Shown here: positions 1 to 64,000 of the stretch, piece by piece | How the letters are laid out: each line of letters begins with the position of its first letter | How positions within the stretch are numbered: position 1 is the stretch's first letter | NCBI RefSeq assembly: GCF_000970305.1 | Contig: NZ_CP009517.1 | Coordinates: 558,001-622,000, forward strand | Source: Methanosarcina barkeri 3 | GTDB lineage: Archaea; Halobacteriota; Methanosarcinia; Methanosarcinales; Methanosarcinaceae | Length of the DNA: 64,000 nt | Direction of reading: 5' to 3' | The notes under the pieces: model-generated | The model's database searches: none | What the model was told of the DNA's origin: nothing | Seen by the model: only the letters and a program-made list of their open reading frames with translations | Position numbers and translations under genes: made by a program

Positions 1-254
1 AAAGAAATATGACAATTTTTCTGACCACGCATTACATGGAAGAAGCCGAAGCAGTTGCAGACCAGATTGCAATCATTGACCATGGAAAGATTATAGAGTC
101 CGGCACTGTTGAAGAAATAAAGAAACGGACAGAAACCGAATCCCTGGAAGAGGCTTTTTTGAAATTGACAGGTAGGGACATCAGGGACGATAACGATTCC
201 GGAAACAAAGTACGAACTATAAGAGGCATGAGGAGGAGGAGGACCAGGCATTGA
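1..254 (+). CDS. ABC transporter ATP-binding protein, C-terminal part (cut by window edge)
   Basis: This is the tail of an ABC-2 type exporter ATPase, probably a DrrA/CcmA-like subunit that powers the permease that follows. The visible reading frame is open from the window edge. It shows the H-loop (LTTHYMEEAEAVAD) with the downstream DHGKIIESG strand typical of the family, then the short charged tail usual for DrrA-like ATPases. The Walker A, signature and Walker B motifs lie outside the window. The stop overlaps the permease start by 4 bases, so the two are translationally coupled. The substrate cannot be told from the sequence. Confidence 0.9.
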   Translation, partial: RNMTIFLTTHYMEEAEAVADQIAIIDHGKIIESGTVEEIKKRTETESLEEAFLKLTGRDIRDDNDSGNKVRTIRGMRRRRTRH

Positions 255-1003
255 TCGAGGTAATCTATATCCTCTGGCTCAGACAATTAAAACACTACTG
301 GCGCTCAAAAGCGAGGTTGTTGGGTTCTCTCGGGCAGCCCCTGCTTTTTCTGGTAACATTTGGATTCGGGTTCGGTCCAATGTATACAAGAGCAAGCGGA
401 GGAGCAAACTACCTGGATTTTCTTGCACCGGGAATTGTTTCAATGTCTATCCTGTTTACGGCTGTATTTTCCGGGCTTGAAGTCATCTGGGACAGACAAT
501 TCGGCTTTCTTAAGGAGACTATGGTAGCTCCGATCTCAAGGACAGAAATTATGATCGGAAAAACCTTTGGAGGTGCGACCATAGCCATGATCCAGGGCCT
601 GATCGTACTGAGCCTGACTTATTTAATGGGGTTCAGGATTCCAAACCTTGCAAGCCTTGCTGTTGGGCTGGTTTTTATGTTCCTGATAGCTATCTTCTTT
701 ACAGGTCTCGGCCTTGCCATAGCCTCAAAAATGAAAGATATGCAGGGTTTTCAGTTGATCATGAACTTCCTGATTATGCCTATCTTCTTTCTTTCCGGTG
801 CTCTCTTTCCACTTGAGAATTTACCGCAAGCGATCTATTTTGTGAGCAGGATCGATCCTCTTACCTATGGAGTAGACGGCTTAAGAGGAGCCATTGCCGG
901 AGTAAGTGTGTTTGGTATCTATAATGACCTGGCAATAATAGGTTTACTCTCTGTTCTTGTTTGTTTGATCGGAGCATTCATGTTTTCAAAAATAGAGGCA
1001 TAA
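251..1003 (+). CDS. ABC-2 type transporter permease
   Basis: A 250-residue integral membrane protein with about six hydrophobic segments, the normal size for an ABC-2 permease (DrrB-like). The family signature lies near residues 170-205: a region ending in IMNFLIMPIFFLSGALFPLE, then the P/Y-rich IDPLTYGVDGLRG stretch. The start is TTG, preceded by a strong purine-rich ribosome site (AGGAGGAGGA) inside the end of the ATPase gene. It forms the membrane channel of the exporter together with the upstream ATPase. Export of a drug, lipid or polysaccharide is possible, but nothing here fixes the substrate. Confidence 0.92.
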   Translation: MIEVIYILWLRQLKHYWRSKARLLGSLGQPLLFLVTFGFGFGPMYTRASGGANYLDFLAPGIVSMSILFTAVFSGLEVIWDRQFGFLKETMVAPISRTEIMIGKTFGGATIAMIQGLIVLSLTYLMGFRIPNLASLAVGLVFMFLIAIFFTGLGLAIASKMKDMQGFQLIMNFLIMPIFFLSGALFPLENLPQAIYFVSRIDPLTYGVDGLRGAIAGVSVFGIYNDLAIIGLLSVLVCLIGAFMFSKIEA

Positions 1004-1016
1004 AAGCCTCTTTTTT
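994..1016 (+). terminator. Hairpin plus T-tract after the ABC permease
   Basis: AGAGGC and GCCTCT form a perfect 6-bp stem around a 6-base loop, followed at once by five further T residues. The stop codon TAA lies inside the loop, so the hairpin begins within the last codons of the gene. It looks like an intrinsic terminator; oligo-T tracts are known archaeal termination signals. Confidence 0.6.
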
Positions 1017-1148
1017 CTTAAATCTACAGGTTTGAGGTCCACAGTCCTGTATAACTTAAGGTGTATTATATGAATCATTAATGATTATTTTTATATCGTT
1101 ATAGTACTATTAGATACATTTAAATTATTATATATCTTTATATCAGGC

Positions 1149-1208
1149 ATCTTATTAGCTGAGATCTTATTAGCTGAGATCTTATTAGCTGAGATCTTAT
1201 TAGCTGAG
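1149..1208. repeat. Minisatellite, 15 bp x 4
   Basis: Four perfect head-to-tail copies of ATCTTATTAGCTGAG between the ABC operon and the LysE-type gene. There is no coding content. The copies are identical, which suggests recent expansion or homogenisation. Confidence 0.95.
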
Positions 1209-1295
1209 TTTGAAATTTGTGTCTACTCAATATTTAAGGTAGTTCTTTTGATTGACATATAAAAAGAGGCATTAAAGTAAAACGAGGCGTTAAAG

Positions 1296-1922
1296 GTGCT
1301 AGGTCTTATTGAATTTTTAGCTCTTGGTTCATTCCTAGGCCTTGCTGCAGGAACATCTCCAGGCCCACTGCTTGCCGTGACCATTTCAGAAACTCTGCAG
1401 CATGGCAAGTGGGAAGGAATAAAGGTTGCAGTGTCTCCTTTAATTACGGATCTGCCAATTGTTTTATCCGTACTGTTTGTGCTGTCGCATCTGACAAATT
1501 ATGATTTTATCATCGGAGTCATTGCGTTTTTTGGGGCTTCGTATCTCATATATTCGGGAATCGAATCGCTGAAAATCAAAAAAGACAGCATTGAATTAAA
1601 AGTAGAAAAAGAAAATGCCCTTAAAAAAGGAGTTATTGTGAATTTTGGAAATCCACATCCATATGTCTTCTGGTTTTCCATAGGCGGGCCAATAATTTTT
1701 AAGAGCCTGAATACTAATCTTTCAGCTACAGGTCTGTTCATATTAGGGTTTTATAGCTTTCTTGTCGGATCAAAAGTAGTAATTACATTAATTGTGGAAA
1801 AGTCAAAACCTTTTATAAACAGTAAATATTACTTTTCTATTATCCGTGCTTTAGGAATTGCACAGATTATCTTTGGACTGACTTTTATTAAAGTGGGCTT
1901 GAGTTTTCTAAATATTATGTAA
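1296..1922 (+). CDS. LysE-family translocator (amino-acid/metabolite exporter)
   Basis: A 208-residue membrane protein with about six hydrophobic segments and the LysE/RhtB N-terminal signature, a first helix followed by LAAGTSPGPLLAVTISETL. Length and topology match the family, whose members export amino acids or other small metabolites. The start is GTG and no strong ribosome site is visible, so the exact start is uncertain. The gene stands alone between a minisatellite and a 590-base spacer. The substrate is not predictable. Confidence 0.85.
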   Translation: MLGLIEFLALGSFLGLAAGTSPGPLLAVTISETLQHGKWEGIKVAVSPLITDLPIVLSVLFVLSHLTNYDFIIGVIAFFGASYLIYSGIESLKIKKDSIELKVEKENALKKGVIVNFGNPHPYVFWFSIGGPIIFKSLNTNLSATGLFILGFYSFLVGSKVVITLIVEKSKPFINSKYYFSIIRALGIAQIIFGLTFIKVGLSFLNIM

Positions 1923-2511
1923 CTATTCGTTTTGGATGTTTTATCCAGAAGTTATTTCACATCAACCATGTCGGTCATATTCCTTGTCCATTCGGAAATT
2001 TAACTGAGAAAAATTTACTGGGTCATTGCTCAAAAGTTAAAAGGAGAATCTACTTGATAATAGATTCAGGAATTTCAGCTCTTCGAGTTCAGAATATCTG
2101 GAAACTACAAACTTACCAGATTTTTAAGCTGCCAGGAATCCTGGATGCAATATAGTAGATCATTCAATAAGAAGAAGTTACTTGACCAGGCTTATTACCC
2201 GAAAATTGTGATGTTTTTATGCGTGTGTCTCTTCTACTAAGTATTACACCAAGATATTATAATAACATTAGGTAATATCAATTTAAAGAATAGTATTAAA
2301 TAGAAATACATCATATATACCTTTGTTCTAAAGACAAAGAAAAGCCTCCTAAATCTATTAATCGAACTTGAGACTGTAAATTCCTCACCTTTAATAGCAG
2401 GCAGGTGGGGAATTTCAGTTCAAGGGACTAAAAGCTTTTATGACAAATCAATAGTGCCATACTACAAAGTTATGATAAGTCTATGATGTCCAAGTACTGA
2501 GGTGTTATAGT
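1923..2511. other. Intergenic spacer
   Basis: AT-rich spacer with no convincing ORF or RNA. A weak palindrome around 2380-2420 (GAAATTCCCC-like arms flanking an ACCTTTAATAGCAGGCAGGT core) could form a hairpin, with no clear function. Confidence 0.5.
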
Positions 2512-2706
2512 GTGCAGCAGATAACGTTGCCTGACTATGTTTATGGAGATCTGAATAAATTTATCTCTACAAATTATTCCAAAAATTTACCACACCCTTT
2601 ACTTATTGCTCAAGCATTTTGTTTGAGGTTCCAGGAGCATGGGAAAAAGTATGGTCTTTCTACAATAACCGATAATGTAGAATATATTATCAAAAACGAT
2701 CATTAA
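2512..2706 (+). CDS. Small hypothetical protein (64 aa)
   Basis: A short ORF with a GTG start and a weak ribosome site (GAGGTG) about 8 bases upstream. The product begins MQQITLPDYVYGDLNKFI, has no membrane segment or metal motif, and looks like a small soluble helical protein. The opening LPDYVYGDLNKF resembles the strand-helix start of small DNA-binding or antitoxin proteins, but the match is too weak to name a family. It could be a lineage-specific gene or a chance ORF. Confidence 0.45.
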   Translation: MQQITLPDYVYGDLNKFISTNYSKNLPHPLLIAQAFCLRFQEHGKKYGLSTITDNVEYIIKNDH

Positions 2707-2910
2707 ATACTAAACTAGGACTATTTTTAAACCATTTTTCTTCTTACTGATATTTAAGTTTCTTTTTCATATATTACTTTTTGAAAGGTTGCCAGACGAG
2801 CGGACAGTGGTATCATATAAACAAAATTGCAAATATAGTTTCGTAGACCAGAATTCTTCGTTTTTTGCGATTATAAAGTGGGTTTAGTTTTCTTCTGCCT
2901 TTAATATTGT

Positions 2911-2971
2911 TCAATTACTTTTTTCCACTTTCAATTACTTTTTTCCACTTTCAATTACTTTTTTTCCACTT
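2911..2971. repeat. Minisatellite, 20 bp x 3, over the end of mscL
   Basis: Three copies of TCAATTACTTTTTTCCACTT; the third has one extra T. That copy contains the mscL stop codon and the codons for its last residues (VEKK, reverse strand), so the other two are duplications of the gene's 3' end lying downstream of the stop. Confidence 0.9.
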
Positions 2972-3260
2972 TCTCCTCTTTCAGCACCTTTTTTGCGATC
3001 ATGAAGACCACGAATGCAATAATAATAAAGTTTACCAGTTCTCCCAGAAAAGCTCCCCAACCCAGTACTATTGGCCCAATTTCAAAGGTTGCCGTTTTCC
3101 AGGCTCCGCCAGGCACGAAAGGTGTGATAATCGGCATTATGATATTATCCACAAGCGACTTTATCAGAGCCGTGGATACGATACCCATAATGAAGGCAAT
3201 TGCAAGTGGAATTACCTTGTATTCATAAAGGAAATCCTTAAACTCACTTAGAAGCTCCAT
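2955..3260 (-). CDS. mscL: Large-conductance mechanosensitive channel MscL
   Basis: A 101-residue channel that opens under membrane tension and releases solutes on hypo-osmotic shock. The N-terminal amphipathic helix (MELLSEFKDFLYEYKVI) leads into TM1 (PLAIAFIMGIVSTALIKSLV) with the DNIIMPIITP turn, a short loop, TM2 (GELVNFIIIAFVVFMIAKKV) and a charged tail. The ATG at 3260 is chosen because GGAGGATAAA sits directly before it and the homologous proteins begin there; an upstream in-frame codon would add 20 unlikely hydrophobic residues. The length fits the short archaeal MscL form, with a much reduced C-terminal bundle. Confidence 0.95.
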   Translation of the reverse strand: MELLSEFKDFLYEYKVIPLAIAFIMGIVSTALIKSLVDNIIMPIITPFVPGGAWKTATFEIGPIVLGWGAFLGELVNFIIIAFVVFMIAKKVLKEEKVEKK

Positions 3261-4455
3261 TTTATCCTCCCACAAATAGTAAAATGACATATAAAATAAA
3301 AATAGATATAATATTATCACTGGTTAATTTTTATATTCTTTGCATCCTTTATTAATAAATCATCCAAAAATTAATTTTATATTGAAGTTAGGACTGAAAG
3401 TAAGTTAGTGGGATTTGAAAACCAGGTAGTAGAATTTACTCAGTACAGTTAATTTGTGAAAAACTTACTTTTTGATGTTAGGAGAAATTATCAGTACATG
3501 CAGGTTAAAACAAGCATATCGATAAAATAAACATAAAATGCAGGTCTAAGAGAGTTAAAATTTAAAATTAGGAACGAGTTAGAAGAGTAAATAAGGAATC
3601 TATTTAAGAAATGACTCTTTGGTCTTTGAGATCAGGTATAAAACTTAGGTTAAATTATAATAAGATATAAAGTAAACATCTAAAAATTAAAGTAAACATC
3701 TAAAATCGTAAAATTACTTGATGATTCTTAAGATGAGTTATTTAAAAATCAGTTAGAAGTAGATGGTAGGGGGCTGAGTCCCTATTCTCAGATCCCTACC
3801 TGTGATCCAACCCAAAGATTAAGAGGAAATACTATTGCTCCTAATCTATACCACTATAGTGGAGTGGAGATATATATCATAACCGTTACGAAAGATTGTT
3901 TATGGATTTATGTTTTAATATATTTAAATAATTATATTTACTTAAAAAATTTAATTGCATTAAAAATTATGGATCCATAAAAGGGGCAATTTATATTAAA
4001 AATTATAATGATCTTAAAATTGTCTAAATTAAACTATTATTTGTTTGAAATCAATTTTTGATATAAATAATTTAAAGTAATTTTAATTATTAGTATATTC
4101 TGGAGTTGGGAAGTCAGAGTAGAGGGGTAAACAGATATCTACTGTGTAAAGGTTGCCTGGAAACCACTGGTCCTTCTTCGAGGCAGTATGCTTGGGGGAG
4201 CATAAACTCGGAGAGACTGTATTGGGGATGCGGTCAATGGATTCAGTGCCTTTCGGCTCTTTCTCATTTGTTTTTTTCCTTCTTAACGGTATTTCAATGT
4301 TGTTTTTTGTTTTGACATTGTCTATTGTTTTGACGTTATTTTGTTTTGACATTGTCTATTGTTTTGACGTTATTTTGTTTTGACATTGTCTATTGTTTTG
4401 ACGTTATTTTGTCTTGACATTGTTTTTTATTTTAACGCTATTGTGAACACTTTTC
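3261..4455. other. Long intergenic spacer between mscL and xth
   Basis: No gene is supported. A hairpin-capable segment lies near 3763-3803 (GGTAGGGG and CCCTACC arms), followed by a purine-rich stretch; it could belong to a small RNA, but no family is recognised. A 19-base direct repeat (ATAAAGTAAACATCTAAAA-like) occurs near 3668 and 3690. The 3' part holds a 36-bp minisatellite. Confidence 0.5.
4305..4428. repeat. Minisatellite, 36 bp x 3.4
   Basis: Tandem copies of a 36-base unit, itself built from two related halves (TTTTGACATTGTCTATTG and TTTTGACGTTATTTTG). It lies just downstream of the xth stop codon and is non-coding. Confidence 0.9.
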
Positions 4456-5232
4456 TTAAAATTCCAGTTCAAGCCCTACAGGACAGTGGTCAGAGCCCAT
4501 GATTTCACTGTAAATTGAGGAGGACTTTACATTGTCCTGCAGGTTTTCGCTTACGAAAAAGTAGTCCAGACGCCACCCGACATTTCTTTTACGTGCACCT
4601 GTTCTCATTGACCACCAGGAATAGTTTCCGCCTTCAGGATGGAACATACGGAAGGTATCAAGATAGCCGGCAGCAAGGAACTTATCCATCCATGCCCGCT
4701 CTTCAGGAAGAAAACCGGATATTGTTTCGTTTTGCTTGGGACGGGAGAGGTCGAGCTCTTTGTGGGCAGTATTGACATCTCCGCAAATGACAAGTCTTTT
4801 GCCTTCGGCTTTGAGAGAGTTTGCATAGTCTAAAAAAGCTTCATAAAAACTCAATTTGTATTCCAGGCGCTCCAGAGAGGCTTTGCCATTAGGAAAATAG
4901 ATATTCATTAGGGTAAAGTCCTCAAAATCGGCACGCAGGAAGCGGCCTTCCCTGTCAAATTTTTCGAGTCCCATGCTGGTTTCTAGCTTCAGTGGTTTTT
5001 TCCTGGAGAAGAGTCCGACCCCGCTGTAGCCATTCTGTTCTGCCGAGACAAAATAATTATAGTAGCCTGGAATGTTCTTTGCTTCTCTCGGTAGTTTATC
5101 AGGAGAAACTTTAGTTTCCTGAATGCAGACGATATCGAATTTCTGTTCCAGTAAAAGCTCAAGAAAACCTTTTTTCATTGCAGCCCGAAGACCGTTTACG
5201 TTCCAGGAAATGAGGTTGTAGTGACCAGACAT
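4456..5232 (-). CDS. xth: Exodeoxyribonuclease III / AP endonuclease
   Basis: A 258-residue member of the exonuclease III family, which cleaves DNA 5' to abasic sites and trims 3' blocking groups in base-excision repair. All core motifs are visible: ISWNVNGLRA (residues 8-17), IQETK with the metal-binding Glu (38-42), MNIYFPNG, CGDVNTAH and the C-terminal GSDHCPVGLE with the catalytic Asp-His. Length is normal. The start ATG at 5232 follows a GGGGATCG-like purine run. The gene stands alone between two minisatellite-bearing spacers. Confidence 0.95.
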   Translation of the reverse strand: MSGHYNLISWNVNGLRAAMKKGFLELLLEQKFDIVCIQETKVSPDKLPREAKNIPGYYNYFVSAEQNGYSGVGLFSRKKPLKLETSMGLEKFDREGRFLRADFEDFTLMNIYFPNGKASLERLEYKLSFYEAFLDYANSLKAEGKRLVICGDVNTAHKELDLSRPKQNETISGFLPEERAWMDKFLAAGYLDTFRMFHPEGGNYSWWSMRTGARKRNVGWRLDYFFVSENLQDNVKSSSIYSEIMGSDHCPVGLELEF

Positions 5233-5300
5233 TTTCGATCCCCAGCGATTTTTCGGATTTTATATTTATAATGAAGGCAAGAAGAAACAGGAGTTAAACC

Positions 5301-5404
5301 GTATAAACTGAAATGAGTAAACTGAAATGAGTAAACTGAATTGAGTAAACTGAATTGAGTAAACTGAATTGAGTAAACTGAATTGAGTAAACTGAAATGA
5401 ACTG
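5301..5404. repeat. Minisatellite, 14 bp x 7
   Basis: About seven copies of GAGTAAACTGAAAT/GAATT in the spacer upstream of xth. The inner copies are nearly identical and the outermost copy is degenerate. Confidence 0.92.
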
Positions 5405-5729
5405 AAAATAATTCAAAGTCTTAGTAAATAAATACTCCTTATTTTATGTATAAAGCCTATTTTGAGGATCTCAAATTAGCTTTTAAAATCTTTGGTCTTT
5501 TGATACCTACTTTTTGCAACTTCTTTTTGCAGCTATTTTTCCGGTTTATAACCGAGATGGTCATAAAACTCCAGGTTGTTTGTATTCTCATTTTTAAGTT
5601 TCCTTATTTCTTCCTGATTAAGTATAGGTTGAGTAAATATATATTAAATAAAAATAAAATCACAATTGCTAATTTCCTGTAATTTGCTTTACATACTATT
5701 GCCCTGCTGACTGCAGGTCAAATCTGTAA

Positions 5730-6392
5730 ATGTGGGGAAAATATCCTGTGAAAAACCAGTTGGGGAGCCGCGATGTTATGGATCTTAACGAAAAGATAGA
5801 CATGATAGGGCGTTTATATCTTGGGCTTGAACAAATAGAAGACTGTGAGGAGTTTTCAGCTTTGATTCCCGAAGTTCGAACAAATTTTGTTTATGCCTCA
5901 AAAGAATCAGCCACTCCTGAAGATGTTGTTGCGGTCGATGGGAGGATTTCCATAGTTGATGGGTTTCCGAAAGCTACTGGGAGAATAAAATTCGGGGCTT
6001 CTAGCTATATGGCACACCTTGTGCTGGAAATCCGAAAAAAAGATTCTGAGATAAGGTCTATTATAGATTTTGCAAATAACCCTGAGATTGCCGAGTTTTT
6101 GCAAACCTACTGTAAAGAAAAGGGATGGGACTTTTCGGTTGTAGACCGGCGCTTTGAGCCTGAGAATATGAAGGATGCAGAAGGGGAGGCCATCTCATGG
6201 ATGGTCGAAGAGGCTATTCGGGCTGCAGGAGGCAAAATGCCCAGGATTTTTTACGAGACAGGTGCAGTTGGAAAAGAGCCTGTGAGTATTCTTGTAGGAA
6301 AAGACCCGCTCGAAGTTGCAGAACAGATCTGTGAGCTTGCCAGGAGTTACCAGAATCAGGACAAAGGACTAAATAAAAAGACCATGAGGTAA
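5730..6392 (+). CDS. ThiN-domain protein (thiamine-phosphate synthase family)
   Basis: A 220-residue stand-alone domain resembling archaeal ThiN, which joins the thiazole and pyrimidine moieties to make thiamine phosphate and is usually the C-terminal half of ThiD-ThiN fusions or of the ThiR repressors. Recognisable blocks in order: IPEVRTNFVYA, PEDVVAVDGRISIVDG, FGASSYMAHLVLEIRK, a DR-containing strand, and FYETGAVGKEPVSILVG near the C-terminus. No DNA-binding domain or kinase domain is attached. The start is uncertain: GTG at 5748 and ATG at 5778 are alternatives, the latter best matching the domain boundary. Enzyme and thiamine sensor are both possible roles. Confidence 0.8.
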   Translation: MWGKYPVKNQLGSRDVMDLNEKIDMIGRLYLGLEQIEDCEEFSALIPEVRTNFVYASKESATPEDVVAVDGRISIVDGFPKATGRIKFGASSYMAHLVLEIRKKDSEIRSIIDFANNPEIAEFLQTYCKEKGWDFSVVDRRFEPENMKDAEGEAISWMVEEAIRAAGGKMPRIFYETGAVGKEPVSILVGKDPLEVAEQICELARSYQNQDKGLNKKTMR

Positions 6393-6394
6393 AA

Positions 6395-6517
6395 ATGCAG
6401 GAAACGGAGAAAGTAGGAAGGAATGAGGAAAGGGTCGTGGAACCTCTCTCCTTCCGTGAAGTAGTGAAGGAAACCGATTCTTCGGCTCTTCAATATAAAC
6501 CGGCATCCAGAGGTTAG
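6395..6517 (+). CDS. Possible 40-aa peptide or gene remnant
   Basis: An ATG begins 2 bases after the ThiN gene and opens a 40-codon frame. Its product is polar and acidic (MQETEKVGRNEERVVEPLSF...), with codon use like neighbouring genes. It has no recognised domain and ends inside a hairpin. It may be a coupled micro-protein or a truncated downstream gene; a chance frame cannot be excluded. Confidence 0.3.
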   Translation: MQETEKVGRNEERVVEPLSFREVVKETDSSALQYKPASRG

Positions 6518-6533
6518 GATTGCCGGTTTTGAA
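6497..6533 (+). terminator. Hairpin downstream of the ThiN-domain gene
   Basis: AAACCGGCA and TGCCGGTTT form a 9-bp stem with a 15-base loop, followed by a short T run. It probably marks the transcript end of the ThiN-domain gene. Confidence 0.5.
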
Positions 6534-6833
6534 ATCCATTTTGAGATGTGCAGTTTGTTCGCTTTTACACGATATTAATAGATCTTTGGAATATATATAA
6601 CTATGTGCTGTGTTAGTATACTACACGTTGGCAGACTGCATGCTACTGTAACATCCTGAAAAATCATCGATTCTCAAGAGGGCATATATTTACCAGTTAT
6701 AGTAGTCTTATAGATATTCTTTAATAAGCAGTTTTAAAATCTGAAATAAAAATAGTAGCATAAAAAGGAAAAGATGGAGATCTAGTCAATTCTCTTGTAT
6801 GAAAACAAGGAAAAAGAAAAATTTTGACACTTT
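6534..6833. other. Intergenic spacer
   Basis: AT-rich spacer between convergent genes. Two TATA-like stretches are visible (near 6590 and 6685), but no ORF or RNA gene is supported. Confidence 0.5.
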
Positions 6834-7301
6834 TTATAATGGGCTTAATGAAATCCCTGTCGAGTTTCCAAATTCAAGCGTCCTTCCGGTTCCGTCAACG
6901 ATTGTCTTTTTTCCATTCACATTGATGAATCTCATTGAGATATTTCCATCCTTATCATATTTTGTCCAGACTGTGTTATTCTTATCTTCAGACCACATGT
7001 ACTCGAGTCTGGAAGTGTTTCCTTCAGTACCGGTTTCTACACAAGCTTTACAGAGAGTTTCGTTTTCAAATTTTTCAGTTCCTGTAATTGTTAAGTTCAG
7101 GCTTTTCCCGGTAGCCGGATCTGTAACTTGAAGCTGAGAACCTACAGGGCACCAGCTGCCATTACCTGACTCAGGAAGACTGACATTTATTTCAGTCTCA
7201 TTATTTGAAACTGATAATTTCATTCCATCTTTACCGATGCAACCAAAGCTGAGAAATGCTGCAAGAATGAGCAGGATAACTAAAACTCGTTTTTTTGACA
7301 A
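6834..7301 (-). CDS. Predicted lipoprotein, function unknown
   Basis: A 155-residue exported protein with a basic-hydrophobic signal (KKRVLVILLILAAFLSFGC) ending in a lipobox Cys at about residue 21, so lipid anchoring outside the membrane is expected. The mature part is rich in Asn-Xaa-Ser/Thr sites and beta-strand-like segments and holds one conserved-looking Cys pair (LCKAC) plus a further Cys (SWCPVG). No family is recognised. It stands alone. Confidence 0.75.
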   Translation of the reverse strand: MSKKRVLVILLILAAFLSFGCIGKDGMKLSVSNNETEINVSLPESGNGSWCPVGSQLQVTDPATGKSLNLTITGTEKFENETLCKACVETGTEGNTSRLEYMWSEDKNNTVWTKYDKDGNISMRFINVNGKKTIVDGTGRTLEFGNSTGISLSPL

Positions 7302-7848
7302 AACCTACCACCTTAATTCGCGGATTTCAATTAAAATATTCAGGATTATTCACTTCTTTAAATATTATTCGTTTAAATTTCAGACCATACTTTAGAGTAC
7401 ATTGAACAAATATTATTTACTGTTTAATAAAACCTCTGATTTAAATTTCAAATATATAGTTTAGAGTTATTGAATAAGTGTGGTCCACAGTAACTTGTAT
7501 ATGGGTTTTTACAGGGTTTTATACAGGGTTTTTACAGGATCGTATAGAAGGGTTTTACAGAATCGTATATGGGGGTTTTACAGAATCGTATACAGGGCTT
7601 TTTACAGAGTTTTTGCATCCTACACATGATGCATATTCCTTCTCAAGCTATGACTTTTGATATTGCATGTTCAGTACAACAATCATTTTTTGATTAATGG
7701 ACAAAATGGTATATTTTAGAATAAGGATAGATGGATTTTAAAGCAAGAATAGATGAATTTTAAAGCAAGAATAGATGAATTTTAAAGCAAGAATAGATGA
7801 ATTTTAAAGCAAGAATAGAAGATATGCCTTTATTATATCATAAAAGGA
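7302..7848. other. Repeat-rich intergenic spacer
   Basis: No gene is supported. From about 7497 to 7612 lies a degenerate repeat built on GGGTTTTACAGAATCGTATA, open in one frame only because of its periodicity. It is followed by a clean 22-bp minisatellite. Confidence 0.6.
7733..7818. repeat. Minisatellite, 22 bp x 4
   Basis: Four near-perfect copies of GATTTTAAAGCAAGAATAGATG-type units directly upstream of the UspA gene; the last copy ends about 30 bases before its start, so the array lies in the promoter region. Confidence 0.92.
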
Positions 7849-8298
7849 GTGGATGGAACGGAAGGAAGTCATTTCAAAAGAGTTCTAATTGCAACCGACG
7901 GCTCGGAGAATGCGGAAAAAGCGGCTTCTTATGGAATGTATCTAGCAAAGGCAGCTTGTGCTGAAGTGCATGTCCTTTATGTAATTTCAACTCAGCATGC
8001 AGTAACTACGCGCACGGTTAAGAGCTGGAGTGAAGGACTGGAAGAATATCTTAAGGACAAAGGGAGAGTTGCAATTGGCAATGTGGAAAAAATGGGAGAA
8101 GAAGCCGGGGTTAAAGTTAAGTCCGTGTTCCTGAAAGGCATTCCTGCTGATAAGATCCTTGAATATGCCCGGGAAAATAATATTGACCTTATAGTAGTGG
8201 GAACACATGGTCTTACAGGTATCAAAAAATTTCTGATTGGCAGTATTGCAGAAAAAGTAGTAAGGCATTCAAGGGTTCCAGTAATGGTTATTCGGTGA
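7849..8298 (+). CDS. Universal stress protein, UspA family
   Basis: A 149-residue single-domain UspA protein, a small cytoplasmic nucleotide-binding protein linked to stress survival. The N-terminal strand and loop (RVLIATDGSENAEKAA) and the ATP-binding signature near the C-terminus (VVGTHGLTGIKKFLIGS followed by VPVMVIR) are both present, so this looks like the ATP-binding subtype (G-2x-G-9x-G(S/T)). The only in-frame start is GTG at 7849; a GGAG directly abuts it with no usual spacing, so the leader may be very short. The promoter region is occupied by a minisatellite. Confidence 0.92.
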   Translation: MDGTEGSHFKRVLIATDGSENAEKAASYGMYLAKAACAEVHVLYVISTQHAVTTRTVKSWSEGLEEYLKDKGRVAIGNVEKMGEEAGVKVKSVFLKGIPADKILEYARENNIDLIVVGTHGLTGIKKFLIGSIAEKVVRHSRVPVMVIR

Positions 8299-8300
8299 AT

Positions 8301-8325
8301 GCAGACATTAGGGGTCTGCTAATTC
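8301..8325 (+). terminator. Hairpin after the UspA gene
   Basis: GCAGAC and GTCTGC form a 6-bp stem two bases after the stop codon, followed by a T-rich run. A transcription terminator is likely. Confidence 0.5.
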
Positions 8326-8403
8326 TTATTTTCGGTGCCGAAAGTGTTATTTTCAAAATTTATTCTTCGATTTATTTTTAAACTTGTTTTAGGTTTGTTT
8401 TTA

Positions 8404-8536
8404 GATTTTAGGGCTTGTTCTAGATTTTAGGGCTTGTTCTAGATTTTAGGGCTTGTTCTAGATTTTAGGGCTTGTTCTAGATTTTAGGGCTTGTTCTAGA
8501 TTTTAGGGCTTGTTCTAGATTTTAGGGCTTGTTCTT
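8404..8536. repeat. Minisatellite, 19 bp x 7
   Basis: Seven head-to-tail copies of GATTTTAGGGCTTGTTCTA, almost identical; only the last differs by one inserted T. It lies between the convergent UspA and pspAA genes and is non-coding. Confidence 0.95.
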
Positions 8537-8763
8537 AGATTTGGTGGCTCTTTGCTGTTTTATATGGGTTGAAAATAATTGTTCAGTTACAAAGTAACCA
8601 GACAAAAAGAGAAACATCAAGCTTGAATGTCATTTTCAACCACAAATGTTTCTGTTTATATATGTTGCTTTGATATTTAAGAGATAGATATAAGTTACCT
8701 ACTCGAAGCAGCGAAGAGCCTGTTTATTCTTGGATTTGTTCTTAATCTTCTTAGGTTACAGCT
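8537..8763. other. Spacer between convergent genes
   Basis: No ORF is supported in this stretch. It is AT-rich and runs into the end of the pspAA gene. Confidence 0.5.
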
Positions 8764-9042
8764 TCAATCCTCAAAGATTCCTGAGCCTTTAAACACGTTT
8801 TTTGCTTCCTCAAAGCTCAGGTCCTCAGGGGGTACGATAATATCGGACTCAAGAATCTCTTCCGCTTTAATCGGCTCCCCTCTTTCCTTTATTTGGGAGA
8901 CCAATCTGGCAAGTTCGCTTCGGAATTCTTCAACCTTTCCCTCATTAACCAGATCTACAATCCTGTTATCAATCTGGTTCAACTCGTCACAGAGAGCTTC
9001 AGGTGCCCTGTACTGTCCTTCACCCATAATCCTGATTATCAA
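8764..9042 (-). CDS. PspA-associated protein PspAA
   Basis: A 92-residue protein of the small family encoded next to archaeal and bacterial PspA/IM30 genes. It begins MIIRIMGEGQYR, followed by a helical acidic region and a C-terminal PEDLSFEEAKNVFKGSG segment. The start is TTG, read from an ideal GGAGGT located inside the last codons of pspA; only 3 bases separate the genes, so translation is coupled. Its molecular role is not settled; the pairing suggests that it binds or tunes the PspA coat. Confidence 0.85.
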   Translation of the reverse strand: MIIRIMGEGQYRAPEALCDELNQIDNRIVDLVNEGKVEEFRSELARLVSQIKERGEPIKAEEILESDIIVPPEDLSFEEAKNVFKGSGIFED

Positions 9043-9045
9043 TCT

Positions 9046-9798
9046 TCAGACCTCCTTTCGTTCTTCTGTGCCTTCTTCTCCGGTTTTTGCTTTTTCAGAC
9101 CCTTTTCCTGCTTCGGCCTTAAGCCTGGCGAGTTCGGATTCTACATTGCTCTGAGCACTGATTTTTGCAAGTTCCCGATCAATATCGTCCTTGCCGCCTG
9201 TTAGATCTTCGAGTGTGCCAGCCTCCATAAGTTCATCAATTGCCTCAGCCCGCGCTTTCATCTCTTCGGTTTTATTTTCGGCCCTTTCGAGCGCAAGGCC
9301 TACATCTGCCATTTCTTCACTGATTCCGGTAACAGATTCGTTTACTTTCACCTGGGCCTCAGCAGCTGAGTACTGGGCTTTAATTGACTCTTTCCGAGTT
9401 CTGAAAATCTCCACTTTCGTTGAAAGGCGTTTTTCCGAAGCTATTAATTTTTCTTGCTGCTTTTCAAGCTCTGAAATTTCCCGATCGATTCCTTCGACCT
9501 GCTGCGCAAGAGCTGCTTTTCTCTCAAGGGCTAGTCTTGCGAGATCCTCCCTGCCAGCGGCGATTGCATCTTTTGCCTGTTTTTCAAGCTTATCAATGTT
9601 TTGAACCAGTTTTACACGCTGGAGTTCCAGGCGTTTCTTTGAGCTTGTAACTTCCGCAACTCCTCTCTTCACATTCTGAAGCAGTTCGAGTTGCCTCTCA
9701 TAGGAATAGTCAAGTGTTTCCCTTGGGTCTTCCATCCTGTTAAGAACTGTGTTCATCTTCGATTTAAATACTGTTTCCATCCTTTTAAATAATCCCAT
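9046..9798 (-). CDS. pspA: Phage shock protein A / IM30 (Vipp1) homolog
   Basis: A 250-residue almost wholly alpha-helical protein, an ESCRT-III-like membrane-remodelling factor that coats damaged membrane. The N-terminal amphipathic helix (MGLFKRMETVFKSKMNTVLN) is followed by the family signature EDPRETLDYSYE and long coiled coil through about residue 210, then an acidic/basic low-complexity tail. It heads a two-gene operon with pspAA. A minisatellite lies upstream, in the promoter region. Confidence 0.95.
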   Translation of the reverse strand: MGLFKRMETVFKSKMNTVLNRMEDPRETLDYSYERQLELLQNVKRGVAEVTSSKKRLELQRVKLVQNIDKLEKQAKDAIAAGREDLARLALERKAALAQQVEGIDREISELEKQQEKLIASEKRLSTKVEIFRTRKESIKAQYSAAEAQVKVNESVTGISEEMADVGLALERAENKTEEMKARAEAIDELMEAGTLEDLTGGKDDIDRELAKISAQSNVESELARLKAEAGKGSEKAKTGEEGTEERKEV

Positions 9799-9928
9799 GT
9801 ACTTTCCCCTTTGCTTTTTTTAAAGACCTCAGGCCGAATAGGTCTGAGGCTTCAGTGTTTTTTATTATTCCTGACAAATCCTTTCCGGCACCTTATCCGG
9901 CATTTCTGGTATCCGTGCTGTCTATTTG

Positions 9929-9984
9929 TTTTCATTAGAGTAATATTTTTCATTAGAGTAATATTTTTCATTAGAGTAATATAA
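9929..9984. repeat. Minisatellite, 18 bp x 3
   Basis: Three copies of TTTTCATTAGAGTAATAT between the divergent pspA and msvR-like genes, about 130 bases upstream of the pspA start. Confidence 0.9.
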
Positions 9985-10168
9985 TTAGTTTATCTATGTT
10001 CCTATCTATAAATTATTCTCCATAATCAAATATTTCTCTTTCTTGAATAAGGTATATTTCTCCACAAATCAAGTGTTCTTTTCCCCAATGAGATATTTCT
10101 TTTTTCGGATTTGTTTATACAAAATTAAAATGCTTTATAAGTTTATAAATATATATAATAAATGGTTA

Positions 10169-10184
10169 TTCGTGGGCATGCGAA
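10169..10184 (+). promoter_or_regulatory. Probable MsvR operator
   Basis: The 16-base inverted repeat TTCGTGGGCATGCGAA matches the published MsvR box TTCGTA-N4-TACGAA with one change in each half and identical spacing. It ends 4 bases before a TATA box and about 40 bases before the msvR-like start, so autoregulation is the natural reading. Confidence 0.7.
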
Positions 10185-10187
10185 CGG

Positions 10188-10196
10188 TTTATATAT
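10188..10196 (+). promoter_or_regulatory. TATA box of the msvR-like gene
   Basis: TTTATATAT lies about 30 bases upstream of the ATG, which predicts a start of transcription around 10217 and a leader of only a few bases. No Shine-Dalgarno sequence is present, consistent with a near-leaderless mRNA. Confidence 0.6.
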
Positions 10197-10223
10197 TCCA
10201 AGTGCAACTTACCTAAAGATATT

Positions 10224-10961
10224 ATGGCAAAACCTGAGGGTAAAACTGAATTTTTTTATAATGATAACGGGCTGGTAGCAATAGGCAGTCCTGTTAAACT
10301 CCAGATTCTTAATTTGCTCAGGGAAGAACCCAGGTCGTTTGATGAAATCGTAAAGTTTACAGCAAAAGCCAAATCAACTATCTCCGTACACCTCAATAAT
10401 CTAAGGTCATGTGAGCTTGTGGAAGAAAACATTGACCCAGAAGACCGTCGCCGAAAGGTCTATTCCCTTACTTCCCGCTACATGGGTTGCTCTCAGGAAC
10501 CTTTCATAGAACGTTACAGGAATTTACTGGAAAAAGCCCCTGAGTATGGAAATGACAGGTTCTGTTTTGCAGAAATCCTGCTCCATGCTCTTTACTTTGG
10601 CTTTGAGGCATACGGAATTGACAATGCCCCGATTGTAAAAACGATAGGAAGTGATCTTGGAAGATCTATTTCTCCCATTTTCGAATCCGAAACCTTTGAG
10701 GAACTCCTGAGAGAAATCGGGAATTTTCTTGAATTCCAGGGAAAATGCCGGGTTATTACACTTGTAAATATCCCTGCTCTTCAGATTGAAGACGATTTCA
10801 AAGCCAGATCAATACCGGTAATAGGAAAACCTTTCTGCACCTTAAGAGAAGGCATTATTGAAGGAATTCTTAGAGGAAAGTTTGAGAAAGAGTACAGAGT
10901 TACCGAGATCGAGTGTTACGGGTCAGGGCATGAACACTGCCTTTTTAAAATAACAATCTAA
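10224..10961 (+). CDS. MsvR-like V4R-domain transcription regulator
   Basis: A 245-residue regulator with an N-terminal ArsR-type winged helix (residues 15-85, recognition segment AKSTISVHLNNLRSCELVEE) and a C-terminal V4R domain (about 105-243). MsvR proteins are methanogen redox switches that release DNA when cysteines are reduced. Cysteines here sit at 63, 89, 114, 175, 205, 231 and 239, closely matching the cysteine spacing described for the Methanosarcina protein, including the final GSGHEHC. The operator upstream supports autoregulation. It could be a paralog rather than MsvR itself. Confidence 0.8.
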   Translation: MAKPEGKTEFFYNDNGLVAIGSPVKLQILNLLREEPRSFDEIVKFTAKAKSTISVHLNNLRSCELVEENIDPEDRRRKVYSLTSRYMGCSQEPFIERYRNLLEKAPEYGNDRFCFAEILLHALYFGFEAYGIDNAPIVKTIGSDLGRSISPIFESETFEELLREIGNFLEFQGKCRVITLVNIPALQIEDDFKARSIPVIGKPFCTLREGIIEGILRGKFEKEYRVTEIECYGSGHEHCLFKITI

Positions 10962-11118
10962 ACTTATTTTTCGCACTGGCAGTGCCGCATTTTAATTATT
11001 ATTAATCACTCCAGATTTTAATCGGCACTCTATTCTCAATACTAACCGGATTATTAAAATTTTTCCGGACCAGCTCTTTTTTCAGACTTCTACCTGTTTT
11101 CTTGTCGGGCATCAGTTG

Positions 11119-11814
11119 TCAGTTAGCATCTCCGATTATGGCTCCCATTTCAGATTTCAGGCGAGGCCCTATTGCCGCAACTATACCAGGGCCGTCGGTA
11201 TTTTCCCGGCAGACGATTGCATGTTCCAGCAGCCCCAGACGCTCGATTTCATAAATATCTCTTCCATGACCTGTTTTTTTAATTGCGCTTTTGATTTCCG
11301 AGCGGGTTGCCCCATTAACAGTTACTCTGTCAGTAGCTGCCTTTTTCCAGCTCCACCAGATATCTAGCTGCTTTTTAGTAAAGCGAGCTTTTACATTCTT
11401 ATTCGCCTCAATAACCTCGATTTCAACCGGTAAATGAGGGATAAGGCCGAACCTGGAGGCAAGCTGTTTTGGCTTTCCGCTGCCCAGAGCTTTCAGTTCC
11501 TCGGTTTCAACTCTTACAGGCACTCCAATATTGACCAGAAAAGCATCCTCTAAAAAAGCCTGGAGAAAACCAATGTATACCTTTTCGGGTTCAGCTTTTT
11601 TCGCAGGTGTCCCATATCTGGAGGTCAGCAAATTCGCAGATACTTCCTCATCCTCGCCTTCAAGGGTGAACTCAGCCCAGTTTTCAGGAGTAATAGAAAT
11701 CTCAACGTTTACTTCAAGGTCTTTCAATTCATTCTCAACCAGAGTTTTCAAAAGTCCAGCCATTCTTTCCCGGTTCTTTCCGTAAATATGCTGGAGGGTT
11801 ACAACTTTTATCAT
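11119..11814 (-). CDS. DUF2110 family protein
   Basis: A 231-residue conserved archaeal protein of unknown function. After an N-terminal strand (MIKVVTLQHIYGKN) it has an alpha/beta region, a central basic segment (RFTKKQLDIWWSWKKAATD) that could contact nucleic acid, and the well-conserved C-terminal block ENTDGPGIVAAIGPRLKSEM. The ATG at 11814 is chosen over a TTG 15 bases upstream because GGTAGGA precedes it at good spacing. It lies 50 bases downstream of a winged-helix gene in the same direction, so co-transcription is likely. Confidence 0.85.
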   Translation of the reverse strand: MIKVVTLQHIYGKNRERMAGLLKTLVENELKDLEVNVEISITPENWAEFTLEGEDEEVSANLLTSRYGTPAKKAEPEKVYIGFLQAFLEDAFLVNIGVPVRVETEELKALGSGKPKQLASRFGLIPHLPVEIEVIEANKNVKARFTKKQLDIWWSWKKAATDRVTVNGATRSEIKSAIKKTGHGRDIYEIERLGLLEHAIVCRENTDGPGIVAAIGPRLKSEMGAIIGDAN

Positions 11815-11864
11815 ATTTTTTCCTACCAATTCTCTCTTCTGCTTTGTTTTTACCGGGAACTGAA

Positions 11865-12539
11865 TTACTCCTCGCTCCTGAGGTAAGCTTCCAGAAGTTC
11901 TTCACTTTCTTCCAGAGCTAAGATTACAGTCTCACTAATGGAGCTTTCTGCCCTTTCAATCTGGTTCTGGAGTTTTTTAATGTCCCGACTGTAAGGACCA
12001 AGTTTACGGGAAATTGTATCCTTACTATCTCCATGCTCTATTGCATCCCTATGAATACTTTCGATTTTGTTCCTGAGTTTTTTAATCTTCTCAAAAATTT
12101 CAGCATTAAGAGGGTCAAGCTCTTCTGCCTGTTCAGGTTCTTTCTCGCCTTCCTTTTCTGCAGCTTCTTCCATTTCAGGACTTATGTCTCGAGACTCCTC
12201 TTTCTTATCTTTCAAAGGTTCCTCTTCAATTAAGTCCCTGAACCCTTTAAGGGCGGCTTCGACTTCTCTTCCGTACTCGGTAAGTTCGACAAACTTTATC
12301 CGCCCCTCAAATGTGAATCTTATAAGTCCGCACTGTTCCATTTTCGCTAGGATCCTTGTTGTATGGGCAAAGGTAGAATCTATCTCTTTAGAAATAACAG
12401 ACGCATATGTCTTCCCCATAGAGCCTATAAACAGTAGCGCACGAGTGGGTTTTTCCTGCAAAAACAACTTTTCTGGATTTTCATCGGACATAATATCACA
12501 TTGGAATTTCTCTAGCGGGTTACCTCTGATCTCAGTCAA
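11865..12539 (-). CDS. Winged-helix regulator with coiled-coil tail
   Basis: A predicted DNA-binding protein of up to 224 residues. Residues 30-95 form a MarR-like winged helix (TRALLFIGSMGKTYASVISKE, then TTRILAKMEQCGLIRFTFEG and the wing RIKFVELTEYG); the rest is a highly charged linker rich in Glu/Lys and a C-terminal coiled coil. The called start is TTG; ATG 48 bases further in (12491) is a good alternative. It probably regulates itself or the DUF2110 gene that follows. Its promoter region contains five copies of a TATA-bearing repeat. Confidence 0.75.
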   Translation of the reverse strand: MTEIRGNPLEKFQCDIMSDENPEKLFLQEKPTRALLFIGSMGKTYASVISKEIDSTFAHTTRILAKMEQCGLIRFTFEGRIKFVELTEYGREVEAALKGFRDLIEEEPLKDKKEESRDISPEMEEAAEKEGEKEPEQAEELDPLNAEIFEKIKKLRNKIESIHRDAIEHGDSKDTISRKLGPYSRDIKKLQNQIERAESSISETVILALEESEELLEAYLRSEE

Positions 12540-12561
12540 AGCACTTTAAGTATTCTTCAAT

Positions 12562-12690
12562 GGTTTATATAATACTGGGACTTTTCGGTGGTTTATATAA
12601 TACGGACTTTTCGGTGGTTTATATAATACGGACTTTTCGGTAGTTTATATAAACTGGGAACTTTTCAGTGGTTTATACAGTACCGGGATA
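12562..12690. repeat. Tandem repeat carrying TATA-like boxes, 26-28 bp x 5
   Basis: Five copies of a unit of the form GGTTTATATAATACGGACTTTTCGGT. Four contain TTTATATA on the plus strand and TATATAAA on the minus strand. The array covers the upstream region of the winged-helix gene and starts 23 bases from its TTG, so its TATA-like elements may act in transcription. Confidence 0.85.
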
Positions 12691-12733
12691 GTTCTTACTT
12701 TTACTTTTACCTCTACATTTCTATCTGAAGAAC

Positions 12734-13900
12734 TCACCCTGAAAGCGCTCTGATTATTTCCTTTATTTCTGTAATAGGTGCATCAGTTCGGAATGAAGTA
12801 CCGCTGAAATGAGTCCTTGATGCTTCAAATCCCTGGGCTTTAAGGGCTTCAATCAGGATTTCTATTCCGGTTGCAGAAGCTCCAAGTTCTTTACAGATTA
12901 CGTGCTGGTCATAGAACATCGGAATATCGAGTTCATCCCTGCATAAGGTAATTAATTTTTTTGCTTTATCCTTTGTGTTTAGAGGATGCACTTCAAGTTC
13001 GGAAATAACCTCGTCACAGAACGCCTGTTCCCTGAATGGCCCAAGCCACAAAGGGCCTGCAATTTGTGTGAAAGCCCCGCAAACAGGGCATTCTTTTTCG
13101 ATATGTACTGCAAGCCCGTATACAGGCCCTCGAAACCCGCATTTTGGACAATGAATGCTGAAACCAATTGATTTTAGAGTTCGATCAGTCTGTTTTGTTC
13201 CAGGGAGAACCTCGAGGTATGTGCGAACATAATGACGCGTCACATGGGAAAGCAGGGGCAGCATTCCTTTTTCATGCTTTGCAAGCTCTCTGGCACAGGC
13301 TCCCAGGAGAATTCTAAGCCCCATTTCGCTGTGATATTCCGTGTTAAGAGGTACGGCTGCATATTTTCGTATTCCGGCTTTCAGATGGGCCCCACATAAA
13401 GGAGCCGTATCCGTTGCTGTGACCGACAGCATACCTCTAACCGAAGTCGATGCTGCGTCCAGGAAGGGTGCAGGAGTGCCAAAAGGATCAATGTCCACGA
13501 TATGAAATTTTTGTTCGTGTAGTAACACATTTGCACTCTTGCGGGTAACCTGGGTTTGTTCTTCAAGCCCGTTAATCTTAATATTTTCCTTTATAAGTTC
13601 AAACGCTTCAGGACTCCAATCATTCATTGTAGCGTGGATACCTACTTCGCCTGCAATCCGAAGCCCCCTTATCCCTGACGCTGAAAAAGCGTCCACATAA
13701 CGGACTTCTTCTCTGAGAAGTTCTTTTCTCGAAAGAAGCCTTTCCACAAATACAGCCGTAGCTGCGACATTAATATCGCGGTTAAGCTCCATCTCCGGAT
13801 TGTAAAAAACCGGAGCTGCCGAGGGAGGGAAGGTTGCATCCGGAGGCGGTACCGGAACTGAAACCTTTGTTGTGCCTTCGACTATAGTTTTAGATGTCAT
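12734..13900 (-). CDS. trm1: tRNA (guanine26-N2)-dimethyltransferase Trm1
   Basis: A 388-residue SAM-dependent enzyme that makes m2G and m2,2G at position 26 of tRNA. Visible landmarks: FYNPEMELNRDINVAAT near the N-terminus, the SAM-binding DAFSASGIRGLRIA (motif I, about 69-82), the catalytic VDIDPFGTPAPFLD (about 134-147), and a C-terminal Cys4 zinc cluster (CPKCGF...CPVCG). The length is normal. The GTACCG-rich N-terminus follows ATG at 13900. The next gene in the same direction starts about 25 bases upstream with its stop at 13925, so the two may share a transcript. Confidence 0.96.
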   Translation of the reverse strand: MTSKTIVEGTTKVSVPVPPPDATFPPSAAPVFYNPEMELNRDINVAATAVFVERLLSRKELLREEVRYVDAFSASGIRGLRIAGEVGIHATMNDWSPEAFELIKENIKINGLEEQTQVTRKSANVLLHEQKFHIVDIDPFGTPAPFLDAASTSVRGMLSVTATDTAPLCGAHLKAGIRKYAAVPLNTEYHSEMGLRILLGACARELAKHEKGMLPLLSHVTRHYVRTYLEVLPGTKQTDRTLKSIGFSIHCPKCGFRGPVYGLAVHIEKECPVCGAFTQIAGPLWLGPFREQAFCDEVISELEVHPLNTKDKAKKLITLCRDELDIPMFYDQHVICKELGASATGIEILIEALKAQGFEASRTHFSGTSFRTDAPITEIKEIIRALSG

Positions 13901-13924
13901 TTGAGACTGCTATACTTTGGGATC

Positions 13925-14626
13925 TTATTTTACAGTAATGGTTGCTTGCATTTTAGGATATCCTTTTACACTGAAACTGTAGCTCCCGGGCTCATTGAAC
14001 GTATATTCCAGGGTACTTCCATATGCAAGCCTTCTATCCTCGAAAAGGTGTTCCCTGCTGGTCAGAGTAAGCACACTTGACTCCTGGTAGTTCTTCCAAA
14101 TAACCGTATCTCCGGTATTGATATCCAGGCTTGAAGGGATCATAAGATAATTCTTAAGCCTTACGAAGTGTGACGTAGGTGGCGTTCTTACGAAGTGTGA
14201 CGTAGGTGGCGTTCCGCCAGGCTGAACAGCTCCGGTTCTTTCCCGTTCTCCGGTCCGGACTTCGGTTTTCTCCATCTCATACTCATCAGGCATTCTAGAA
14301 GTTTCCGTTTCTTCCGGCGTGTCCAGTTCTACCTGTGTTCCCGTTTCTACAGGTGTTTCGAACTCTTCCTGTGCTATCGTTTCATCCATTTCTTCTGTTT
14401 CTTTCGGTGTCCACATTTTCTCTTCAGCTTCCGTCCTTTCCGATGTCCACGTTTCTTCCTGCATTCCCTCGGGTGTTCTCACTTCTCTTTGCCTTTGCGA
14501 GCCTCCAGAACTGCCACCTGCCTCCCGTTCTTCTTTCCCATTCTCTTCCTCGTCTTCCGAGCTCAGGCAGCCTGAGATTATTACTGACAGGGCTATCAGG
14601 ATTAAAATTACTTTTTTTGTTTCCAA
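13925..14626 (-). CDS. Lipoprotein with degenerate cupredoxin-like domain
   Basis: A 233-residue exported protein: signal and lipobox (LIALSVIISGC), a long low-complexity Glu/Thr stalk (about 22-150) and a C-terminal beta domain. The end resembles a cupredoxin (INTGDTVIWKN, LEYTFNEPGSYSFSVKGYPKM) but lacks the usual His and Cys copper ligands, so copper binding is unlikely. A perfect 27-bp duplication (14159-14212) repeats the peptide TPPTSHFVR. It is paralogous to the lipoprotein about 400 bases upstream. It is probably anchored outside the membrane with the domain held away by the stalk. Confidence 0.75.
   Translation of the reverse strand: METKKVILILIALSVIISGCLSSEDEEENGKEEREAGGSSGGSQRQREVRTPEGMQEETWTSERTEAEEKMWTPKETEEMDETIAQEEFETPVETGTQVELDTPEETETSRMPDEYEMEKTEVRTGERERTGAVQPGGTPPTSHFVRTPPTSHFVRLKNYLMIPSSLDINTGDTVIWKNYQESSVLTLTSREHLFEDRRLAYGSTLEYTFNEPGSYSFSVKGYPKMQATITVK
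14159..14212. repeat. In-frame 27-bp coding duplication
   Basis: Two identical 27-base copies encode TPPTSHFVR twice in the stalk of the lipoprotein. The unit length is a multiple of three and the frame is kept. Confidence 0.9.
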
Positions 14627-15041
14627 TCCCCTCCCCCTTGTTGTTACTCTATCTTTTGTATTCCCATTTTAATATAAGCCTTTTATAAATAATAATGCTT
14701 TCTTAGAACAGTCAGTAAGCTAGAGTTATTTTTGAAGCGAAGGCGTTAATTTCGGACGATAAGCATTGATCCGGCGCATACAGTAAGGGACTAATTTTAG
14801 TGTTACTTCGCATGCTATTTAGAAACATATCCTTAAAGGCCTTAGAAAAGACTATACATACTTAAGTAGAAGCAAGTTAAGCTGTACTGTCCAGAGAAAT
14901 CCTGGTTTAAATATTTAAAAAATAGATTGCCAGGAAATTTTGTCGGCAAAAAATGTATTGGCCTTTCCTGCAAACAGTTAGAATATTCCTCAAACTCGAT
15001 TTCCCTGAACTTTTGACTCTTTAACCTTCAGAAGCTATTTA
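14627..15041. other. Intergenic spacer between the two lipoprotein genes
   Basis: About 415 bases with no supported ORF. The half nearest the downstream lipoprotein gene contains an AT-rich promoter-like stretch (TTTATAAATAATAATG) near 14680 on the coding side; otherwise nothing is recognised. Confidence 0.5.
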
Positions 15042-15572
15042 TCAAGGTTCAGCTACACCAACAGTGACATTCATCCTTGGCTGGCCGACAATACTGAAGT
15101 GATAGTCTCCGGTCTCGTTGAAGGTATATGTAAAAGCACGTCTGTAAGCAAGATTTGTGTTCTCAAAGAGTTTTTCTTCACTCACCAGGGTAAGGACCCT
15201 TTTTGGGTTCTCTTCCATATTTATCCAGGAGACTGATTCTCCCTTTTTTATTTCAAGACTTGAGGAACTTACTCTTTTGTTGATAAGTCTTAACAGATAG
15301 GGGGTTTCCTTAATTTCGGAAGTTGAGATATTGAGTTTTCCGTTCTCTCCAGGAGTTACATTTTCTTCCGAGGTTACATTTACTTCCGGAGTTACATTTT
15401 CTTCCGGAATTATATTTTCTTCCGGTGTTCCTACAACAGTTGTATTTTCCACAGGAGTTACGGTTTCTTCAGGGGTTGCATTTTTCTCTGTTGAGGGCTG
15501 TTCATTCCCTGTGCATCCTGAAAATAAAACGGCACCAAATATAAGAAGCAGCACAATTATTTTTGTTTTCAT
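15042..15572 (-). CDS. Lipoprotein with degenerate cupredoxin-like domain (paralog)
   Basis: A 176-residue paralog of the lipoprotein encoded just downstream. It has a signal with lipobox (LIFGAVLFSGC), a stalk of Thr/Pro/Glu/Val/Asn repeats (TPEENVTPEVNVTSEENVTP and similar) and the same C-terminal beta domain (LEIKKGESVSWINME, FTYTFNETGDYHFSIVGQPRM), again without His or Cys ligands. The ATG at 15572 is preferred over an upstream GTG because GTGAGG precedes it at normal spacing. Many Asn-Xaa-Thr sites suggest surface glycosylation. Tandem duplication followed by stalk divergence is likely. Confidence 0.75.
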   Translation of the reverse strand: MKTKIIVLLLIFGAVLFSGCTGNEQPSTEKNATPEETVTPVENTTVVGTPEENIIPEENVTPEVNVTSEENVTPGENGKLNISTSEIKETPYLLRLINKRVSSSSLEIKKGESVSWINMEENPKRVLTLVSEEKLFENTNLAYRRAFTYTFNETGDYHFSIVGQPRMNVTVGVAEP

Positions 15573-15584
15573 CTTATTCCTCAC

Positions 15585-16255
15585 ATCTTGCGATTGTGAA
15601 ATTTAGGAAATCATCAGACTAAATAAGAATATTATATAAGTTAAACAAGTATTCAATTTGAAGCTTAGCCATTTAGATTTTATTGACCTATATTAACCTC
15701 TATTGGTTTTTACTTAATCTTAATTTACCTTTATTGACCTTTTGAGAGTTCAGTACTTCTTATTATTACTATCTTTAAAGGAATTTCGAATCTTATTATT
15801 CTTTTTAAGGTAGTCCGCACTTATAAATGTATTTCTTACTTACAAAACATTTTTAGTTTTCTATATTTTAATATATTTCGTATATTTTTCACTTTTCTAA
15901 CACTTCTTTTATTTGTTAATACATTTTTAATACTTCTTTTACTTTTTAATACACTTTTACACTTTATGTTGCAAAAAATATCAGAATAGGCATATAAATT
16001 TATGGTTAATGAACAAAAGTCAAAATATATGAGGAAAATATATCAATATTATAGAGCTATTCCAAATAACTGGCTTGTTTAACTTCAATATTTTTCGATG
16101 ATTTTTTCCGTATCTCAGTTAATGTATGGAATATTCTCAGTTAATGTATGGAATAGTATGAACCGAGTCCTTATCGACTGTTGTTACTAAACCTATGACT
16201 GTTTTACTAAACTTATGAGACAATAACATGTCCGTTACATAAGCAAGAATTCGTA
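15585..16255. other. Very AT-rich intergenic spacer
   Basis: About 670 bases with no supported gene. It contains short degenerate direct repeats (TATTGACCTATATTAACCTC-like near 15680-15745; TTAATACTTCTTTTACTTTT-like near 15895-15965; AATGTATGGAATA twice near 16120 and 16145). Confidence 0.5.
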
Positions 16256-17500
16256 TCAGACTCCGTTCCACACGAAGTTCCACAAAAGTAAAGCAAGGAC
16301 TCCGAAAACTGTAATTATCCCGAAAGTCTTCTTTGTAAGAGCGTAAAGACTGGGAGAACCGGATATTTTCGAAAGCAGGATCTTGTTAATCGTGCTGATC
16401 AGACTTGCAAGCACCGCAGTATTCGCTGCAGTTGCATAGGAAATATTTCCACTTACTGCAAGTAAGGTTACCGAAACAATCACTCCCGAACTGCTAACAA
16501 GAGCACCGAGGGCAGTGACGTAAATTCCGGCAGTTCCTGCAATTTTATAGGCAAAGCTTCCTACTATAAGAATTACGGTAAATGCAAAACCGAATTTAAA
16601 TGCTTGTCCAAGCGAAAAAGGAGATTCAATTTTAAGTTCTTCTCCATCTATAGGGCAGAACTTCTTGTTATACTTGAGAGCTATTGTTACAGAAGCAAGA
16701 ATGATTACTATCTGAGGAGGAAGCATAAGCAGAGTTGTCTGACCGGTAGGGTCAACAATCAGGGCTAACACAAGGTTTCGGATGAGCATGGAAATATTAC
16801 ATAACAGAATTCCGGTAAGAACAGGATCGGCCATTTCCTCTACTCGTTTTGAGAGACCTGCAAGTGCAGCTGCTGTTGCTTCACTGTTCACAAAGCCGCC
16901 TAAAAAACCGGAATAACATATCCCGCGCTTTGTGCCGAACTTCCTCAGGAGCACATAACTTAAAAAACTGATAAGCGAAACAAGAATTACAATAAGGATC
17001 GCAGACCTTAAATTTAGGACTCCATAATATTCTATATCAGGCATCACTGGATAAAGTATGAAAGCCACGGCCAGAAACTGTACGGCATTGTAGAGTTCCT
17101 CTTTTGTCAGGTTTCCTGCAAACTGGTGAAGAGGCTTTTTTTGTATCAGAAGAAAAGCCACAACTATTGAAGAGATAATAGCAAACAGGCCGTAATCATA
17201 GCCAACCAGTATTCCCATAACAAAAATGAAGAAGAGACTTATAGGGCTGGTAACTCCTATCCGGTTAAACAGAAATATCTTGGCATAGGTGATTATGCAA
17301 CAGATTGCTCCGAAAAAGAGCGCAGCTACGTAGATAAAACCCGGTCCTGTTATCTCGCTTACAAAAGCAGTTAACATGCCTGTTATACAGGTTATGCTGT
17401 AGGTTCTCACCCCGGCAAAAATTTCATGTTCAATGCCTCTATGCTCCCTTTCTATACCTACCATTATCCCTATCAAAAAGGCTATGGCAAGTTTTGTCAT
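16256..17500 (-). CDS. MgtC/DUF4010 family membrane protein
   Basis: A 414-residue integral membrane protein with about eleven to twelve hydrophobic segments. The N-terminal third is an MgtC/SapB domain (LAIAFLIGIMVGIEREHRG, GVRTYSITCITGML), and the remainder is a DUF4010 domain (GFLGGFVNSEATAAALAGLS). The function is unproven; MgtC relatives affect magnesium homeostasis. The frame stays open 17 codons above the ATG, with conserved-looking FDPVFLDFMTKLA and a GAGGTTGA element before it, so the true start may lie upstream at a non-ATG codon such as ATT. It is a stand-alone gene. Confidence 0.85.
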   Translation of the reverse strand: MTKLAIAFLIGIMVGIEREHRGIEHEIFAGVRTYSITCITGMLTAFVSEITGPGFIYVAALFFGAICCIITYAKIFLFNRIGVTSPISLFFIFVMGILVGYDYGLFAIISSIVVAFLLIQKKPLHQFAGNLTKEELYNAVQFLAVAFILYPVMPDIEYYGVLNLRSAILIVILVSLISFLSYVLLRKFGTKRGICYSGFLGGFVNSEATAAALAGLSKRVEEMADPVLTGILLCNISMLIRNLVLALIVDPTGQTTLLMLPPQIVIILASVTIALKYNKKFCPIDGEELKIESPFSLGQAFKFGFAFTVILIVGSFAYKIAGTAGIYVTALGALVSSSGVIVSVTLLAVSGNISYATAANTAVLASLISTINKILLSKISGSPSLYALTKKTFGIITVFGVLALLLWNFVWNGV

Positions 17501-18267
17501 GAAATCCAGAAAAACCGGATCGAAGCCGAAATCTTTAACAATATCCGTATCTCAACCTCTATGATTTTTGATCTATAAACCCAAGTCAAGTTCCAAGAAA
17601 CTTCTATTTAGTGTTTCTATTAAGCCTCTACTTAATATTTCCAACTTATTTAAGTATTCTATCTGCCTATTTGCTCTGGAGTCTATTATTTAATCCTTAT
17701 ATTCCCGTTCCTCAAAGCATTTTTCATCAAACATCAGATTTACTTTTTATGCAAGTAAGTAACGAAGATAAGTGAACAAGGGCAAGTCAACGAAGATAAG
17801 TGAACGAAGATAAGTGAATGAAGGCAAATGAATGAAGGCAAATGAATGAAGGCAAATGAATGAAGGCAAATGAATGAAGGCAAATGAATGAAGGTAAATG
17901 AATGAAGGTAAATGAATGAAGGTAAATGAATGAAGGTAAATGAATGAAGGTAAATGAATGAAGGTAAATGAACGAAAGTAAGTGAATAATTGTGGATAGT
18001 AAAATAAGTTTTCCTTATAATAAAGTAAACAAAATGAGCTAAAATAAAATATACTTATATAGCAAGAATTTCCCAGGTAATGAGTTTAATCCCTACAAAA
18101 GAAAGAACTCAGAGTGTATTGAGAGCTTGTGTAATATTCTTTCAAGCAAATGCTATACCTGAGAAAATTGTAACCTTAATTGAAGCTGATTAGAAGTTGA
18201 GGCTTGGCTACTTAATCTTGCTATTTTATAATTCTATAAGTTCAACCTCAATAAGTTTGTTTTTATT
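17501..18267. other. Intergenic spacer with large minisatellite
   Basis: No gene is supported. The middle holds a 14-copy minisatellite. The right end (18225-18267) is a diverged copy of the 3' end of the phosphoesterase gene. Confidence 0.6.
17792..17987. repeat. Minisatellite, 14 bp x 14
   Basis: Fourteen contiguous copies of a 14-base unit, in three blocks: GAAGATAAGTGAAC-type, then GAAGGCAAATGAAT, then GAAGGTAAATGAAT, ending in a degenerate copy. The block structure records stepwise expansion. A few degenerate copies lie further upstream. Confidence 0.95.
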
Positions 18268-18309
18268 TTACACTTCTATAAATTCAACCTCAATAGGTTT
18301 GTTTTCTTC
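18225..18309. repeat. Duplicated 3' end of the phosphoesterase gene
   Basis: Two copies with a 42-base period. One encodes the last residues NKPIEVEFIEV and the stop; the other, beyond the stop, would encode NKLIEVELIEL and its own stop. The duplication therefore includes the stop codon. Confidence 0.85.
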
Positions 18310-18927
18310 CTTTTCTCCGAGAGTTATTAAGGTACAGGAACCTTTACATGCTTCTCCAGGGTTTACTATTACGGTCTTTCCGACCTGCTCCAGGCCTTTT
18401 GCCTCATGGATGTGCCCGCAGACGATCAGGTCAACCCTGTCAAGGAATTTCTGGATAGCCTTACTGCCTACGTGCCCGAAAGGAAGTTCATCTCTTGCAC
18501 CGTAAGGCGGAGCATGCGTCAGAAGCACTATGGTGCCGCAATCTTTGTCATTTTCGGCAGAGCAGACCATTCCTTCAAGGGCCTTTTCAATATCTTCTTC
18601 GGATAGCTCAAAGGGAGTGTTAAAAGGAGTAGGATTTGAGCCGCCTAGCCCTATAAACCTGATATTTCCGATCTGTTCGGTTTTTCCGTGCAGGTTAGTA
18701 GCTTTAGAAGCGTCAAGGGTTTTTAGAATACTCCTCTGATCGCAATTACCAGGGATCGCAAATACAGGTTTGTCAAATAATTCCATCAATTCTTCAACTT
18801 TTTCATCGGGCCCGAAATTGGTAATGTCCCCGACAATGACTACAAGGTCAAAATCCCCTGCCTTTTCAATCATTTCTTTTATCTTCGAATAATCCCCATG
18901 GGGGTCAGTAATAGCGAGTATTTTCAT
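18268..18927 (-). CDS. Calcineurin-like metallophosphoesterase
   Basis: A 219-residue two-metal phosphoesterase of the YfcE/MPE type. Motifs in order: ITDPHGD (residues 6-12), VIVGDITNFG (about 30-39), IPGNCDQ (about 58-64), LLTHAPPYG and the C-terminal CGHIHEAKG. The Cys after GN and the full metal set indicate an active enzyme; the substrate is unknown. The last 12 codons are duplicated downstream of the stop with a 42-base period. It diverges from trmY across a repeat-filled promoter region. Confidence 0.92.
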   Translation of the reverse strand: MKILAITDPHGDYSKIKEMIEKAGDFDLVVIVGDITNFGPDEKVEELMELFDKPVFAIPGNCDQRSILKTLDASKATNLHGKTEQIGNIRFIGLGGSNPTPFNTPFELSEEDIEKALEGMVCSAENDKDCGTIVLLTHAPPYGARDELPFGHVGSKAIQKFLDRVDLIVCGHIHEAKGLEQVGKTVIVNPGEACKGSCTLITLGEKEENKPIEVEFIEV

Positions 18928-19031
18928 CCTTATCAGGTCCTGTTTTCATAACTGTCAGTAGGAGTATTATTACTCATGTTTGTTTGTAGAAGTCTTATTA
19001 TTCGTAATTGTTCAAAAAGATTTTACCATAT

Positions 19032-19160
19032 ACTTTTGATATACCTTTTTCCCAAAACTTTTTGATAAAACTTTTTTCCCAAAACTTTTTGATATACCTT
19101 TTTCCCAAAACTTTTTGATAAAACTTTTTTCCCAAAACTTTTTGATAAAACTTTTTTTCC
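19032..19160. repeat. Minisatellite, about 27 bp x 4-5
   Basis: Copies of CCCAAAACTTTTTGATAAAA with a T-run fill the space between the divergent phosphoesterase and trmY genes. The long frame it opens on the minus strand is a by-product of the repeat. Confidence 0.88.
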
Positions 19161-19178
19161 AAAAAGTTTTACGTACAT

Positions 19179-19187
19179 CTTTTATAT
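19179..19187 (+). promoter_or_regulatory. TATA box of trmY
   Basis: CTTTTATAT lies about 25 bases upstream of the GTG/ATG starts of trmY, predicting a leaderless transcript that begins at or next to the start codon. Confidence 0.5.
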
Positions 19188-19203
19188 CCCTTGTGTAAAT
19201 ATA

Positions 19204-19845
19204 GTGCCCATGCGCGATATTGTTGTTATAGGGCACAAAGCAAACACAAGCGGCGACTTTACATTAAATGATCTTCCAGGTTCTGCAGGAAGAATGGATA
19301 TCCTTTGCCGCTGCGTGAGTTCTGCCCTTTTTCTTTCTTTCGGAATGCGCAGGGATGTAAATGTACACCTGCTCCTTCTGGGAGGACCTGATCCGGGAAA
19401 AATCCTCAGGTTTGAAGGACTCCATCTCAGATACCTTAACCCGGACGAGCGGAGCAGCGGTTCACTTATCCAGAAAGCCCTTCAAAAGGGCGCAACCGAG
19501 CAGGATATTCGTTCCACTCCAGGCGTCTGGATTCGCAGAGGAAACCTTGATTCTCTGCTCTCGGAATTTGAAGGCCGCACTCTGCTCTACCTGAGAGAAG
19601 ACGGAGAGGACATCAGGGCAATTGCAAATGAAATCCGCGACCCCGTCTTCATCCTGGGAGACCATGTAGGAGTTACCGAAGAAGAGGAAGCACAGCTCCT
19701 TGAGGCAGGGGCGAAAATTATCTCGGTAGGTCCTCTTTCTCTCCATTCTAATCACTGCATAACCCTTATCCACAATGAACTGGACAGGGCTGAAGCTGAA
19801 AGGGGAGAGTTATCCGGAGAAGCTGACAGCAGAGTTGAAGATTGA
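19204..19845 (+). CDS. trmY: tRNA (pseudouridine54-N1)-methyltransferase TrmY
   Basis: A 213-residue SPOUT-class methyltransferase that converts pseudouridine-54 in the tRNA T-loop to N1-methylpseudouridine. Recognised by IVVIGHKANTSGDFTLNDLP, the AGRMDILCRCV block and the C-terminal knot (FILGDHVGVTEEEE, then SVGPLSLHSNHCITLIHNEL). Start is GTG at 19204 or, better matching homologs, ATG at 19210. The tail after residue 200 is acidic and poorly conserved. The next gene on the strand is pus10, whose product makes the pseudouridine that TrmY methylates. Confidence 0.95.
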   Translation: MPMRDIVVIGHKANTSGDFTLNDLPGSAGRMDILCRCVSSALFLSFGMRRDVNVHLLLLGGPDPGKILRFEGLHLRYLNPDERSSGSLIQKALQKGATEQDIRSTPGVWIRRGNLDSLLSEFEGRTLLYLREDGEDIRAIANEIRDPVFILGDHVGVTEEEEAQLLEAGAKIISVGPLSLHSNHCITLIHNELDRAEAERGELSGEADSRVED

Positions 19846-20221
19846 GTGGCGTAACCGTTGATCCGCAACTGCTGTGCCGCAACCGTTGGGCCGCAACCGT
19901 TGCGCCGGTTGATCACGCCTATAGGGTTTGGGGATAAGGTTCTCAAATCCAAAGGTTACAGTTTTCGGTCAAGCCTTTTTTGAAAAGGCTTGTGATCACG
20001 CCTATAGGGTTTGGGATAAGGTTTTCAAATCCAAAGGTTACGGTTTTCGGTCAAGCCTTTTTGAAAAGGCTTGTGATCACGCCGTCATAACGTTTTAGAT
20101 TTAGCAGTGATTTTCGCTCAAGCCTTTTTTGAAAAGGCTTGCGGTCAAGCAGTTTTTTGAAAAGGCTTGCGGTCAAGTTCCAGAACAAAGAGTTAAAGAA
20201 AGTGAAAGAAAGTGAACGAAA
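19846..20221. repeat. 82-bp direct repeats with a 10-bp stem-loop, between trmY and pus10
   Basis: Two nearly complete copies of about 82 bases (19911-19992 and 19994-20073) and a partial third. Each ends in CAAGCCTTTT-TTG-AAAAGGCTTG, a perfect 10-bp hairpin, with variants near 20119 and 20147, so four hairpins stand in a row. The left end carries small CCGCAACCGTTG repeats. No ORF is supported. The hairpins may end trmY transcripts or process a trmY-pus10 mRNA. Confidence 0.85.
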
Positions 20222-21517
20222 ATGGATGTACTCGATATTTCAAAAAAAATTCTCCATGAAGGCCCGATATGTGACAACTGTCTGGGCAGGCAATTTGCAA
20301 AATTATCCACAGGTCTGAGCAATAGAGAACGCGGGCAGTCCTTGAAACTTGCCCTTGTCCTGGAAGGGGATCGGATCTATAAAGCTGAAAAAGATGATTC
20401 CCTGCTTAAAGAGCTTGCTCCTTGCAGTGCATTTGCGAGAAAGGCTCTCGGAACAGAGGGGGAAGACGAACAGTGCTGGGTCTGCCTTGACCAGTTTAAA
20501 AAGCTGGATGAATGGGCCGATGAAGCTGTAAAAGCTCTTGAAGGACTTGAATATTCTACCTTTCTTGTTGGTACAAAGGTCAGCGGACTTCTGAGTGAAA
20601 ACGAGGAAATGCTCTGGGCTGAGGCAGGAACTGCATACGCCGAGCAGCTTAAGACCGAACTTAATAGGGAAGTTGGCAAGCGGATAGCTGAAAAGGTCCA
20701 GAAAGATGTGGATTTCGAAAACCCTGATATTACAATTACGCTTGACCTGGCAAAAAACAAGCTTGATCTCCAGCTTCGTTCGGTATATATTCTGGGACGC
20801 TACCGCAAACTTCTAAGGGGAATTCCCCAGACCCGCTGGCCTTGCAGGAAATGCAAGGGTAAAGGATGTGAACGCTGCAATTTTACAGGGAAACAATATC
20901 AGGAATCCGTAGACGAGCTTATAAAAGGACCTGTAACTGAAGTTTTCCAGGCTGCTGATACGGCTTTTCATGGTTCGGGCAGGGAAGATATCGATGCCCT
21001 TATGCTGGGAAGCGGTAGGCCTTTTGTAGTTGAAGCAAAGTCCCCTGTAAAGCGAAGCACAGACCTTGAAAAACTTATGCAAAATATTAACGAGAAAGCT
21101 GCCGGAAAAGTTGAGGTAAGAGAATTATCTTTCACTGGAAAGGATATGATTGAGACCTTAAAAAGCTCAAAGGCGGATAAAACTTATAAGCTTAAAGTTA
21201 CATTTAAAGAGCCTGTTTCGGAGGAAAAGCTTAAATCCAGCCTGGAGGCTTTGAATGGCATAGAGATATCCCAGCAGACTCCAAAGCGGGTAGTTCACAG
21301 GCGGGCTGACCTTGTCAGGAAAAGACATGTGCACAGTATCAGGCTTGACGAACTGACAGACGAAGGCTACGCTTACATAACAGTAAACTGCGAAGGTGGG
21401 CTGTATGTAAAAGAGCTTATTTCCGGAGATGAAGGAAGAACAAACCCTAGCCTGAGCGGACTTTTAGGGGTTCCTGCGCTTGTGGAAGATCTTGATGTAG
21501 TCAACGTCGATATTTAA
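20222..21517 (+). CDS. pus10: tRNA pseudouridine synthase Pus10
   Basis: A 431-residue archaeal Pus10, which makes pseudouridine at tRNA positions 54 and 55. The N-terminal half has a zinc site (CDNCLGRQF at 17-25, and CWVC near 81-84) and a THUMP-like region. The C-terminal half carries a Cys cluster (CRKCKGKGCERCNFTG), the catalytic Asp loop GSGREDIDALMLGSGRPFV, and the closing VKELISGDEGRTNPSLS. The length is normal. The start follows GTGAACGAAA. It sits next to trmY, so the genes for two consecutive steps on nucleotide 54 are adjacent. Confidence 0.96.
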   Translation: MDVLDISKKILHEGPICDNCLGRQFAKLSTGLSNRERGQSLKLALVLEGDRIYKAEKDDSLLKELAPCSAFARKALGTEGEDEQCWVCLDQFKKLDEWADEAVKALEGLEYSTFLVGTKVSGLLSENEEMLWAEAGTAYAEQLKTELNREVGKRIAEKVQKDVDFENPDITITLDLAKNKLDLQLRSVYILGRYRKLLRGIPQTRWPCRKCKGKGCERCNFTGKQYQESVDELIKGPVTEVFQAADTAFHGSGREDIDALMLGSGRPFVVEAKSPVKRSTDLEKLMQNINEKAAGKVEVRELSFTGKDMIETLKSSKADKTYKLKVTFKEPVSEEKLKSSLEALNGIEISQQTPKRVVHRRADLVRKRHVHSIRLDELTDEGYAYITVNCEGGLYVKELISGDEGRTNPSLSGLLGVPALVEDLDVVNVDI

Positions 21518-21608
21518 AACTCAATCTGAATCAGCTTTATTTAATACGTGGGTCAGGAAAATACTGCCTGACTGAACGTCTTATTTAAATAATATCCATC
21601 TTATCTAG

Positions 21609-21959
<351 letters not shown>

Positions 21960-21974
21960 TCTCCATTCCAGGCA

Positions 21975-21994
21975 GTTAGGTTGTAAAACCTAAC
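21975..21994 (+). terminator. Hairpin after rpl21e
   Basis: GTTAGGTT-GTAA-AACCTAAC is a perfect 8-bp stem with a 4-base loop, 15 bases after the stop and followed by ATTTTA. It suggests that rpl21e is at least partly transcribed separately from rpoF. Confidence 0.55.
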
Positions 21995-22489
21995 CCATTT
22001 TACCTGAGTTTATACTATGCAGGCTTACTTATAAGAATAGGAGTCTGTATCTAAAGTTAAGAAACTCAGTGCCCCCTGGAGAACTGCTTAAAGGGGAGAG
22101 GGGGACTTAAAGAAAACTGATTTTAAAAAATTGGTTCTTTATCCGGTATGGTGATCTCTATTCCATAGTGATCTCTTATCCCGATAAGGGAATATCTATA
22201 ATTATATATCGTTTGTCAGACATATACCTGATCCAGATCAGGAAAAGATTATTCGGAAAAATTTCATATCATTATTGAATACGATCGAGTTTCGTGAATA
22301 ACGGCAATCTGAAGAAGGCCTATCCGTGAAAAAGGTCCGCAATCTCGAATCCAGTTCAGATTTCCGGATACTGACAGGCAGAAATTTACTTGCCAGGAAC
22401 TCCTGGAGAAGTGAAGAGTGATCTGAAGAGATTACTCAGCAGAGAATGGCAGATCATTACAACTTTTAAGTCAAAAAGAGTGTATTCCA
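21995..22489. other. Long spacer or leader before rpoF
   Basis: About 500 bases, less AT-rich than other spacers, with several hairpin-capable segments: CCCCCT/AGGGGG arms at about 22072-22106, GATCTCTATTCC/GATAAGGGAAT near 22155-22195 and ATCCAGATCAGG near 22230. No frame reads as protein. It could be an rpoF leader or contain a small RNA; no family is recognised. Confidence 0.5.
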
Positions 22490-22843
22490 ATGATAGTTAA
22501 GGAAGTCCTCAGTGAAGAATTATTGACCTTGGCCGAAGTCAGAGAACTACTTACCAGGATCACCGAAGAGCGCAGAGAGATGGGGCTTGAAGTCGGATAT
22601 GGATTCAGAAAAGCTCTGCACCATGCTGAACAGTTCTCAAAGATCAGTGGAGATAAATCAAGGGAACTGGTTAACAAGCTGTTGGAACTGGAAAAAATGA
22701 AACCTTCAATCGCGATCAGGATCGCAGATATTCTGCCTCAATCCAGGGATGAAATCCGATCAATCTACGCTAAAGAAAAATATACCCTGAGCAATGAGGA
22801 GCTTGATCAAATTCTCGATTATGTAATGGAAGCTATTGAATAA
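22490..22843 (+). CDS. rpoF: DNA-directed RNA polymerase subunit RpoF (Rpb4)
   Basis: A 117-residue HRDC-like helical subunit that pairs with RpoE to form the stalk of the archaeal RNA polymerase. Recognised by the N-terminal SEELLTLAEVRELL, the FRKALHHAEQFSKI block and the C-terminal DILPQSRDEIRSIYAKEKYT that is diagnostic for Rpb4. Full length. Only a weak ribosome site precedes ATG. Position between rpl21e and DUF655 is conserved across euryarchaea. Confidence 0.96.
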   Translation: MIVKEVLSEELLTLAEVRELLTRITEERREMGLEVGYGFRKALHHAEQFSKISGDKSRELVNKLLELEKMKPSIAIRIADILPQSRDEIRSIYAKEKYTLSNEELDQILDYVMEAIE

Positions 22844-23186
22844 AACTGAGATGTAAAGGGAATAACCTATATAGAAGTTTTCATCTTCTTATTTATAAGG
22901 GTAGTATCCGAAACTTTGAGTATGTTAAAGTGTCAGGGAGTACCTGATCTTAATTCAAACACAGGGGACTCTTTGGGTTATTGAAATATATAGTCCGGGG
23001 ATGCCGGTTACAGGGTAGTCTAAAGTTTTACGGGACACACCGAACACTAGAAACTTGTGAAGTGTTGACAGTTCCGATTAGTGAATAGATTCCAAACCGG
23101 ATGGATGCGAGTTGGGCATATCAGGTAAGACGTATCCTGAAAACAGATTTCCATGGAATTTCAGATAATTGATAGGATGGGTGCTG
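22844..23186. other. Spacer between rpoF and the DUF655 gene
   Basis: About 340 bases without a frame that reads as protein. It has moderate GC and short inverted repeats (for example GTGTCAGGGAGTACCTGA near 22931). It may be a structured leader of the DUF655-ksgA-hemK transcript; nothing firmer can be said. Confidence 0.45.
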
Positions 23187-23909
23187 ATGAGAGTAGAGAA
23201 GTCGCAATCAGGTAGACCGTACGCTGGCAGATCAGCTGCTGAAAAACCTTCTTATGGCGGCAAGCGTCCGACAGGCAAACCGCAATCCGAGAGACAATCA
23301 GAAAGAGCTCCGCGCTCATCCAGAAAGTCCCAGGAAAGCTCACAGGAAAGAGAGGAATATGCATGGGTTCTCGACTACCTTCCCTATGGGAAATCAGTTG
23401 ATGGCACTGCCGCTTATCAGAAAAAACCTCTTGTCCAGGCTATAGGAGATAAAAAATTTACTCTTATGGAACTCGTTCCCAAAAACGGTGTGATTCCTCA
23501 GATTCAGTCAAGAGTTTATATAGGATCGGGAGACCGGGATGAAATTGACCATGTAAAACAGAGAATAGGCTATCCGGATCTTACAACAGGGGCGAATCTC
23601 GAACTGCCTTTTATCCTTGAGGCATGTGTCAGGTATCAGGAGGAACGCTTTGTAAAGTTTTTCAATGAGGCTCATTCTATCACTACCCGCTTGCATATGC
23701 TTGATCTCCTTCCCGGAATAGGTAAAAAACTCATGTGGTCTATAATCGATGAGCGTAAAAAAGGAGACTTTAAGAGTTTTCAGGATATTCGAGAGAGAAT
23801 TCCAAGCCTTCACGATCCGGCTAAAGTCCTTGCCCACAGGATTGAAGAAGAACTCAAGGATGATTTCATCAAGTATAGGCTCTTCACAACTCCACCACGC
23901 CGACAGTAA
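23187..23909 (+). CDS. DUF655 family predicted RNA-binding protein
   Basis: A 240-residue archaeal protein always found beside rpoF and ksgA. The first 50 residues are a low-complexity Ser/Arg/Lys/Gln tail; the conserved body begins AWVLDYLPYGKS, with an OB-like segment (FTLMELVPKNGVIPQIQSRVYIG) and a C-terminal helix-hairpin-helix (LDLLPGIGKKLMWSIIDERKK). A role in translation or RNA metabolism is inferred from context. ATG at 23187, 6 bases after GGATGGGTG, is preferred; a TTG at 23169 is the alternative. Confidence 0.88.
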   Translation: MRVEKSQSGRPYAGRSAAEKPSYGGKRPTGKPQSERQSERAPRSSRKSQESSQEREEYAWVLDYLPYGKSVDGTAAYQKKPLVQAIGDKKFTLMELVPKNGVIPQIQSRVYIGSGDRDEIDHVKQRIGYPDLTTGANLELPFILEACVRYQEERFVKFFNEAHSITTRLHMLDLLPGIGKKLMWSIIDERKKGDFKSFQDIRERIPSLHDPAKVLAHRIEEELKDDFIKYRLFTTPPRRQ

Positions 23910-24056
23910 GCCGAGTGAGATGAAATTCTCTCGGTTCTATTTTTTCCAGTATGGTTTCCAAGGTTAATTTCAGCTTTTGATTAGTATCATCTAAATTATA
24001 TTAATTCCGTATTAGGTCAAAGTACTCGGTTTACTTCGAAATACTCTCAATTTATT

Positions 24057-24120
24057 CAGTAATATGTTCAATTTACGCAGTAACATACTCAACTTACACA
24101 GTAACATACTCAACTTATCG
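24057..24120. repeat. Minisatellite, 21 bp x 3, ending at the ksgA ribosome site
   Basis: Copies of CAGTAACATACTCAACTTACA run up to the GAGGAGG of ksgA, so the array replaces what would be the promoter-proximal or leader DNA. More degenerate copies lie upstream to about 24020. Confidence 0.85.
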
Positions 24121-24126
24121 AGGAGG
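24120..24126 (+). promoter_or_regulatory. Shine-Dalgarno that fixes the ksgA start at CTG
   Basis: GAGGAGG is followed after 7 bases by CTG at 24134, which opens exactly at the conserved N-terminus of the protein. No ATG, GTG or TTG exists in frame at that point. Confidence 0.75.
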
Positions 24127-24133
24127 CTTCAGT

Positions 24134-24949
24134 CTGGTTCGTTTTCTTCTTAAGAAATATAATATAAAAGGAGGCACTTTTGATCAGCATTTTCTGGTCG
24201 ATGCAGGCTATCTGGACAGAATAGTGACTGCTGCTGAGCTTGGGCCAGAGGATGTAGTTCTTGAAATCGGTGCAGGTATTGGAAACCTGACTGAAAGGCT
24301 TGCAAAAAAAGCAAAAAAAGTAATTGCAGTTGAACTTGATCCTGTTCTTGTCAGAGTCCTCCATGACCGTTTCGATGAGGTTGAAAATATTGAGATTGTT
24401 CCAGGGGATGCCCTGAAAATCGAGTTTCCGGAATTCGATAAGGTCGTCTCAAACCTTCCCTATTCCATCTCATCTGAGATCACTTTCAAGCTCCTTCGCT
24501 ATAAGTTCAAACTGGGCATTCTCATGTACCAGTACGAGTTTGCAGCCAGGATGGTTTCTTCACCTAACTGTAAGGACTATTCACGTCTTACGGTAGATAC
24601 ATGCTATTTTGCCGATGCATCCATTTTGATGAAAGTCCCAAAAAGTGCTTTCCAGCCGGTACCAGAGGTTGATTCTGCAGTTGTCAAACTTATTCCTCGC
24701 CCTTCACCTTTCGAAGTCAAAGACCAGGCATTTTTCATGGACTTTGTGGCTGCAGTCTTCAGTCAGCGCCGGAAAAAACTGAAAAATGCGATTCTGAACA
24801 TGAACCATGTACTTAAAATTTCCAACATCAAAGAGATAATAGCTCGGTTGCCTGAGGATATGATGAGTAAGCGCGCTGAAAACCTGACTCCTGAAGAGCT
24901 TGCAAAGGTTGCAAATCAGATTATTGATTTAAAGAAGTTACCTGTTTAA
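24134..24949 (+). CDS. ksgA: rRNA adenine N6,N6-dimethyltransferase KsgA/Dim1
   Basis: Methylates the two adjacent adenines near the 3' end of 16S rRNA. From CTG the protein has 271 residues and starts VRFLLKKYNIKGGTFDQHFL, the normal opening with the conserved Q-H-F-L SAM motif; the first ordinary start (GTG 24224) would cut off these 30 residues and the DQHFL motif. SAM motif I is VLEIGAGIGNLTERLA, followed by VIAVELDP and the catalytic SNLPYSISS. The strong Shine-Dalgarno 7 bases before CTG supports a rare CTG start. It lies in the rpl21e-rpoF-DUF655 cluster and precedes hemK. Confidence 0.93.
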   Translation: MVRFLLKKYNIKGGTFDQHFLVDAGYLDRIVTAAELGPEDVVLEIGAGIGNLTERLAKKAKKVIAVELDPVLVRVLHDRFDEVENIEIVPGDALKIEFPEFDKVVSNLPYSISSEITFKLLRYKFKLGILMYQYEFAARMVSSPNCKDYSRLTVDTCYFADASILMKVPKSAFQPVPEVDSAVVKLIPRPSPFEVKDQAFFMDFVAAVFSQRRKKLKNAILNMNHVLKISNIKEIIARLPEDMMSKRAENLTPEELAKVANQIIDLKKLPV

Positions 24950-25049
24950 AATAATTAAAAAAATAATAAACCAAATATAATAAAACTAGAAATCAAATAA
25001 AACTATAAATCAAGGATAATATAATTAAAAAATAGAGAACTCGAAAATT

Positions 25050-25658
25050 ATGGTTGAAGTTGAATACAAAAAAGCTCGGGTCAAGCTCGGAAATACGGAT
25101 CTTGTCTATGAGCCTGCTGAAGATTCTTTTTTACTTGCCGATGCCGCCCTTAAAGAAGCGAAACCAGGCATGCACATTCTTGAAATCGGAACAGGGTCGG
25201 GTTTTGTATCAGCTGTACTTCTTGCAAACCTGAAAGAGATTTGTCTGGTTGCTACGGAAATTAACCCCCATGCTGCCCGCTGTGCGAAAACAAATGCTGT
25301 TGAGGTTATCCGTACCGACCTTTTCAAAGGCCTTACAACCCGCTGTCCGGAGACCCGTTTTGACCTTATTCTCTTTAATCCGCCCTACCTTCCGACTTCT
25401 GAGGAAGAAAAGGTTCCAGGCTGGCTGAACTACGCTTTTGACGGTGGAACAAGTGGAAGAGAGACTCTAAATAGATTTCTGGACGAAGTAAGGGACTATC
25501 TCAAGCCAGGAGGAGAAATTCTTGTGCTTATTTCCTCCATTACAGGGTTAAATGCAGTAAAAGAGAAAATGGAGAAGATGGGTTTTGCGGTTAATATCGT
25601 GGCAAGAAAAAAGGTTTCTTTTGAGGAGTTAATGGTTGTTAGAGGGAAGCTTTTCTAA
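25050..25658 (+). CDS. HemK/PrmC-like N5-glutamine methyltransferase
   Basis: A 202-residue class I methyltransferase of the archaeal HemK2/Mtq2 group, expected to methylate the GGQ glutamine of release factor aRF1. SAM motif I is HILEIGTGSGFVSAVLL, and the catalytic motif is LILFNPPYLPT, characteristic of glutamine methyltransferases; YEPAEDSFLLADA precedes them. It lacks the N-terminal helical domain of bacterial PrmC, as expected for this group. It closes the conserved cluster with ksgA, about 100 bases downstream. Confidence 0.92.
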   Translation: MVEVEYKKARVKLGNTDLVYEPAEDSFLLADAALKEAKPGMHILEIGTGSGFVSAVLLANLKEICLVATEINPHAARCAKTNAVEVIRTDLFKGLTTRCPETRFDLILFNPPYLPTSEEEKVPGWLNYAFDGGTSGRETLNRFLDEVRDYLKPGGEILVLISSITGLNAVKEKMEKMGFAVNIVARKKVSFEELMVVRGKLF

Positions 25659-25799
25659 TCTAGAAAATCCCGCCTGATGACTTTACTTTTAATGCAGTTA
25701 ATTAGCATGGAAATAAAGATTCAAAACTGTTTTCCAAAAATAGACGAGAATACATAACTTTTTAAATTATTTTCACCTTCTTTAATAAGGGGGTGAAAT

Positions 25800-25895
25800 A
25801 TGTCACATACTAATTTCTGGGAATATTTCTGGGATATAATGGGTGCATTAATAATAATGATCATGATATTAATTGGGATTTCCAGTTTTAAATGA
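25800..25895 (+). CDS. 31-aa single-pass membrane micro-protein
   Basis: ATG at 25800 is preceded by an excellent ribosome site (GGGGGTGA, 5-base spacing) and, further up, by an AT-rich TATA-like stretch. The product begins MSHTNFWEYFWDIMG, then one hydrophobic helix of about 16 residues (ALIIMIMILIGISSF) and a Lys end: a typical small membrane peptide. It stands alone in a spacer of more than 1 kb. No family is recognised; the ribosome site is the main evidence. Confidence 0.6.
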   Translation: MSHTNFWEYFWDIMGALIIMIMILIGISSFK

Positions 25896-35550: not shown

Positions 35551-36222
35551 GAGCCAGAACAGTACTCAAGCTATATAATAAATTAAGTAATCAAAGTTCA
35601 ATAGTAAACAATATAAGGTGTAAGTTTCTATTGAATTTGTTTTTTTATAAATATTTTTCTAAACGAAAGACTATTTGTTGTTATTTATTTACTAAAATTT
35701 AAGTATCCTGCTTTTATCTGCAGGAAAGCTTTTTCCGATTTTTACTTAACGAGAAACTCATTTTTTCATCGGATTATAATTATATCAGTGGTCATATTCA
35801 TTACGAAGTTTTCCATCAATAGTTGAAAACTTTCCAAATATGCATTAACCTTTAAATGTATTGACATACATTTTAGATTACGCAAATGATTTTAAAAGGA
35901 TATTTTTCTGGGAGATCTCCTATAACAAAAGTAAGTATATCCGCTGGTTTAAAGAAACCACGGCTGATGGGTGTTTCACTGTTGGAGGGAAGAAAGCTTT
36001 CATTGGAAATGTATGGGCGTTTACTTCAAATGGAGTTAGAATCTCAAAGATTTTTCAGTTACTAAAAATGGGCTAGAAAAATTATACTAAATAATCGAAC
36101 GAAGTATTTGAAAATTACATATTGGTTTAGTGCAGATTGATTTTCTGCAGATTGATTTAACGCAGATTGATTTAACGCAGATTGATTTAGATCTTATTAA
36201 TATTTAAACGGGAGAAATTTTA
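35551..36222. other. Intergenic spacer
   Basis: About 670 bases. A frame from 35861 to 36076 (TTG start) reads in places like protein (YNKSKYIRWFKETTADG, AFTSNGVRISK) and could be a relic, but it has no ribosome site or recognised domain. The right end holds a 15-bp minisatellite. Confidence 0.45.
36132..36191. repeat. Minisatellite, 15 bp x 4
   Basis: Four copies of GCAGATTGATTTAAC, ending about 30 bases upstream of the zinc-ribbon gene pair and so lying in its promoter region. Confidence 0.9.
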
Positions 36223-36363
36223 ATGCCTTTTCTAAAATATTGTCCGGAGTGCCATTCTAAGCTTGAAGATAATCTCTTCGAAAAATTTCAGTATTGTCCT
36301 GTATGTGGGTACTGGACAAGAAAGGAAACTGTAAGACTCGAACCATTAATAATCATGGAGTGA
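36223..36363 (+). CDS. Zinc-ribbon micro-protein (46 aa)
   Basis: ATG with GGGAGAAA upstream opens a 46-codon frame whose product is a complete two-knuckle zinc ribbon: CPEC at residues 8-11 and CPVC at 25-28, with aromatic residues around the knuckles (YCPECHSKL, YCPVCGYWTRK). It ends 7 bases before a second zinc-ribbon gene. Zinc binding is a safe inference; the partner (DNA, RNA or protein) is unknown. Confidence 0.75.
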   Translation: MPFLKYCPECHSKLEDNLFEKFQYCPVCGYWTRKETVRLEPLIIME

Positions 36364-36370
36364 AACCTGG

Positions 36371-36568
36371 ATGTTTGAATCCTCTATAAGGTGTATCCGG
36401 TGTGGCACACCTCTTAAAAAGCAGGTAATTGGTTCTAATGTGTTTTATTACTGTAGAAAATGCGGGTGTACATCTTCGGTTGTTTCTGTCAGTATGTCAT
36501 CTAAAGATGTAACTCGGCCTATAATTAATTTTTTTACTAGACATGCATCCAGAAATAACTCTCAATAA
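36371..36568 (+). CDS. Zinc-ribbon micro-protein (65 aa)
   Basis: A second tiny zinc-ribbon protein directly behind the first: CIRCG at residues 8-12 and CRKCGC at 28-33 form the metal site, followed by a Ser/Val-rich and basic tail. The gap to the upstream gene is 7 bases, so the pair is one operon. The tail (TRPIINFFTRHASRNN) might bind nucleic acid. No family name is assigned. Confidence 0.75.
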   Translation: MFESSIRCIRCGTPLKKQVIGSNVFYYCRKCGCTSSVVSVSMSSKDVTRPIINFFTRHASRNNSQ

Positions 36569-36802
36569 CTGTCGGGATCGATGATTTCCGGTAAGATCAG
36601 TTCAGATCAATTGTCTAAGGAATAACCAGGCAGATTTTACTTTATATTTTATTATTTTGCTTTCTTTGGTTGAAAAAGGTATATTCAAGTGCAAATAGTA
36701 CAGACTGTTCTAATGATCGAACTTAGAAATTCGTATAATAAAATATAAAAAGCAACTCTGAAACTTTGTCCTGACTTCTTGAGTGCTGTCTTCTTGTTTT
36801 AA

Positions 36803-37444
36803 TCAACTAAATATGTTTATTATACCTGTTGATGTAAGTTTTACTGCAAGAGCTGCAAGCAGAAGTCCCATGAGCCTTGTAAAGACCAGCATTCCATTGT
36901 ATCCTATGAATTTATGGATTCTTCTTGAGAAGAGGAAGATGTACAGGCAGAAAATGAAAGTTGATATGATTGATATGAGGATTATTATTTTCTGCTCTAT
37001 ATTTTCTGTACTTCCCATCAGGACAATTACCGTACTGATTGCACCTGGACCTGTAAGAAGAGGTAGGCCTATAGGAAATACCCAGATATCCTCACGTTCC
37101 TGGGACTGAGAAATTTCTTCTTCGGTAATGCTTTCTCTTGAAATTTTGGCATGCATCATATCAAAGGCAATGCTGAAAAGCAGTAGACCTCCTGCAACCC
37201 GCAGTGAGTCAACACTAATACTGAACAGGTCAAGTATGATATTTCCTGCAATTGCAAAAAAAAGGGCAATTGCGCACGCAAGCGTGACTGATTTTTCTGC
37301 AATTTGATTTTTTTCATCATGTGTCATCTTGCTGGTCAGGGAAATGAAAGTTACTACTCCGCTGATTGGGCTGACAACAACAAAAACAGATGTGAATGTG
37401 TAGATAAAAAACCCTATATTTTCAGTCACCATGTCAGTTATCAT
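36803..37444 (-). CDS. MarC family integral membrane protein
   Basis: A 213-residue protein with six hydrophobic segments and the MarC signature: an opening helix (FTSVFVVVSPISGVVTFISL), GGLLLFSIAFDMM and the conserved FPIGLPLLTGPGAISTVIVL. MarC proteins were once linked to drug resistance; their function is unknown. The start is ATG at 37444 or 37432. It is a single gene with an AT-rich promoter. Confidence 0.9.
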   Translation of the reverse strand: MITDMVTENIGFFIYTFTSVFVVVSPISGVVTFISLTSKMTHDEKNQIAEKSVTLACAIALFFAIAGNIILDLFSISVDSLRVAGGLLLFSIAFDMMHAKISRESITEEEISQSQEREDIWVFPIGLPLLTGPGAISTVIVLMGSTENIEQKIIILISIISTFIFCLYIFLFSRRIHKFIGYNGMLVFTRLMGLLLAALAVKLTSTGIINIFS

Positions 37445-37962
37445 CTTTTTATTCCTGCTCTTTTAATACGTTATCACTTATACATATAATTTCCTTTGTT
37501 ATAATATCTACTTCTAGAATTTTATAAAGCTTTCTTTTAAGCCTTTATTTATACTACATGTCTGGTCTGATAATTTATATTTATATATAATTTTATATTG
37601 ATAAATTATTTACTGTGAGTAAAAATTAATTAAATGTGCAGTTTATATGTGTAAGTTTGGAAAATAGTACAAAACAAAGAGTAAACAAAAAACTTCCTGA
37701 AGCTTAAATGAACTCTAAGTAGAATATAGTTAGGTCAAGTAAACGTAATTAAGTTAAACAAAACATAACTAAACCAAGTAAAAAACAACTAAACCAAGTA
37801 AAGCATAACTAAACTAAGTAAAGCATAACTAAATCAAGTAAAGCATAACTAAACCAAGTAAACACAACTAAACCAAATAAAACATAACTAAGTTAAGTAA
37901 AAATATAGCTAAGTCAAGTAAACATTATGAACCCAAATATGGATAGTTAAGGCTGTGATTTT
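37445..37962. other. Spacer dominated by a minisatellite
   Basis: It contains the MarC promoter region (TATATATAATTT-like near 37582) and a 20-bp repeat array that reaches to within 40 bases of the next gene. No other gene is supported. Confidence 0.55.
37731..37925. repeat. Minisatellite, about 20 bp x 9
   Basis: Roughly nine imperfect copies of AACTAAACCAAGTAAAGCAT. Central copies are near-identical; the edges are degenerate. Confidence 0.9.
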
Positions 37963-38172
37963 ATGAATGGGGAAAAAACCGAGAAAAAATTGTTTGAAGA
38001 ACTTAATTTTATCAAAAAGCAACTTGGTGAGATTAAGGAGCATATGGTGGATATAGACAGCCTGCTCACTGCAGAAGAAAAGGAACTGGTATGTAAAAGT
38101 TTTGAAAACGAGGCAAAAGGAAAACTAGTACCTTTAAGCAGATTGGAAGAAATTAGACTTAAAAATATATAA
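37963..38172 (+). CDS. Antitoxin-like small protein without a toxin partner
   Basis: A 69-residue acidic protein. The segment KEHMVDIDSLLTAEEKELVCKSFE, read in pieces, matches small archaeal antitoxins usually paired with RelE/ParE toxins: EHMVDIDSLLT is the typical core and KGKLVPLSRLEEI resembles the toxin-wrapping tail. No toxin ORF follows; only about 125 bases separate it from a convergent gene. It may be an orphan antitoxin or a relic of a lost pair. Confidence 0.55.
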   Translation: MNGEKTEKKLFEELNFIKKQLGEIKEHMVDIDSLLTAEEKELVCKSFENEAKGKLVPLSRLEEIRLKNI

Positions 38173-38296
38173 ATTTTTTATTATTTCTGTACACACGCTA
38201 ACACCAGCTCCTGGTAAAGACAGGTGCTTGCTACCATACTCTTAAACCTTTATATACTTGATTTCTATATTTCCTGGACTTACTTAAAAGAGTATT

Positions 38297-39502
38297 TCAT
38301 CCCAGTCGAAAGATCAGGATCATGAAGCCTAAATAGAGAAGGAGCAGGATAAGTCCTTCGAACCGCTTGACTCTCCAGCCCGTTCGTATAAACAAGAGGA
38401 GCAGAGAGCTCATTATCAGCATAAAAGGTGCTATATAGTAAATACCAAGGTTAGTCGTCGTGATAGGGTGAACAATCCCTGAGCAGCCTAATATCAAAAG
38501 TATATTTGCAATGTTTGACCCTATGACATTTCCAAGAGCAATGCCAGCATAATCGCTTCGGGCTGCTGAGATGGTTACCATGAGTTCGGGAACTGAAGTC
38601 CCAATCGCAACAAGGCTTATTCCTATGAGCGTCTCCGGGACTTCCAGAAGCAGAGCAAAGAAGATTGCCTGTTCGACAAAGTACTTTGCCCCTACTATAA
38701 TTGCAACCCCGCTTGCTATAAGCTTGAAAAATTCTATTAAAAGGCTGACATCGTGAAGGTTTTCTTCTGTAACGTCGACGTCAATCTCTTCATGTTCAGT
38801 CTCAGTTCTCGGTTCGGTTTCCAACTTGGCTACTGATCCATCTTTAATTCTTGTTTCAATCTTTGACTCATTTTCGTTTACCTTTTGAGTCTTTTTTTCA
38901 GTTTTCCAGGTGCTTTTTTTCGTGTCTCCAGAGCTTTGATTTCCTTTTCCGTGTTCATGAACCTGGGGCTTAATTTTCGATTTTAGGTCGAAAAGGTACT
39001 CAAACTTGAGAAAATAAATCATAAAATCTTTAAAATATATATCTTCTTTATGTCTTTTCACTTTATCGAGAAGGAATAAAAGATAGGCAAGATAAAGTAA
39101 AATGAAAATTAATGCTTCCAATCTCGAAATTTTGAAGTCAAGCATAAAAAGAAAGAGGAGAACAGAGGCAAATAGCATTATATAGCCATCCCTTCTCAGC
39201 ATAACCTCTTCAGTTCGGACGTTTGTCAAAAGAGCAGCCGTACTTGCAATCAGGCCTATGTTAGCAATGTTTGATCCGAGTATGTTACCTATAACTATCC
39301 CACTTGCTTGCTGGAAAGATGCTGTTAGTGAGGATGCAAGCTCAGGCACTGACGTGCCCACTGACACAAGAGTCAATCCTATTACAAATTCGGAGACTCC
39401 AAATCTTCTTGCAATCCGGGATGAGGTTAGCACAAAGAGATCTGATCCTTTTACGAGCAATGTGAGCCCGCCAAGAAATATAAAGATATTAATTATAAGC
39501 AC
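38297..39502 (-). CDS. Ca2+/Na+ (CaCA) antiporter
   Basis: A 401-residue exchanger with two inverted halves, each with the alpha-repeat signature: VGTSVPELASSL with GNILGSNIANIGL in the first, and IGTSVPELMVTI with GNVIGSNIANILL in the second. About ten membrane segments are separated by an unusually long hydrophilic loop (about residues 175-250), rich in Lys, Glu and Thr. It should extrude Ca2+ using a Na+ or H+ gradient. Start is GTG. Together with the P-type ATPase near 30 kb it could manage calcium. Confidence 0.93.
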   Translation of the reverse strand: MLIINIFIFLGGLTLLVKGSDLFVLTSSRIARRFGVSEFVIGLTLVSVGTSVPELASSLTASFQQASGIVIGNILGSNIANIGLIASTAALLTNVRTEEVMLRRDGYIMLFASVLLFLFMLDFKISRLEALIFILLYLAYLLFLLDKVKRHKEDIYFKDFMIYFLKFEYLFDLKSKIKPQVHEHGKGNQSSGDTKKSTWKTEKKTQKVNENESKIETRIKDGSVAKLETEPRTETEHEEIDVDVTEENLHDVSLLIEFFKLIASGVAIIVGAKYFVEQAIFFALLLEVPETLIGISLVAIGTSVPELMVTISAARSDYAGIALGNVIGSNIANILLILGCSGIVHPITTTNLGIYYIAPFMLIMSSLLLLFIRTGWRVKRFEGLILLLLYLGFMILIFRLG

Positions 39503-39968
39503 ATTGAAGTGAGAACCCGAGATTTATTTAAATATATCTTAAAACATAAAATTGACCTGAAGTTACTGCTCTGAGATTACTCCGAGATTAATTTGAGGTT
39601 AACTTGAAATTAATTTGAGATTAACTTGAGGTTAACTTGAAATCATTTGAGATTAGTTTAGAATTAATTTGAAAATGATTTGAAATTATTCTAGAAAAGT
39701 TATTTTTAAAAGTACAACACGATGGTTAGTCATTCAAGAATAGTTGATATTTTCGATAGTGTTCACGCATCGCATTTAACTCTCGTTTTCTGCTTTATGT
39801 ACACTTAATTTCCTTTAAGTGGGTAAGCTTGGAAAAGAGGTAACTGAGAAAAACACTTAAAGGCAAAACATCAATCATGTATTAATTCACAACCAAATTA
39901 GGAGATATATCAAAAAAGAAGTAATATAAGGAAATGTATCAAAAAGAAAATAAGTAATATAAAGTACT
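39503..39968. other. Intergenic spacer with degenerate repeat
   Basis: A degenerate array of GAGATTAACTTGAGGTTAACTT-like units spans about 39580-39690. No gene is supported. Confidence 0.55.
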
Positions 39969-40547
39969 TCAAATAAGTCTCAGTTCCATCTCATAACAGT
40001 TTTCTTTCTGGCCACAGATATTTTTTACTTGTTTTACTTTTCGAAAGCCTATCTTTTTGTATAACTGTATTGCAGGAAGATTATTTATATTGACATATAA
40101 GAGAACGGATGATATTCTGTTTACCTTCATCTCTTCAATACTGCCCCTTAACAATCTCTCTGCAAACCCCTTGCCTCTGAAATTTCTGTCAGTTGCAATT
40201 GAGGATATTACTGATTTTTTCTCAAAGCCTTTGAGGGAAAGTGCAGGTTTCAGGTAGTAAACGCAGTAGCCCACAATTTTATCCTTGCTCTTCACAACAT
40301 AAAAAATATTTCTGGAATTCTTCGAATATTTTATGAGTTTTTCCGAGCTTCCGTTTTTAAACCCTTCAGTCTGGATTCTAAGAACTTCAGGAAGCATATA
40401 GTCTTCTATAGAAACAATATCTCCTTTTTCTATTGATTTCCATTTTTTAACCAGCAGATTGCCAGTAGTATCTTGGAGTAGTTTTTTACAACTCATTAAA
40501 TATTTAACTGAGAGGGTGTGAAGTTTTGCAGTACCCATAAAAATCAC
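39969..40547 (-). CDS. GNAT family N-acetyltransferase
   Basis: A 192-residue acetyl-CoA-dependent acetyltransferase. The GNAT core runs from about residue 45: a central strand (SVISSIATDRNFRGKGFAER, with the R-x-x-G-x-G/A acetyl-CoA loop RNFRGKGFA), then LLYVNINNLPAIQLYKKIGF, the usual motif-B end. The substrate may be a protein N-terminus, as in RimI-like enzymes. The first 40 residues are an extension; ATG at 40538 (MGTAKLH) is another start. A decayed tandem copy lies 640 bases upstream. Confidence 0.88.
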   Translation of the reverse strand: MIFMGTAKLHTLSVKYLMSCKKLLQDTTGNLLVKKWKSIEKGDIVSIEDYMLPEVLRIQTEGFKNGSSEKLIKYSKNSRNIFYVVKSKDKIVGYCVYYLKPALSLKGFEKKSVISSIATDRNFRGKGFAERLLRGSIEEMKVNRISSVLLYVNINNLPAIQLYKKIGFRKVKQVKNICGQKENCYEMELRLI

Positions 40548-41187
40548 TCTTGGGTAAGGCTGTTGGTAAAGTTATCTTTCTAAAGTTTACGGTTTCAAAC
40601 CATTAAAAACTTCCTACTTTTTGTGATAAAATTCCCAGCAGTCAAGTAACCATGTGCGTCTTAGAAAATTCGGTTTTTATTTAAATCTATCTTATACCAA
40701 AAATACAAATTGTCATATTGAGGAAAAAAGGCTAGGTAAAACTCAAGATTATTACCTTACAAAAAGAACTTTTGAATAAAATCAGTTCACACTGTACTAA
40801 AATACTTATTTTGGGGACTTGTATCAAAAAGTTCTAGAAGAGTTTGTAAGATTTATTGAGCTTAAGGAATGATAGAGTTTAAGGATGATATAGAAGGAGG
40901 TAGGCATAAAGAATGAGTGAGAATGATAGAGAATGAGTGAGAATTATAGAAAAGGAGAGAGAATTATATAAAAGGAGAGGGAATTATAGAAAAGGATAAA
41001 GAATGGTAGAAAATGGGATAGAATGATAGAAAAATAGTGAGAATGATAGAAAATAAATGAGAATGATATAAGATAAATGAGAATGATATAAAAGAAATGA
41101 GAATGATAGAAAAGGAGTGAGAATGATAGAGAAATAATGATGGAGAAGGAATGAGAAAATTTAAGAAATGGTAAAAAGACATGAGAA
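40548..41187. repeat. Spacer with an expanded degenerate tandem array
   Basis: From about 40895 to 41165 the DNA is a degenerate array of GAATGATAGAAAATGAGTGA-like units of 17-18 bases, ending 20 bases before the stop of the decayed GNAT copy. The frames it opens on the minus strand are repeat artefacts. The left 300 bases hold the GNAT promoter and nothing else recognised. Confidence 0.75.
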
Positions 41188-41757
41188 TTAAAGAATCCTT
41201 GGTTCCATTTCATAACATATCTCTTTTGGACCGCATATGTCTTTTACTTCTTTAATTTTCTTGAAATCCATTTTTTCGTATAACCTTATGGCAGGAAGGT
41301 TTTCCGTATTCATATAATAAAATAGAAGATATTCCGTTTAATCTCATTTTCTTGACGCTTTTTTTTAATAATTTTTCTCCATACTGTTCTCTTCTAAATT
41401 CTTATAGTCGAAATTGAATAAGTTACGGATTTTTTCTTAAAATCCTTTGGGATAGAACAGGCTTTAAATAATATATGCAGTAACTTACAACCTGATCCTG
41501 ACTTTTTATTACATAAAAAATCTTTTTCATTCTTTTTGAATATCGTTTAACACCATTACGGCTTTTGTTCCAAATCCTTCGGTCTAGATTCTTATAATTT
41601 CAGGAAGCATTGAATCCTCTATGGACACAATATTTTCTTTTTCTATCTGACCCCATCTTATAAACAGATTAATTATTATATCCTATCAATCTCTCTAGAC
41701 TCGTTACATATACGTTTAACGCAAACTGAATTTTTGTCAGACCTATGAAAATTACTT
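41188..41757 (-). pseudogene. Decayed tandem copy of the GNAT acetyltransferase gene
   Basis: Conceptual translation in several frames follows the intact neighbour almost end to end: the start region (VIFIG versus MIFMG), KRYSKRMKKIFYVIKSQDQV, SYCIYYLKPVLS, then LLYEYGKPSCHKVIRKNG-type and, in one frame, NLPAIRLYEKMDFKKIKEV and EICYEMEPRIL. It carries several frameshifts and stops, including TAG where the neighbour has CAG (IRI-stop-TEGF). It is a relic of tandem duplication. Confidence 0.85.
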
Positions 41758-41982
41758 TTAAGCGAATATAGCAATTTACGAACTTACTCCTGAACTGTTT
41801 TCTAGATTCTGTGTCCGATGAATTGAGTTTTATGCTTCTGAACAAATATATGAATGTTTTTTGATTCCATGTCTTCAGGAACACTCACAGTTTTTGAAGT
41901 GGAACTTTAGATCTGAAGTTTAAAGTAAGTAAATTTTAAATTATCTTTCAGGATGAGAAGGCTTTAAAGTCCTTTTTTATAT

Positions 41983-42408
41983 TCACTTTTCAATCTTCTC
42001 TTCCGGAACAGTTGTTAACCTGGAGTGCTTGACTCCTTTTAAACTTAAAATTTTTTCAGTAAGTTCTGTTATTTTTTCCCCTTCTCCCTGTAGAATTATT
42101 ACCTCAAAACAAGAATTCGGCTCAACATGGACGCGCACTGAAGAATTTATCAGATCCATATTTTCGTGTTGAATACTTGCCAGGGTGCTAGCTACTCCTT
42201 TTTTTGAGCAATCATATACAATAGAAATCGTTGCAACTCTTTTGCCCTTGATTTGCTGCATCCACTCATAGTGCTGGTTATATGTCCTTATGGCATCTCT
42301 TATCCCTTCTGACCGAGAGGAATACCCTCTCTTTAAAAGAGTTTTATCAAACTTGTCCAGAAGTTCCCCAGGTAGGGAAACCCCTATTCTCATAAGCTTT
42401 CTTTCCAT
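41983..42408 (-). CDS. nikR: NikR-family nickel-responsive regulator with an altered metal site
   Basis: A 141-residue regulator with an N-terminal ribbon-helix-helix (MRIGVSLPGELLDKFDKTLL, GYSSRSEGIRDAIR) and a C-terminal ACT-like domain. Of the four nickel ligands of E. coli NikR (His76, His87, His89, Cys95), the counterparts of His76 (SIQHENMD, His81), His89 (RVHVE, His94) and Cys95 (NSCFEV, Cys100) remain, but the His87 position is Arg92. Metal preference or affinity may therefore differ. It probably represses nickel uptake genes; none are adjacent. Confidence 0.85.
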   Translation of the reverse strand: MERKLMRIGVSLPGELLDKFDKTLLKRGYSSRSEGIRDAIRTYNQHYEWMQQIKGKRVATISIVYDCSKKGVASTLASIQHENMDLINSSVRVHVEPNSCFEVIILQGEGEKITELTEKILSLKGVKHSRLTTVPEEKIEK

Positions 42409-43007
42409 ACACCCCTCCCGAAAACAAAAATTCTCTGCTAAGCACTATTCCACACATCCGGTTGTAAAACTCAACAGAACACTTGGCAGAAAAAATTAAT
42501 AGTCGATCCCCAATTCTCCACTGCGGTTCCGAGAACTATATCCTAATATTTTATTGTAATTTTGTTGCATAAATAGTAATCGAAAGACATATGAAATACG
42601 AGAAAGTTAACTATACTTAGAAATTGGTTAGACTCAAAGTGTTAGGACAGAACTTTTCCTGCGGGAACCTCGGCTTTTGTCCGGGCAATTTGCAGGAAGA
42701 GAGCACTCCTACAAAAGTTAGTGATCACCGTAAGTATAAAGTAAAACAGTTTTACCTGCTTATTCTTCATGCCAGTTATTTGCTAAAAATAAGTTTCAAG
42801 GTCGAATGGTATCGATTCTTGTATGTTTTTTGTAAAACCGCAATTTTTTATAAGTATTCATAAGATCGGCAGTAACCTAGCAGATTCCCAAAAAGCTTAT
42901 TAAAGGCAGAGTTCTATAGCGTGAAACACATTTACGTTGAATTAGCTGACAATGAATAACTTTCTTGCTTATCAATTTAGTTTATTCAAAAAAAAGAGTT
43001 GAAAATT
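42409..43007. other. Spacer between NikR and FKBP genes
   Basis: About 600 bases. A less AT-rich island at 42650-42720 can form a hairpin (TCCTGC...GCAGGA) and is the only notable part. A frame opening at TTG 42624 has no ribosome site and is not supported. Confidence 0.45.
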
Positions 43008-43772
43008 ATGGCAATCCAGAAAGGCGATTTCATAACATTGAACTACACAGGTAAGTTCGAAGATGGTAGAATTTTCGATACAACAGACGAAGAACTTGCA
43101 AAAAAGGAAGATATCTTTAACCCGCATGGACTTTATGGTGGGGACATTGTTATTGTCGGAGCAGGTCATACTATTGAAGGCCTTGATGAAGATCTTGAGG
43201 GAAAGGAAGTCGGTTACAGCGGAAATGTTGTAATCCCTCCGGAAAAGGCTTTTGGTCCTGGCAATCCCAAACTTGTAGAAACTATTTCTATCACGAAACT
43301 AAAAGACCGAAATGTTCACCCTGGCCTCCCTGTTGAGGTAGATGGTAGAAGAGGAGTTATCAGCAGAGTTATAGGCCGTAGGGTCACTGTAGACTTTAAC
43401 AGCCCTCTTGCGGGCAAGACCGTCACTTATGAGTACACCATTGAGAAAGTAATTGAGACTGCAGTTGAGAAAATTCAAGGTCTTCTTGCTCTCTATACCG
43501 GCCTCAGAGATCTGGAAGTAGAGACTGCTGACGGCGTTGCTAAGATTTATATTCCAACAGGTCTCACTTTCAACCAGCGCTGGCTCATGGCAAAGAACAG
43601 GGTTGCATCCGAACTTTTCAAGTATGCTGACTTAAAGGAAGTCCAGTTCATTGAAAAGATTACAGCCGAATCCGAAACTCTGATACCAGCCGAGCCCGAA
43701 GCTAAAGCCGAAGAGGAATCTAAAGCTGAGGCTGAATCCGAAACAGAGGAATCATCAGAGCCGGAAGTCTGA
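43008..43772 (+). CDS. FKBP-type peptidyl-prolyl isomerase (long archaeal type)
   Basis: A 254-residue archaeal FKBP/SlyD-like chaperone. The FKBP core (residues 4-90, LNYTGKFEDGRIFDTT and GAGHTIEGLDEDLEGKEVGY) is interrupted by an IF chaperone insert (about 95-140, RGVISRVIGRRVTVDFNSPLAGKTV). A C-terminal domain of the long archaeal type (GLTFNQRWLMAKNRVASELF) follows, then an acidic Glu/Ala/Ser tail. ATG at 43008 is chosen over an in-frame TTG nine bases upstream. It helps protein folding in the cytoplasm. A hairpin terminator follows. Confidence 0.93.
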   Translation: MAIQKGDFITLNYTGKFEDGRIFDTTDEELAKKEDIFNPHGLYGGDIVIVGAGHTIEGLDEDLEGKEVGYSGNVVIPPEKAFGPGNPKLVETISITKLKDRNVHPGLPVEVDGRRGVISRVIGRRVTVDFNSPLAGKTVTYEYTIEKVIETAVEKIQGLLALYTGLRDLEVETADGVAKIYIPTGLTFNQRWLMAKNRVASELFKYADLKEVQFIEKITAESETLIPAEPEAKAEEESKAEAESETEESSEPEV

Positions 43773-43797
43773 TATCAGCTTTTAATTGTTCATAGAG

Positions 43798-43830
43798 GCG
43801 AAGAGTTCTTTCTCTTCGCAAATTTTATAT
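43798..43830 (+). terminator. Hairpin after the FKBP gene
   Basis: GCGAAGAG and CTCTTCGC form a perfect 8-bp stem with a TTCTTT loop, then AAATTTTAT. A terminator is likely. Confidence 0.6.
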
Positions 43831-43924
43831 ACCATAATTGGGTTTGTTGTATACGCTTACCGGAATCTTATGGTAAGCTGTACCGTTTCCTTTGCGGAAG
43901 CTGTAAGACTAATTCTTTCAACTT

Positions 43925-44009
43925 GCTGAGGTAGCCCAGCGGACCACGGCGCCGGTCTTGAAAACCGGTAGCGCCTCGCGCTACGGGAGTTCGAATCTCC
44001 CCCTCAGCG
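43925..44009 (+). tRNA. tRNA-Ser (anticodon UGA)
   Basis: A complete class II tRNA. The acceptor stem is GCTGAGG/CCTCAGC with discriminator G; the anticodon arm CCGGT-CTTGAAA-ACCGG gives anticodon TGA; a long variable arm follows (GCGC/GCGC pairing), then the T-arm GGGAG-TTCGAAT-CTCCC. Anticodon and long variable arm both indicate serine. There is no intron, and CCA is not fully encoded. It forms the left edge of a very AT-rich, gene-poor stretch. Confidence 0.95.
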
Positions 44010-45286
44010 CCTATTTTCCTAGTACATATTAAAAAAAATATTCTTTTTTATTTTAAATCTGTATTGTATTTTGTCTTTGAGTCGCGGCACTTTCCTATAG
44101 AAAGACAAGAGCTATACTATAAATTTAGTTGTTTTAATGAGCCAATCCCAAATTTACGTTACACGGCTTTACTATCTGTACTTTCTGTAAAATAAAGGTG
44201 GTTAGATGAGTTCTCCTAGAAAGTTATCGATCTTATGAGGCTCTCAAATTAGAACTTTGATTTTAAAATTTCTCTTTTTTCATTATTATTTGAAATATCT
44301 ATTTTCTTATATTAGATTGCTAATAAGATAGCATAGAACGGGTTGGACATAAGAGTACATATGTGGGATCTTCATAAAACAATGATTGTCAAACTAGATC
44401 TGGATTTTTTAGAGCTAATTTGATAGTTGGCTATAATATGAAATAATAAATATATAATTATAGTACAGTATTAATTTATAGATAGCTACCAGGAAAAAAT
44501 ATTAATTTTCATAATAGTGCGGAATATGTGATACTATGTTAAAAAATTAACATATTAGTGTATTTACATAAACGTGTTAGCATATTACTTTTTTTGATTT
44601 ACTATGTATCTAATAATATCTATGAGTTTAAATAAAATAAAAAACACGAGCCAGGTCATAAAAACGATAAGTAAAAGTTTGAAGATAATACTCATGAGAT
44701 TCACCTTTTTACATGCCTTTTTTCAAATATGTAAATTTTTTATTATAAAATCGAATTTATTTTTATTGTGTAACCTATATATTTTATAATGTAGACAATA
44801 CTTGTAATATCTCATCTTATTTAAAGTATTATTAAATAAACTTTAAACAAAATTCAAAATAATTGTAAAAATCAATGGCAATTGCGTTTAATCTATAAAA
44901 TTATATAAAAACAAAATATTTTAATGACCTGATTGGATAGTATAAAGTCAGAAAATGCGTAACTCTTAATAATTAATTACAAACTAGCGAATCTATTTAA
45001 CACAGTTGGTTTAGTTAGGTTTAATATACTTAACACAGTTAGCTTAGTTCAGTTTGGATTGTGTTGTCATACATGTCTACGTCTTCTTCTAGAATCTCTA
45101 TGGAGTCCATGTATATGCCGGTGACAGCCAGAGTGACTATTCAATTAGTAAAGAAGTAACGGAAGCAGTGAGGTTTAAGAACTGCATAGTTCTTTGGTTA
45201 AAGATCCTGAAGATTGAAGCCTTAAGTTCCTGCCCTTTTATTCCTTTTTGGTAAAGAAAAGGTATATTGCTTTAAACTTAATCCAT
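44010..45286. other. Very AT-rich gene-poor stretch behind tRNA-Ser
   Basis: About 1.3 kb with markedly lower GC than the core genes. The ORF at 44604-44789 is hydrophobic/Lys-rich and not supported. Short direct repeats (TTAACACAGTTGGTTTAGTT-like) occur near 44998-45050. No RNA is recognised. The composition and the nearby integrase fragment suggest a decayed insertion. Confidence 0.5.
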
Positions 45287-45538
45287 TCAGCAGAATCTAT
45301 TAAGGCCTGCATCTACCCAGGCTGATAAGTTACCTTTCTTCATGACGCTGTTCTTTGTAGTATCTAAGATATTTTTCTGAATGTTGGGATTATAATTTTT
45401 GTACTCCTTCTCATCTGAGTAATCGAAAAAAAAAGATAAGGAGGCAAAAAAGTTTTCTACCATGGAGGAAGCACATCTTTTTTCATCCCTGATATAAGTG
45501 AGGAAATCTTTCAGGGTCAGGGAAGAAATTTTTAACAA
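45287..45538 (-). pseudogene. Fragment of a tyrosine integrase (core-binding domain)
   Basis: An 83-codon frame without a good start reads SLTLKDFLTYIRDEKRCASS, then MVENFFASLSFFFDYSDEKE and NYNPNIQ, a pattern typical of the N-terminal SAM-like (core-binding) domain of tyrosine recombinases. The catalytic domain with its R..H.R..Y residues is absent. It lies 1.3 kb from tRNA-Ser, a common target for such integrases. A relic of an integrated element is likely. Confidence 0.5.
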
Positions 45539-45882
45539 GTGCCAGGAATAAGTGCTTCAGATTACTTTTGTATGAACTATATTGGGGAAAAAAGCTCCGG
45601 ACTTCGCAATCCTGCAGAGAATCAGAAAGGAAGCCCGTTTCTGGGTAGGCTTCGAATGACATTTACATAATCATAGTTAGGACAGCGCTTTCTAAATCTT
45701 ACTTCCTTTATTGCGGGGGTAGGAAAAATAAGATGGTATTGATTACACTTATATATGCCCGTAACATGTATTAACCTTATACTAGGCGAGCCACATTGCA
45801 GGACAACGGGTACGAGATATTCACTTGACTGTACTACTTATCCCTATTTTTTAAGAGTTACTGCATAACACAGGTAACAAAG
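45539..45882. other. Spacer between integrase relic and kinase gene
   Basis: It contains a hairpin (GAAGCC...GGCTTC, about 45631-45654) that could end transcription from either side. No ORF is supported. Confidence 0.45.
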
Positions 45883-45993
45883 CTTTATATCAATTTGCTA
45901 AGTTAAGTACCGAACATAACTTTATATCAATTTGCTAAGTTAAGTACCGAACATAACTTTATACCAATTTGCTAAAGTAAATGCTGAATTCAG
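45883..45993. repeat. 37-bp repeat duplicating the 3' end of the kinase gene
   Basis: Two perfect copies (45883-45919, 45920-45956) and a third, diverged copy that contains the histidine-kinase stop codon and last codons. The extra copies lie beyond the stop. Confidence 0.9.
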
Positions 45994-47308
45994 TTCCGTT
46001 ATTCCTTTTAAGTTCAATAAAACCTTCAATTTGTTCCACAAGGATGTTTACAATCTGGAGACCGAGAGAGTTTGTATTACGATAATCTATTTCCTCTGGA
46101 AATCCATCACCAGTGTCTGCCACTGTTAAAACAAATTCAAAATCCGTTCTACTTATACAATTTGGTTTTACTCCTAGGTTTCTGACACTTTTGTCTTTGT
46201 TTTCATATTTTTCTACTGTATGAAGATTCACGTAAATTTTCCCACTTTTTTGGGCTGGAAAAGCATACTTCAGGGCATTTGAGACCAGCTCGTTGACAAT
46301 AATTCCAAGTGGGATTGCGGTATCCATGTCCAAGTGTACATTTTCAAGTTCAAGCTTCAGGCTAATTTCCTCGTTTTTTAATCTGTATGAACGAAAAAGA
46401 TTAGTAGTGAGTTTCCGGAGATAATCTGCAAAGTCAAGATTATCTACTTCGTCTCCTTTGTAAAGTTCTTCATGAATTAAAGCCATGGAAGTAACCCGGT
46501 TCTGGCTCTCACGAAATGCTTCAAGCGTTTTTGTATCGGTAGATCTGTCAGCTTCAAGGCTTAGAAGAGACGAGATTACTTGCAAGTTATTTTTGATCCT
46601 GTGGTGGATTTCTTTTATACGGGCTTCGTGCGTTTTTTTAAGAGTAAGGTCTGCAGCTTTTCTTTTAGTAATATCACGAATTAAGCCCTGTACATATCTT
46701 TGTGATCCGGAACCTGTTGGAAATTTCTGGAGAATTTGAAGAACCCATCTCGTTTCCCCGTTCTTCCTTAATATTCTGTACTCTATTTCGGTAGAGATAT
46801 CTGACTCATACATAGCTTTTTTCAGGTTTTCGCAAGCCAATAAACGATCTTCGGGTATAATTATTTCTACCCACTTAACTTTACCTGAAAGAAAATCTTT
46901 TTTATTGTAACCTGTGACACCTTCTATGTCTCCATCTATGAACACTGGTACGAAGTTTTCTTTTACTCTGAGTCCTATAAGACCTTCAATATTTTGTTCT
47001 AAATAACAATCTTTTTCCTTTGAGTGGTTTGTTTTTTTAGTTTCAATCTTATAAACAGATTTAAGCCATTCCTGACCTTCTTTAGTTTTCATGAGGACTT
47101 CCAGTAGATCAGGAATTCGAGTCTCATGTTCCTTTAATTCCTTAGTCTTTATATACTCGTACTTTCCAAAGAATTCAGATAATGCCAGGGATACTACATC
47201 GGAGATGCTAGAAAATTCAGGAGTTTTAGCTAGTTCTAGGCATTGTTTTTTAATCCACGGAGATACTGTGGCGTTAATTTGTTCTTTTTTCTTTATGACT
47301 TTGGCCAT
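45959..47308 (-). CDS. RHH-PAS-histidine kinase fusion
   Basis: A 449-residue sensor kinase without membrane segments. Residues 8-45 form a ribbon-helix-helix-like DNA-binding segment (QINATVSPWIKKQCLELAK, then SSISDVVSLALSEFF); then come a linker, a PAS/PAC domain (about 103-220), a HisKA_2 phospho-acceptor (EIHHRIKNNLQVISSLLSLE, about 233-252) and an HATPase domain with N box NELVSNALKYAFP, G1 DTGDGFPEE and G2 SLGLQIV. Start ATG at 47308 follows GGAG. A kinase with its own DNA-binding domain could signal directly to a promoter. It diverges from an RHH gene. Confidence 0.88.
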   Translation of the reverse strand: MAKVIKKKEQINATVSPWIKKQCLELAKTPEFSSISDVVSLALSEFFGKYEYIKTKELKEHETRIPDLLEVLMKTKEGQEWLKSVYKIETKKTNHSKEKDCYLEQNIEGLIGLRVKENFVPVFIDGDIEGVTGYNKKDFLSGKVKWVEIIIPEDRLLACENLKKAMYESDISTEIEYRILRKNGETRWVLQILQKFPTGSGSQRYVQGLIRDITKRKAADLTLKKTHEARIKEIHHRIKNNLQVISSLLSLEADRSTDTKTLEAFRESQNRVTSMALIHEELYKGDEVDNLDFADYLRKLTTNLFRSYRLKNEEISLKLELENVHLDMDTAIPLGIIVNELVSNALKYAFPAQKSGKIYVNLHTVEKYENKDKSVRNLGVKPNCISRTDFEFVLTVADTGDGFPEEIDYRNTNSLGLQIVNILVEQIEGFIELKRNNGTEFSIYFSKLV

Positions 47309-47853
47309 TTGCAATCTCCGTTTGTTAACTTGATACCTAGTTCTTTAAAAATGTATATATAATGTAGTGAAGTTTTCACTACATTACATAGTAATTACTC
47401 TATATACTGGAAAAATCTTAAGGGAATCAGTTAAATCAAAGACGTCGAGGGAATGAAAAATATTAATTTCTTATTATGGCCCCCTTTTCTAAAGACAATC
47501 TATTTAGGGTTAACTAACTCAGACTAGCCGTTAACTAACTCAGGCTGGTAATATGATTCTAGTAATATGATTCCAAAGCATGTTTGCAAAGTTGATTTTT
47601 GATCAGTTTGCTGATCATTCAGCTCCCTTTAAATAAGGAATTTGTTTCGGAATCGATGCTAACTACTATTTTTCTGGTTAATGATTCTTATTAGTCTTAG
47701 GAAATCTAGGAACGAGATATGTGTTTTTGTAAGTATCTTTTCCACATTTGGTGAATAAGTCATACTATTGAATGAATTATTCATATAAATAGGTTTGCGT
47801 TGAATTTTAAATCATAGAATCTTTTATATTATAGGCAACAGTATGATTTAGTA
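47309..47853. other. Divergent promoter region between the two RHH-containing genes
   Basis: About 545 bases. It holds TATA-like boxes for both sides (TATATATAATG near 47355 and CTTTTATATTATAGG near 47821) and an inverted repeat with GTAGTGAA/TTCACTAC arms near 47371-47387 (ATGTAGTGAAGTTTTCACTACAT), a good operator candidate just upstream of the kinase gene. Confidence 0.55.
47371..47393. promoter_or_regulatory. Palindrome upstream of the kinase gene, operator candidate
   Basis: ATGTAGTGAAGTTTTCACTA continues to CAT, giving arms ATGTAGTGAA and TTCACTACAT around a 3-base centre: a near-perfect 10-bp inverted repeat. It lies about 65-85 bases upstream of the kinase start and close to its TATA-like box, as expected for a dimeric RHH regulator. 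Confidence 0.55.
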
Positions 47854-48219
47854 ATGAAAGAACGATTTACTATTTCAATGGACAATGATCTCGCACGATG
47901 GCTTGACCAATTATGTGATGAAAAAATATTCAGCAGCCGAAGTCATGGAATTGAGTTTTGTGTTAAACAAATAAAAAAAATGAATATCGAAAAAGTTGTA
48001 CTTTTACACTGGGGTAAAAAAGAGGTAGAACCTGTTTTTTTATCAAAAAAGAACGCTCAAATACTTACCAAGATATCTGAAGAACTAAACCTTAGTCCTG
48101 AAGATACTCTGGGCATTCTTTTGTATAAAGAGCTAGAAAATATAAGTAAAAATACTAAGGAGTCGGAAAAAGAAGACCTAAATGAAAAGGAAATATCTAG
48201 AAAGATTTTCTTTGAATAA
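47854..48219 (+). CDS. Ribbon-helix-helix protein
   Basis: A 121-residue protein. The N-terminal RHH is clear (MKERFTISMDNDLARWLDQL, then FSSRSHGIEFCVKQI); the remainder is helical and charged (KKNAQILTKISEELNLSPED, ENISKNTKESEKEDLNEKE). It is a probable dimeric DNA-binding repressor. It faces the RHH-kinase gene across a promoter region with a palindrome; both N-termini are related in type, so a shared operator is plausible. A 15-bp triplicate repeat follows its stop. Confidence 0.75.
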   Translation: MKERFTISMDNDLARWLDQLCDEKIFSSRSHGIEFCVKQIKKMNIEKVVLLHWGKKEVEPVFLSKKNAQILTKISEELNLSPEDTLGILLYKELENISKNTKESEKEDLNEKEISRKIFFE

Positions 48220-48220
48220 T

Positions 48221-48265
48221 ATTCAGCTCACTTTCATTCAGCTCACTTTCATTCAGCTCACTTTC
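48221..48265. repeat. Minisatellite, 15 bp x 3
   Basis: Three perfect copies of ATTCAGCTCACTTTC begin 2 bases after the RHH gene stop codon. Confidence 0.92.
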
Positions 48266-48988
48266 CGCAAGTGTGACAAGAGGTTATACTATGAACTGCA
48301 TCTAAGCTACCTTTTCCATTTGAGGTCTATCTTTTCCATTTGAGGTAATCCTACTATAACATGCACAAAAAGTGAGGTTTGTGTTTGAAGCTTATATGAC
48401 AATATCATGAGTTCAAGAAACCTAACTTTGATAAACGAGTTTAATTTAGTGTGTACTACATCTAACATAAGGAAAATACATTGGGTCATCGGTTATGGAA
48501 TTTTCTTGCCTGAAAGCTATTGATTTTGCACAGGAAGTCGGTCTTAAATTACGATCTGTTACGAGATCACTGAAAGGAAAATTGGAAATAACTAGAACTT
48601 TCTATTTTAAGAACTGAATAAGAAGGAATAGAAACAAACTTATCGTTAAAAAGTTCCAATCATCCAGCAGAATATCTTATTTCGTTACTAACAGTAGTTA
48701 TTGGACAGCTTATTAGGATGGGGTGGCCACACACAGTTTGATTTTTTAAAGCTCTTTGAAAATGGACAATTTTCTGGGGTAAACTACATTAAAACTATTT
48801 AGAAGCGGAAATTTATCACAAGCACAAAAATCGAGTCATGTACTATTAGTTAGTTGATGTTATTTCAAAAACACTTTTAGTGGCGCATCATATCTTTTTG
48901 CAATTCAGTATTTGATTATTTTCAGTCTGCTTGTCTATTCTTTATATATTAAGGATACTCTTTTTTCTCTGAGTATAGAGGGAAAAAG
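48266..48988. other. Intergenic spacer
   Basis: About 720 AT-rich bases. A 40-codon frame at 48496-48618 (MEFSCLKAIDFAQEVGLKLR...) lacks a ribosome site and is not called. A TATA-like TTTATATATT near 48940 fits the next gene, about 45 bases downstream. Confidence 0.45.
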
Positions 48989-49384
48989 ATGTTTATAAAG
49001 GCTCGTTGTCCAGTTTGCGGTACGAATGTGTACCATAACATAAGGTTACATACTCTGGAGCACCTCAACTTTGAAGGGGATAAACAGGCTTGTAGGTATA
49101 TGGTTGAAAATATTGAAGTGACTGATTCTCTCACAGAAGAAGAGTTTGTTAGGAACATTTTGCAAGGCCTGCAAAGAGTTATCCATGATGGAATTGAGGT
49201 AGAAGTTCTGGCCGGGATCTTGAAGGAAAATTATGGGATTACAGGTACTTGCTGTAGTGGACTTATTGAGAGAATCCAGCTTGAGCTTGATATGTATTGT
49301 CCAGACCGAAAAAAGCTTTATTTTGCTGATCCTGAAGAATTGGGAAGCTATTCAAAGAGAAATAGCCTCTTCATTTGTATATGA
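48989..49384 (+). CDS. Zinc-finger-like small protein (131 aa)
   Basis: An uncharacterised protein. Its N-terminus carries CPVCG at residues 8-12 and two His (LHTLEHL, about 21-25), giving a Cys2His2-like zinc site, followed by a helical body with several Cys (GTCCSG, MYCPDRK). The start ATG follows AGAGGGAAAAAG and a TATA box at the right distance, so expression is credible. No family is recognised; a regulatory role is only inferred from the zinc finger. Confidence 0.65.
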   Translation: MFIKARCPVCGTNVYHNIRLHTLEHLNFEGDKQACRYMVENIEVTDSLTEEEFVRNILQGLQRVIHDGIEVEVLAGILKENYGITGTCCSGLIERIQLELDMYCPDRKKLYFADPEELGSYSKRNSLFICI

Positions 49385-49592
49385 TACTTAACCTTAACTT
49401 TTAAAATATAGCAATTTACTCAGCAGCATTATAGAAGATTAGTCTTATTTATGAATCTTTTTACATATGATTTTTATTTACTTACCTTGCAACCATTTCA
49501 AATAAATTCAATAGAACTTGGAATTAAATAAATTATAAGGAGTTTTCAGTAAAGACTCTACATAATTTTAAGTTTATTAAAATTTATTGGGT

Positions 49593-50864
49593 TTATTTTG
49601 TCTTATTGCCTATGTCAGAAACATTAGTATGTCCGCGAAGTGAGAGATCTTTATGAGAATTTTTTTTGTTTGAAAAGTACTTTTTCACATTAAACTCAAG
49701 AATCTGCAGGTGGTACGAGATAATGACCAGAATTGGTAACGCTACGAAGATAAGGATGACATCATGCAGGATTGGACTACTTATAAAGTGTGTCCCTGAA
49801 TTCCAGAGTGCCAGGAATGGCCTGTGGAACAAATAAATACAGTATGAAGCTGTAGCGACATATGTAAACACAGAGCTCAGAGTACTTGAAAATTCGTTAT
49901 TTATAAATTTCATCGCAAACCTGTACTCCAGAACACAGAATATTATTACGAATAAGTTAAGAAGCACAGAATCAATAATGAATTTTAATATAAGGTAACT
50001 CAGGCCCAATGAATTTGCCATACTTTCCAGCATCGATACCACTGTAGAAGAGCCTATAGTGCCACTACCTGCAGACTCAATAGTAAATGAAGTCTTTGGG
50101 TCCAAAAGAAGGGTTGTTCTTGAGCCTAAGACGATAACCAGTACAAGCATAACAGGGAGGGCTGCCAGCAGTATCTGGATAAAAGGATTTTTCCGGTTAA
50201 TTATCACTGATTTTTCAAATAAGCTTTCTTTGCAGGTAAGAATCCCAAAAATGAATATTGGGAAAAACATAAAAAAGCGGGGTTCAATTATGTTAAAAGT
50301 TCTTGAGACTAACAAACATCCGATAAATATAATAAAGGAACAAAGTAAGATCTGTTTTGAACTTTTTGAAAGCATAATGATAAGCGGGTAAATTGCATAG
50401 AAGACAATAATTAAACCTACAAAGTATAGTGTCAGCATCGGGGACACATATCTAGGAGCAAGGAAGATTTGTAATCCCAGTATATGCATGATTATATTGT
50501 GAAAACTAAACACACTTTCGGCATTGGGAAATTCAAAACCTGAGTTTAGCTTTGGAGCAAATATAAAAAATACAAGTGTAAAAGCGGCAATGGCACCCCA
50601 GTAAAGAGGAAAGATCCTAAGGAGCCGTTTCCTGTAGAAAGACAATACGCTCTGGAACGAGTTTATTGAATGGTTGTTATAATATAACAAATATCCACTC
50701 ATAAATATAAATAATCCCAGTCCCATATTTGCAACAAAAGGATCAACGGCATACAGGGCTAACTTGATGTAAGTGAAAGATAAAAAGTTACTTAAGTGAG
50801 CCGGAATAATCATCGCTATTGCTAAAGCTCTCAAAAAATCAAATGCAATTATTTTGTTTTTCAT
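49593..50864 (-). CDS. Acyltransferase 3 family membrane protein
   Basis: A 423-residue membrane protein with about ten to eleven hydrophobic segments. It starts with the family signature IIAFDFLRALAIAMIIPAHL (with catalytic-type His), followed by FIFMSGYLLYY and the FYRKRLLRIFPLYW motif that defines acyltransferase-3 proteins (OafA/NodX type). Such enzymes add O-acetyl or other acyl groups to surface sugars or lipids. It lies alone in an AT-rich region, as is common for surface-modification genes of accessory origin. Confidence 0.92.
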   Translation of the reverse strand: MKNKIIAFDFLRALAIAMIIPAHLSNFLSFTYIKLALYAVDPFVANMGLGLFIFMSGYLLYYNNHSINSFQSVLSFYRKRLLRIFPLYWGAIAAFTLVFFIFAPKLNSGFEFPNAESVFSFHNIIMHILGLQIFLAPRYVSPMLTLYFVGLIIVFYAIYPLIIMLSKSSKQILLCSFIIFIGCLLVSRTFNIIEPRFFMFFPIFIFGILTCKESLFEKSVIINRKNPFIQILLAALPVMLVLVIVLGSRTTLLLDPKTSFTIESAGSGTIGSSTVVSMLESMANSLGLSYLILKFIIDSVLLNLFVIIFCVLEYRFAMKFINNEFSSTLSSVFTYVATASYCIYLFHRPFLALWNSGTHFISSPILHDVILIFVALPILVIISYHLQILEFNVKKYFSNKKNSHKDLSLRGHTNVSDIGNKTK

Positions 50865-51673
50865 AGTCTCGATTCCTATAAATGAAACTTCATGTATATG
50901 TAAGTTAGACTTTTTAGGTTCTATTTAACGGTGAGTCAACTCACAAAAATAATTATAACTCAATAACTTATCACGTTAAAAAATCATCAACTTCTTTATA
51001 TATATAAGTTACACCGTTTTTTTATTCACATTTATATAATAATTATTGTAACGTTAATTTGTATGATATTTTAAACAGGAATCTGTTTTAATAATGTTCT
51101 CTAGACAACGTTTCCGTTGGAAAATATGTTGTCAATAACACTCAAATATTACTGAAAACAGTTAATTATTGGAAAAACGATTAATTATTGGAAAAACGAT
51201 TAATTATTGGAAAAACGATTAATTATTGGAAAAACGATTAGTTGCCTATATGTATTAGATTTGGCTTATATATCGATCATCTCAATCTCAATCATTGACA
51301 TATTCATATTTTATGAAATGATATATCATTGAAAAGTCTTAATATATAATCGATCTGCCAGGTGCACGTTTTTGTGTTATTGCAATGGGTAAATTAGGGT
51401 TTCATAGATAACTAGTCCTCTATGTAAAAACAAAAAAATTTTTGGTACATTTCAATTAAATTAAACTAATTTCAATAAACTGAACATTAATAGACCGGTT
51501 CTGCACAGATCAATAGTTCTAAAAATAAAAAAATTATTCTGGTGCTAATATGACCATTAACTTTATTTTTGAAATTTATACTTACAAAAAGTTATATTTA
51601 CTCCTGAAAGGTCATATTTTTAATTCTATCGTATCTCACCAGATTTCAAAGGCTTATTCTTTTCCCCTTAATC
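50865..51673. other. AT-rich spacer upstream of the acyltransferase
   Basis: About 800 bases. It contains TATA-like sites (TATATATATAAG near 51000, minus-strand use possible) and a 19-bp minisatellite. No gene is supported. Confidence 0.5.
51162..51240. repeat. Minisatellite, 19 bp x 4
   Basis: Four perfect copies of TTAATTATTGGAAAAACGA in the acyltransferase upstream region. Confidence 0.94.
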
Positions 51674-51742
51674 TTAATCTTCTCCCATTTCTTTTCTGAA
51701 TTCTATGTAGTCTCTTTCGACTTCTTCGAGTTCGTAATCCAT
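51674..51742 (-). CDS. 22-aa acidic micro-protein with strong ribosome site
   Basis: On the minus strand GGGGGGAT stands 5 bases before an ATG that opens 22 codons: MDYELEEVERDYIEFRKEM and a short acidic end. It is helical, amphipathic and strongly acidic. A TATA-like TTATTATAAT lies about 25 bases upstream of the ribosome site. The signals are stronger than for most called genes nearby. The function is unknown. Confidence 0.45.
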   Translation of the reverse strand: MDYELEEVERDYIEFRKEMGED

Positions 51743-51984
51743 TTTATCCCCCCGTCTTTGATTATAATAACAGTAATTATTCTTACTTTTGTTAATTAAC
51801 AAAAGTTATTTCTTTATATTTACTTTAGTCCCCATTTGGAAAACACTCTTAATTTATATAAAGTTTTCTGTCAACCGGGAAATCTTACTATTAACTGCCA
51901 TAGGTTGACATTTTCTAATGATATCGTTCAACGGTGAGAAGGTGATAAGATGTTTTAAATGAAAGATAGGTGTTTTCTGTTTTC
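51743..51984. other. Promoter region of the U32 peptidase gene
   Basis: AT-rich DNA with TATA-like elements (AATTTATATAAAG near 51850) on the plus strand. Confidence 0.4.
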
Positions 51985-53181
51985 ATGCATAAAAGTTCAA
52001 AACCTGAACTCCTTGTAGGAGTCAGAAATCTTTCAGGACTTAAGGCTTGTTCAGGACATGCAGATGCTGTCTACTTTTCTACTGATAGGCTTAGCCTGAG
52101 AGCAAAAGCAAAAGAAATTACTCTGGAAACTCTTGATGATTTTGTCCATGAGGTAAAAGCTAGAGGTCTCAAGGCCTATCTTGCTGTAAATTCAACAGTA
52201 TATGAGAAAAAACTCGGAGATGCATCGGATGTGATAAATGCAGCTTCGGATGCAGGAGTAGACGCAGTCATTGCCTGGGATCCGGCTATAATACTCAGGG
52301 CACGGAAAGCAGGAATTAGAGTTCACATTTCTACGCAGGCAAATATTACCAACCACGAAACTGCAAATTTCTACCAAAATCTTGGTGCCGAAAGAATTAT
52401 ACTTTCAAGAGAACTTTCCCTTGAAGAAATACGGGAGATAAACCAGCACACTGAAGTAGAAATCGAGACTTTTGTTCACGGTGCGATGTGCATGGCAATT
52501 TCAGGTCGTTGCCATCTGTCAGCTTACATTCTTGGAAAATCCGGAAATTGCGGAGAATGCACCCAGCCATGCCGCTGGAAATGGGAACTCCATGGAGAAA
52601 ACGGCTTTGTTGCAGCAAGTCTTGGAAAGTACCTTCTAAGTGCAAAAGATCTCTGTATGATAGATCATATTCCCATACTGCTTGAATCAGGCATAGTTGC
52701 CTTTAAAGTGGAAGGGCGACTGCGGGATCCCGGATACCTTGAAATGGTTTCTCGTTGCTACAGGGAGGCCATTGACGCCTGCATAGAAGGAAACTATACT
52801 CCTGAGAAAATAGAGTCCTGGAAGCATAAGCTTGCTTCGGTCTATAACAGGGGCTTTTCAACTGGCTTTTACTTTGGGACTCCAGGCCTTGAGGGCTTTT
52901 CTCCTGAAAAAGATATGAATGCCTCGAAAAAGCAACGCAGGGCTGTAGGAGTTATTGAAAATTATTACCCAAAACAGCAAGCTGCAGCTCTCAGGCTTCT
53001 CGAAGAAGGTATTTCGGTTGGAGACGAAATAGTAATTGAAGGAAATACAACCTATTTGAGGCAGCAAGTCCGTTCCCTGGAGAAAAATGGCGAAACTGTT
53101 GACAGGGCAGAAAAAGGATACACGGTTGGCCTCGCTGTTGACGAGCAAGTCCGAAAAAACGACAGAGTTTTTATAATTTAA
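51985..53181 (+). CDS. U32 family peptidase-like protein
   Basis: A 398-residue U32 protein; relatives such as RlhA, TrhP and UbiU act in RNA hydroxylation or ubiquinone-type chemistry rather than proteolysis. The TIM-barrel part has SGHADAVYFSTDRLSLRA and VIAWDPAIILRARKAG; the diagnostic region FVHGAMCMAISGRCHLSAY is followed by GNCGECTQPCRW, giving four Cys suited to an Fe-S cluster, and the C-terminal KVEGRLRDPGYLEMV. ATG at 51985 is taken as start; GTG at 51970 is the alternative. It lies about 400 bases upstream of mch on the same strand. Confidence 0.92.
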   Translation: MHKSSKPELLVGVRNLSGLKACSGHADAVYFSTDRLSLRAKAKEITLETLDDFVHEVKARGLKAYLAVNSTVYEKKLGDASDVINAASDAGVDAVIAWDPAIILRARKAGIRVHISTQANITNHETANFYQNLGAERIILSRELSLEEIREINQHTEVEIETFVHGAMCMAISGRCHLSAYILGKSGNCGECTQPCRWKWELHGENGFVAASLGKYLLSAKDLCMIDHIPILLESGIVAFKVEGRLRDPGYLEMVSRCYREAIDACIEGNYTPEKIESWKHKLASVYNRGFSTGFYFGTPGLEGFSPEKDMNASKKQRRAVGVIENYYPKQQAAALRLLEEGISVGDEIVIEGNTTYLRQQVRSLEKNGETVDRAEKGYTVGLAVDEQVRKNDRVFII

Positions 53182-53584
53182 TTATAATAATAAAACAGTA
53201 TCTATATATTGGATTCTTCCTATACGGGTAGCAAATCACAGGAAAAAACTTAGAGGAAAAACTTACAGGAAAGAACTAATTTATCTTATTCCGTAATACT
53301 CTCGATCGGCTGGATACCTTTTATCGGTAAATAATCCTGTCTATCAATACTGATCAACGGGTTGGGCCTTCGTCCGGGTAAATTGCTCCAGATTAATTTC
53401 CGATCCTCTGATCAACAAGTAACTCTGATTGAGATTATTCTTTATAAACAATGTTCTTTATAAGTAATTCTCTGATCGATAAGCAGTTCTCCTCCACAAT
53501 AAAAGGCAGGTAAGAACTTACTTCCTTACTGAGTGAGAATAACATTTTCTGTTTATCCCGGAGCCAAGTAGTAAAGGTGATACT
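53182..53584. other. Spacer or leader upstream of mch
   Basis: About 400 bases. TATA-like CTATATATTGG near 53199 and TTTATAAACA near 53440 are both possible mch promoters; the latter would give a leader of about 110 bases. No ORF is supported. Confidence 0.5.
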
Positions 53585-54550
53585 TTGATAAGTGTTAACG
53601 AAATGGGATCATACGTCATCGAAGAGATGCTCGACTGGAGCGAAGACCTGAAAACTGAAGTACTCAAACTCAATAACGGGGCTACGGTTATTGACTGCGG
53701 AGTTAAAGCTGAGGGTGGATATGAAGCCGGAATGTACCTCGCACGGCTCTGCCTGGCCGACCTTGCCGATCTCAAATACACTACTTTTGACCTGAACGGT
53801 CTCAAATGGCCTGCAATCCAGGTAGCTACTGATAATCCAGTAATTGCCTGTATGGCTTCGCAGTATGCAGGTTGGAGAGTCTCCATAGGCAACTACTTTG
53901 GAATGGGGTCAGGTCCGGCACGTGCGCTTGGCTTAAAACCTAAAGAGCTCTATGAAGAAATCGGATATGAAGATGACTTCGAAGCTGCAGTCCTTGTCAT
54001 GGAATCTGATAAACTCCCTGATGAGAAAGTTGTGGAATATATTGCAAAGCACTGCAGTGTAGACCCTGAAAATGTAACGATTGCTGTTGCTCCTACCGCC
54101 TCTATTGCCGGTTCTGTCCAGATCTCCGCACGCGTTGTAGAGACCGGGATCCATAAACTTGAGTCAGTTGGTTTTGATATCAATTGTATTAAAAGCGGAT
54201 ATGGAGTTGCCCCAATTGCTCCTGTTGTCGGAAATGATGTTCAGTGCATGGGTTCTACTAATGATTGTGTGATCTACTGCGGCGAAACTAACTATACTGT
54301 CCGCTTTGATGGAGAACTGGCTGACCTTGAGGAATTTGTAAAGAAGGTTCCCTCCACAACCTCCCGAGACTTTGGAAAGCCTTTCTACCAGACTTTCAAA
54401 GAAGCAAACTTTGACTTCTTTAAGGTCGACGCAGGTATGTTTGCCCCAGCCAGGCTTACGGTAAACGATCTTAAGAGCACAAAAACAATTTCTAGCGGCA
54501 GACTCTATCCGGAAATCTTACTCCAGTCCTTCGGAATCAGGCAGGTTTAA
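53585..54550 (+). CDS. mch: Methenyl-tetrahydromethanopterin cyclohydrolase
   Basis: A 321-residue cytoplasmic enzyme that interconverts formyl- and methenyl-tetrahydromethanopterin, a central step of methanogenesis from CO2 and of methyl oxidation. Highly conserved segments are visible: [80 protein letters not shown] and the end [15 protein letters not shown]. Full length. The GTAAAGGTGATAC region provides the ribosome site. It fixes the window as coming from a methanogen or methane-oxidising relative. Confidence 0.98.
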
Positions 54551-54575
54551 AGGAAAAAACCTTTCTAATTTTTTA
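54549..54575 (+). terminator. Hairpin and T-tract after mch
   Basis: AAAGG and CCTTT with an A6 loop are followed by CTAATTTTTTATCTTTTTT; the two long T-runs fit an archaeal oligo-T terminator. The left arm overlaps the stop codon. Confidence 0.55.
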
Positions 54576-54992
54576 TCTTTTTTCAATATTTTAATATTAT
54601 TTTTTTACTTGTTTTCATTCTCTTTATTTCTCTTTTGCTTTTTAATTTCCAAACTCTTTTCTTTTTCAATCTCCAAATTTTTAATTTTGAACCTTATTAT
54701 TTCTGGTGAAATTGTGTTTTTTTCCCGATTCTTCCCTTATAAACGCTGTTAACATCATTTATTTAAGTAAACGCTTCCAATCCTACTGTAGCATATAATG
54801 CAATAAAAATGTTATAAGAATGCTGTAAAGAAATATTATGAAGAAATACTATATAGATATATTATGACAAAATGTTCAGAAAACAAACATGATATTCCTT
54901 GAATAATATGCATAACTATATGAAAAATGCAAGCTAATGGCAGCATTTTCATGCTAAATAAGATTTTACTAAAAGCTTAAGGAGAAAATTCA
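54576..54992. other. Intergenic spacer
   Basis: About 415 AT-rich bases with T-runs on the left (mch terminator zone) and TATA-like sites on the right (ATATATTATGAC near 54855). No gene is supported. Confidence 0.5.
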
Positions 54993-55460
54993 ATGCCAAT
55001 AATAAACACTTCACAGGGAGTAGGAGGCATCCTGAACAGTTTCAGGAGCCTTGTCGAAGATGCAAAGAAGATTACTTTTGTGGGAACACCAGGGTTTTGC
55101 ACTCCTTTTGCAGAACTTCTTGGTTTTGTAGTTCGTAACCGTGAACTTGCTTTTATTTCCAGTGAGGATTTTGAGAAAGCCAGGTCTATCTTCATGGGTC
55201 CTGAAGGCATGCAGCTTGGAGATCTTACAGATAAGCACGCTGACGTCGTTATCCTGCTTGGAGGACTTTCGATGCCAAAAATAGGGATTAGCCCTGAAAA
55301 AGCAAAAGATGTTGCCAGTAAAATCCTAGAAGGCTCTAAGAATGGAAAAGTTATCGGAGTCTGCTTCCAATCTGCGTTCATACAGCAGAAATGGGATGAA
55401 ATAATAAATTTTGATTATGTCATCAATGCCGATCTGGCAGTTGAGGTATTGCAAGTCTGA
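54993..55460 (+). CDS. DUF2124 family protein
   Basis: A 155-residue protein restricted mainly to methanogens. It has a Rossmann-like pattern: KKITFVGTPGFCTPFAELLG with a Gly-rich turn, VVILLGGLSMPKIG, and the closing GKVIGVCFQSAFIQQKWDE. Two Cys (about 36 and 129) lie in these loops. The function is unknown; proximity to mch suggests but does not show a link to C1 metabolism. AAGGAGAAAA before ATG is a strong ribosome site. Confidence 0.85.
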   Translation: MPIINTSQGVGGILNSFRSLVEDAKKITFVGTPGFCTPFAELLGFVVRNRELAFISSEDFEKARSIFMGPEGMQLGDLTDKHADVVILLGGLSMPKIGISPEKAKDVASKILEGSKNGKVIGVCFQSAFIQQKWDEIINFDYVINADLAVEVLQV

Positions 55461-55701
55461 AATATTCTGAAGTCCAGTTTCAGGAATTCTTGAAGCTTCC
55501 AGACAGAAGAATTCCCTTTCTTCACTCCTTTTCTTTACCTTTTTATATCTTTTTGCTTTTTATATTTTTATTTTTTGTCTTATTCTTTATTATTCTTTGT
55601 CTCTTTTGCCTTCATCCTTACCTTTTACTTCTCTTTCTTTTTTCCCAATTTTTTAAGCTTTTTAATAAGATACAATTATATTCAATCCTGACTAATGACA
55701 T
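55461..55701. other. Pyrimidine-rich spacer
   Basis: Most of it (about 55510-55660) is an extended T/C-rich tract on the plus strand, consistent with an oligo-T termination zone for the DUF2124 gene. A TATA-like AATTATATTC lies 25-30 bases before the next start. Confidence 0.5.
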
Positions 55702-56070
55702 ATGATAATTATGGAGAAAGCTGCTAAAGAAATCAAGGAGTTAAAGGGTTTTTTACCCAGATCTATTGCGTATGCCGGACAGATAAACGAGGACTTTGCT
55801 GAAGGAATAGCAGGCCTCTATAAAGCCATATGGGAAGAAAGGGAAGATGGGCTTTCTATAAAACAGAAGCATATCATTGTCTTTACTGTAGCCTGTTCAA
55901 GCAATAACATCCAGAGCGCAGTCAAGATTCTGGAAAGACTCCACAAATTTGGGGCTACAAGAACCGAGATAAATGATGCAATGATGCTCGCAGCCTGGAC
56001 AGGCGGAATCCAGCATTTCACGGATTTTAGTGCAGCAGTACTTAAAGAGATGGAGAAACTAGGTTATTGA
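55702..56070 (+). CDS. Carboxymuconolactone decarboxylase/AhpD-like protein without redox motif
   Basis: A 122-residue all-helical CMD-fold protein (FLPRSIAYAGQI, LSIKQKHIIVFTVACSSNN, RLHKFGATRTEINDAMMLAA). AhpD-type members have a CxxC...H active site where this protein has ACSSNNIQSAV: only the first Cys remains, so peroxidase or disulfide chemistry is unlikely in the usual form. Start: ATG at 55702 lies at leaderless distance from a TATA-like box; ATG at 55711 is also possible. Confidence 0.85.
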   Translation: MIIMEKAAKEIKELKGFLPRSIAYAGQINEDFAEGIAGLYKAIWEEREDGLSIKQKHIIVFTVACSSNNIQSAVKILERLHKFGATRTEINDAMMLAAWTGGIQHFTDFSAAVLKEMEKLGY

Positions 56071-56364
56071 AGCTATTAAGAAAACACTTTCATTGAAGGT
56101 ACTTCTTCTTTAATTTTTCAGAAGATATCCTATTTATCAATTTACATTTTGAACTATTCTTTTTTAAGATACGTTTTCAAACACACTTACCAGCAGCTTT
56201 TACTCGGAAAGCCTTTTTCTTTATAATGTAAGGTAGTTTACTTCTTCTATTATTAAAAAAGCCTTAGATATCTTTATAATCTCCAACTACAATTTTAATC
56301 GTCAAATTAGCTTAATAATTATAATAGCTGAAAATATTTTACGGAATTGCGGGAAGGGGAAGAT
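56071..56364. other. Intergenic spacer
   Basis: AT-rich spacer with no ORF; AAGATATCTTTATAATC near 56265 is a possible promoter element of the next gene. Confidence 0.45.
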
Positions 56365-56883
56365 ATGAGAAATCAAATATTTAAGATGCTAAAAAAGACA
56401 CAATTGTTTTTACTGTCAATTTTTTGTGTAATTTTACTGACAATTGCATATGCGAGTGCAACTTCTTTAGTTCCATCAAACCAGACGAATGAACCAAACC
56501 AGTTTATTCTTCAAGGGGTTGGACCAAAGTATGAAGATGTACAAATAAGCTATTCAACGACCAGTATTACAGGCAAACCTATTTTTAGCTATAAAGACTC
56601 GAAAGACTCGTACAGCTTCACAGGGGATGAAATCCTTACTGAACAAATGGGAAAAAGCAAAACAGTTACAGTGACATTAGAGAGCATTCCTGATCTCCGT
56701 GTTACAACACTAACTCTGTTAATACCTGCAATCAACTTTGATAGTTCAGCAAAAGAGTTTAAAACGGTCGCGATCCTAAAGACTAGCAAAACCACAATTG
56801 CCGGAGAGAATGTTGTTAAGGGAGCAGTAAAATCATATGAGGTGATATGTCTCAAAGGAACTGCTAGTTATGTTGTATCTTAA
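56365..56883 (+). CDS. Exported protein of unknown function
   Basis: A 172-residue protein with a clear secretion signal: basic start (MRNQIFKMLKKTQ), hydrophobic core (LFLLSIFCVILLTIAYA) and an ASA-type cleavage site. No lipobox Cys. The mature part is beta-rich and polar (EDVQISYSTTSITGKPIFSY, KTVTVTLESIPDLRVTTLTL) without a recognised domain. ATG at 56365 is chosen because AAGGGGAAG stands directly before it. Confidence 0.7.
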   Translation: MRNQIFKMLKKTQLFLLSIFCVILLTIAYASATSLVPSNQTNEPNQFILQGVGPKYEDVQISYSTTSITGKPIFSYKDSKDSYSFTGDEILTEQMGKSKTVTVTLESIPDLRVTTLTLLIPAINFDSSAKEFKTVAILKTSKTTIAGENVVKGAVKSYEVICLKGTASYVVS

Positions 56884-57742
56884 TTTAAATCTTAAGTTAA
56901 GTTTTATTCATGCTTACTTTCATGAAATGAATTAATTTTCCATGCAAGATTTATGTTGATTTTGCAGCAAAGCTAGATTTTTTGCACCATAAATCTCTAA
57001 AATATTCGGGCAGGCAGCTCTAGCTGCTTTCCCTGTGTCAGAATATATCAAGTTCATTCAGAGGTCAGAGGTAACCTTTCAAAAAGATCTTCTTTCAATA
57101 GGCTACGACTTTTTCTAATTGGAAAATAAAAAGGATGAAATCTGGTCATTTCTACTCATATGTTCTCTTCAAAATCTAGAAATAGCTTATATGTTCTATT
57201 TTATTCCTCATATTCTGAACCAAAAACTTCTTGCAATGTAGCTGTTATAAAGAGTACCAAAAAATCCTGAAAAGAGGCTTTAGAAATTAATCTTTTACTA
57301 ATTTAGTCTGTTTTTTATCGTCTTTTTATCGTCTATATAAACAACTTTTCTTCATTGTTTTTATCTTTAAAAGGTTTTGTATTTTTTTTCAATCTTATTA
57401 TTTTCAGATTTTTAAATTAAAAAATATATACATTTTTCAATTTTTTTCGGAAGGTTTATTACTCAGTTTTTATAGAGAAATTAGGGACATTTTTTTACTG
57501 CATACCCTTGCTCTGTTACTGAGTTAGTGTGCTGGTGTCTAGATAATATTTGCTAAATGGTATGGAATTCGACTGAGTGTGTGAAAAAAACTATATGCAA
57601 TTCAGATTGTACGAACATTATATGCAGTTCAATCCGTACCGTAAGATAAATTTTAGCACTATTGAGATACTGTCAGTCAGGCAATCTAAAGTGAGCATCT
57701 AATTAAAAAAACAAACCAGGCGGATATCAAGGAAGGGATTTT
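56884..57742. other. Long intergenic spacer
   Basis: About 860 bases. A hairpin-like GGCAGCTCTAGCTGCT lies at about 57015. Two partly matching AT-ATGCA(G/A)TTCA segments occur near 57595 and 57620. No gene or RNA is supported. Confidence 0.5.
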
Positions 57743-58249
57743 GTGGAACAGCCGAAAGTAAACGTGATTTTTAGGGAAGTACAGGATCTGCGAAACAATT
57801 TTTTCCTGGTTTCGGTTCTTTATCCTGCGCTCCTTCTATGGTATGTCGAAATCCATAGCCTGATTTTCGGAAAACCTGCCGGAATCAGTAACGTTCCTGG
57901 AACATACCTGTTTGCGCTCTGGATTGTCTTTGGGTTATTTTTCCCTCTTATGTTTTACTATACAAAGTACATAACTGAAGTAAGAAGTGATGGGATATAC
58001 ATTCAACTGGTACCCCTGAATCTATCCTCCAAGAAGATTCCTTTATATGTAGTGGAGGATTGCAAAATTAAGGTTTATAATCCTCTTACAGGAAAAGAAT
58101 CTGATGTGTCACCTGATGTGTCACAATCTTCTAAAAAAGTTAGTCCTGTTGTGATAATCAAACTTATCTCTGGAGAAAGAATGCTTCTTAGCTCCAGAAA
58201 ACCTGAAGAACTCTGCAGTGCAATTAAGCAAGCTACAGCAGAATACTGA
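57743..58249 (+). CDS. Two-TM membrane protein with C-terminal cytosolic domain (DUF6141-like)
   Basis: A 168-residue protein with two hydrophobic helices (about residues 19-40 and 53-75) and a C-terminal beta-rich, PH-like domain (EVRSDGIYIQLVPL, KIPLYVVEDCKIKVYNPL, VVIIKLISGERMLL). The start is GTG preceded by GGAAGGGA. The architecture resembles DUF6141 proteins of unknown function. Another small membrane protein gene follows 270 bases downstream on the same strand. Confidence 0.7.
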   Translation: MEQPKVNVIFREVQDLRNNFFLVSVLYPALLLWYVEIHSLIFGKPAGISNVPGTYLFALWIVFGLFFPLMFYYTKYITEVRSDGIYIQLVPLNLSSKKIPLYVVEDCKIKVYNPLTGKESDVSPDVSQSSKKVSPVVIIKLISGERMLLSSRKPEELCSAIKQATAEY

Positions 58250-58519
58250 TAATTCACGCTTTGGATCTTCTGTTTTTATAATTACGGTTTAACAATTTCT
58301 TTATAATTATTGTTTTAACAGTTTCGACTGCCCATAGTTAAATATTAAAAGTTATATATTTTAACTTTACATTTTTTTCGCAATTGATTCTCAGAAGCTT
58401 TAGTTTGACCCCAATCAAAAGTGTAAAAAGCAAAACCTTATATTAAACTGGTAACTGTATATTAATGTTTAAGAGAAACTCTTTCTAATAATTTAACAAA
58501 AATTCTATAAAATTAAAAA

Positions 58520-59137
58520 ATGCCCCTAGAAGGTAGATATAAAGTGGTCTGGGGAATAGATTTTTCCCCGAAAGGAACGGAGGCTCTTTACAGGGAACAG
58601 GATGGAAAACTTCTGATCGAACTTGAGTTGCATAACATAATGCAAATTTTCAATTCTTTTGATCCTGCCCCTTTTCACGAAAAAGAGCTTGACCCGGAAG
58701 CAGAAGAATATATTTATAATACAGTTGGAGAATTCCCTATAAAAAAACCCCTTGAGATTGTAATATATGCTCCTCCTTCCGAGTTTGACGGAGAAACCGA
58801 GCATACACTTAAAGAAGCGATAAGGAACCATTTTTCTTACAAAAAAATTCTCACGGATATAGAGTTGAGGAGGCTTCTTCAGCGGGGAAGAAGAAACTTT
58901 GCAATTGCTATTGTCTTCCTTTTTCTTTGTCTGCTCATAATCCGGCTTCTTTCTACGCTTGAACAGAGCCTGATAAATACCATGTTTTCTGAAGGCCTGA
59001 CAATTATTGGCTGGGTTGCTATGTGGGAGCCTGTTTATGTTTTTCTCTATGGGTGGTGGCCGATCGTGCAAAAAAGAAACATTTACAGGAAAATTATTGA
59101 TATGGATATAAAAGTAAGCAGCAACTTCAGAAGCTAA
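58520..59137 (+). CDS. Membrane protein of unknown function (205 aa)
   Basis: The N-terminal 125 residues are soluble and polar (KVVWGIDFSPKGTEALYREQ, EFPIKKPLEIVIYAPPSEFD); then come a basic patch (RRLLQRGRRN) and two hydrophobic segments (about 129-148 and 160-182), ending in a short basic cytoplasmic tail. The pattern suggests a membrane-anchored domain. No family is recognised. It may belong with the preceding small membrane protein. Confidence 0.7.
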   Translation: MPLEGRYKVVWGIDFSPKGTEALYREQDGKLLIELELHNIMQIFNSFDPAPFHEKELDPEAEEYIYNTVGEFPIKKPLEIVIYAPPSEFDGETEHTLKEAIRNHFSYKKILTDIELRRLLQRGRRNFAIAIVFLFLCLLIIRLLSTLEQSLINTMFSEGLTIIGWVAMWEPVYVFLYGWWPIVQKRNIYRKIIDMDIKVSSNFRS

Positions 59138-59216
59138 ATAATCAAATTGCAGGTAAGTTTATCTATACAAAAATCTCAAAGCTAATTTCTCCAAGCTGTT
59201 AGCACATTTAAAAAAT

Positions 59217-60269
59217 TTATCCACAGATTCTCGCATCCACAACTACGTGCAGGACACCGGGAGAGTACTTTTTTATCCTTCTGGTTTCCAGGACTTCAAC
59301 TTTTTTTCCCAGGGATTCAGCAGCTTCTTCTATCCTTTTTTCAGGTCTTATTCTGGCGAGATTTTCAGGCACTGTTTCATGGTAATGCAGGACTCCTCCA
59401 CTTCTTTTTAAAGCTCTTATAGCCGGCTCAAGGTAATTGTGTGTTGTTCCAACATACCCCATGATAACCCTATCCGCTTCTCCTTCGGGAGCAGCCTGAG
59501 AGCAGTCTTCAAGAATCGGAGTAATAATATTTTCCACATGGTTCAGTTTAATATTTTCTTTCAGGTAGGCGAAGGATTCAGGATTTATTTCAATACTTAT
59601 AATCTTTTTCGGCTTTGAGTGGACAGCCATAGGAATTGAAAAATACCCTATTCCTGCAAACATATCCACAACAATTTCTCCCTTTCCTAGCTTGCTCATC
59701 CTTTTCCTTTCTTCAAGGTTCCCTTTGGAGTACATCACTTTTGTTACATCCTGCTTAAAAAAGCAGCCATGCTCTTTGTGGATAGTTTCTGTCCCGCTGC
59801 CGAGAAGGAGTTCTCTTTTTGGCTGACGGAACTGCCCTTCGATTCCAAAATCCCTTACAACAGTCCTGCACCTGGGATACATTGAGAGTAAAGCCTCGGC
59901 TATTCTCGTTTTTTTATCCTCCAGGATTTCAGGGATACTAACTATTATTATATTTCCCAGAATTTGCCAGCCTGCTGGAACTAACGCAAGTTCAGGTTTG
60001 GAAAGAAAACCTTCAAGTGACTCTTTGAGGGATTTGGAGTTTTCAAGAAATTCCGGATTTTTCTGTTCAAGAACCAGAAAACTTTCCACACTATCGTATG
60101 CGGCTTCTGTTACCGGGATTTCCAGGAAGTTGCCTTCTTTGGTCCTGACTTTTCGAATCTTCCTTGCAGTATCCAGAAATCCTTCAAGAACTGCTTTTTT
60201 CCTTATCTCTTCTCCTTTTTCGGGTGGGACCCTGATCATTCCGTGCATTGAAATTGAAGAATATTCCAC
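59217..60269 (-). CDS. taw2: tRNA(Phe) wybutosine-pathway transferase Taw2 (TYW2-like)
   Basis: A 350-residue Trm5-fold enzyme predicted to transfer the 3-amino-3-carboxypropyl group of SAM to 4-demethylwyosine at position 37 of tRNA-Phe. The SAM motif is VVDMFAGIGYFSIPMA, followed by IISIEINPESFAYLKENIKL. Where Trm5 has an N-L/P-P motif this protein has ADRVIMGYVGTTHNYL, and it ends RIKKYSPGVLHVVVDARI, both pointing to TYW2/Taw2 rather than Trm5. The start is GTG; ATG at 60248 is also possible. It is a single gene. Confidence 0.85.
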   Translation of the reverse strand: MEYSSISMHGMIRVPPEKGEEIRKKAVLEGFLDTARKIRKVRTKEGNFLEIPVTEAAYDSVESFLVLEQKNPEFLENSKSLKESLEGFLSKPELALVPAGWQILGNIIIVSIPEILEDKKTRIAEALLSMYPRCRTVVRDFGIEGQFRQPKRELLLGSGTETIHKEHGCFFKQDVTKVMYSKGNLEERKRMSKLGKGEIVVDMFAGIGYFSIPMAVHSKPKKIISIEINPESFAYLKENIKLNHVENIITPILEDCSQAAPEGEADRVIMGYVGTTHNYLEPAIRALKRSGGVLHYHETVPENLARIRPEKRIEEAAESLGKKVEVLETRRIKKYSPGVLHVVVDARICG

Positions 60270-60520
60270 ATGGAATTAATGTTTTTTGTCTGAACTTTAT
60301 GCAGATAAATTACCTGATCAATATCAACTGACCTCAAGTGTACGGCTACATAGCGGATTTATACATAGCGGATTTAATTACATAAGTGAAAGGACATATA
60401 CCAAGTCATCTAAATTAAAAGTGGGGCGTCAAATAACGCCCTATATCTAAAAATTAAAAGGTAGTTTTCCTGCGCTTGAAATTAAAAATGGTTTACAAAA
60501 ATTTTCCATAGGTAACTAGT

Positions 60521-61780
60521 TTAGGGACGCGGCATCATTTTTTCTCTTTGTGAAGACATTACATTTTGAGTCCTCTCAGATAACTGACGTTTAAACTGTT
60601 TAACATTTTCTGCCTGGTCCCGTTTAGCCAGCTCACTGTTCGCTTTACCGACGACCTCTTCACTTGGAACGCCGGCTCTATTCACCTTCCACTGGAACTT
60701 GAAGCTAGCCCATTGATCTGACAGTTCACTGAGCCGTTTGTATTCCATATTCGAAGGCATGAGGTCAAGCTGTTCATCGATTACCTTATTCAGATAATCT
60801 TTATTCGACTCGAAAACGACCAGCGGTTCGATAATATCAGCTTTTACGATATCCCTTATGTCCCTGCCTTCATACTTTTCAAGAAGGTCGGCACAACCTT
60901 CGAAATGCGAAATCTCCATTTTTGCGAAGTCTTCCCAGATCGCTTTTATCCTTGGATCGGTTTCGGTCTGGGCGCAGGAGAAATAGATATAGGCTTCACA
61001 GAGCTGCATGAGTGCGGACTTTTCGAGCATTGTTTCGCGAGGATCACCGAGGAGCCCGTACTGGGTCACATGCTCTTCTTCAACATCGGCAATCTCGGAG
61101 TAAAGCTGCCTTGCAAGTTCATCAGAATACATGAAACCGTGAGATTTGTAAAAAAGCTCGGTCTGCTGCTCGCCTGCAACAATGGTTAGATAATTCATCT
61201 TGGTTTTAATATCAGCTGTGTCTTTATCATAATGTTTGCGCATTGTGTCGTCAGGATGGCGGTGGTGGGCAACTGTTGGTCTTGCGGCTTTTACCTCGGT
61301 CTTGCCCTGAACAATGAACTCAGGATCTCCTCCTTCCATATAATCGTAAAGACAACTGTAGCGGTAAAGATGGTCGAAGTCTTCGAGCAGGGCGAAGTCC
61401 AGTGTCTGCTTCACATATGGATCAGGTTCGTTTTTGGCAAGGTTTGCCGTAAGATCAACTGCTACCTGTTCATAGCCAAGTGTGGTCTCAATAATAGTCT
61501 GGTTTGCTGGGTTTAACCAGTTAACCGTCTGTTGCTGCATTGAGTCTGCACGCCTCATCGCTGCCATCTGGCGTTTAATTTCCGGATCTACAGTCATTCT
61601 CTCCATCGCATGTGACATAAGGACTGAAGCATTCTCAATCCCGTTCATCAGGATTACTCGTGTCCGGGTGTACGCATCGACTGATTTCTTGTCATACGGA
61701 GATTTGACTATTTCCTTCCAGTTCATAAACTGCTCTTCTATCGGAATACTATCCATTTCAAATGGTCTGAATTGTGCCAT
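60521..61780 (-). CDS. Large ferritin-like (diiron-type) protein
   Basis: A 419-residue soluble helical protein. Candidate diiron ligands recur in two sets: Glu in TTLGYEQVAVDL with EDFDHLYRY, and VEEEHVTQYG, CEAYIYFSCAQTE and KMEISHFEGCADLLEKY, the latter holding two E-x-x-H motifs typical of ferritin-like carboxylate bridges. The last 70 residues are charged tail. ATG at 61780 is chosen: GGGGGAAA precedes it, and upstream codons read as leader, not protein. A role in oxygen or peroxide handling is inferred. TATA at about 62044 implies a leader near 240 bases. Confidence 0.75.
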   Translation of the reverse strand: MAQFRPFEMDSIPIEEQFMNWKEIVKSPYDKKSVDAYTRTRVILMNGIENASVLMSHAMERMTVDPEIKRQMAAMRRADSMQQQTVNWLNPANQTIIETTLGYEQVAVDLTANLAKNEPDPYVKQTLDFALLEDFDHLYRYSCLYDYMEGGDPEFIVQGKTEVKAARPTVAHHRHPDDTMRKHYDKDTADIKTKMNYLTIVAGEQQTELFYKSHGFMYSDELARQLYSEIADVEEEHVTQYGLLGDPRETMLEKSALMQLCEAYIYFSCAQTETDPRIKAIWEDFAKMEISHFEGCADLLEKYEGRDIRDIVKADIIEPLVVFESNKDYLNKVIDEQLDLMPSNMEYKRLSELSDQWASFKFQWKVNRAGVPSEEVVGKANSELAKRDQAENVKQFKRQLSERTQNVMSSQREKMMPRP

Positions 61781-62022
61781 TACTGTTTCCCCCAATCTTT
61801 TCACCAGCTCTAGCCCTTTGCAAATTATAAGAACCTGGCAGAATATCAACTGCCGGATACAGGATTCTGCAAAGAGCAAGGCCGTTACCTTTTGCCATAA
61901 AATTTTCTCAGCAGAGTATCCCCACATATCTGCAATATTTCCTGCCTTAAGCTCCAAGATCCCGGCTGCGTGCAGGCAAGGTGACTGGCATCTAGCTGGC
62001 TCTTTTTAGTTTAGATTAATTG
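61781..62022 (-). promoter_or_regulatory. Long 5' leader of the ferritin-like gene
   Basis: Between a probable TATA box and the ATG lie about 240 transcribed bases, more GC-rich than usual spacers. They hold a hairpin (GGCAG-TTGATATT-CTGCC, about 61837-61857) and paired CTTTGCA/TGCAAAG segments (about 61817 and 61870) that could close a larger stem. It could be a regulatory leader. Confidence 0.5.
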
Positions 62023-62043
62023 AAGATATCTATAACTTAGGTC

Positions 62044-62052
62044 TATATAAAA
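62044..62052 (-). promoter_or_regulatory. TATA box of the ferritin-like gene
   Basis: TTTTTATATAGACC on the minus strand is a canonical archaeal TATA sequence. The predicted start of transcription is near 62022, giving the long leader described. Confidence 0.5.
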
Positions 62053-62486
62053 ATCAGTCATATCTTAATTTCAACATGAGTGAGTTAGATAAATTATAGT
62101 CGTATTAGTTCAAAAAAGTATAAAAATATGAAGTTAATGAGATAACATAATAAATAAAGGCATATGATGAAAATATTACTCTAAGCTTAAATAAAAATAA
62201 ATAAAACCAATTTTTTTAATCCGGCTTATGATATTAACTTTCGGTCTGACGGTTCAAATCTCTAAATTTCTGGCCCAAGTAGGGAAAAAGAATATTATTC
62301 ATGAAACCAATGAAAAGCCAATGTAAATTGTTTTATCCAGGTGCTAAAGGATAATTTAGTTCTGTATTTGTAGCTGCATGGAATCGGTAGAATGATTAAT
62401 ACATATCTGAAAAAAGCAAGTATGGAAATGAAAAAAGTGAGTATGGAAAAAATATAAACAGCGACTCTGAATTAAAACATAACCCC
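62053..62486. other. Intergenic spacer
   Basis: About 430 AT-rich bases with a short direct repeat (GAAAAAAGTGAGTATGGAAAT-like at about 62415-62450). No gene is supported. Confidence 0.5.
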
Positions 62487-62861
62487 TTATTTACTCTCTT
62501 TTTCTTTTAAGTTATAATAAATATCCAGTAACTTAAGCGTGTTTTCAGAAATCCGCACTTTCATTTCCTTTCCTGGCCTGAAAAATGCAAAATGGTGGAT
62601 CTCACTTCTCGGTTCTGGCAATCCTTTGGCCTTAATCTTAAAGACCTTGGATGCATGAAATTTGAAAAGGTATCTTACGTCGTATACCCGAAGTCCTGTT
62701 TCTTCTCTAAGCTCTCGAATCGCAGCTTCAATACTAGCTTCCCCTTTCTTCGGTTTTCCCCCTGGAAGCCTGTAATAAGACCCGGAGCTGCTGACCAGCA
62801 GGATTCCATCATCGGTTTCAACTATTACTGATCCTCTTCGATTGTCGTATGCACTTGGAAT
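62487..62861 (-). CDS. NUDIX hydrolase without a canonical start codon
   Basis: The frame encodes a complete NUDIX fold: SVIVETDDGILLVSSSGSYY, then the Nudix box LPGGKPKKGEASIEAAIREL-REETG with all catalytic Glu residues, and a normal end. It should cleave a nucleoside diphosphate derivative. No ATG, GTG or TTG lies in frame between the upstream stop (62898) and the Nudix box; ATT at 62861, 6 bases after AAGGT, gives the most natural 124-residue protein. The gene either uses a rare start or has recently lost its own. Confidence 0.8.
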   Translation of the reverse strand: MPSAYDNRRGSVIVETDDGILLVSSSGSYYRLPGGKPKKGEASIEAAIRELREETGLRVYDVRYLFKFHASKVFKIKAKGLPEPRSEIHHFAFFRPGKEMKVRISENTLKLLDIYYNLKEKESK

Positions 62862-62900
62862 ATTTCTACCTTCTTTGAAACAGCTGATTTTATAGAATTA

Positions 62901-63158
62901 TTACTTTTTGCTAAGGACTTTTTCTAAAAGTATTTAAAATCTCTACAGGTCGGTTGCTTTCTTTCTTTAGTCGCAAATAACGGAAACTTTTTATTTAGCA
63001 TGAAAGTGCTGCCATCTGCAAGCACTTTCATTGGCTGTGCATGTTATTCAAAGAATATCATGTTCGTTTTCTGTTAAGTCCTCAATAGTTATACAAAGAT
63101 TTATGTCCTGAATAACTCCACTTTCATTTTTTAGCAACTTTTACATGTTTACTCCATA
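62901..63158. other. Spacer upstream of the NUDIX gene
   Basis: AT-rich; a hairpin-capable GAAAGTGCT...AGCACTTTC pair at 63002-63031 (10-bp stem) is notable and may end transcription. No ORF is supported. Confidence 0.5.
63002..63031. terminator. Bidirectional hairpin
   Basis: TGAAAGTGCT and AGCACTTTCA form a perfect 10-bp stem around GCCATCTGCA. No clean T-run follows, so it may instead be an mRNA or small-RNA hairpin. Confidence 0.4.
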
Positions 63159-63269
63159 ATGAAAAGTAGAAACAAGTTCAAAAGAATATTGAAAATGGCA
63201 GGCAATAATAACGAAACTGAAAACAGGTTATGGGACGTAGCAAATGAACTTCGGTTAATTCCGGCTTGA
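63159..63269 (+). pseudogene. Truncated N-terminus of a type I DNA methylase (hsdM relic)
   Basis: A 36-codon frame reads KRILKMAGNNNETENRLWDVANELR and then runs into unrelated residues and a stop. NETENRLWDVANELR is the characteristic opening of HsdM (N6_N4 methylase N-terminal domain) in Methanosarcina-type type I restriction-modification systems. Everything downstream, including the methylase motifs and hsdS/hsdR, is missing here. Confidence 0.55.
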
Positions 63270-63344
63270 AAGTATCGGATATTCCGTGCATCTATTTGTA
63301 TTAATATTTCTAGTGTCGAATTAAATACAAAATGGTGTCTGGGG

Positions 63345-63590
63345 ATGGAACGAGCAAAAAAGGAGAATGAAATTCCTGCTGCTTTTGGAAAACTGGCAGG
63401 AAAAACTTTAGAGTACTATAAAGATTTGTTGAGTCCAGAAAGTGAATCCACTTTATTTGGTAATTTTCTTGAGCCAATTCTTGAATCCGGAGAAAATGAA
63501 AAAACTAAAAAACAACAAAAACAGAAAGAGCAAATTAAACCAACTGAAAACATCGAACAGACGAAATTTTCGGCCTTTTTTCAGAACTAA
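63345..63590 (+). CDS. Small charged hypothetical protein (81 aa)
   Basis: ATG follows CTGGGG and opens an 81-residue frame: an N-terminal helix (MERAKKENEIPAAFGKLAGK), a middle acidic segment (LLSPESESTLFGNFLEPILE) and a Lys/Gln/Glu-rich low-complexity stretch. Codon use is gene-like. No domain is recognised. Its position next to an hsdM relic suggests an accessory gene. Confidence 0.5.
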   Translation: MERAKKENEIPAAFGKLAGKTLEYYKDLLSPESESTLFGNFLEPILESGENEKTKKQQKQKEQIKPTENIEQTKFSAFFQN

Positions 63591-63806
63591 TGAAAAATAA
63601 AAATTTAGAAACCAGGAACTCAAAGAATAACTAAAAGTAAAAGAAAGATTTAGAAAAGTAATATTTATAAAAGAAGGTCCTCCTTTTAAAGAAAGATTAT
63701 ATTTTCAAAACATTAATTTGATTTTCAAAATACTAACAAGATTCTCAAAATAATAAATTTATTTTAAAAAGAAGAATCTGTTTTTAAATGTACTAAAAAA
63801 GTAAAT
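63591..63806. other. Spacer
   Basis: AT-rich with a degenerate repeat (GATTTTCAAAATACTAACA-like units at about 63700-63750). No gene is supported. Confidence 0.45.
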
Positions 63807-64000
63807 TTAGGAAGTTTCAACATCCATTTCGATGCCTCCAACCCTTTTTGCAACAAGAGTATATATTGTGCCAATAAGAAGTCCCACTATTGCTCCTGCA
63901 ATCCCATAAAACACAACGAAGAATACAATTGCAAATATGCCTTCAATAAGACCCATCCCATCCATACTCAGTATGAAAAGCATAATCGGTGAAAAGATGA
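63807..64000 (-). CDS. Membrane protein, C-terminal part (cut by window edge)
   Basis: The frame on the minus strand is open from the window edge to TAA at 63807. The last 63 residues contain two hydrophobic segments (IFAIVFFVVFYGIAGAIVGL with LLIGTIYTLVA) and a short tail (KRVGGIEMDVETS). It is the end of a small integral membrane protein; the family cannot be told. Confidence 0.65.
   Translation of the reverse strand, partial: IFSPIMLFILSMDGMGLIEGIFAIVFFVVFYGIAGAIVGLLIGTIYTLVAKRVGGIEMDVETS

Follow-up and report, generated by a model that had tools for sequence, protein, structure and literature searches.

A Methanosarcina sensor kinase with an N-terminal RHH domain, apparently captured together with its promoter and a candidate operator

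Background

Histidine kinases are expected to reach DNA by way of a receiver protein. A gene in a 64,000-nucleotide stretch of Methanosarcina barkeri 3 (contig NZ_CP009517.1, positions 558,001 to 622,000; referred to below as the window, to whose numbering all coordinates refer unless a locus is named) raises the question of whether a kinase might instead carry a DNA-binding domain of its own. The gene lies divergent from another, here called RHH2, that also encodes a protein resembling the ribbon-helix-helix (RHH) family. What the N-terminal domain of the kinase is, where it came from, what it might bind, and whether RHH2 is its partner are taken up in turn.

Architecture of the kinase

The kinase is a protein of 449 residues encoded on the reverse strand (45959..47308). 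Its reading frame is open over 45959-47314. The start codon that is conserved is an ATG at 47308, preceded by GGAG; the frame stays open as far as a TTG at 47314, six bases upstream of the ATG, in just the window and one near-identical genome (G020). Pfam places three domains on the chain, PAS_3 (46682..46945, residues 122-209; 1e-15), HisKA_2 (46385..46612, residues 233-308; 2e-32) and HATPase_c (45974..46315, residues 332-445; 1e-9), all on the reverse strand. The H-, N- and G-boxes are intact, the phospho-accepting histidine lying in HisKA_2 (H-box HHRIKNNLQ at 235) and being followed by the N- and G-boxes of the ATPase domain (NELVSNA and DTGDGFP). There is no transmembrane stretch (the highest mean hydropathy over 19 residues, 1.19, falls within the HATPase domain), and neither Pfam nor hydropathy finds the MASE3 membrane domain that is present in a paralogue (L142). 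No Response_reg match is found within the kinase, and the closest of 17 such matches in the genome is ~50 kb from it, outside the window. The sequence-only reading of this locus had described RHH, PAS, HisKA_2 and HATPase modules in one soluble protein, with no response regulator gene nearby; the first of these statements is borne out by domain matches, RHH family homology (below) and hydropathy, and the second by the distance to the nearest receiver.

Neighbours of the kinase locus include Mch and NikR, and M. spelaei figures among the relatives in the closest genomes. Direct repeats of ~37 bp (CTTTATATCAATTTGCTAAGTTAAGTACCGAACATAA) occupy 45880-45990 and overlap the kinase gene at its 3' end; further short tandem repeats lie at 47509-47572 and 48219-48265.

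The N-terminal domain

RHH proteins (the MetJ/Arc/CopG superfamily) share a beta-alpha-alpha unit and form intertwined dimers that bind dyad operators, with a beta-ribbon in the major groove of the DNA. Pfam makes no RHH call on residues 1-50 of the kinase (47159..47308, reverse strand), and the assignment comes from relatives of this segment. In a search that yielded 60 relatives, residues 1 to ~89 are 77-82% identical to small stand-alone Methanosarcina ORFs of about 105-130 aa; more distant stand-alone copies occur in Methanoperedenaceae and other genera. (Residues 51-89, at 47042..47158 on the reverse strand, are common to the stand-alone RHH proteins, and with them the captured part ends.) Family members match ParD (TIGR02606; six members, best 4e-6), haloarchaeal CdrS (NF058555; 4.5e-5) and Pfam RHH_8 (5e-5), and profile-profile comparison of the family with NikR, ParD and RHH2 (hhalign) gives a probability of 93% and 3e-7 over 44 columns. 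On this homology of family members and profiles, the N-terminus is accepted as RHH. An AlphaFold2 monomer model of the kinase, built from a shallow alignment of ten sequences, does not resolve it (pLDDT 48).

Between the two main subclades of fused kinases, omega of the RHH region is 0.02-0.08, versus 0.11-0.26 for PAS, HisKA_2 and HATPase: in this comparison no other segment of the kinase is as constrained as the RHH part. Within one very close pair (L034/L037) it shows no excess constraint over the core.

The stand-alone RHH proteins and RHH2 (at 48199-48219) have a short conserved C-terminal tail (RKVFFE, RKVILD, EYILE, DDIIE), seen at L011, L015, L053, L054, L051, L092 and L099 as well as in RHH2. 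The tail is possibly a docking motif; the fused kinase lacks it.

Distribution of the fusion

The RHH family is represented in 63 of the 186 genomes of the order. Its members there lie in short ORFs, with two exceptions: a set of ten orthologous kinases in Methanosarcina, and a single protein of 658 aa. Of the ten Methanosarcina genomes, nine carry the fusion intact. In the tenth, Methanosarcina ERenArc_MAG2 (L039:9316-10640), a frameshift in the ATPase domain splits it into ORFs of 353 aa and 85 aa, and would signify either a pseudogene or an assembly error. The 658-aa protein belongs to another genus of Methanosarcinaceae (G178; L162:2408-4384, reverse strand) and is organized as RHH-PAS-PAS-HisKA_2-HATPase. 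Its fusion is independent, and the architecture thus arose at least twice. Searches extended to the class (238 genomes) and to the phylum (393) find no further RHH-kinase fusions.

Origin of the fused kinase

At the same locus in six other Methanosarcina genomes (L042, L044-L048), the same kinase core carries a hydrophobic N-terminus instead of RHH. These membrane-type kinases are likewise divergent from RHH2 and from a gene for a small Cys-rich protein, referred to here by its CPVCG motif. In the kinase-core tree, RHH-types and membrane-types each make up a clade of their own (100/100 for both); the two are sisters (93/91), and both are nested among MASE3-PAS-HisKA_2 membrane kinases. The simplest history would be a single replacement of the membrane end by RHH, the polarity of which is given by the MASE3 outgroup and by the retained promoter region. 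A species tree built on Mch is compatible with a single replacement, but places one genome with the fused kinase (G024) before the split, and because of this placement a more complex history of the locus, involving transfer or loss, is possible.

The replacement seems to have brought more than coding sequence. A block upstream of the kinase gene (47311..47440, reverse strand) is homologous to the promoters of two stand-alone RHH genes, at L040 and L041. Fused-gene promoters align with these from -120 to -1 with scores of 67-93, while the top score in 300 Markov-resampled copies is 50 (0/300 reach the observed scores); further upstream of -120 the homology fades in most pairs. The matching block ends in an apparent fossil (47415..47441, forward strand; ILRESVKSK versus MLMEPTKSK), the 5' end of an AbrB-like ORF divergent from the stand-alone RHH gene, and L039 keeps KMQRNWQI versus KVWRNWQI in this possible fossil. 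Beyond it lie a spacer of ~290 bp (47441..47732), which matches neither the sister-clade nor the stand-alone RHH promoter, and a region (47733..47852) that retains homology to the sequence between RHH2 and the kinase in membrane-type genomes. The promoters of the membrane-type kinases do not align with that of the fused kinase. These alignments indicate that the kinase promoter came along with the captured RHH domain. The stand-alone gene of the M. acetivorans-like locus L042 lacks a homologous promoter, which counts against this explanation.

Stand-alone RHH genes occur at three loci (L040:6424-9905, L041:3747-8670, L050:993-3069) together with variable cargo and a CPVCG gene; L041 and L050 also carry a tyrosine integrase. 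The cargo consists of a BanI-type restriction enzyme and an N6/N4 methylase in L040, and of unknown genes in L041. The combination of RHH gene, CPVCG gene, cargo and integrase looks like a cassette with exchangeable cargo, and it is in the sense of this integrase and cargo context that the stand-alone RHH genes may be called mobile. Viral contigs, phage and plasmid collections yield no relatives of the stand-alone RHH proteins; viral contigs and phages yield none of the CPVCG protein. In the window the latter (CPVCG...CC...CPDR) is encoded at 48989..49384 on the forward strand. It is a conserved partner of RHH genes, its homologues repeatedly adjoining them (L040-L042, L049, L050, L052-L054); it has no convincing family match, and its C-terminal part looks winged-helix-like by eye.

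The candidate operator

The kinase promoter contains a palindrome (47356..47390) with 16-bp arms, a 3-bp spacer and one mismatch. Both in the window and in barkeri-like genomes its significance is high (none of 100 Markov-resampled copies reaches the window palindrome), and in two of the latter (L035/L036) it is perfect. A regulon was sought genome-wide and none was found, the palindrome having one exact site in the whole genome. The sequence-only reading had seen a palindrome at 47371-47393, in a promoter region shared by the kinase and RHH2. A palindrome suited to a dimeric RHH protein is indeed there; it is larger and slightly displaced, and belongs to the promoter of the kinase, unshared.

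Within the palindrome, the dyad core TAGTR-N7-YACTA (47365..47381, reverse strand) keeps its place, -72 to -75, in 11 of 12 promoters: those of both stand-alone genes and of nine among the ten fused ones. Its arms covary, TAGTG..CACTA being replaced by TAGTA..TACTA in a compensatory change of G..C to A..T, while the spacer differs. A second small dyad of the array, AGTAATTACT (47390..47399), is also present in the stand-alone promoters of L040 and L041. TAGT/ACTA enrichment common to the wider RHH family is not significant. The palindrome abuts a conserved TATA-box-like sequence, TTATATATA (47354..47362, reverse strand), and binding should therefore repress. Two considerations strengthen the case for the kinase itself as the natural ligand of this candidate operator: nine of the ten genomes with the fusion have no other RHH family member (the one additional copy in the tenth is degraded, with five stops), and the kinase promoter is homologous to stand-alone RHH promoters. 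Counting against the proposed autoregulation are the broken downstream half-site in G024 (L038) and the absence of a similar palindrome from the promoter of the G178 kinase.

How the kinase may act

Going by their families, RHH and HisKA_2 modules each form dimers. In the preferred explanation, a stand-alone RHH regulator gene, of a type that occurs in islands associated with an integrase, would have displaced the 5' end of a chromosomal PAS-HisKA_2 kinase of MASE3-type membrane descent, its promoter and operator being captured along with it, and a soluble sensor kinase would be the product. The kinase dimer would bind two TAGTR half-sites 12 bp apart, abutting its own TATA box, and repress its own synthesis; the state of the PAS and kinase modules would most likely modulate DNA binding or be reported by it; alongside this, the kinase may still pass phosphate to a distant receiver. 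The explanation draws on the architecture, single origin, promoter homology, dyad conservation, the unique site and the strong constraint on RHH; DNA binding, autorepression and coupling to kinase state are its predictions from sequence. Capture of an RHH gene with its operator, giving a cytosolic autoregulated sensor kinase that acts on its own promoter, is considered probable, with ample room for doubt. A bolder form of it, offered tentatively, makes the protein a one-component kinase: PAS and autophosphorylation would change DNA binding by the RHH domain of the same chain, receiver-free, through capture of an island regulator with its operator, and this would have been repeated independently in a second genus.

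The RHH domain might, on the other hand, serve only for autoregulation of the expression level or for dimerisation, with signalling through an unlinked response regulator and with kinase activity having no effect on DNA binding. A conventional unlinked receiver partner is possible, and the intact kinase motifs, the Response_reg matches elsewhere in the genome and the commonness of orphan HisKA_2 kinases in Methanosarcina all accord with one; but a DNA-binding domain in place of the sensor's membrane end, and the recurrence of the architecture in G178, are then left unexplained, and the proposal is regarded as rather doubtful. It is unlikely that the RHH domain has lost DNA binding and is a mere dimerisation or docking module, the palindrome being a relic or bound by another protein. 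A dimeric RHH can act as a protein interface (as is known for the family), the AlphaFold2 model gives no RHH structure and the operator is half broken in L038; yet the most constrained part of the kinase is precisely this domain, and the palindrome is perfect in L035 and L036, genomes with no other RHH family member.

The divergent gene RHH2

RHH2 (47854..48219, forward strand) encodes 121 aa with a NikR-like N-terminal RHH and is a conserved neighbour of the kinase. The second RHH gene announced by the sequence-only reading is thus present across the intergenic region, its RHH and NikR matches being weak but in register, and the pair is conserved across genomes, a point on which that reading had staked itself. 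The AlphaFold2 model of RHH2 (pLDDT 62; shallow alignment) has NikR as a weak top match in Foldseek (E 0.14). Residues 57-95 (48022-48150) are predicted, with moderate model confidence, as strand-helix-helix, which suggests that RHH2 may hold a second RHH-like unit in one chain, a tandem RHH as in AvtR/TraY. The RHH2 promoter has conserved TCATAC (47760) and GTATGA (47841) motifs and a further site at 47812; these lie near -94, -42 and -13 of RHH2 in genomes of both kinase types. They flank the RHH2 TATA region and resemble NikR-type half-sites. Association of RHH2 with the locus predates, or is independent of, the RHH of the kinase.

A two-gene switch in which the kinase and RHH2 heterodimerise or share the palindrome, as the sequence-only reading had proposed for two RHH-like proteins whose genes adjoin in nearly all genomes having both, is rejected as very improbable: the two RHH domains are only remotely similar (hhalign 5%), the gene pair persists where the kinase has neither RHH nor palindrome, and the conserved promoter motifs of RHH2 differ from those of the kinase, which is also why heterodimers seem unlikely.

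Comparison with known systems

The only precedent for an RHH-kinase found in the literature is the Arc-type RHH-HisKA-REC proteins of Lokiarchaeum GC14_75 mentioned by Galperin et al. 2018 (PMC5847659), archaeal proteins that likewise join RHH to a histidine kinase. These come from another phylum and combine HisKA with a C-terminal REC that the window kinase lacks; no PAS is reported for them, and origin and operator are not described. The terms 'RHH' and 'DNA-binding' do not occur in the text of a survey of M. acetivorans kinases published in 2025 (PMC11784639); this is expected, the membrane form being the one present in the M. acetivorans-like genome G014.

A canonical two-component system has an adjacent cognate response regulator, whereas the receiver nearest to the window kinase is the one ~50 kb off. 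LtrR and the REC-HTH response regulators of methanogens likewise couple histidine-kinase signalling to DNA, but there the DNA-binding domain is on the receiver protein and here it is on the kinase. RHH regulators of the ParD/CdrS/NikR type, the fold family of the kinase N-terminus, also have a dyad operator near their own promoter; they are small and stand-alone, and lack kinase modules. The MASE3-PAS-HisKA_2-HATPase kinases of Methanosarcina, the parent clade in the tree, have the same core (55-63% identical), with a membrane sensor where the window kinase has RHH and with a different promoter. The membrane-type PAS-HisKA_2 kinase of the same locus is the syntenic sister, divergent from the same RHH2, with a hydrophobic N-terminus in place of RHH and without the palindrome. 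Here, then, a membrane-derived kinase appears to have gained its own DNA-binding domain with a matching operator (binding being predicted), and sister species keep the membrane form at the same locus, which makes a before-and-after pair. Laboratory genetics exists for Methanosarcina, and the pair allows tests of two things: what orphan archaeal kinases do in the absence of response regulators, and how island regulators become domesticated into host signalling.
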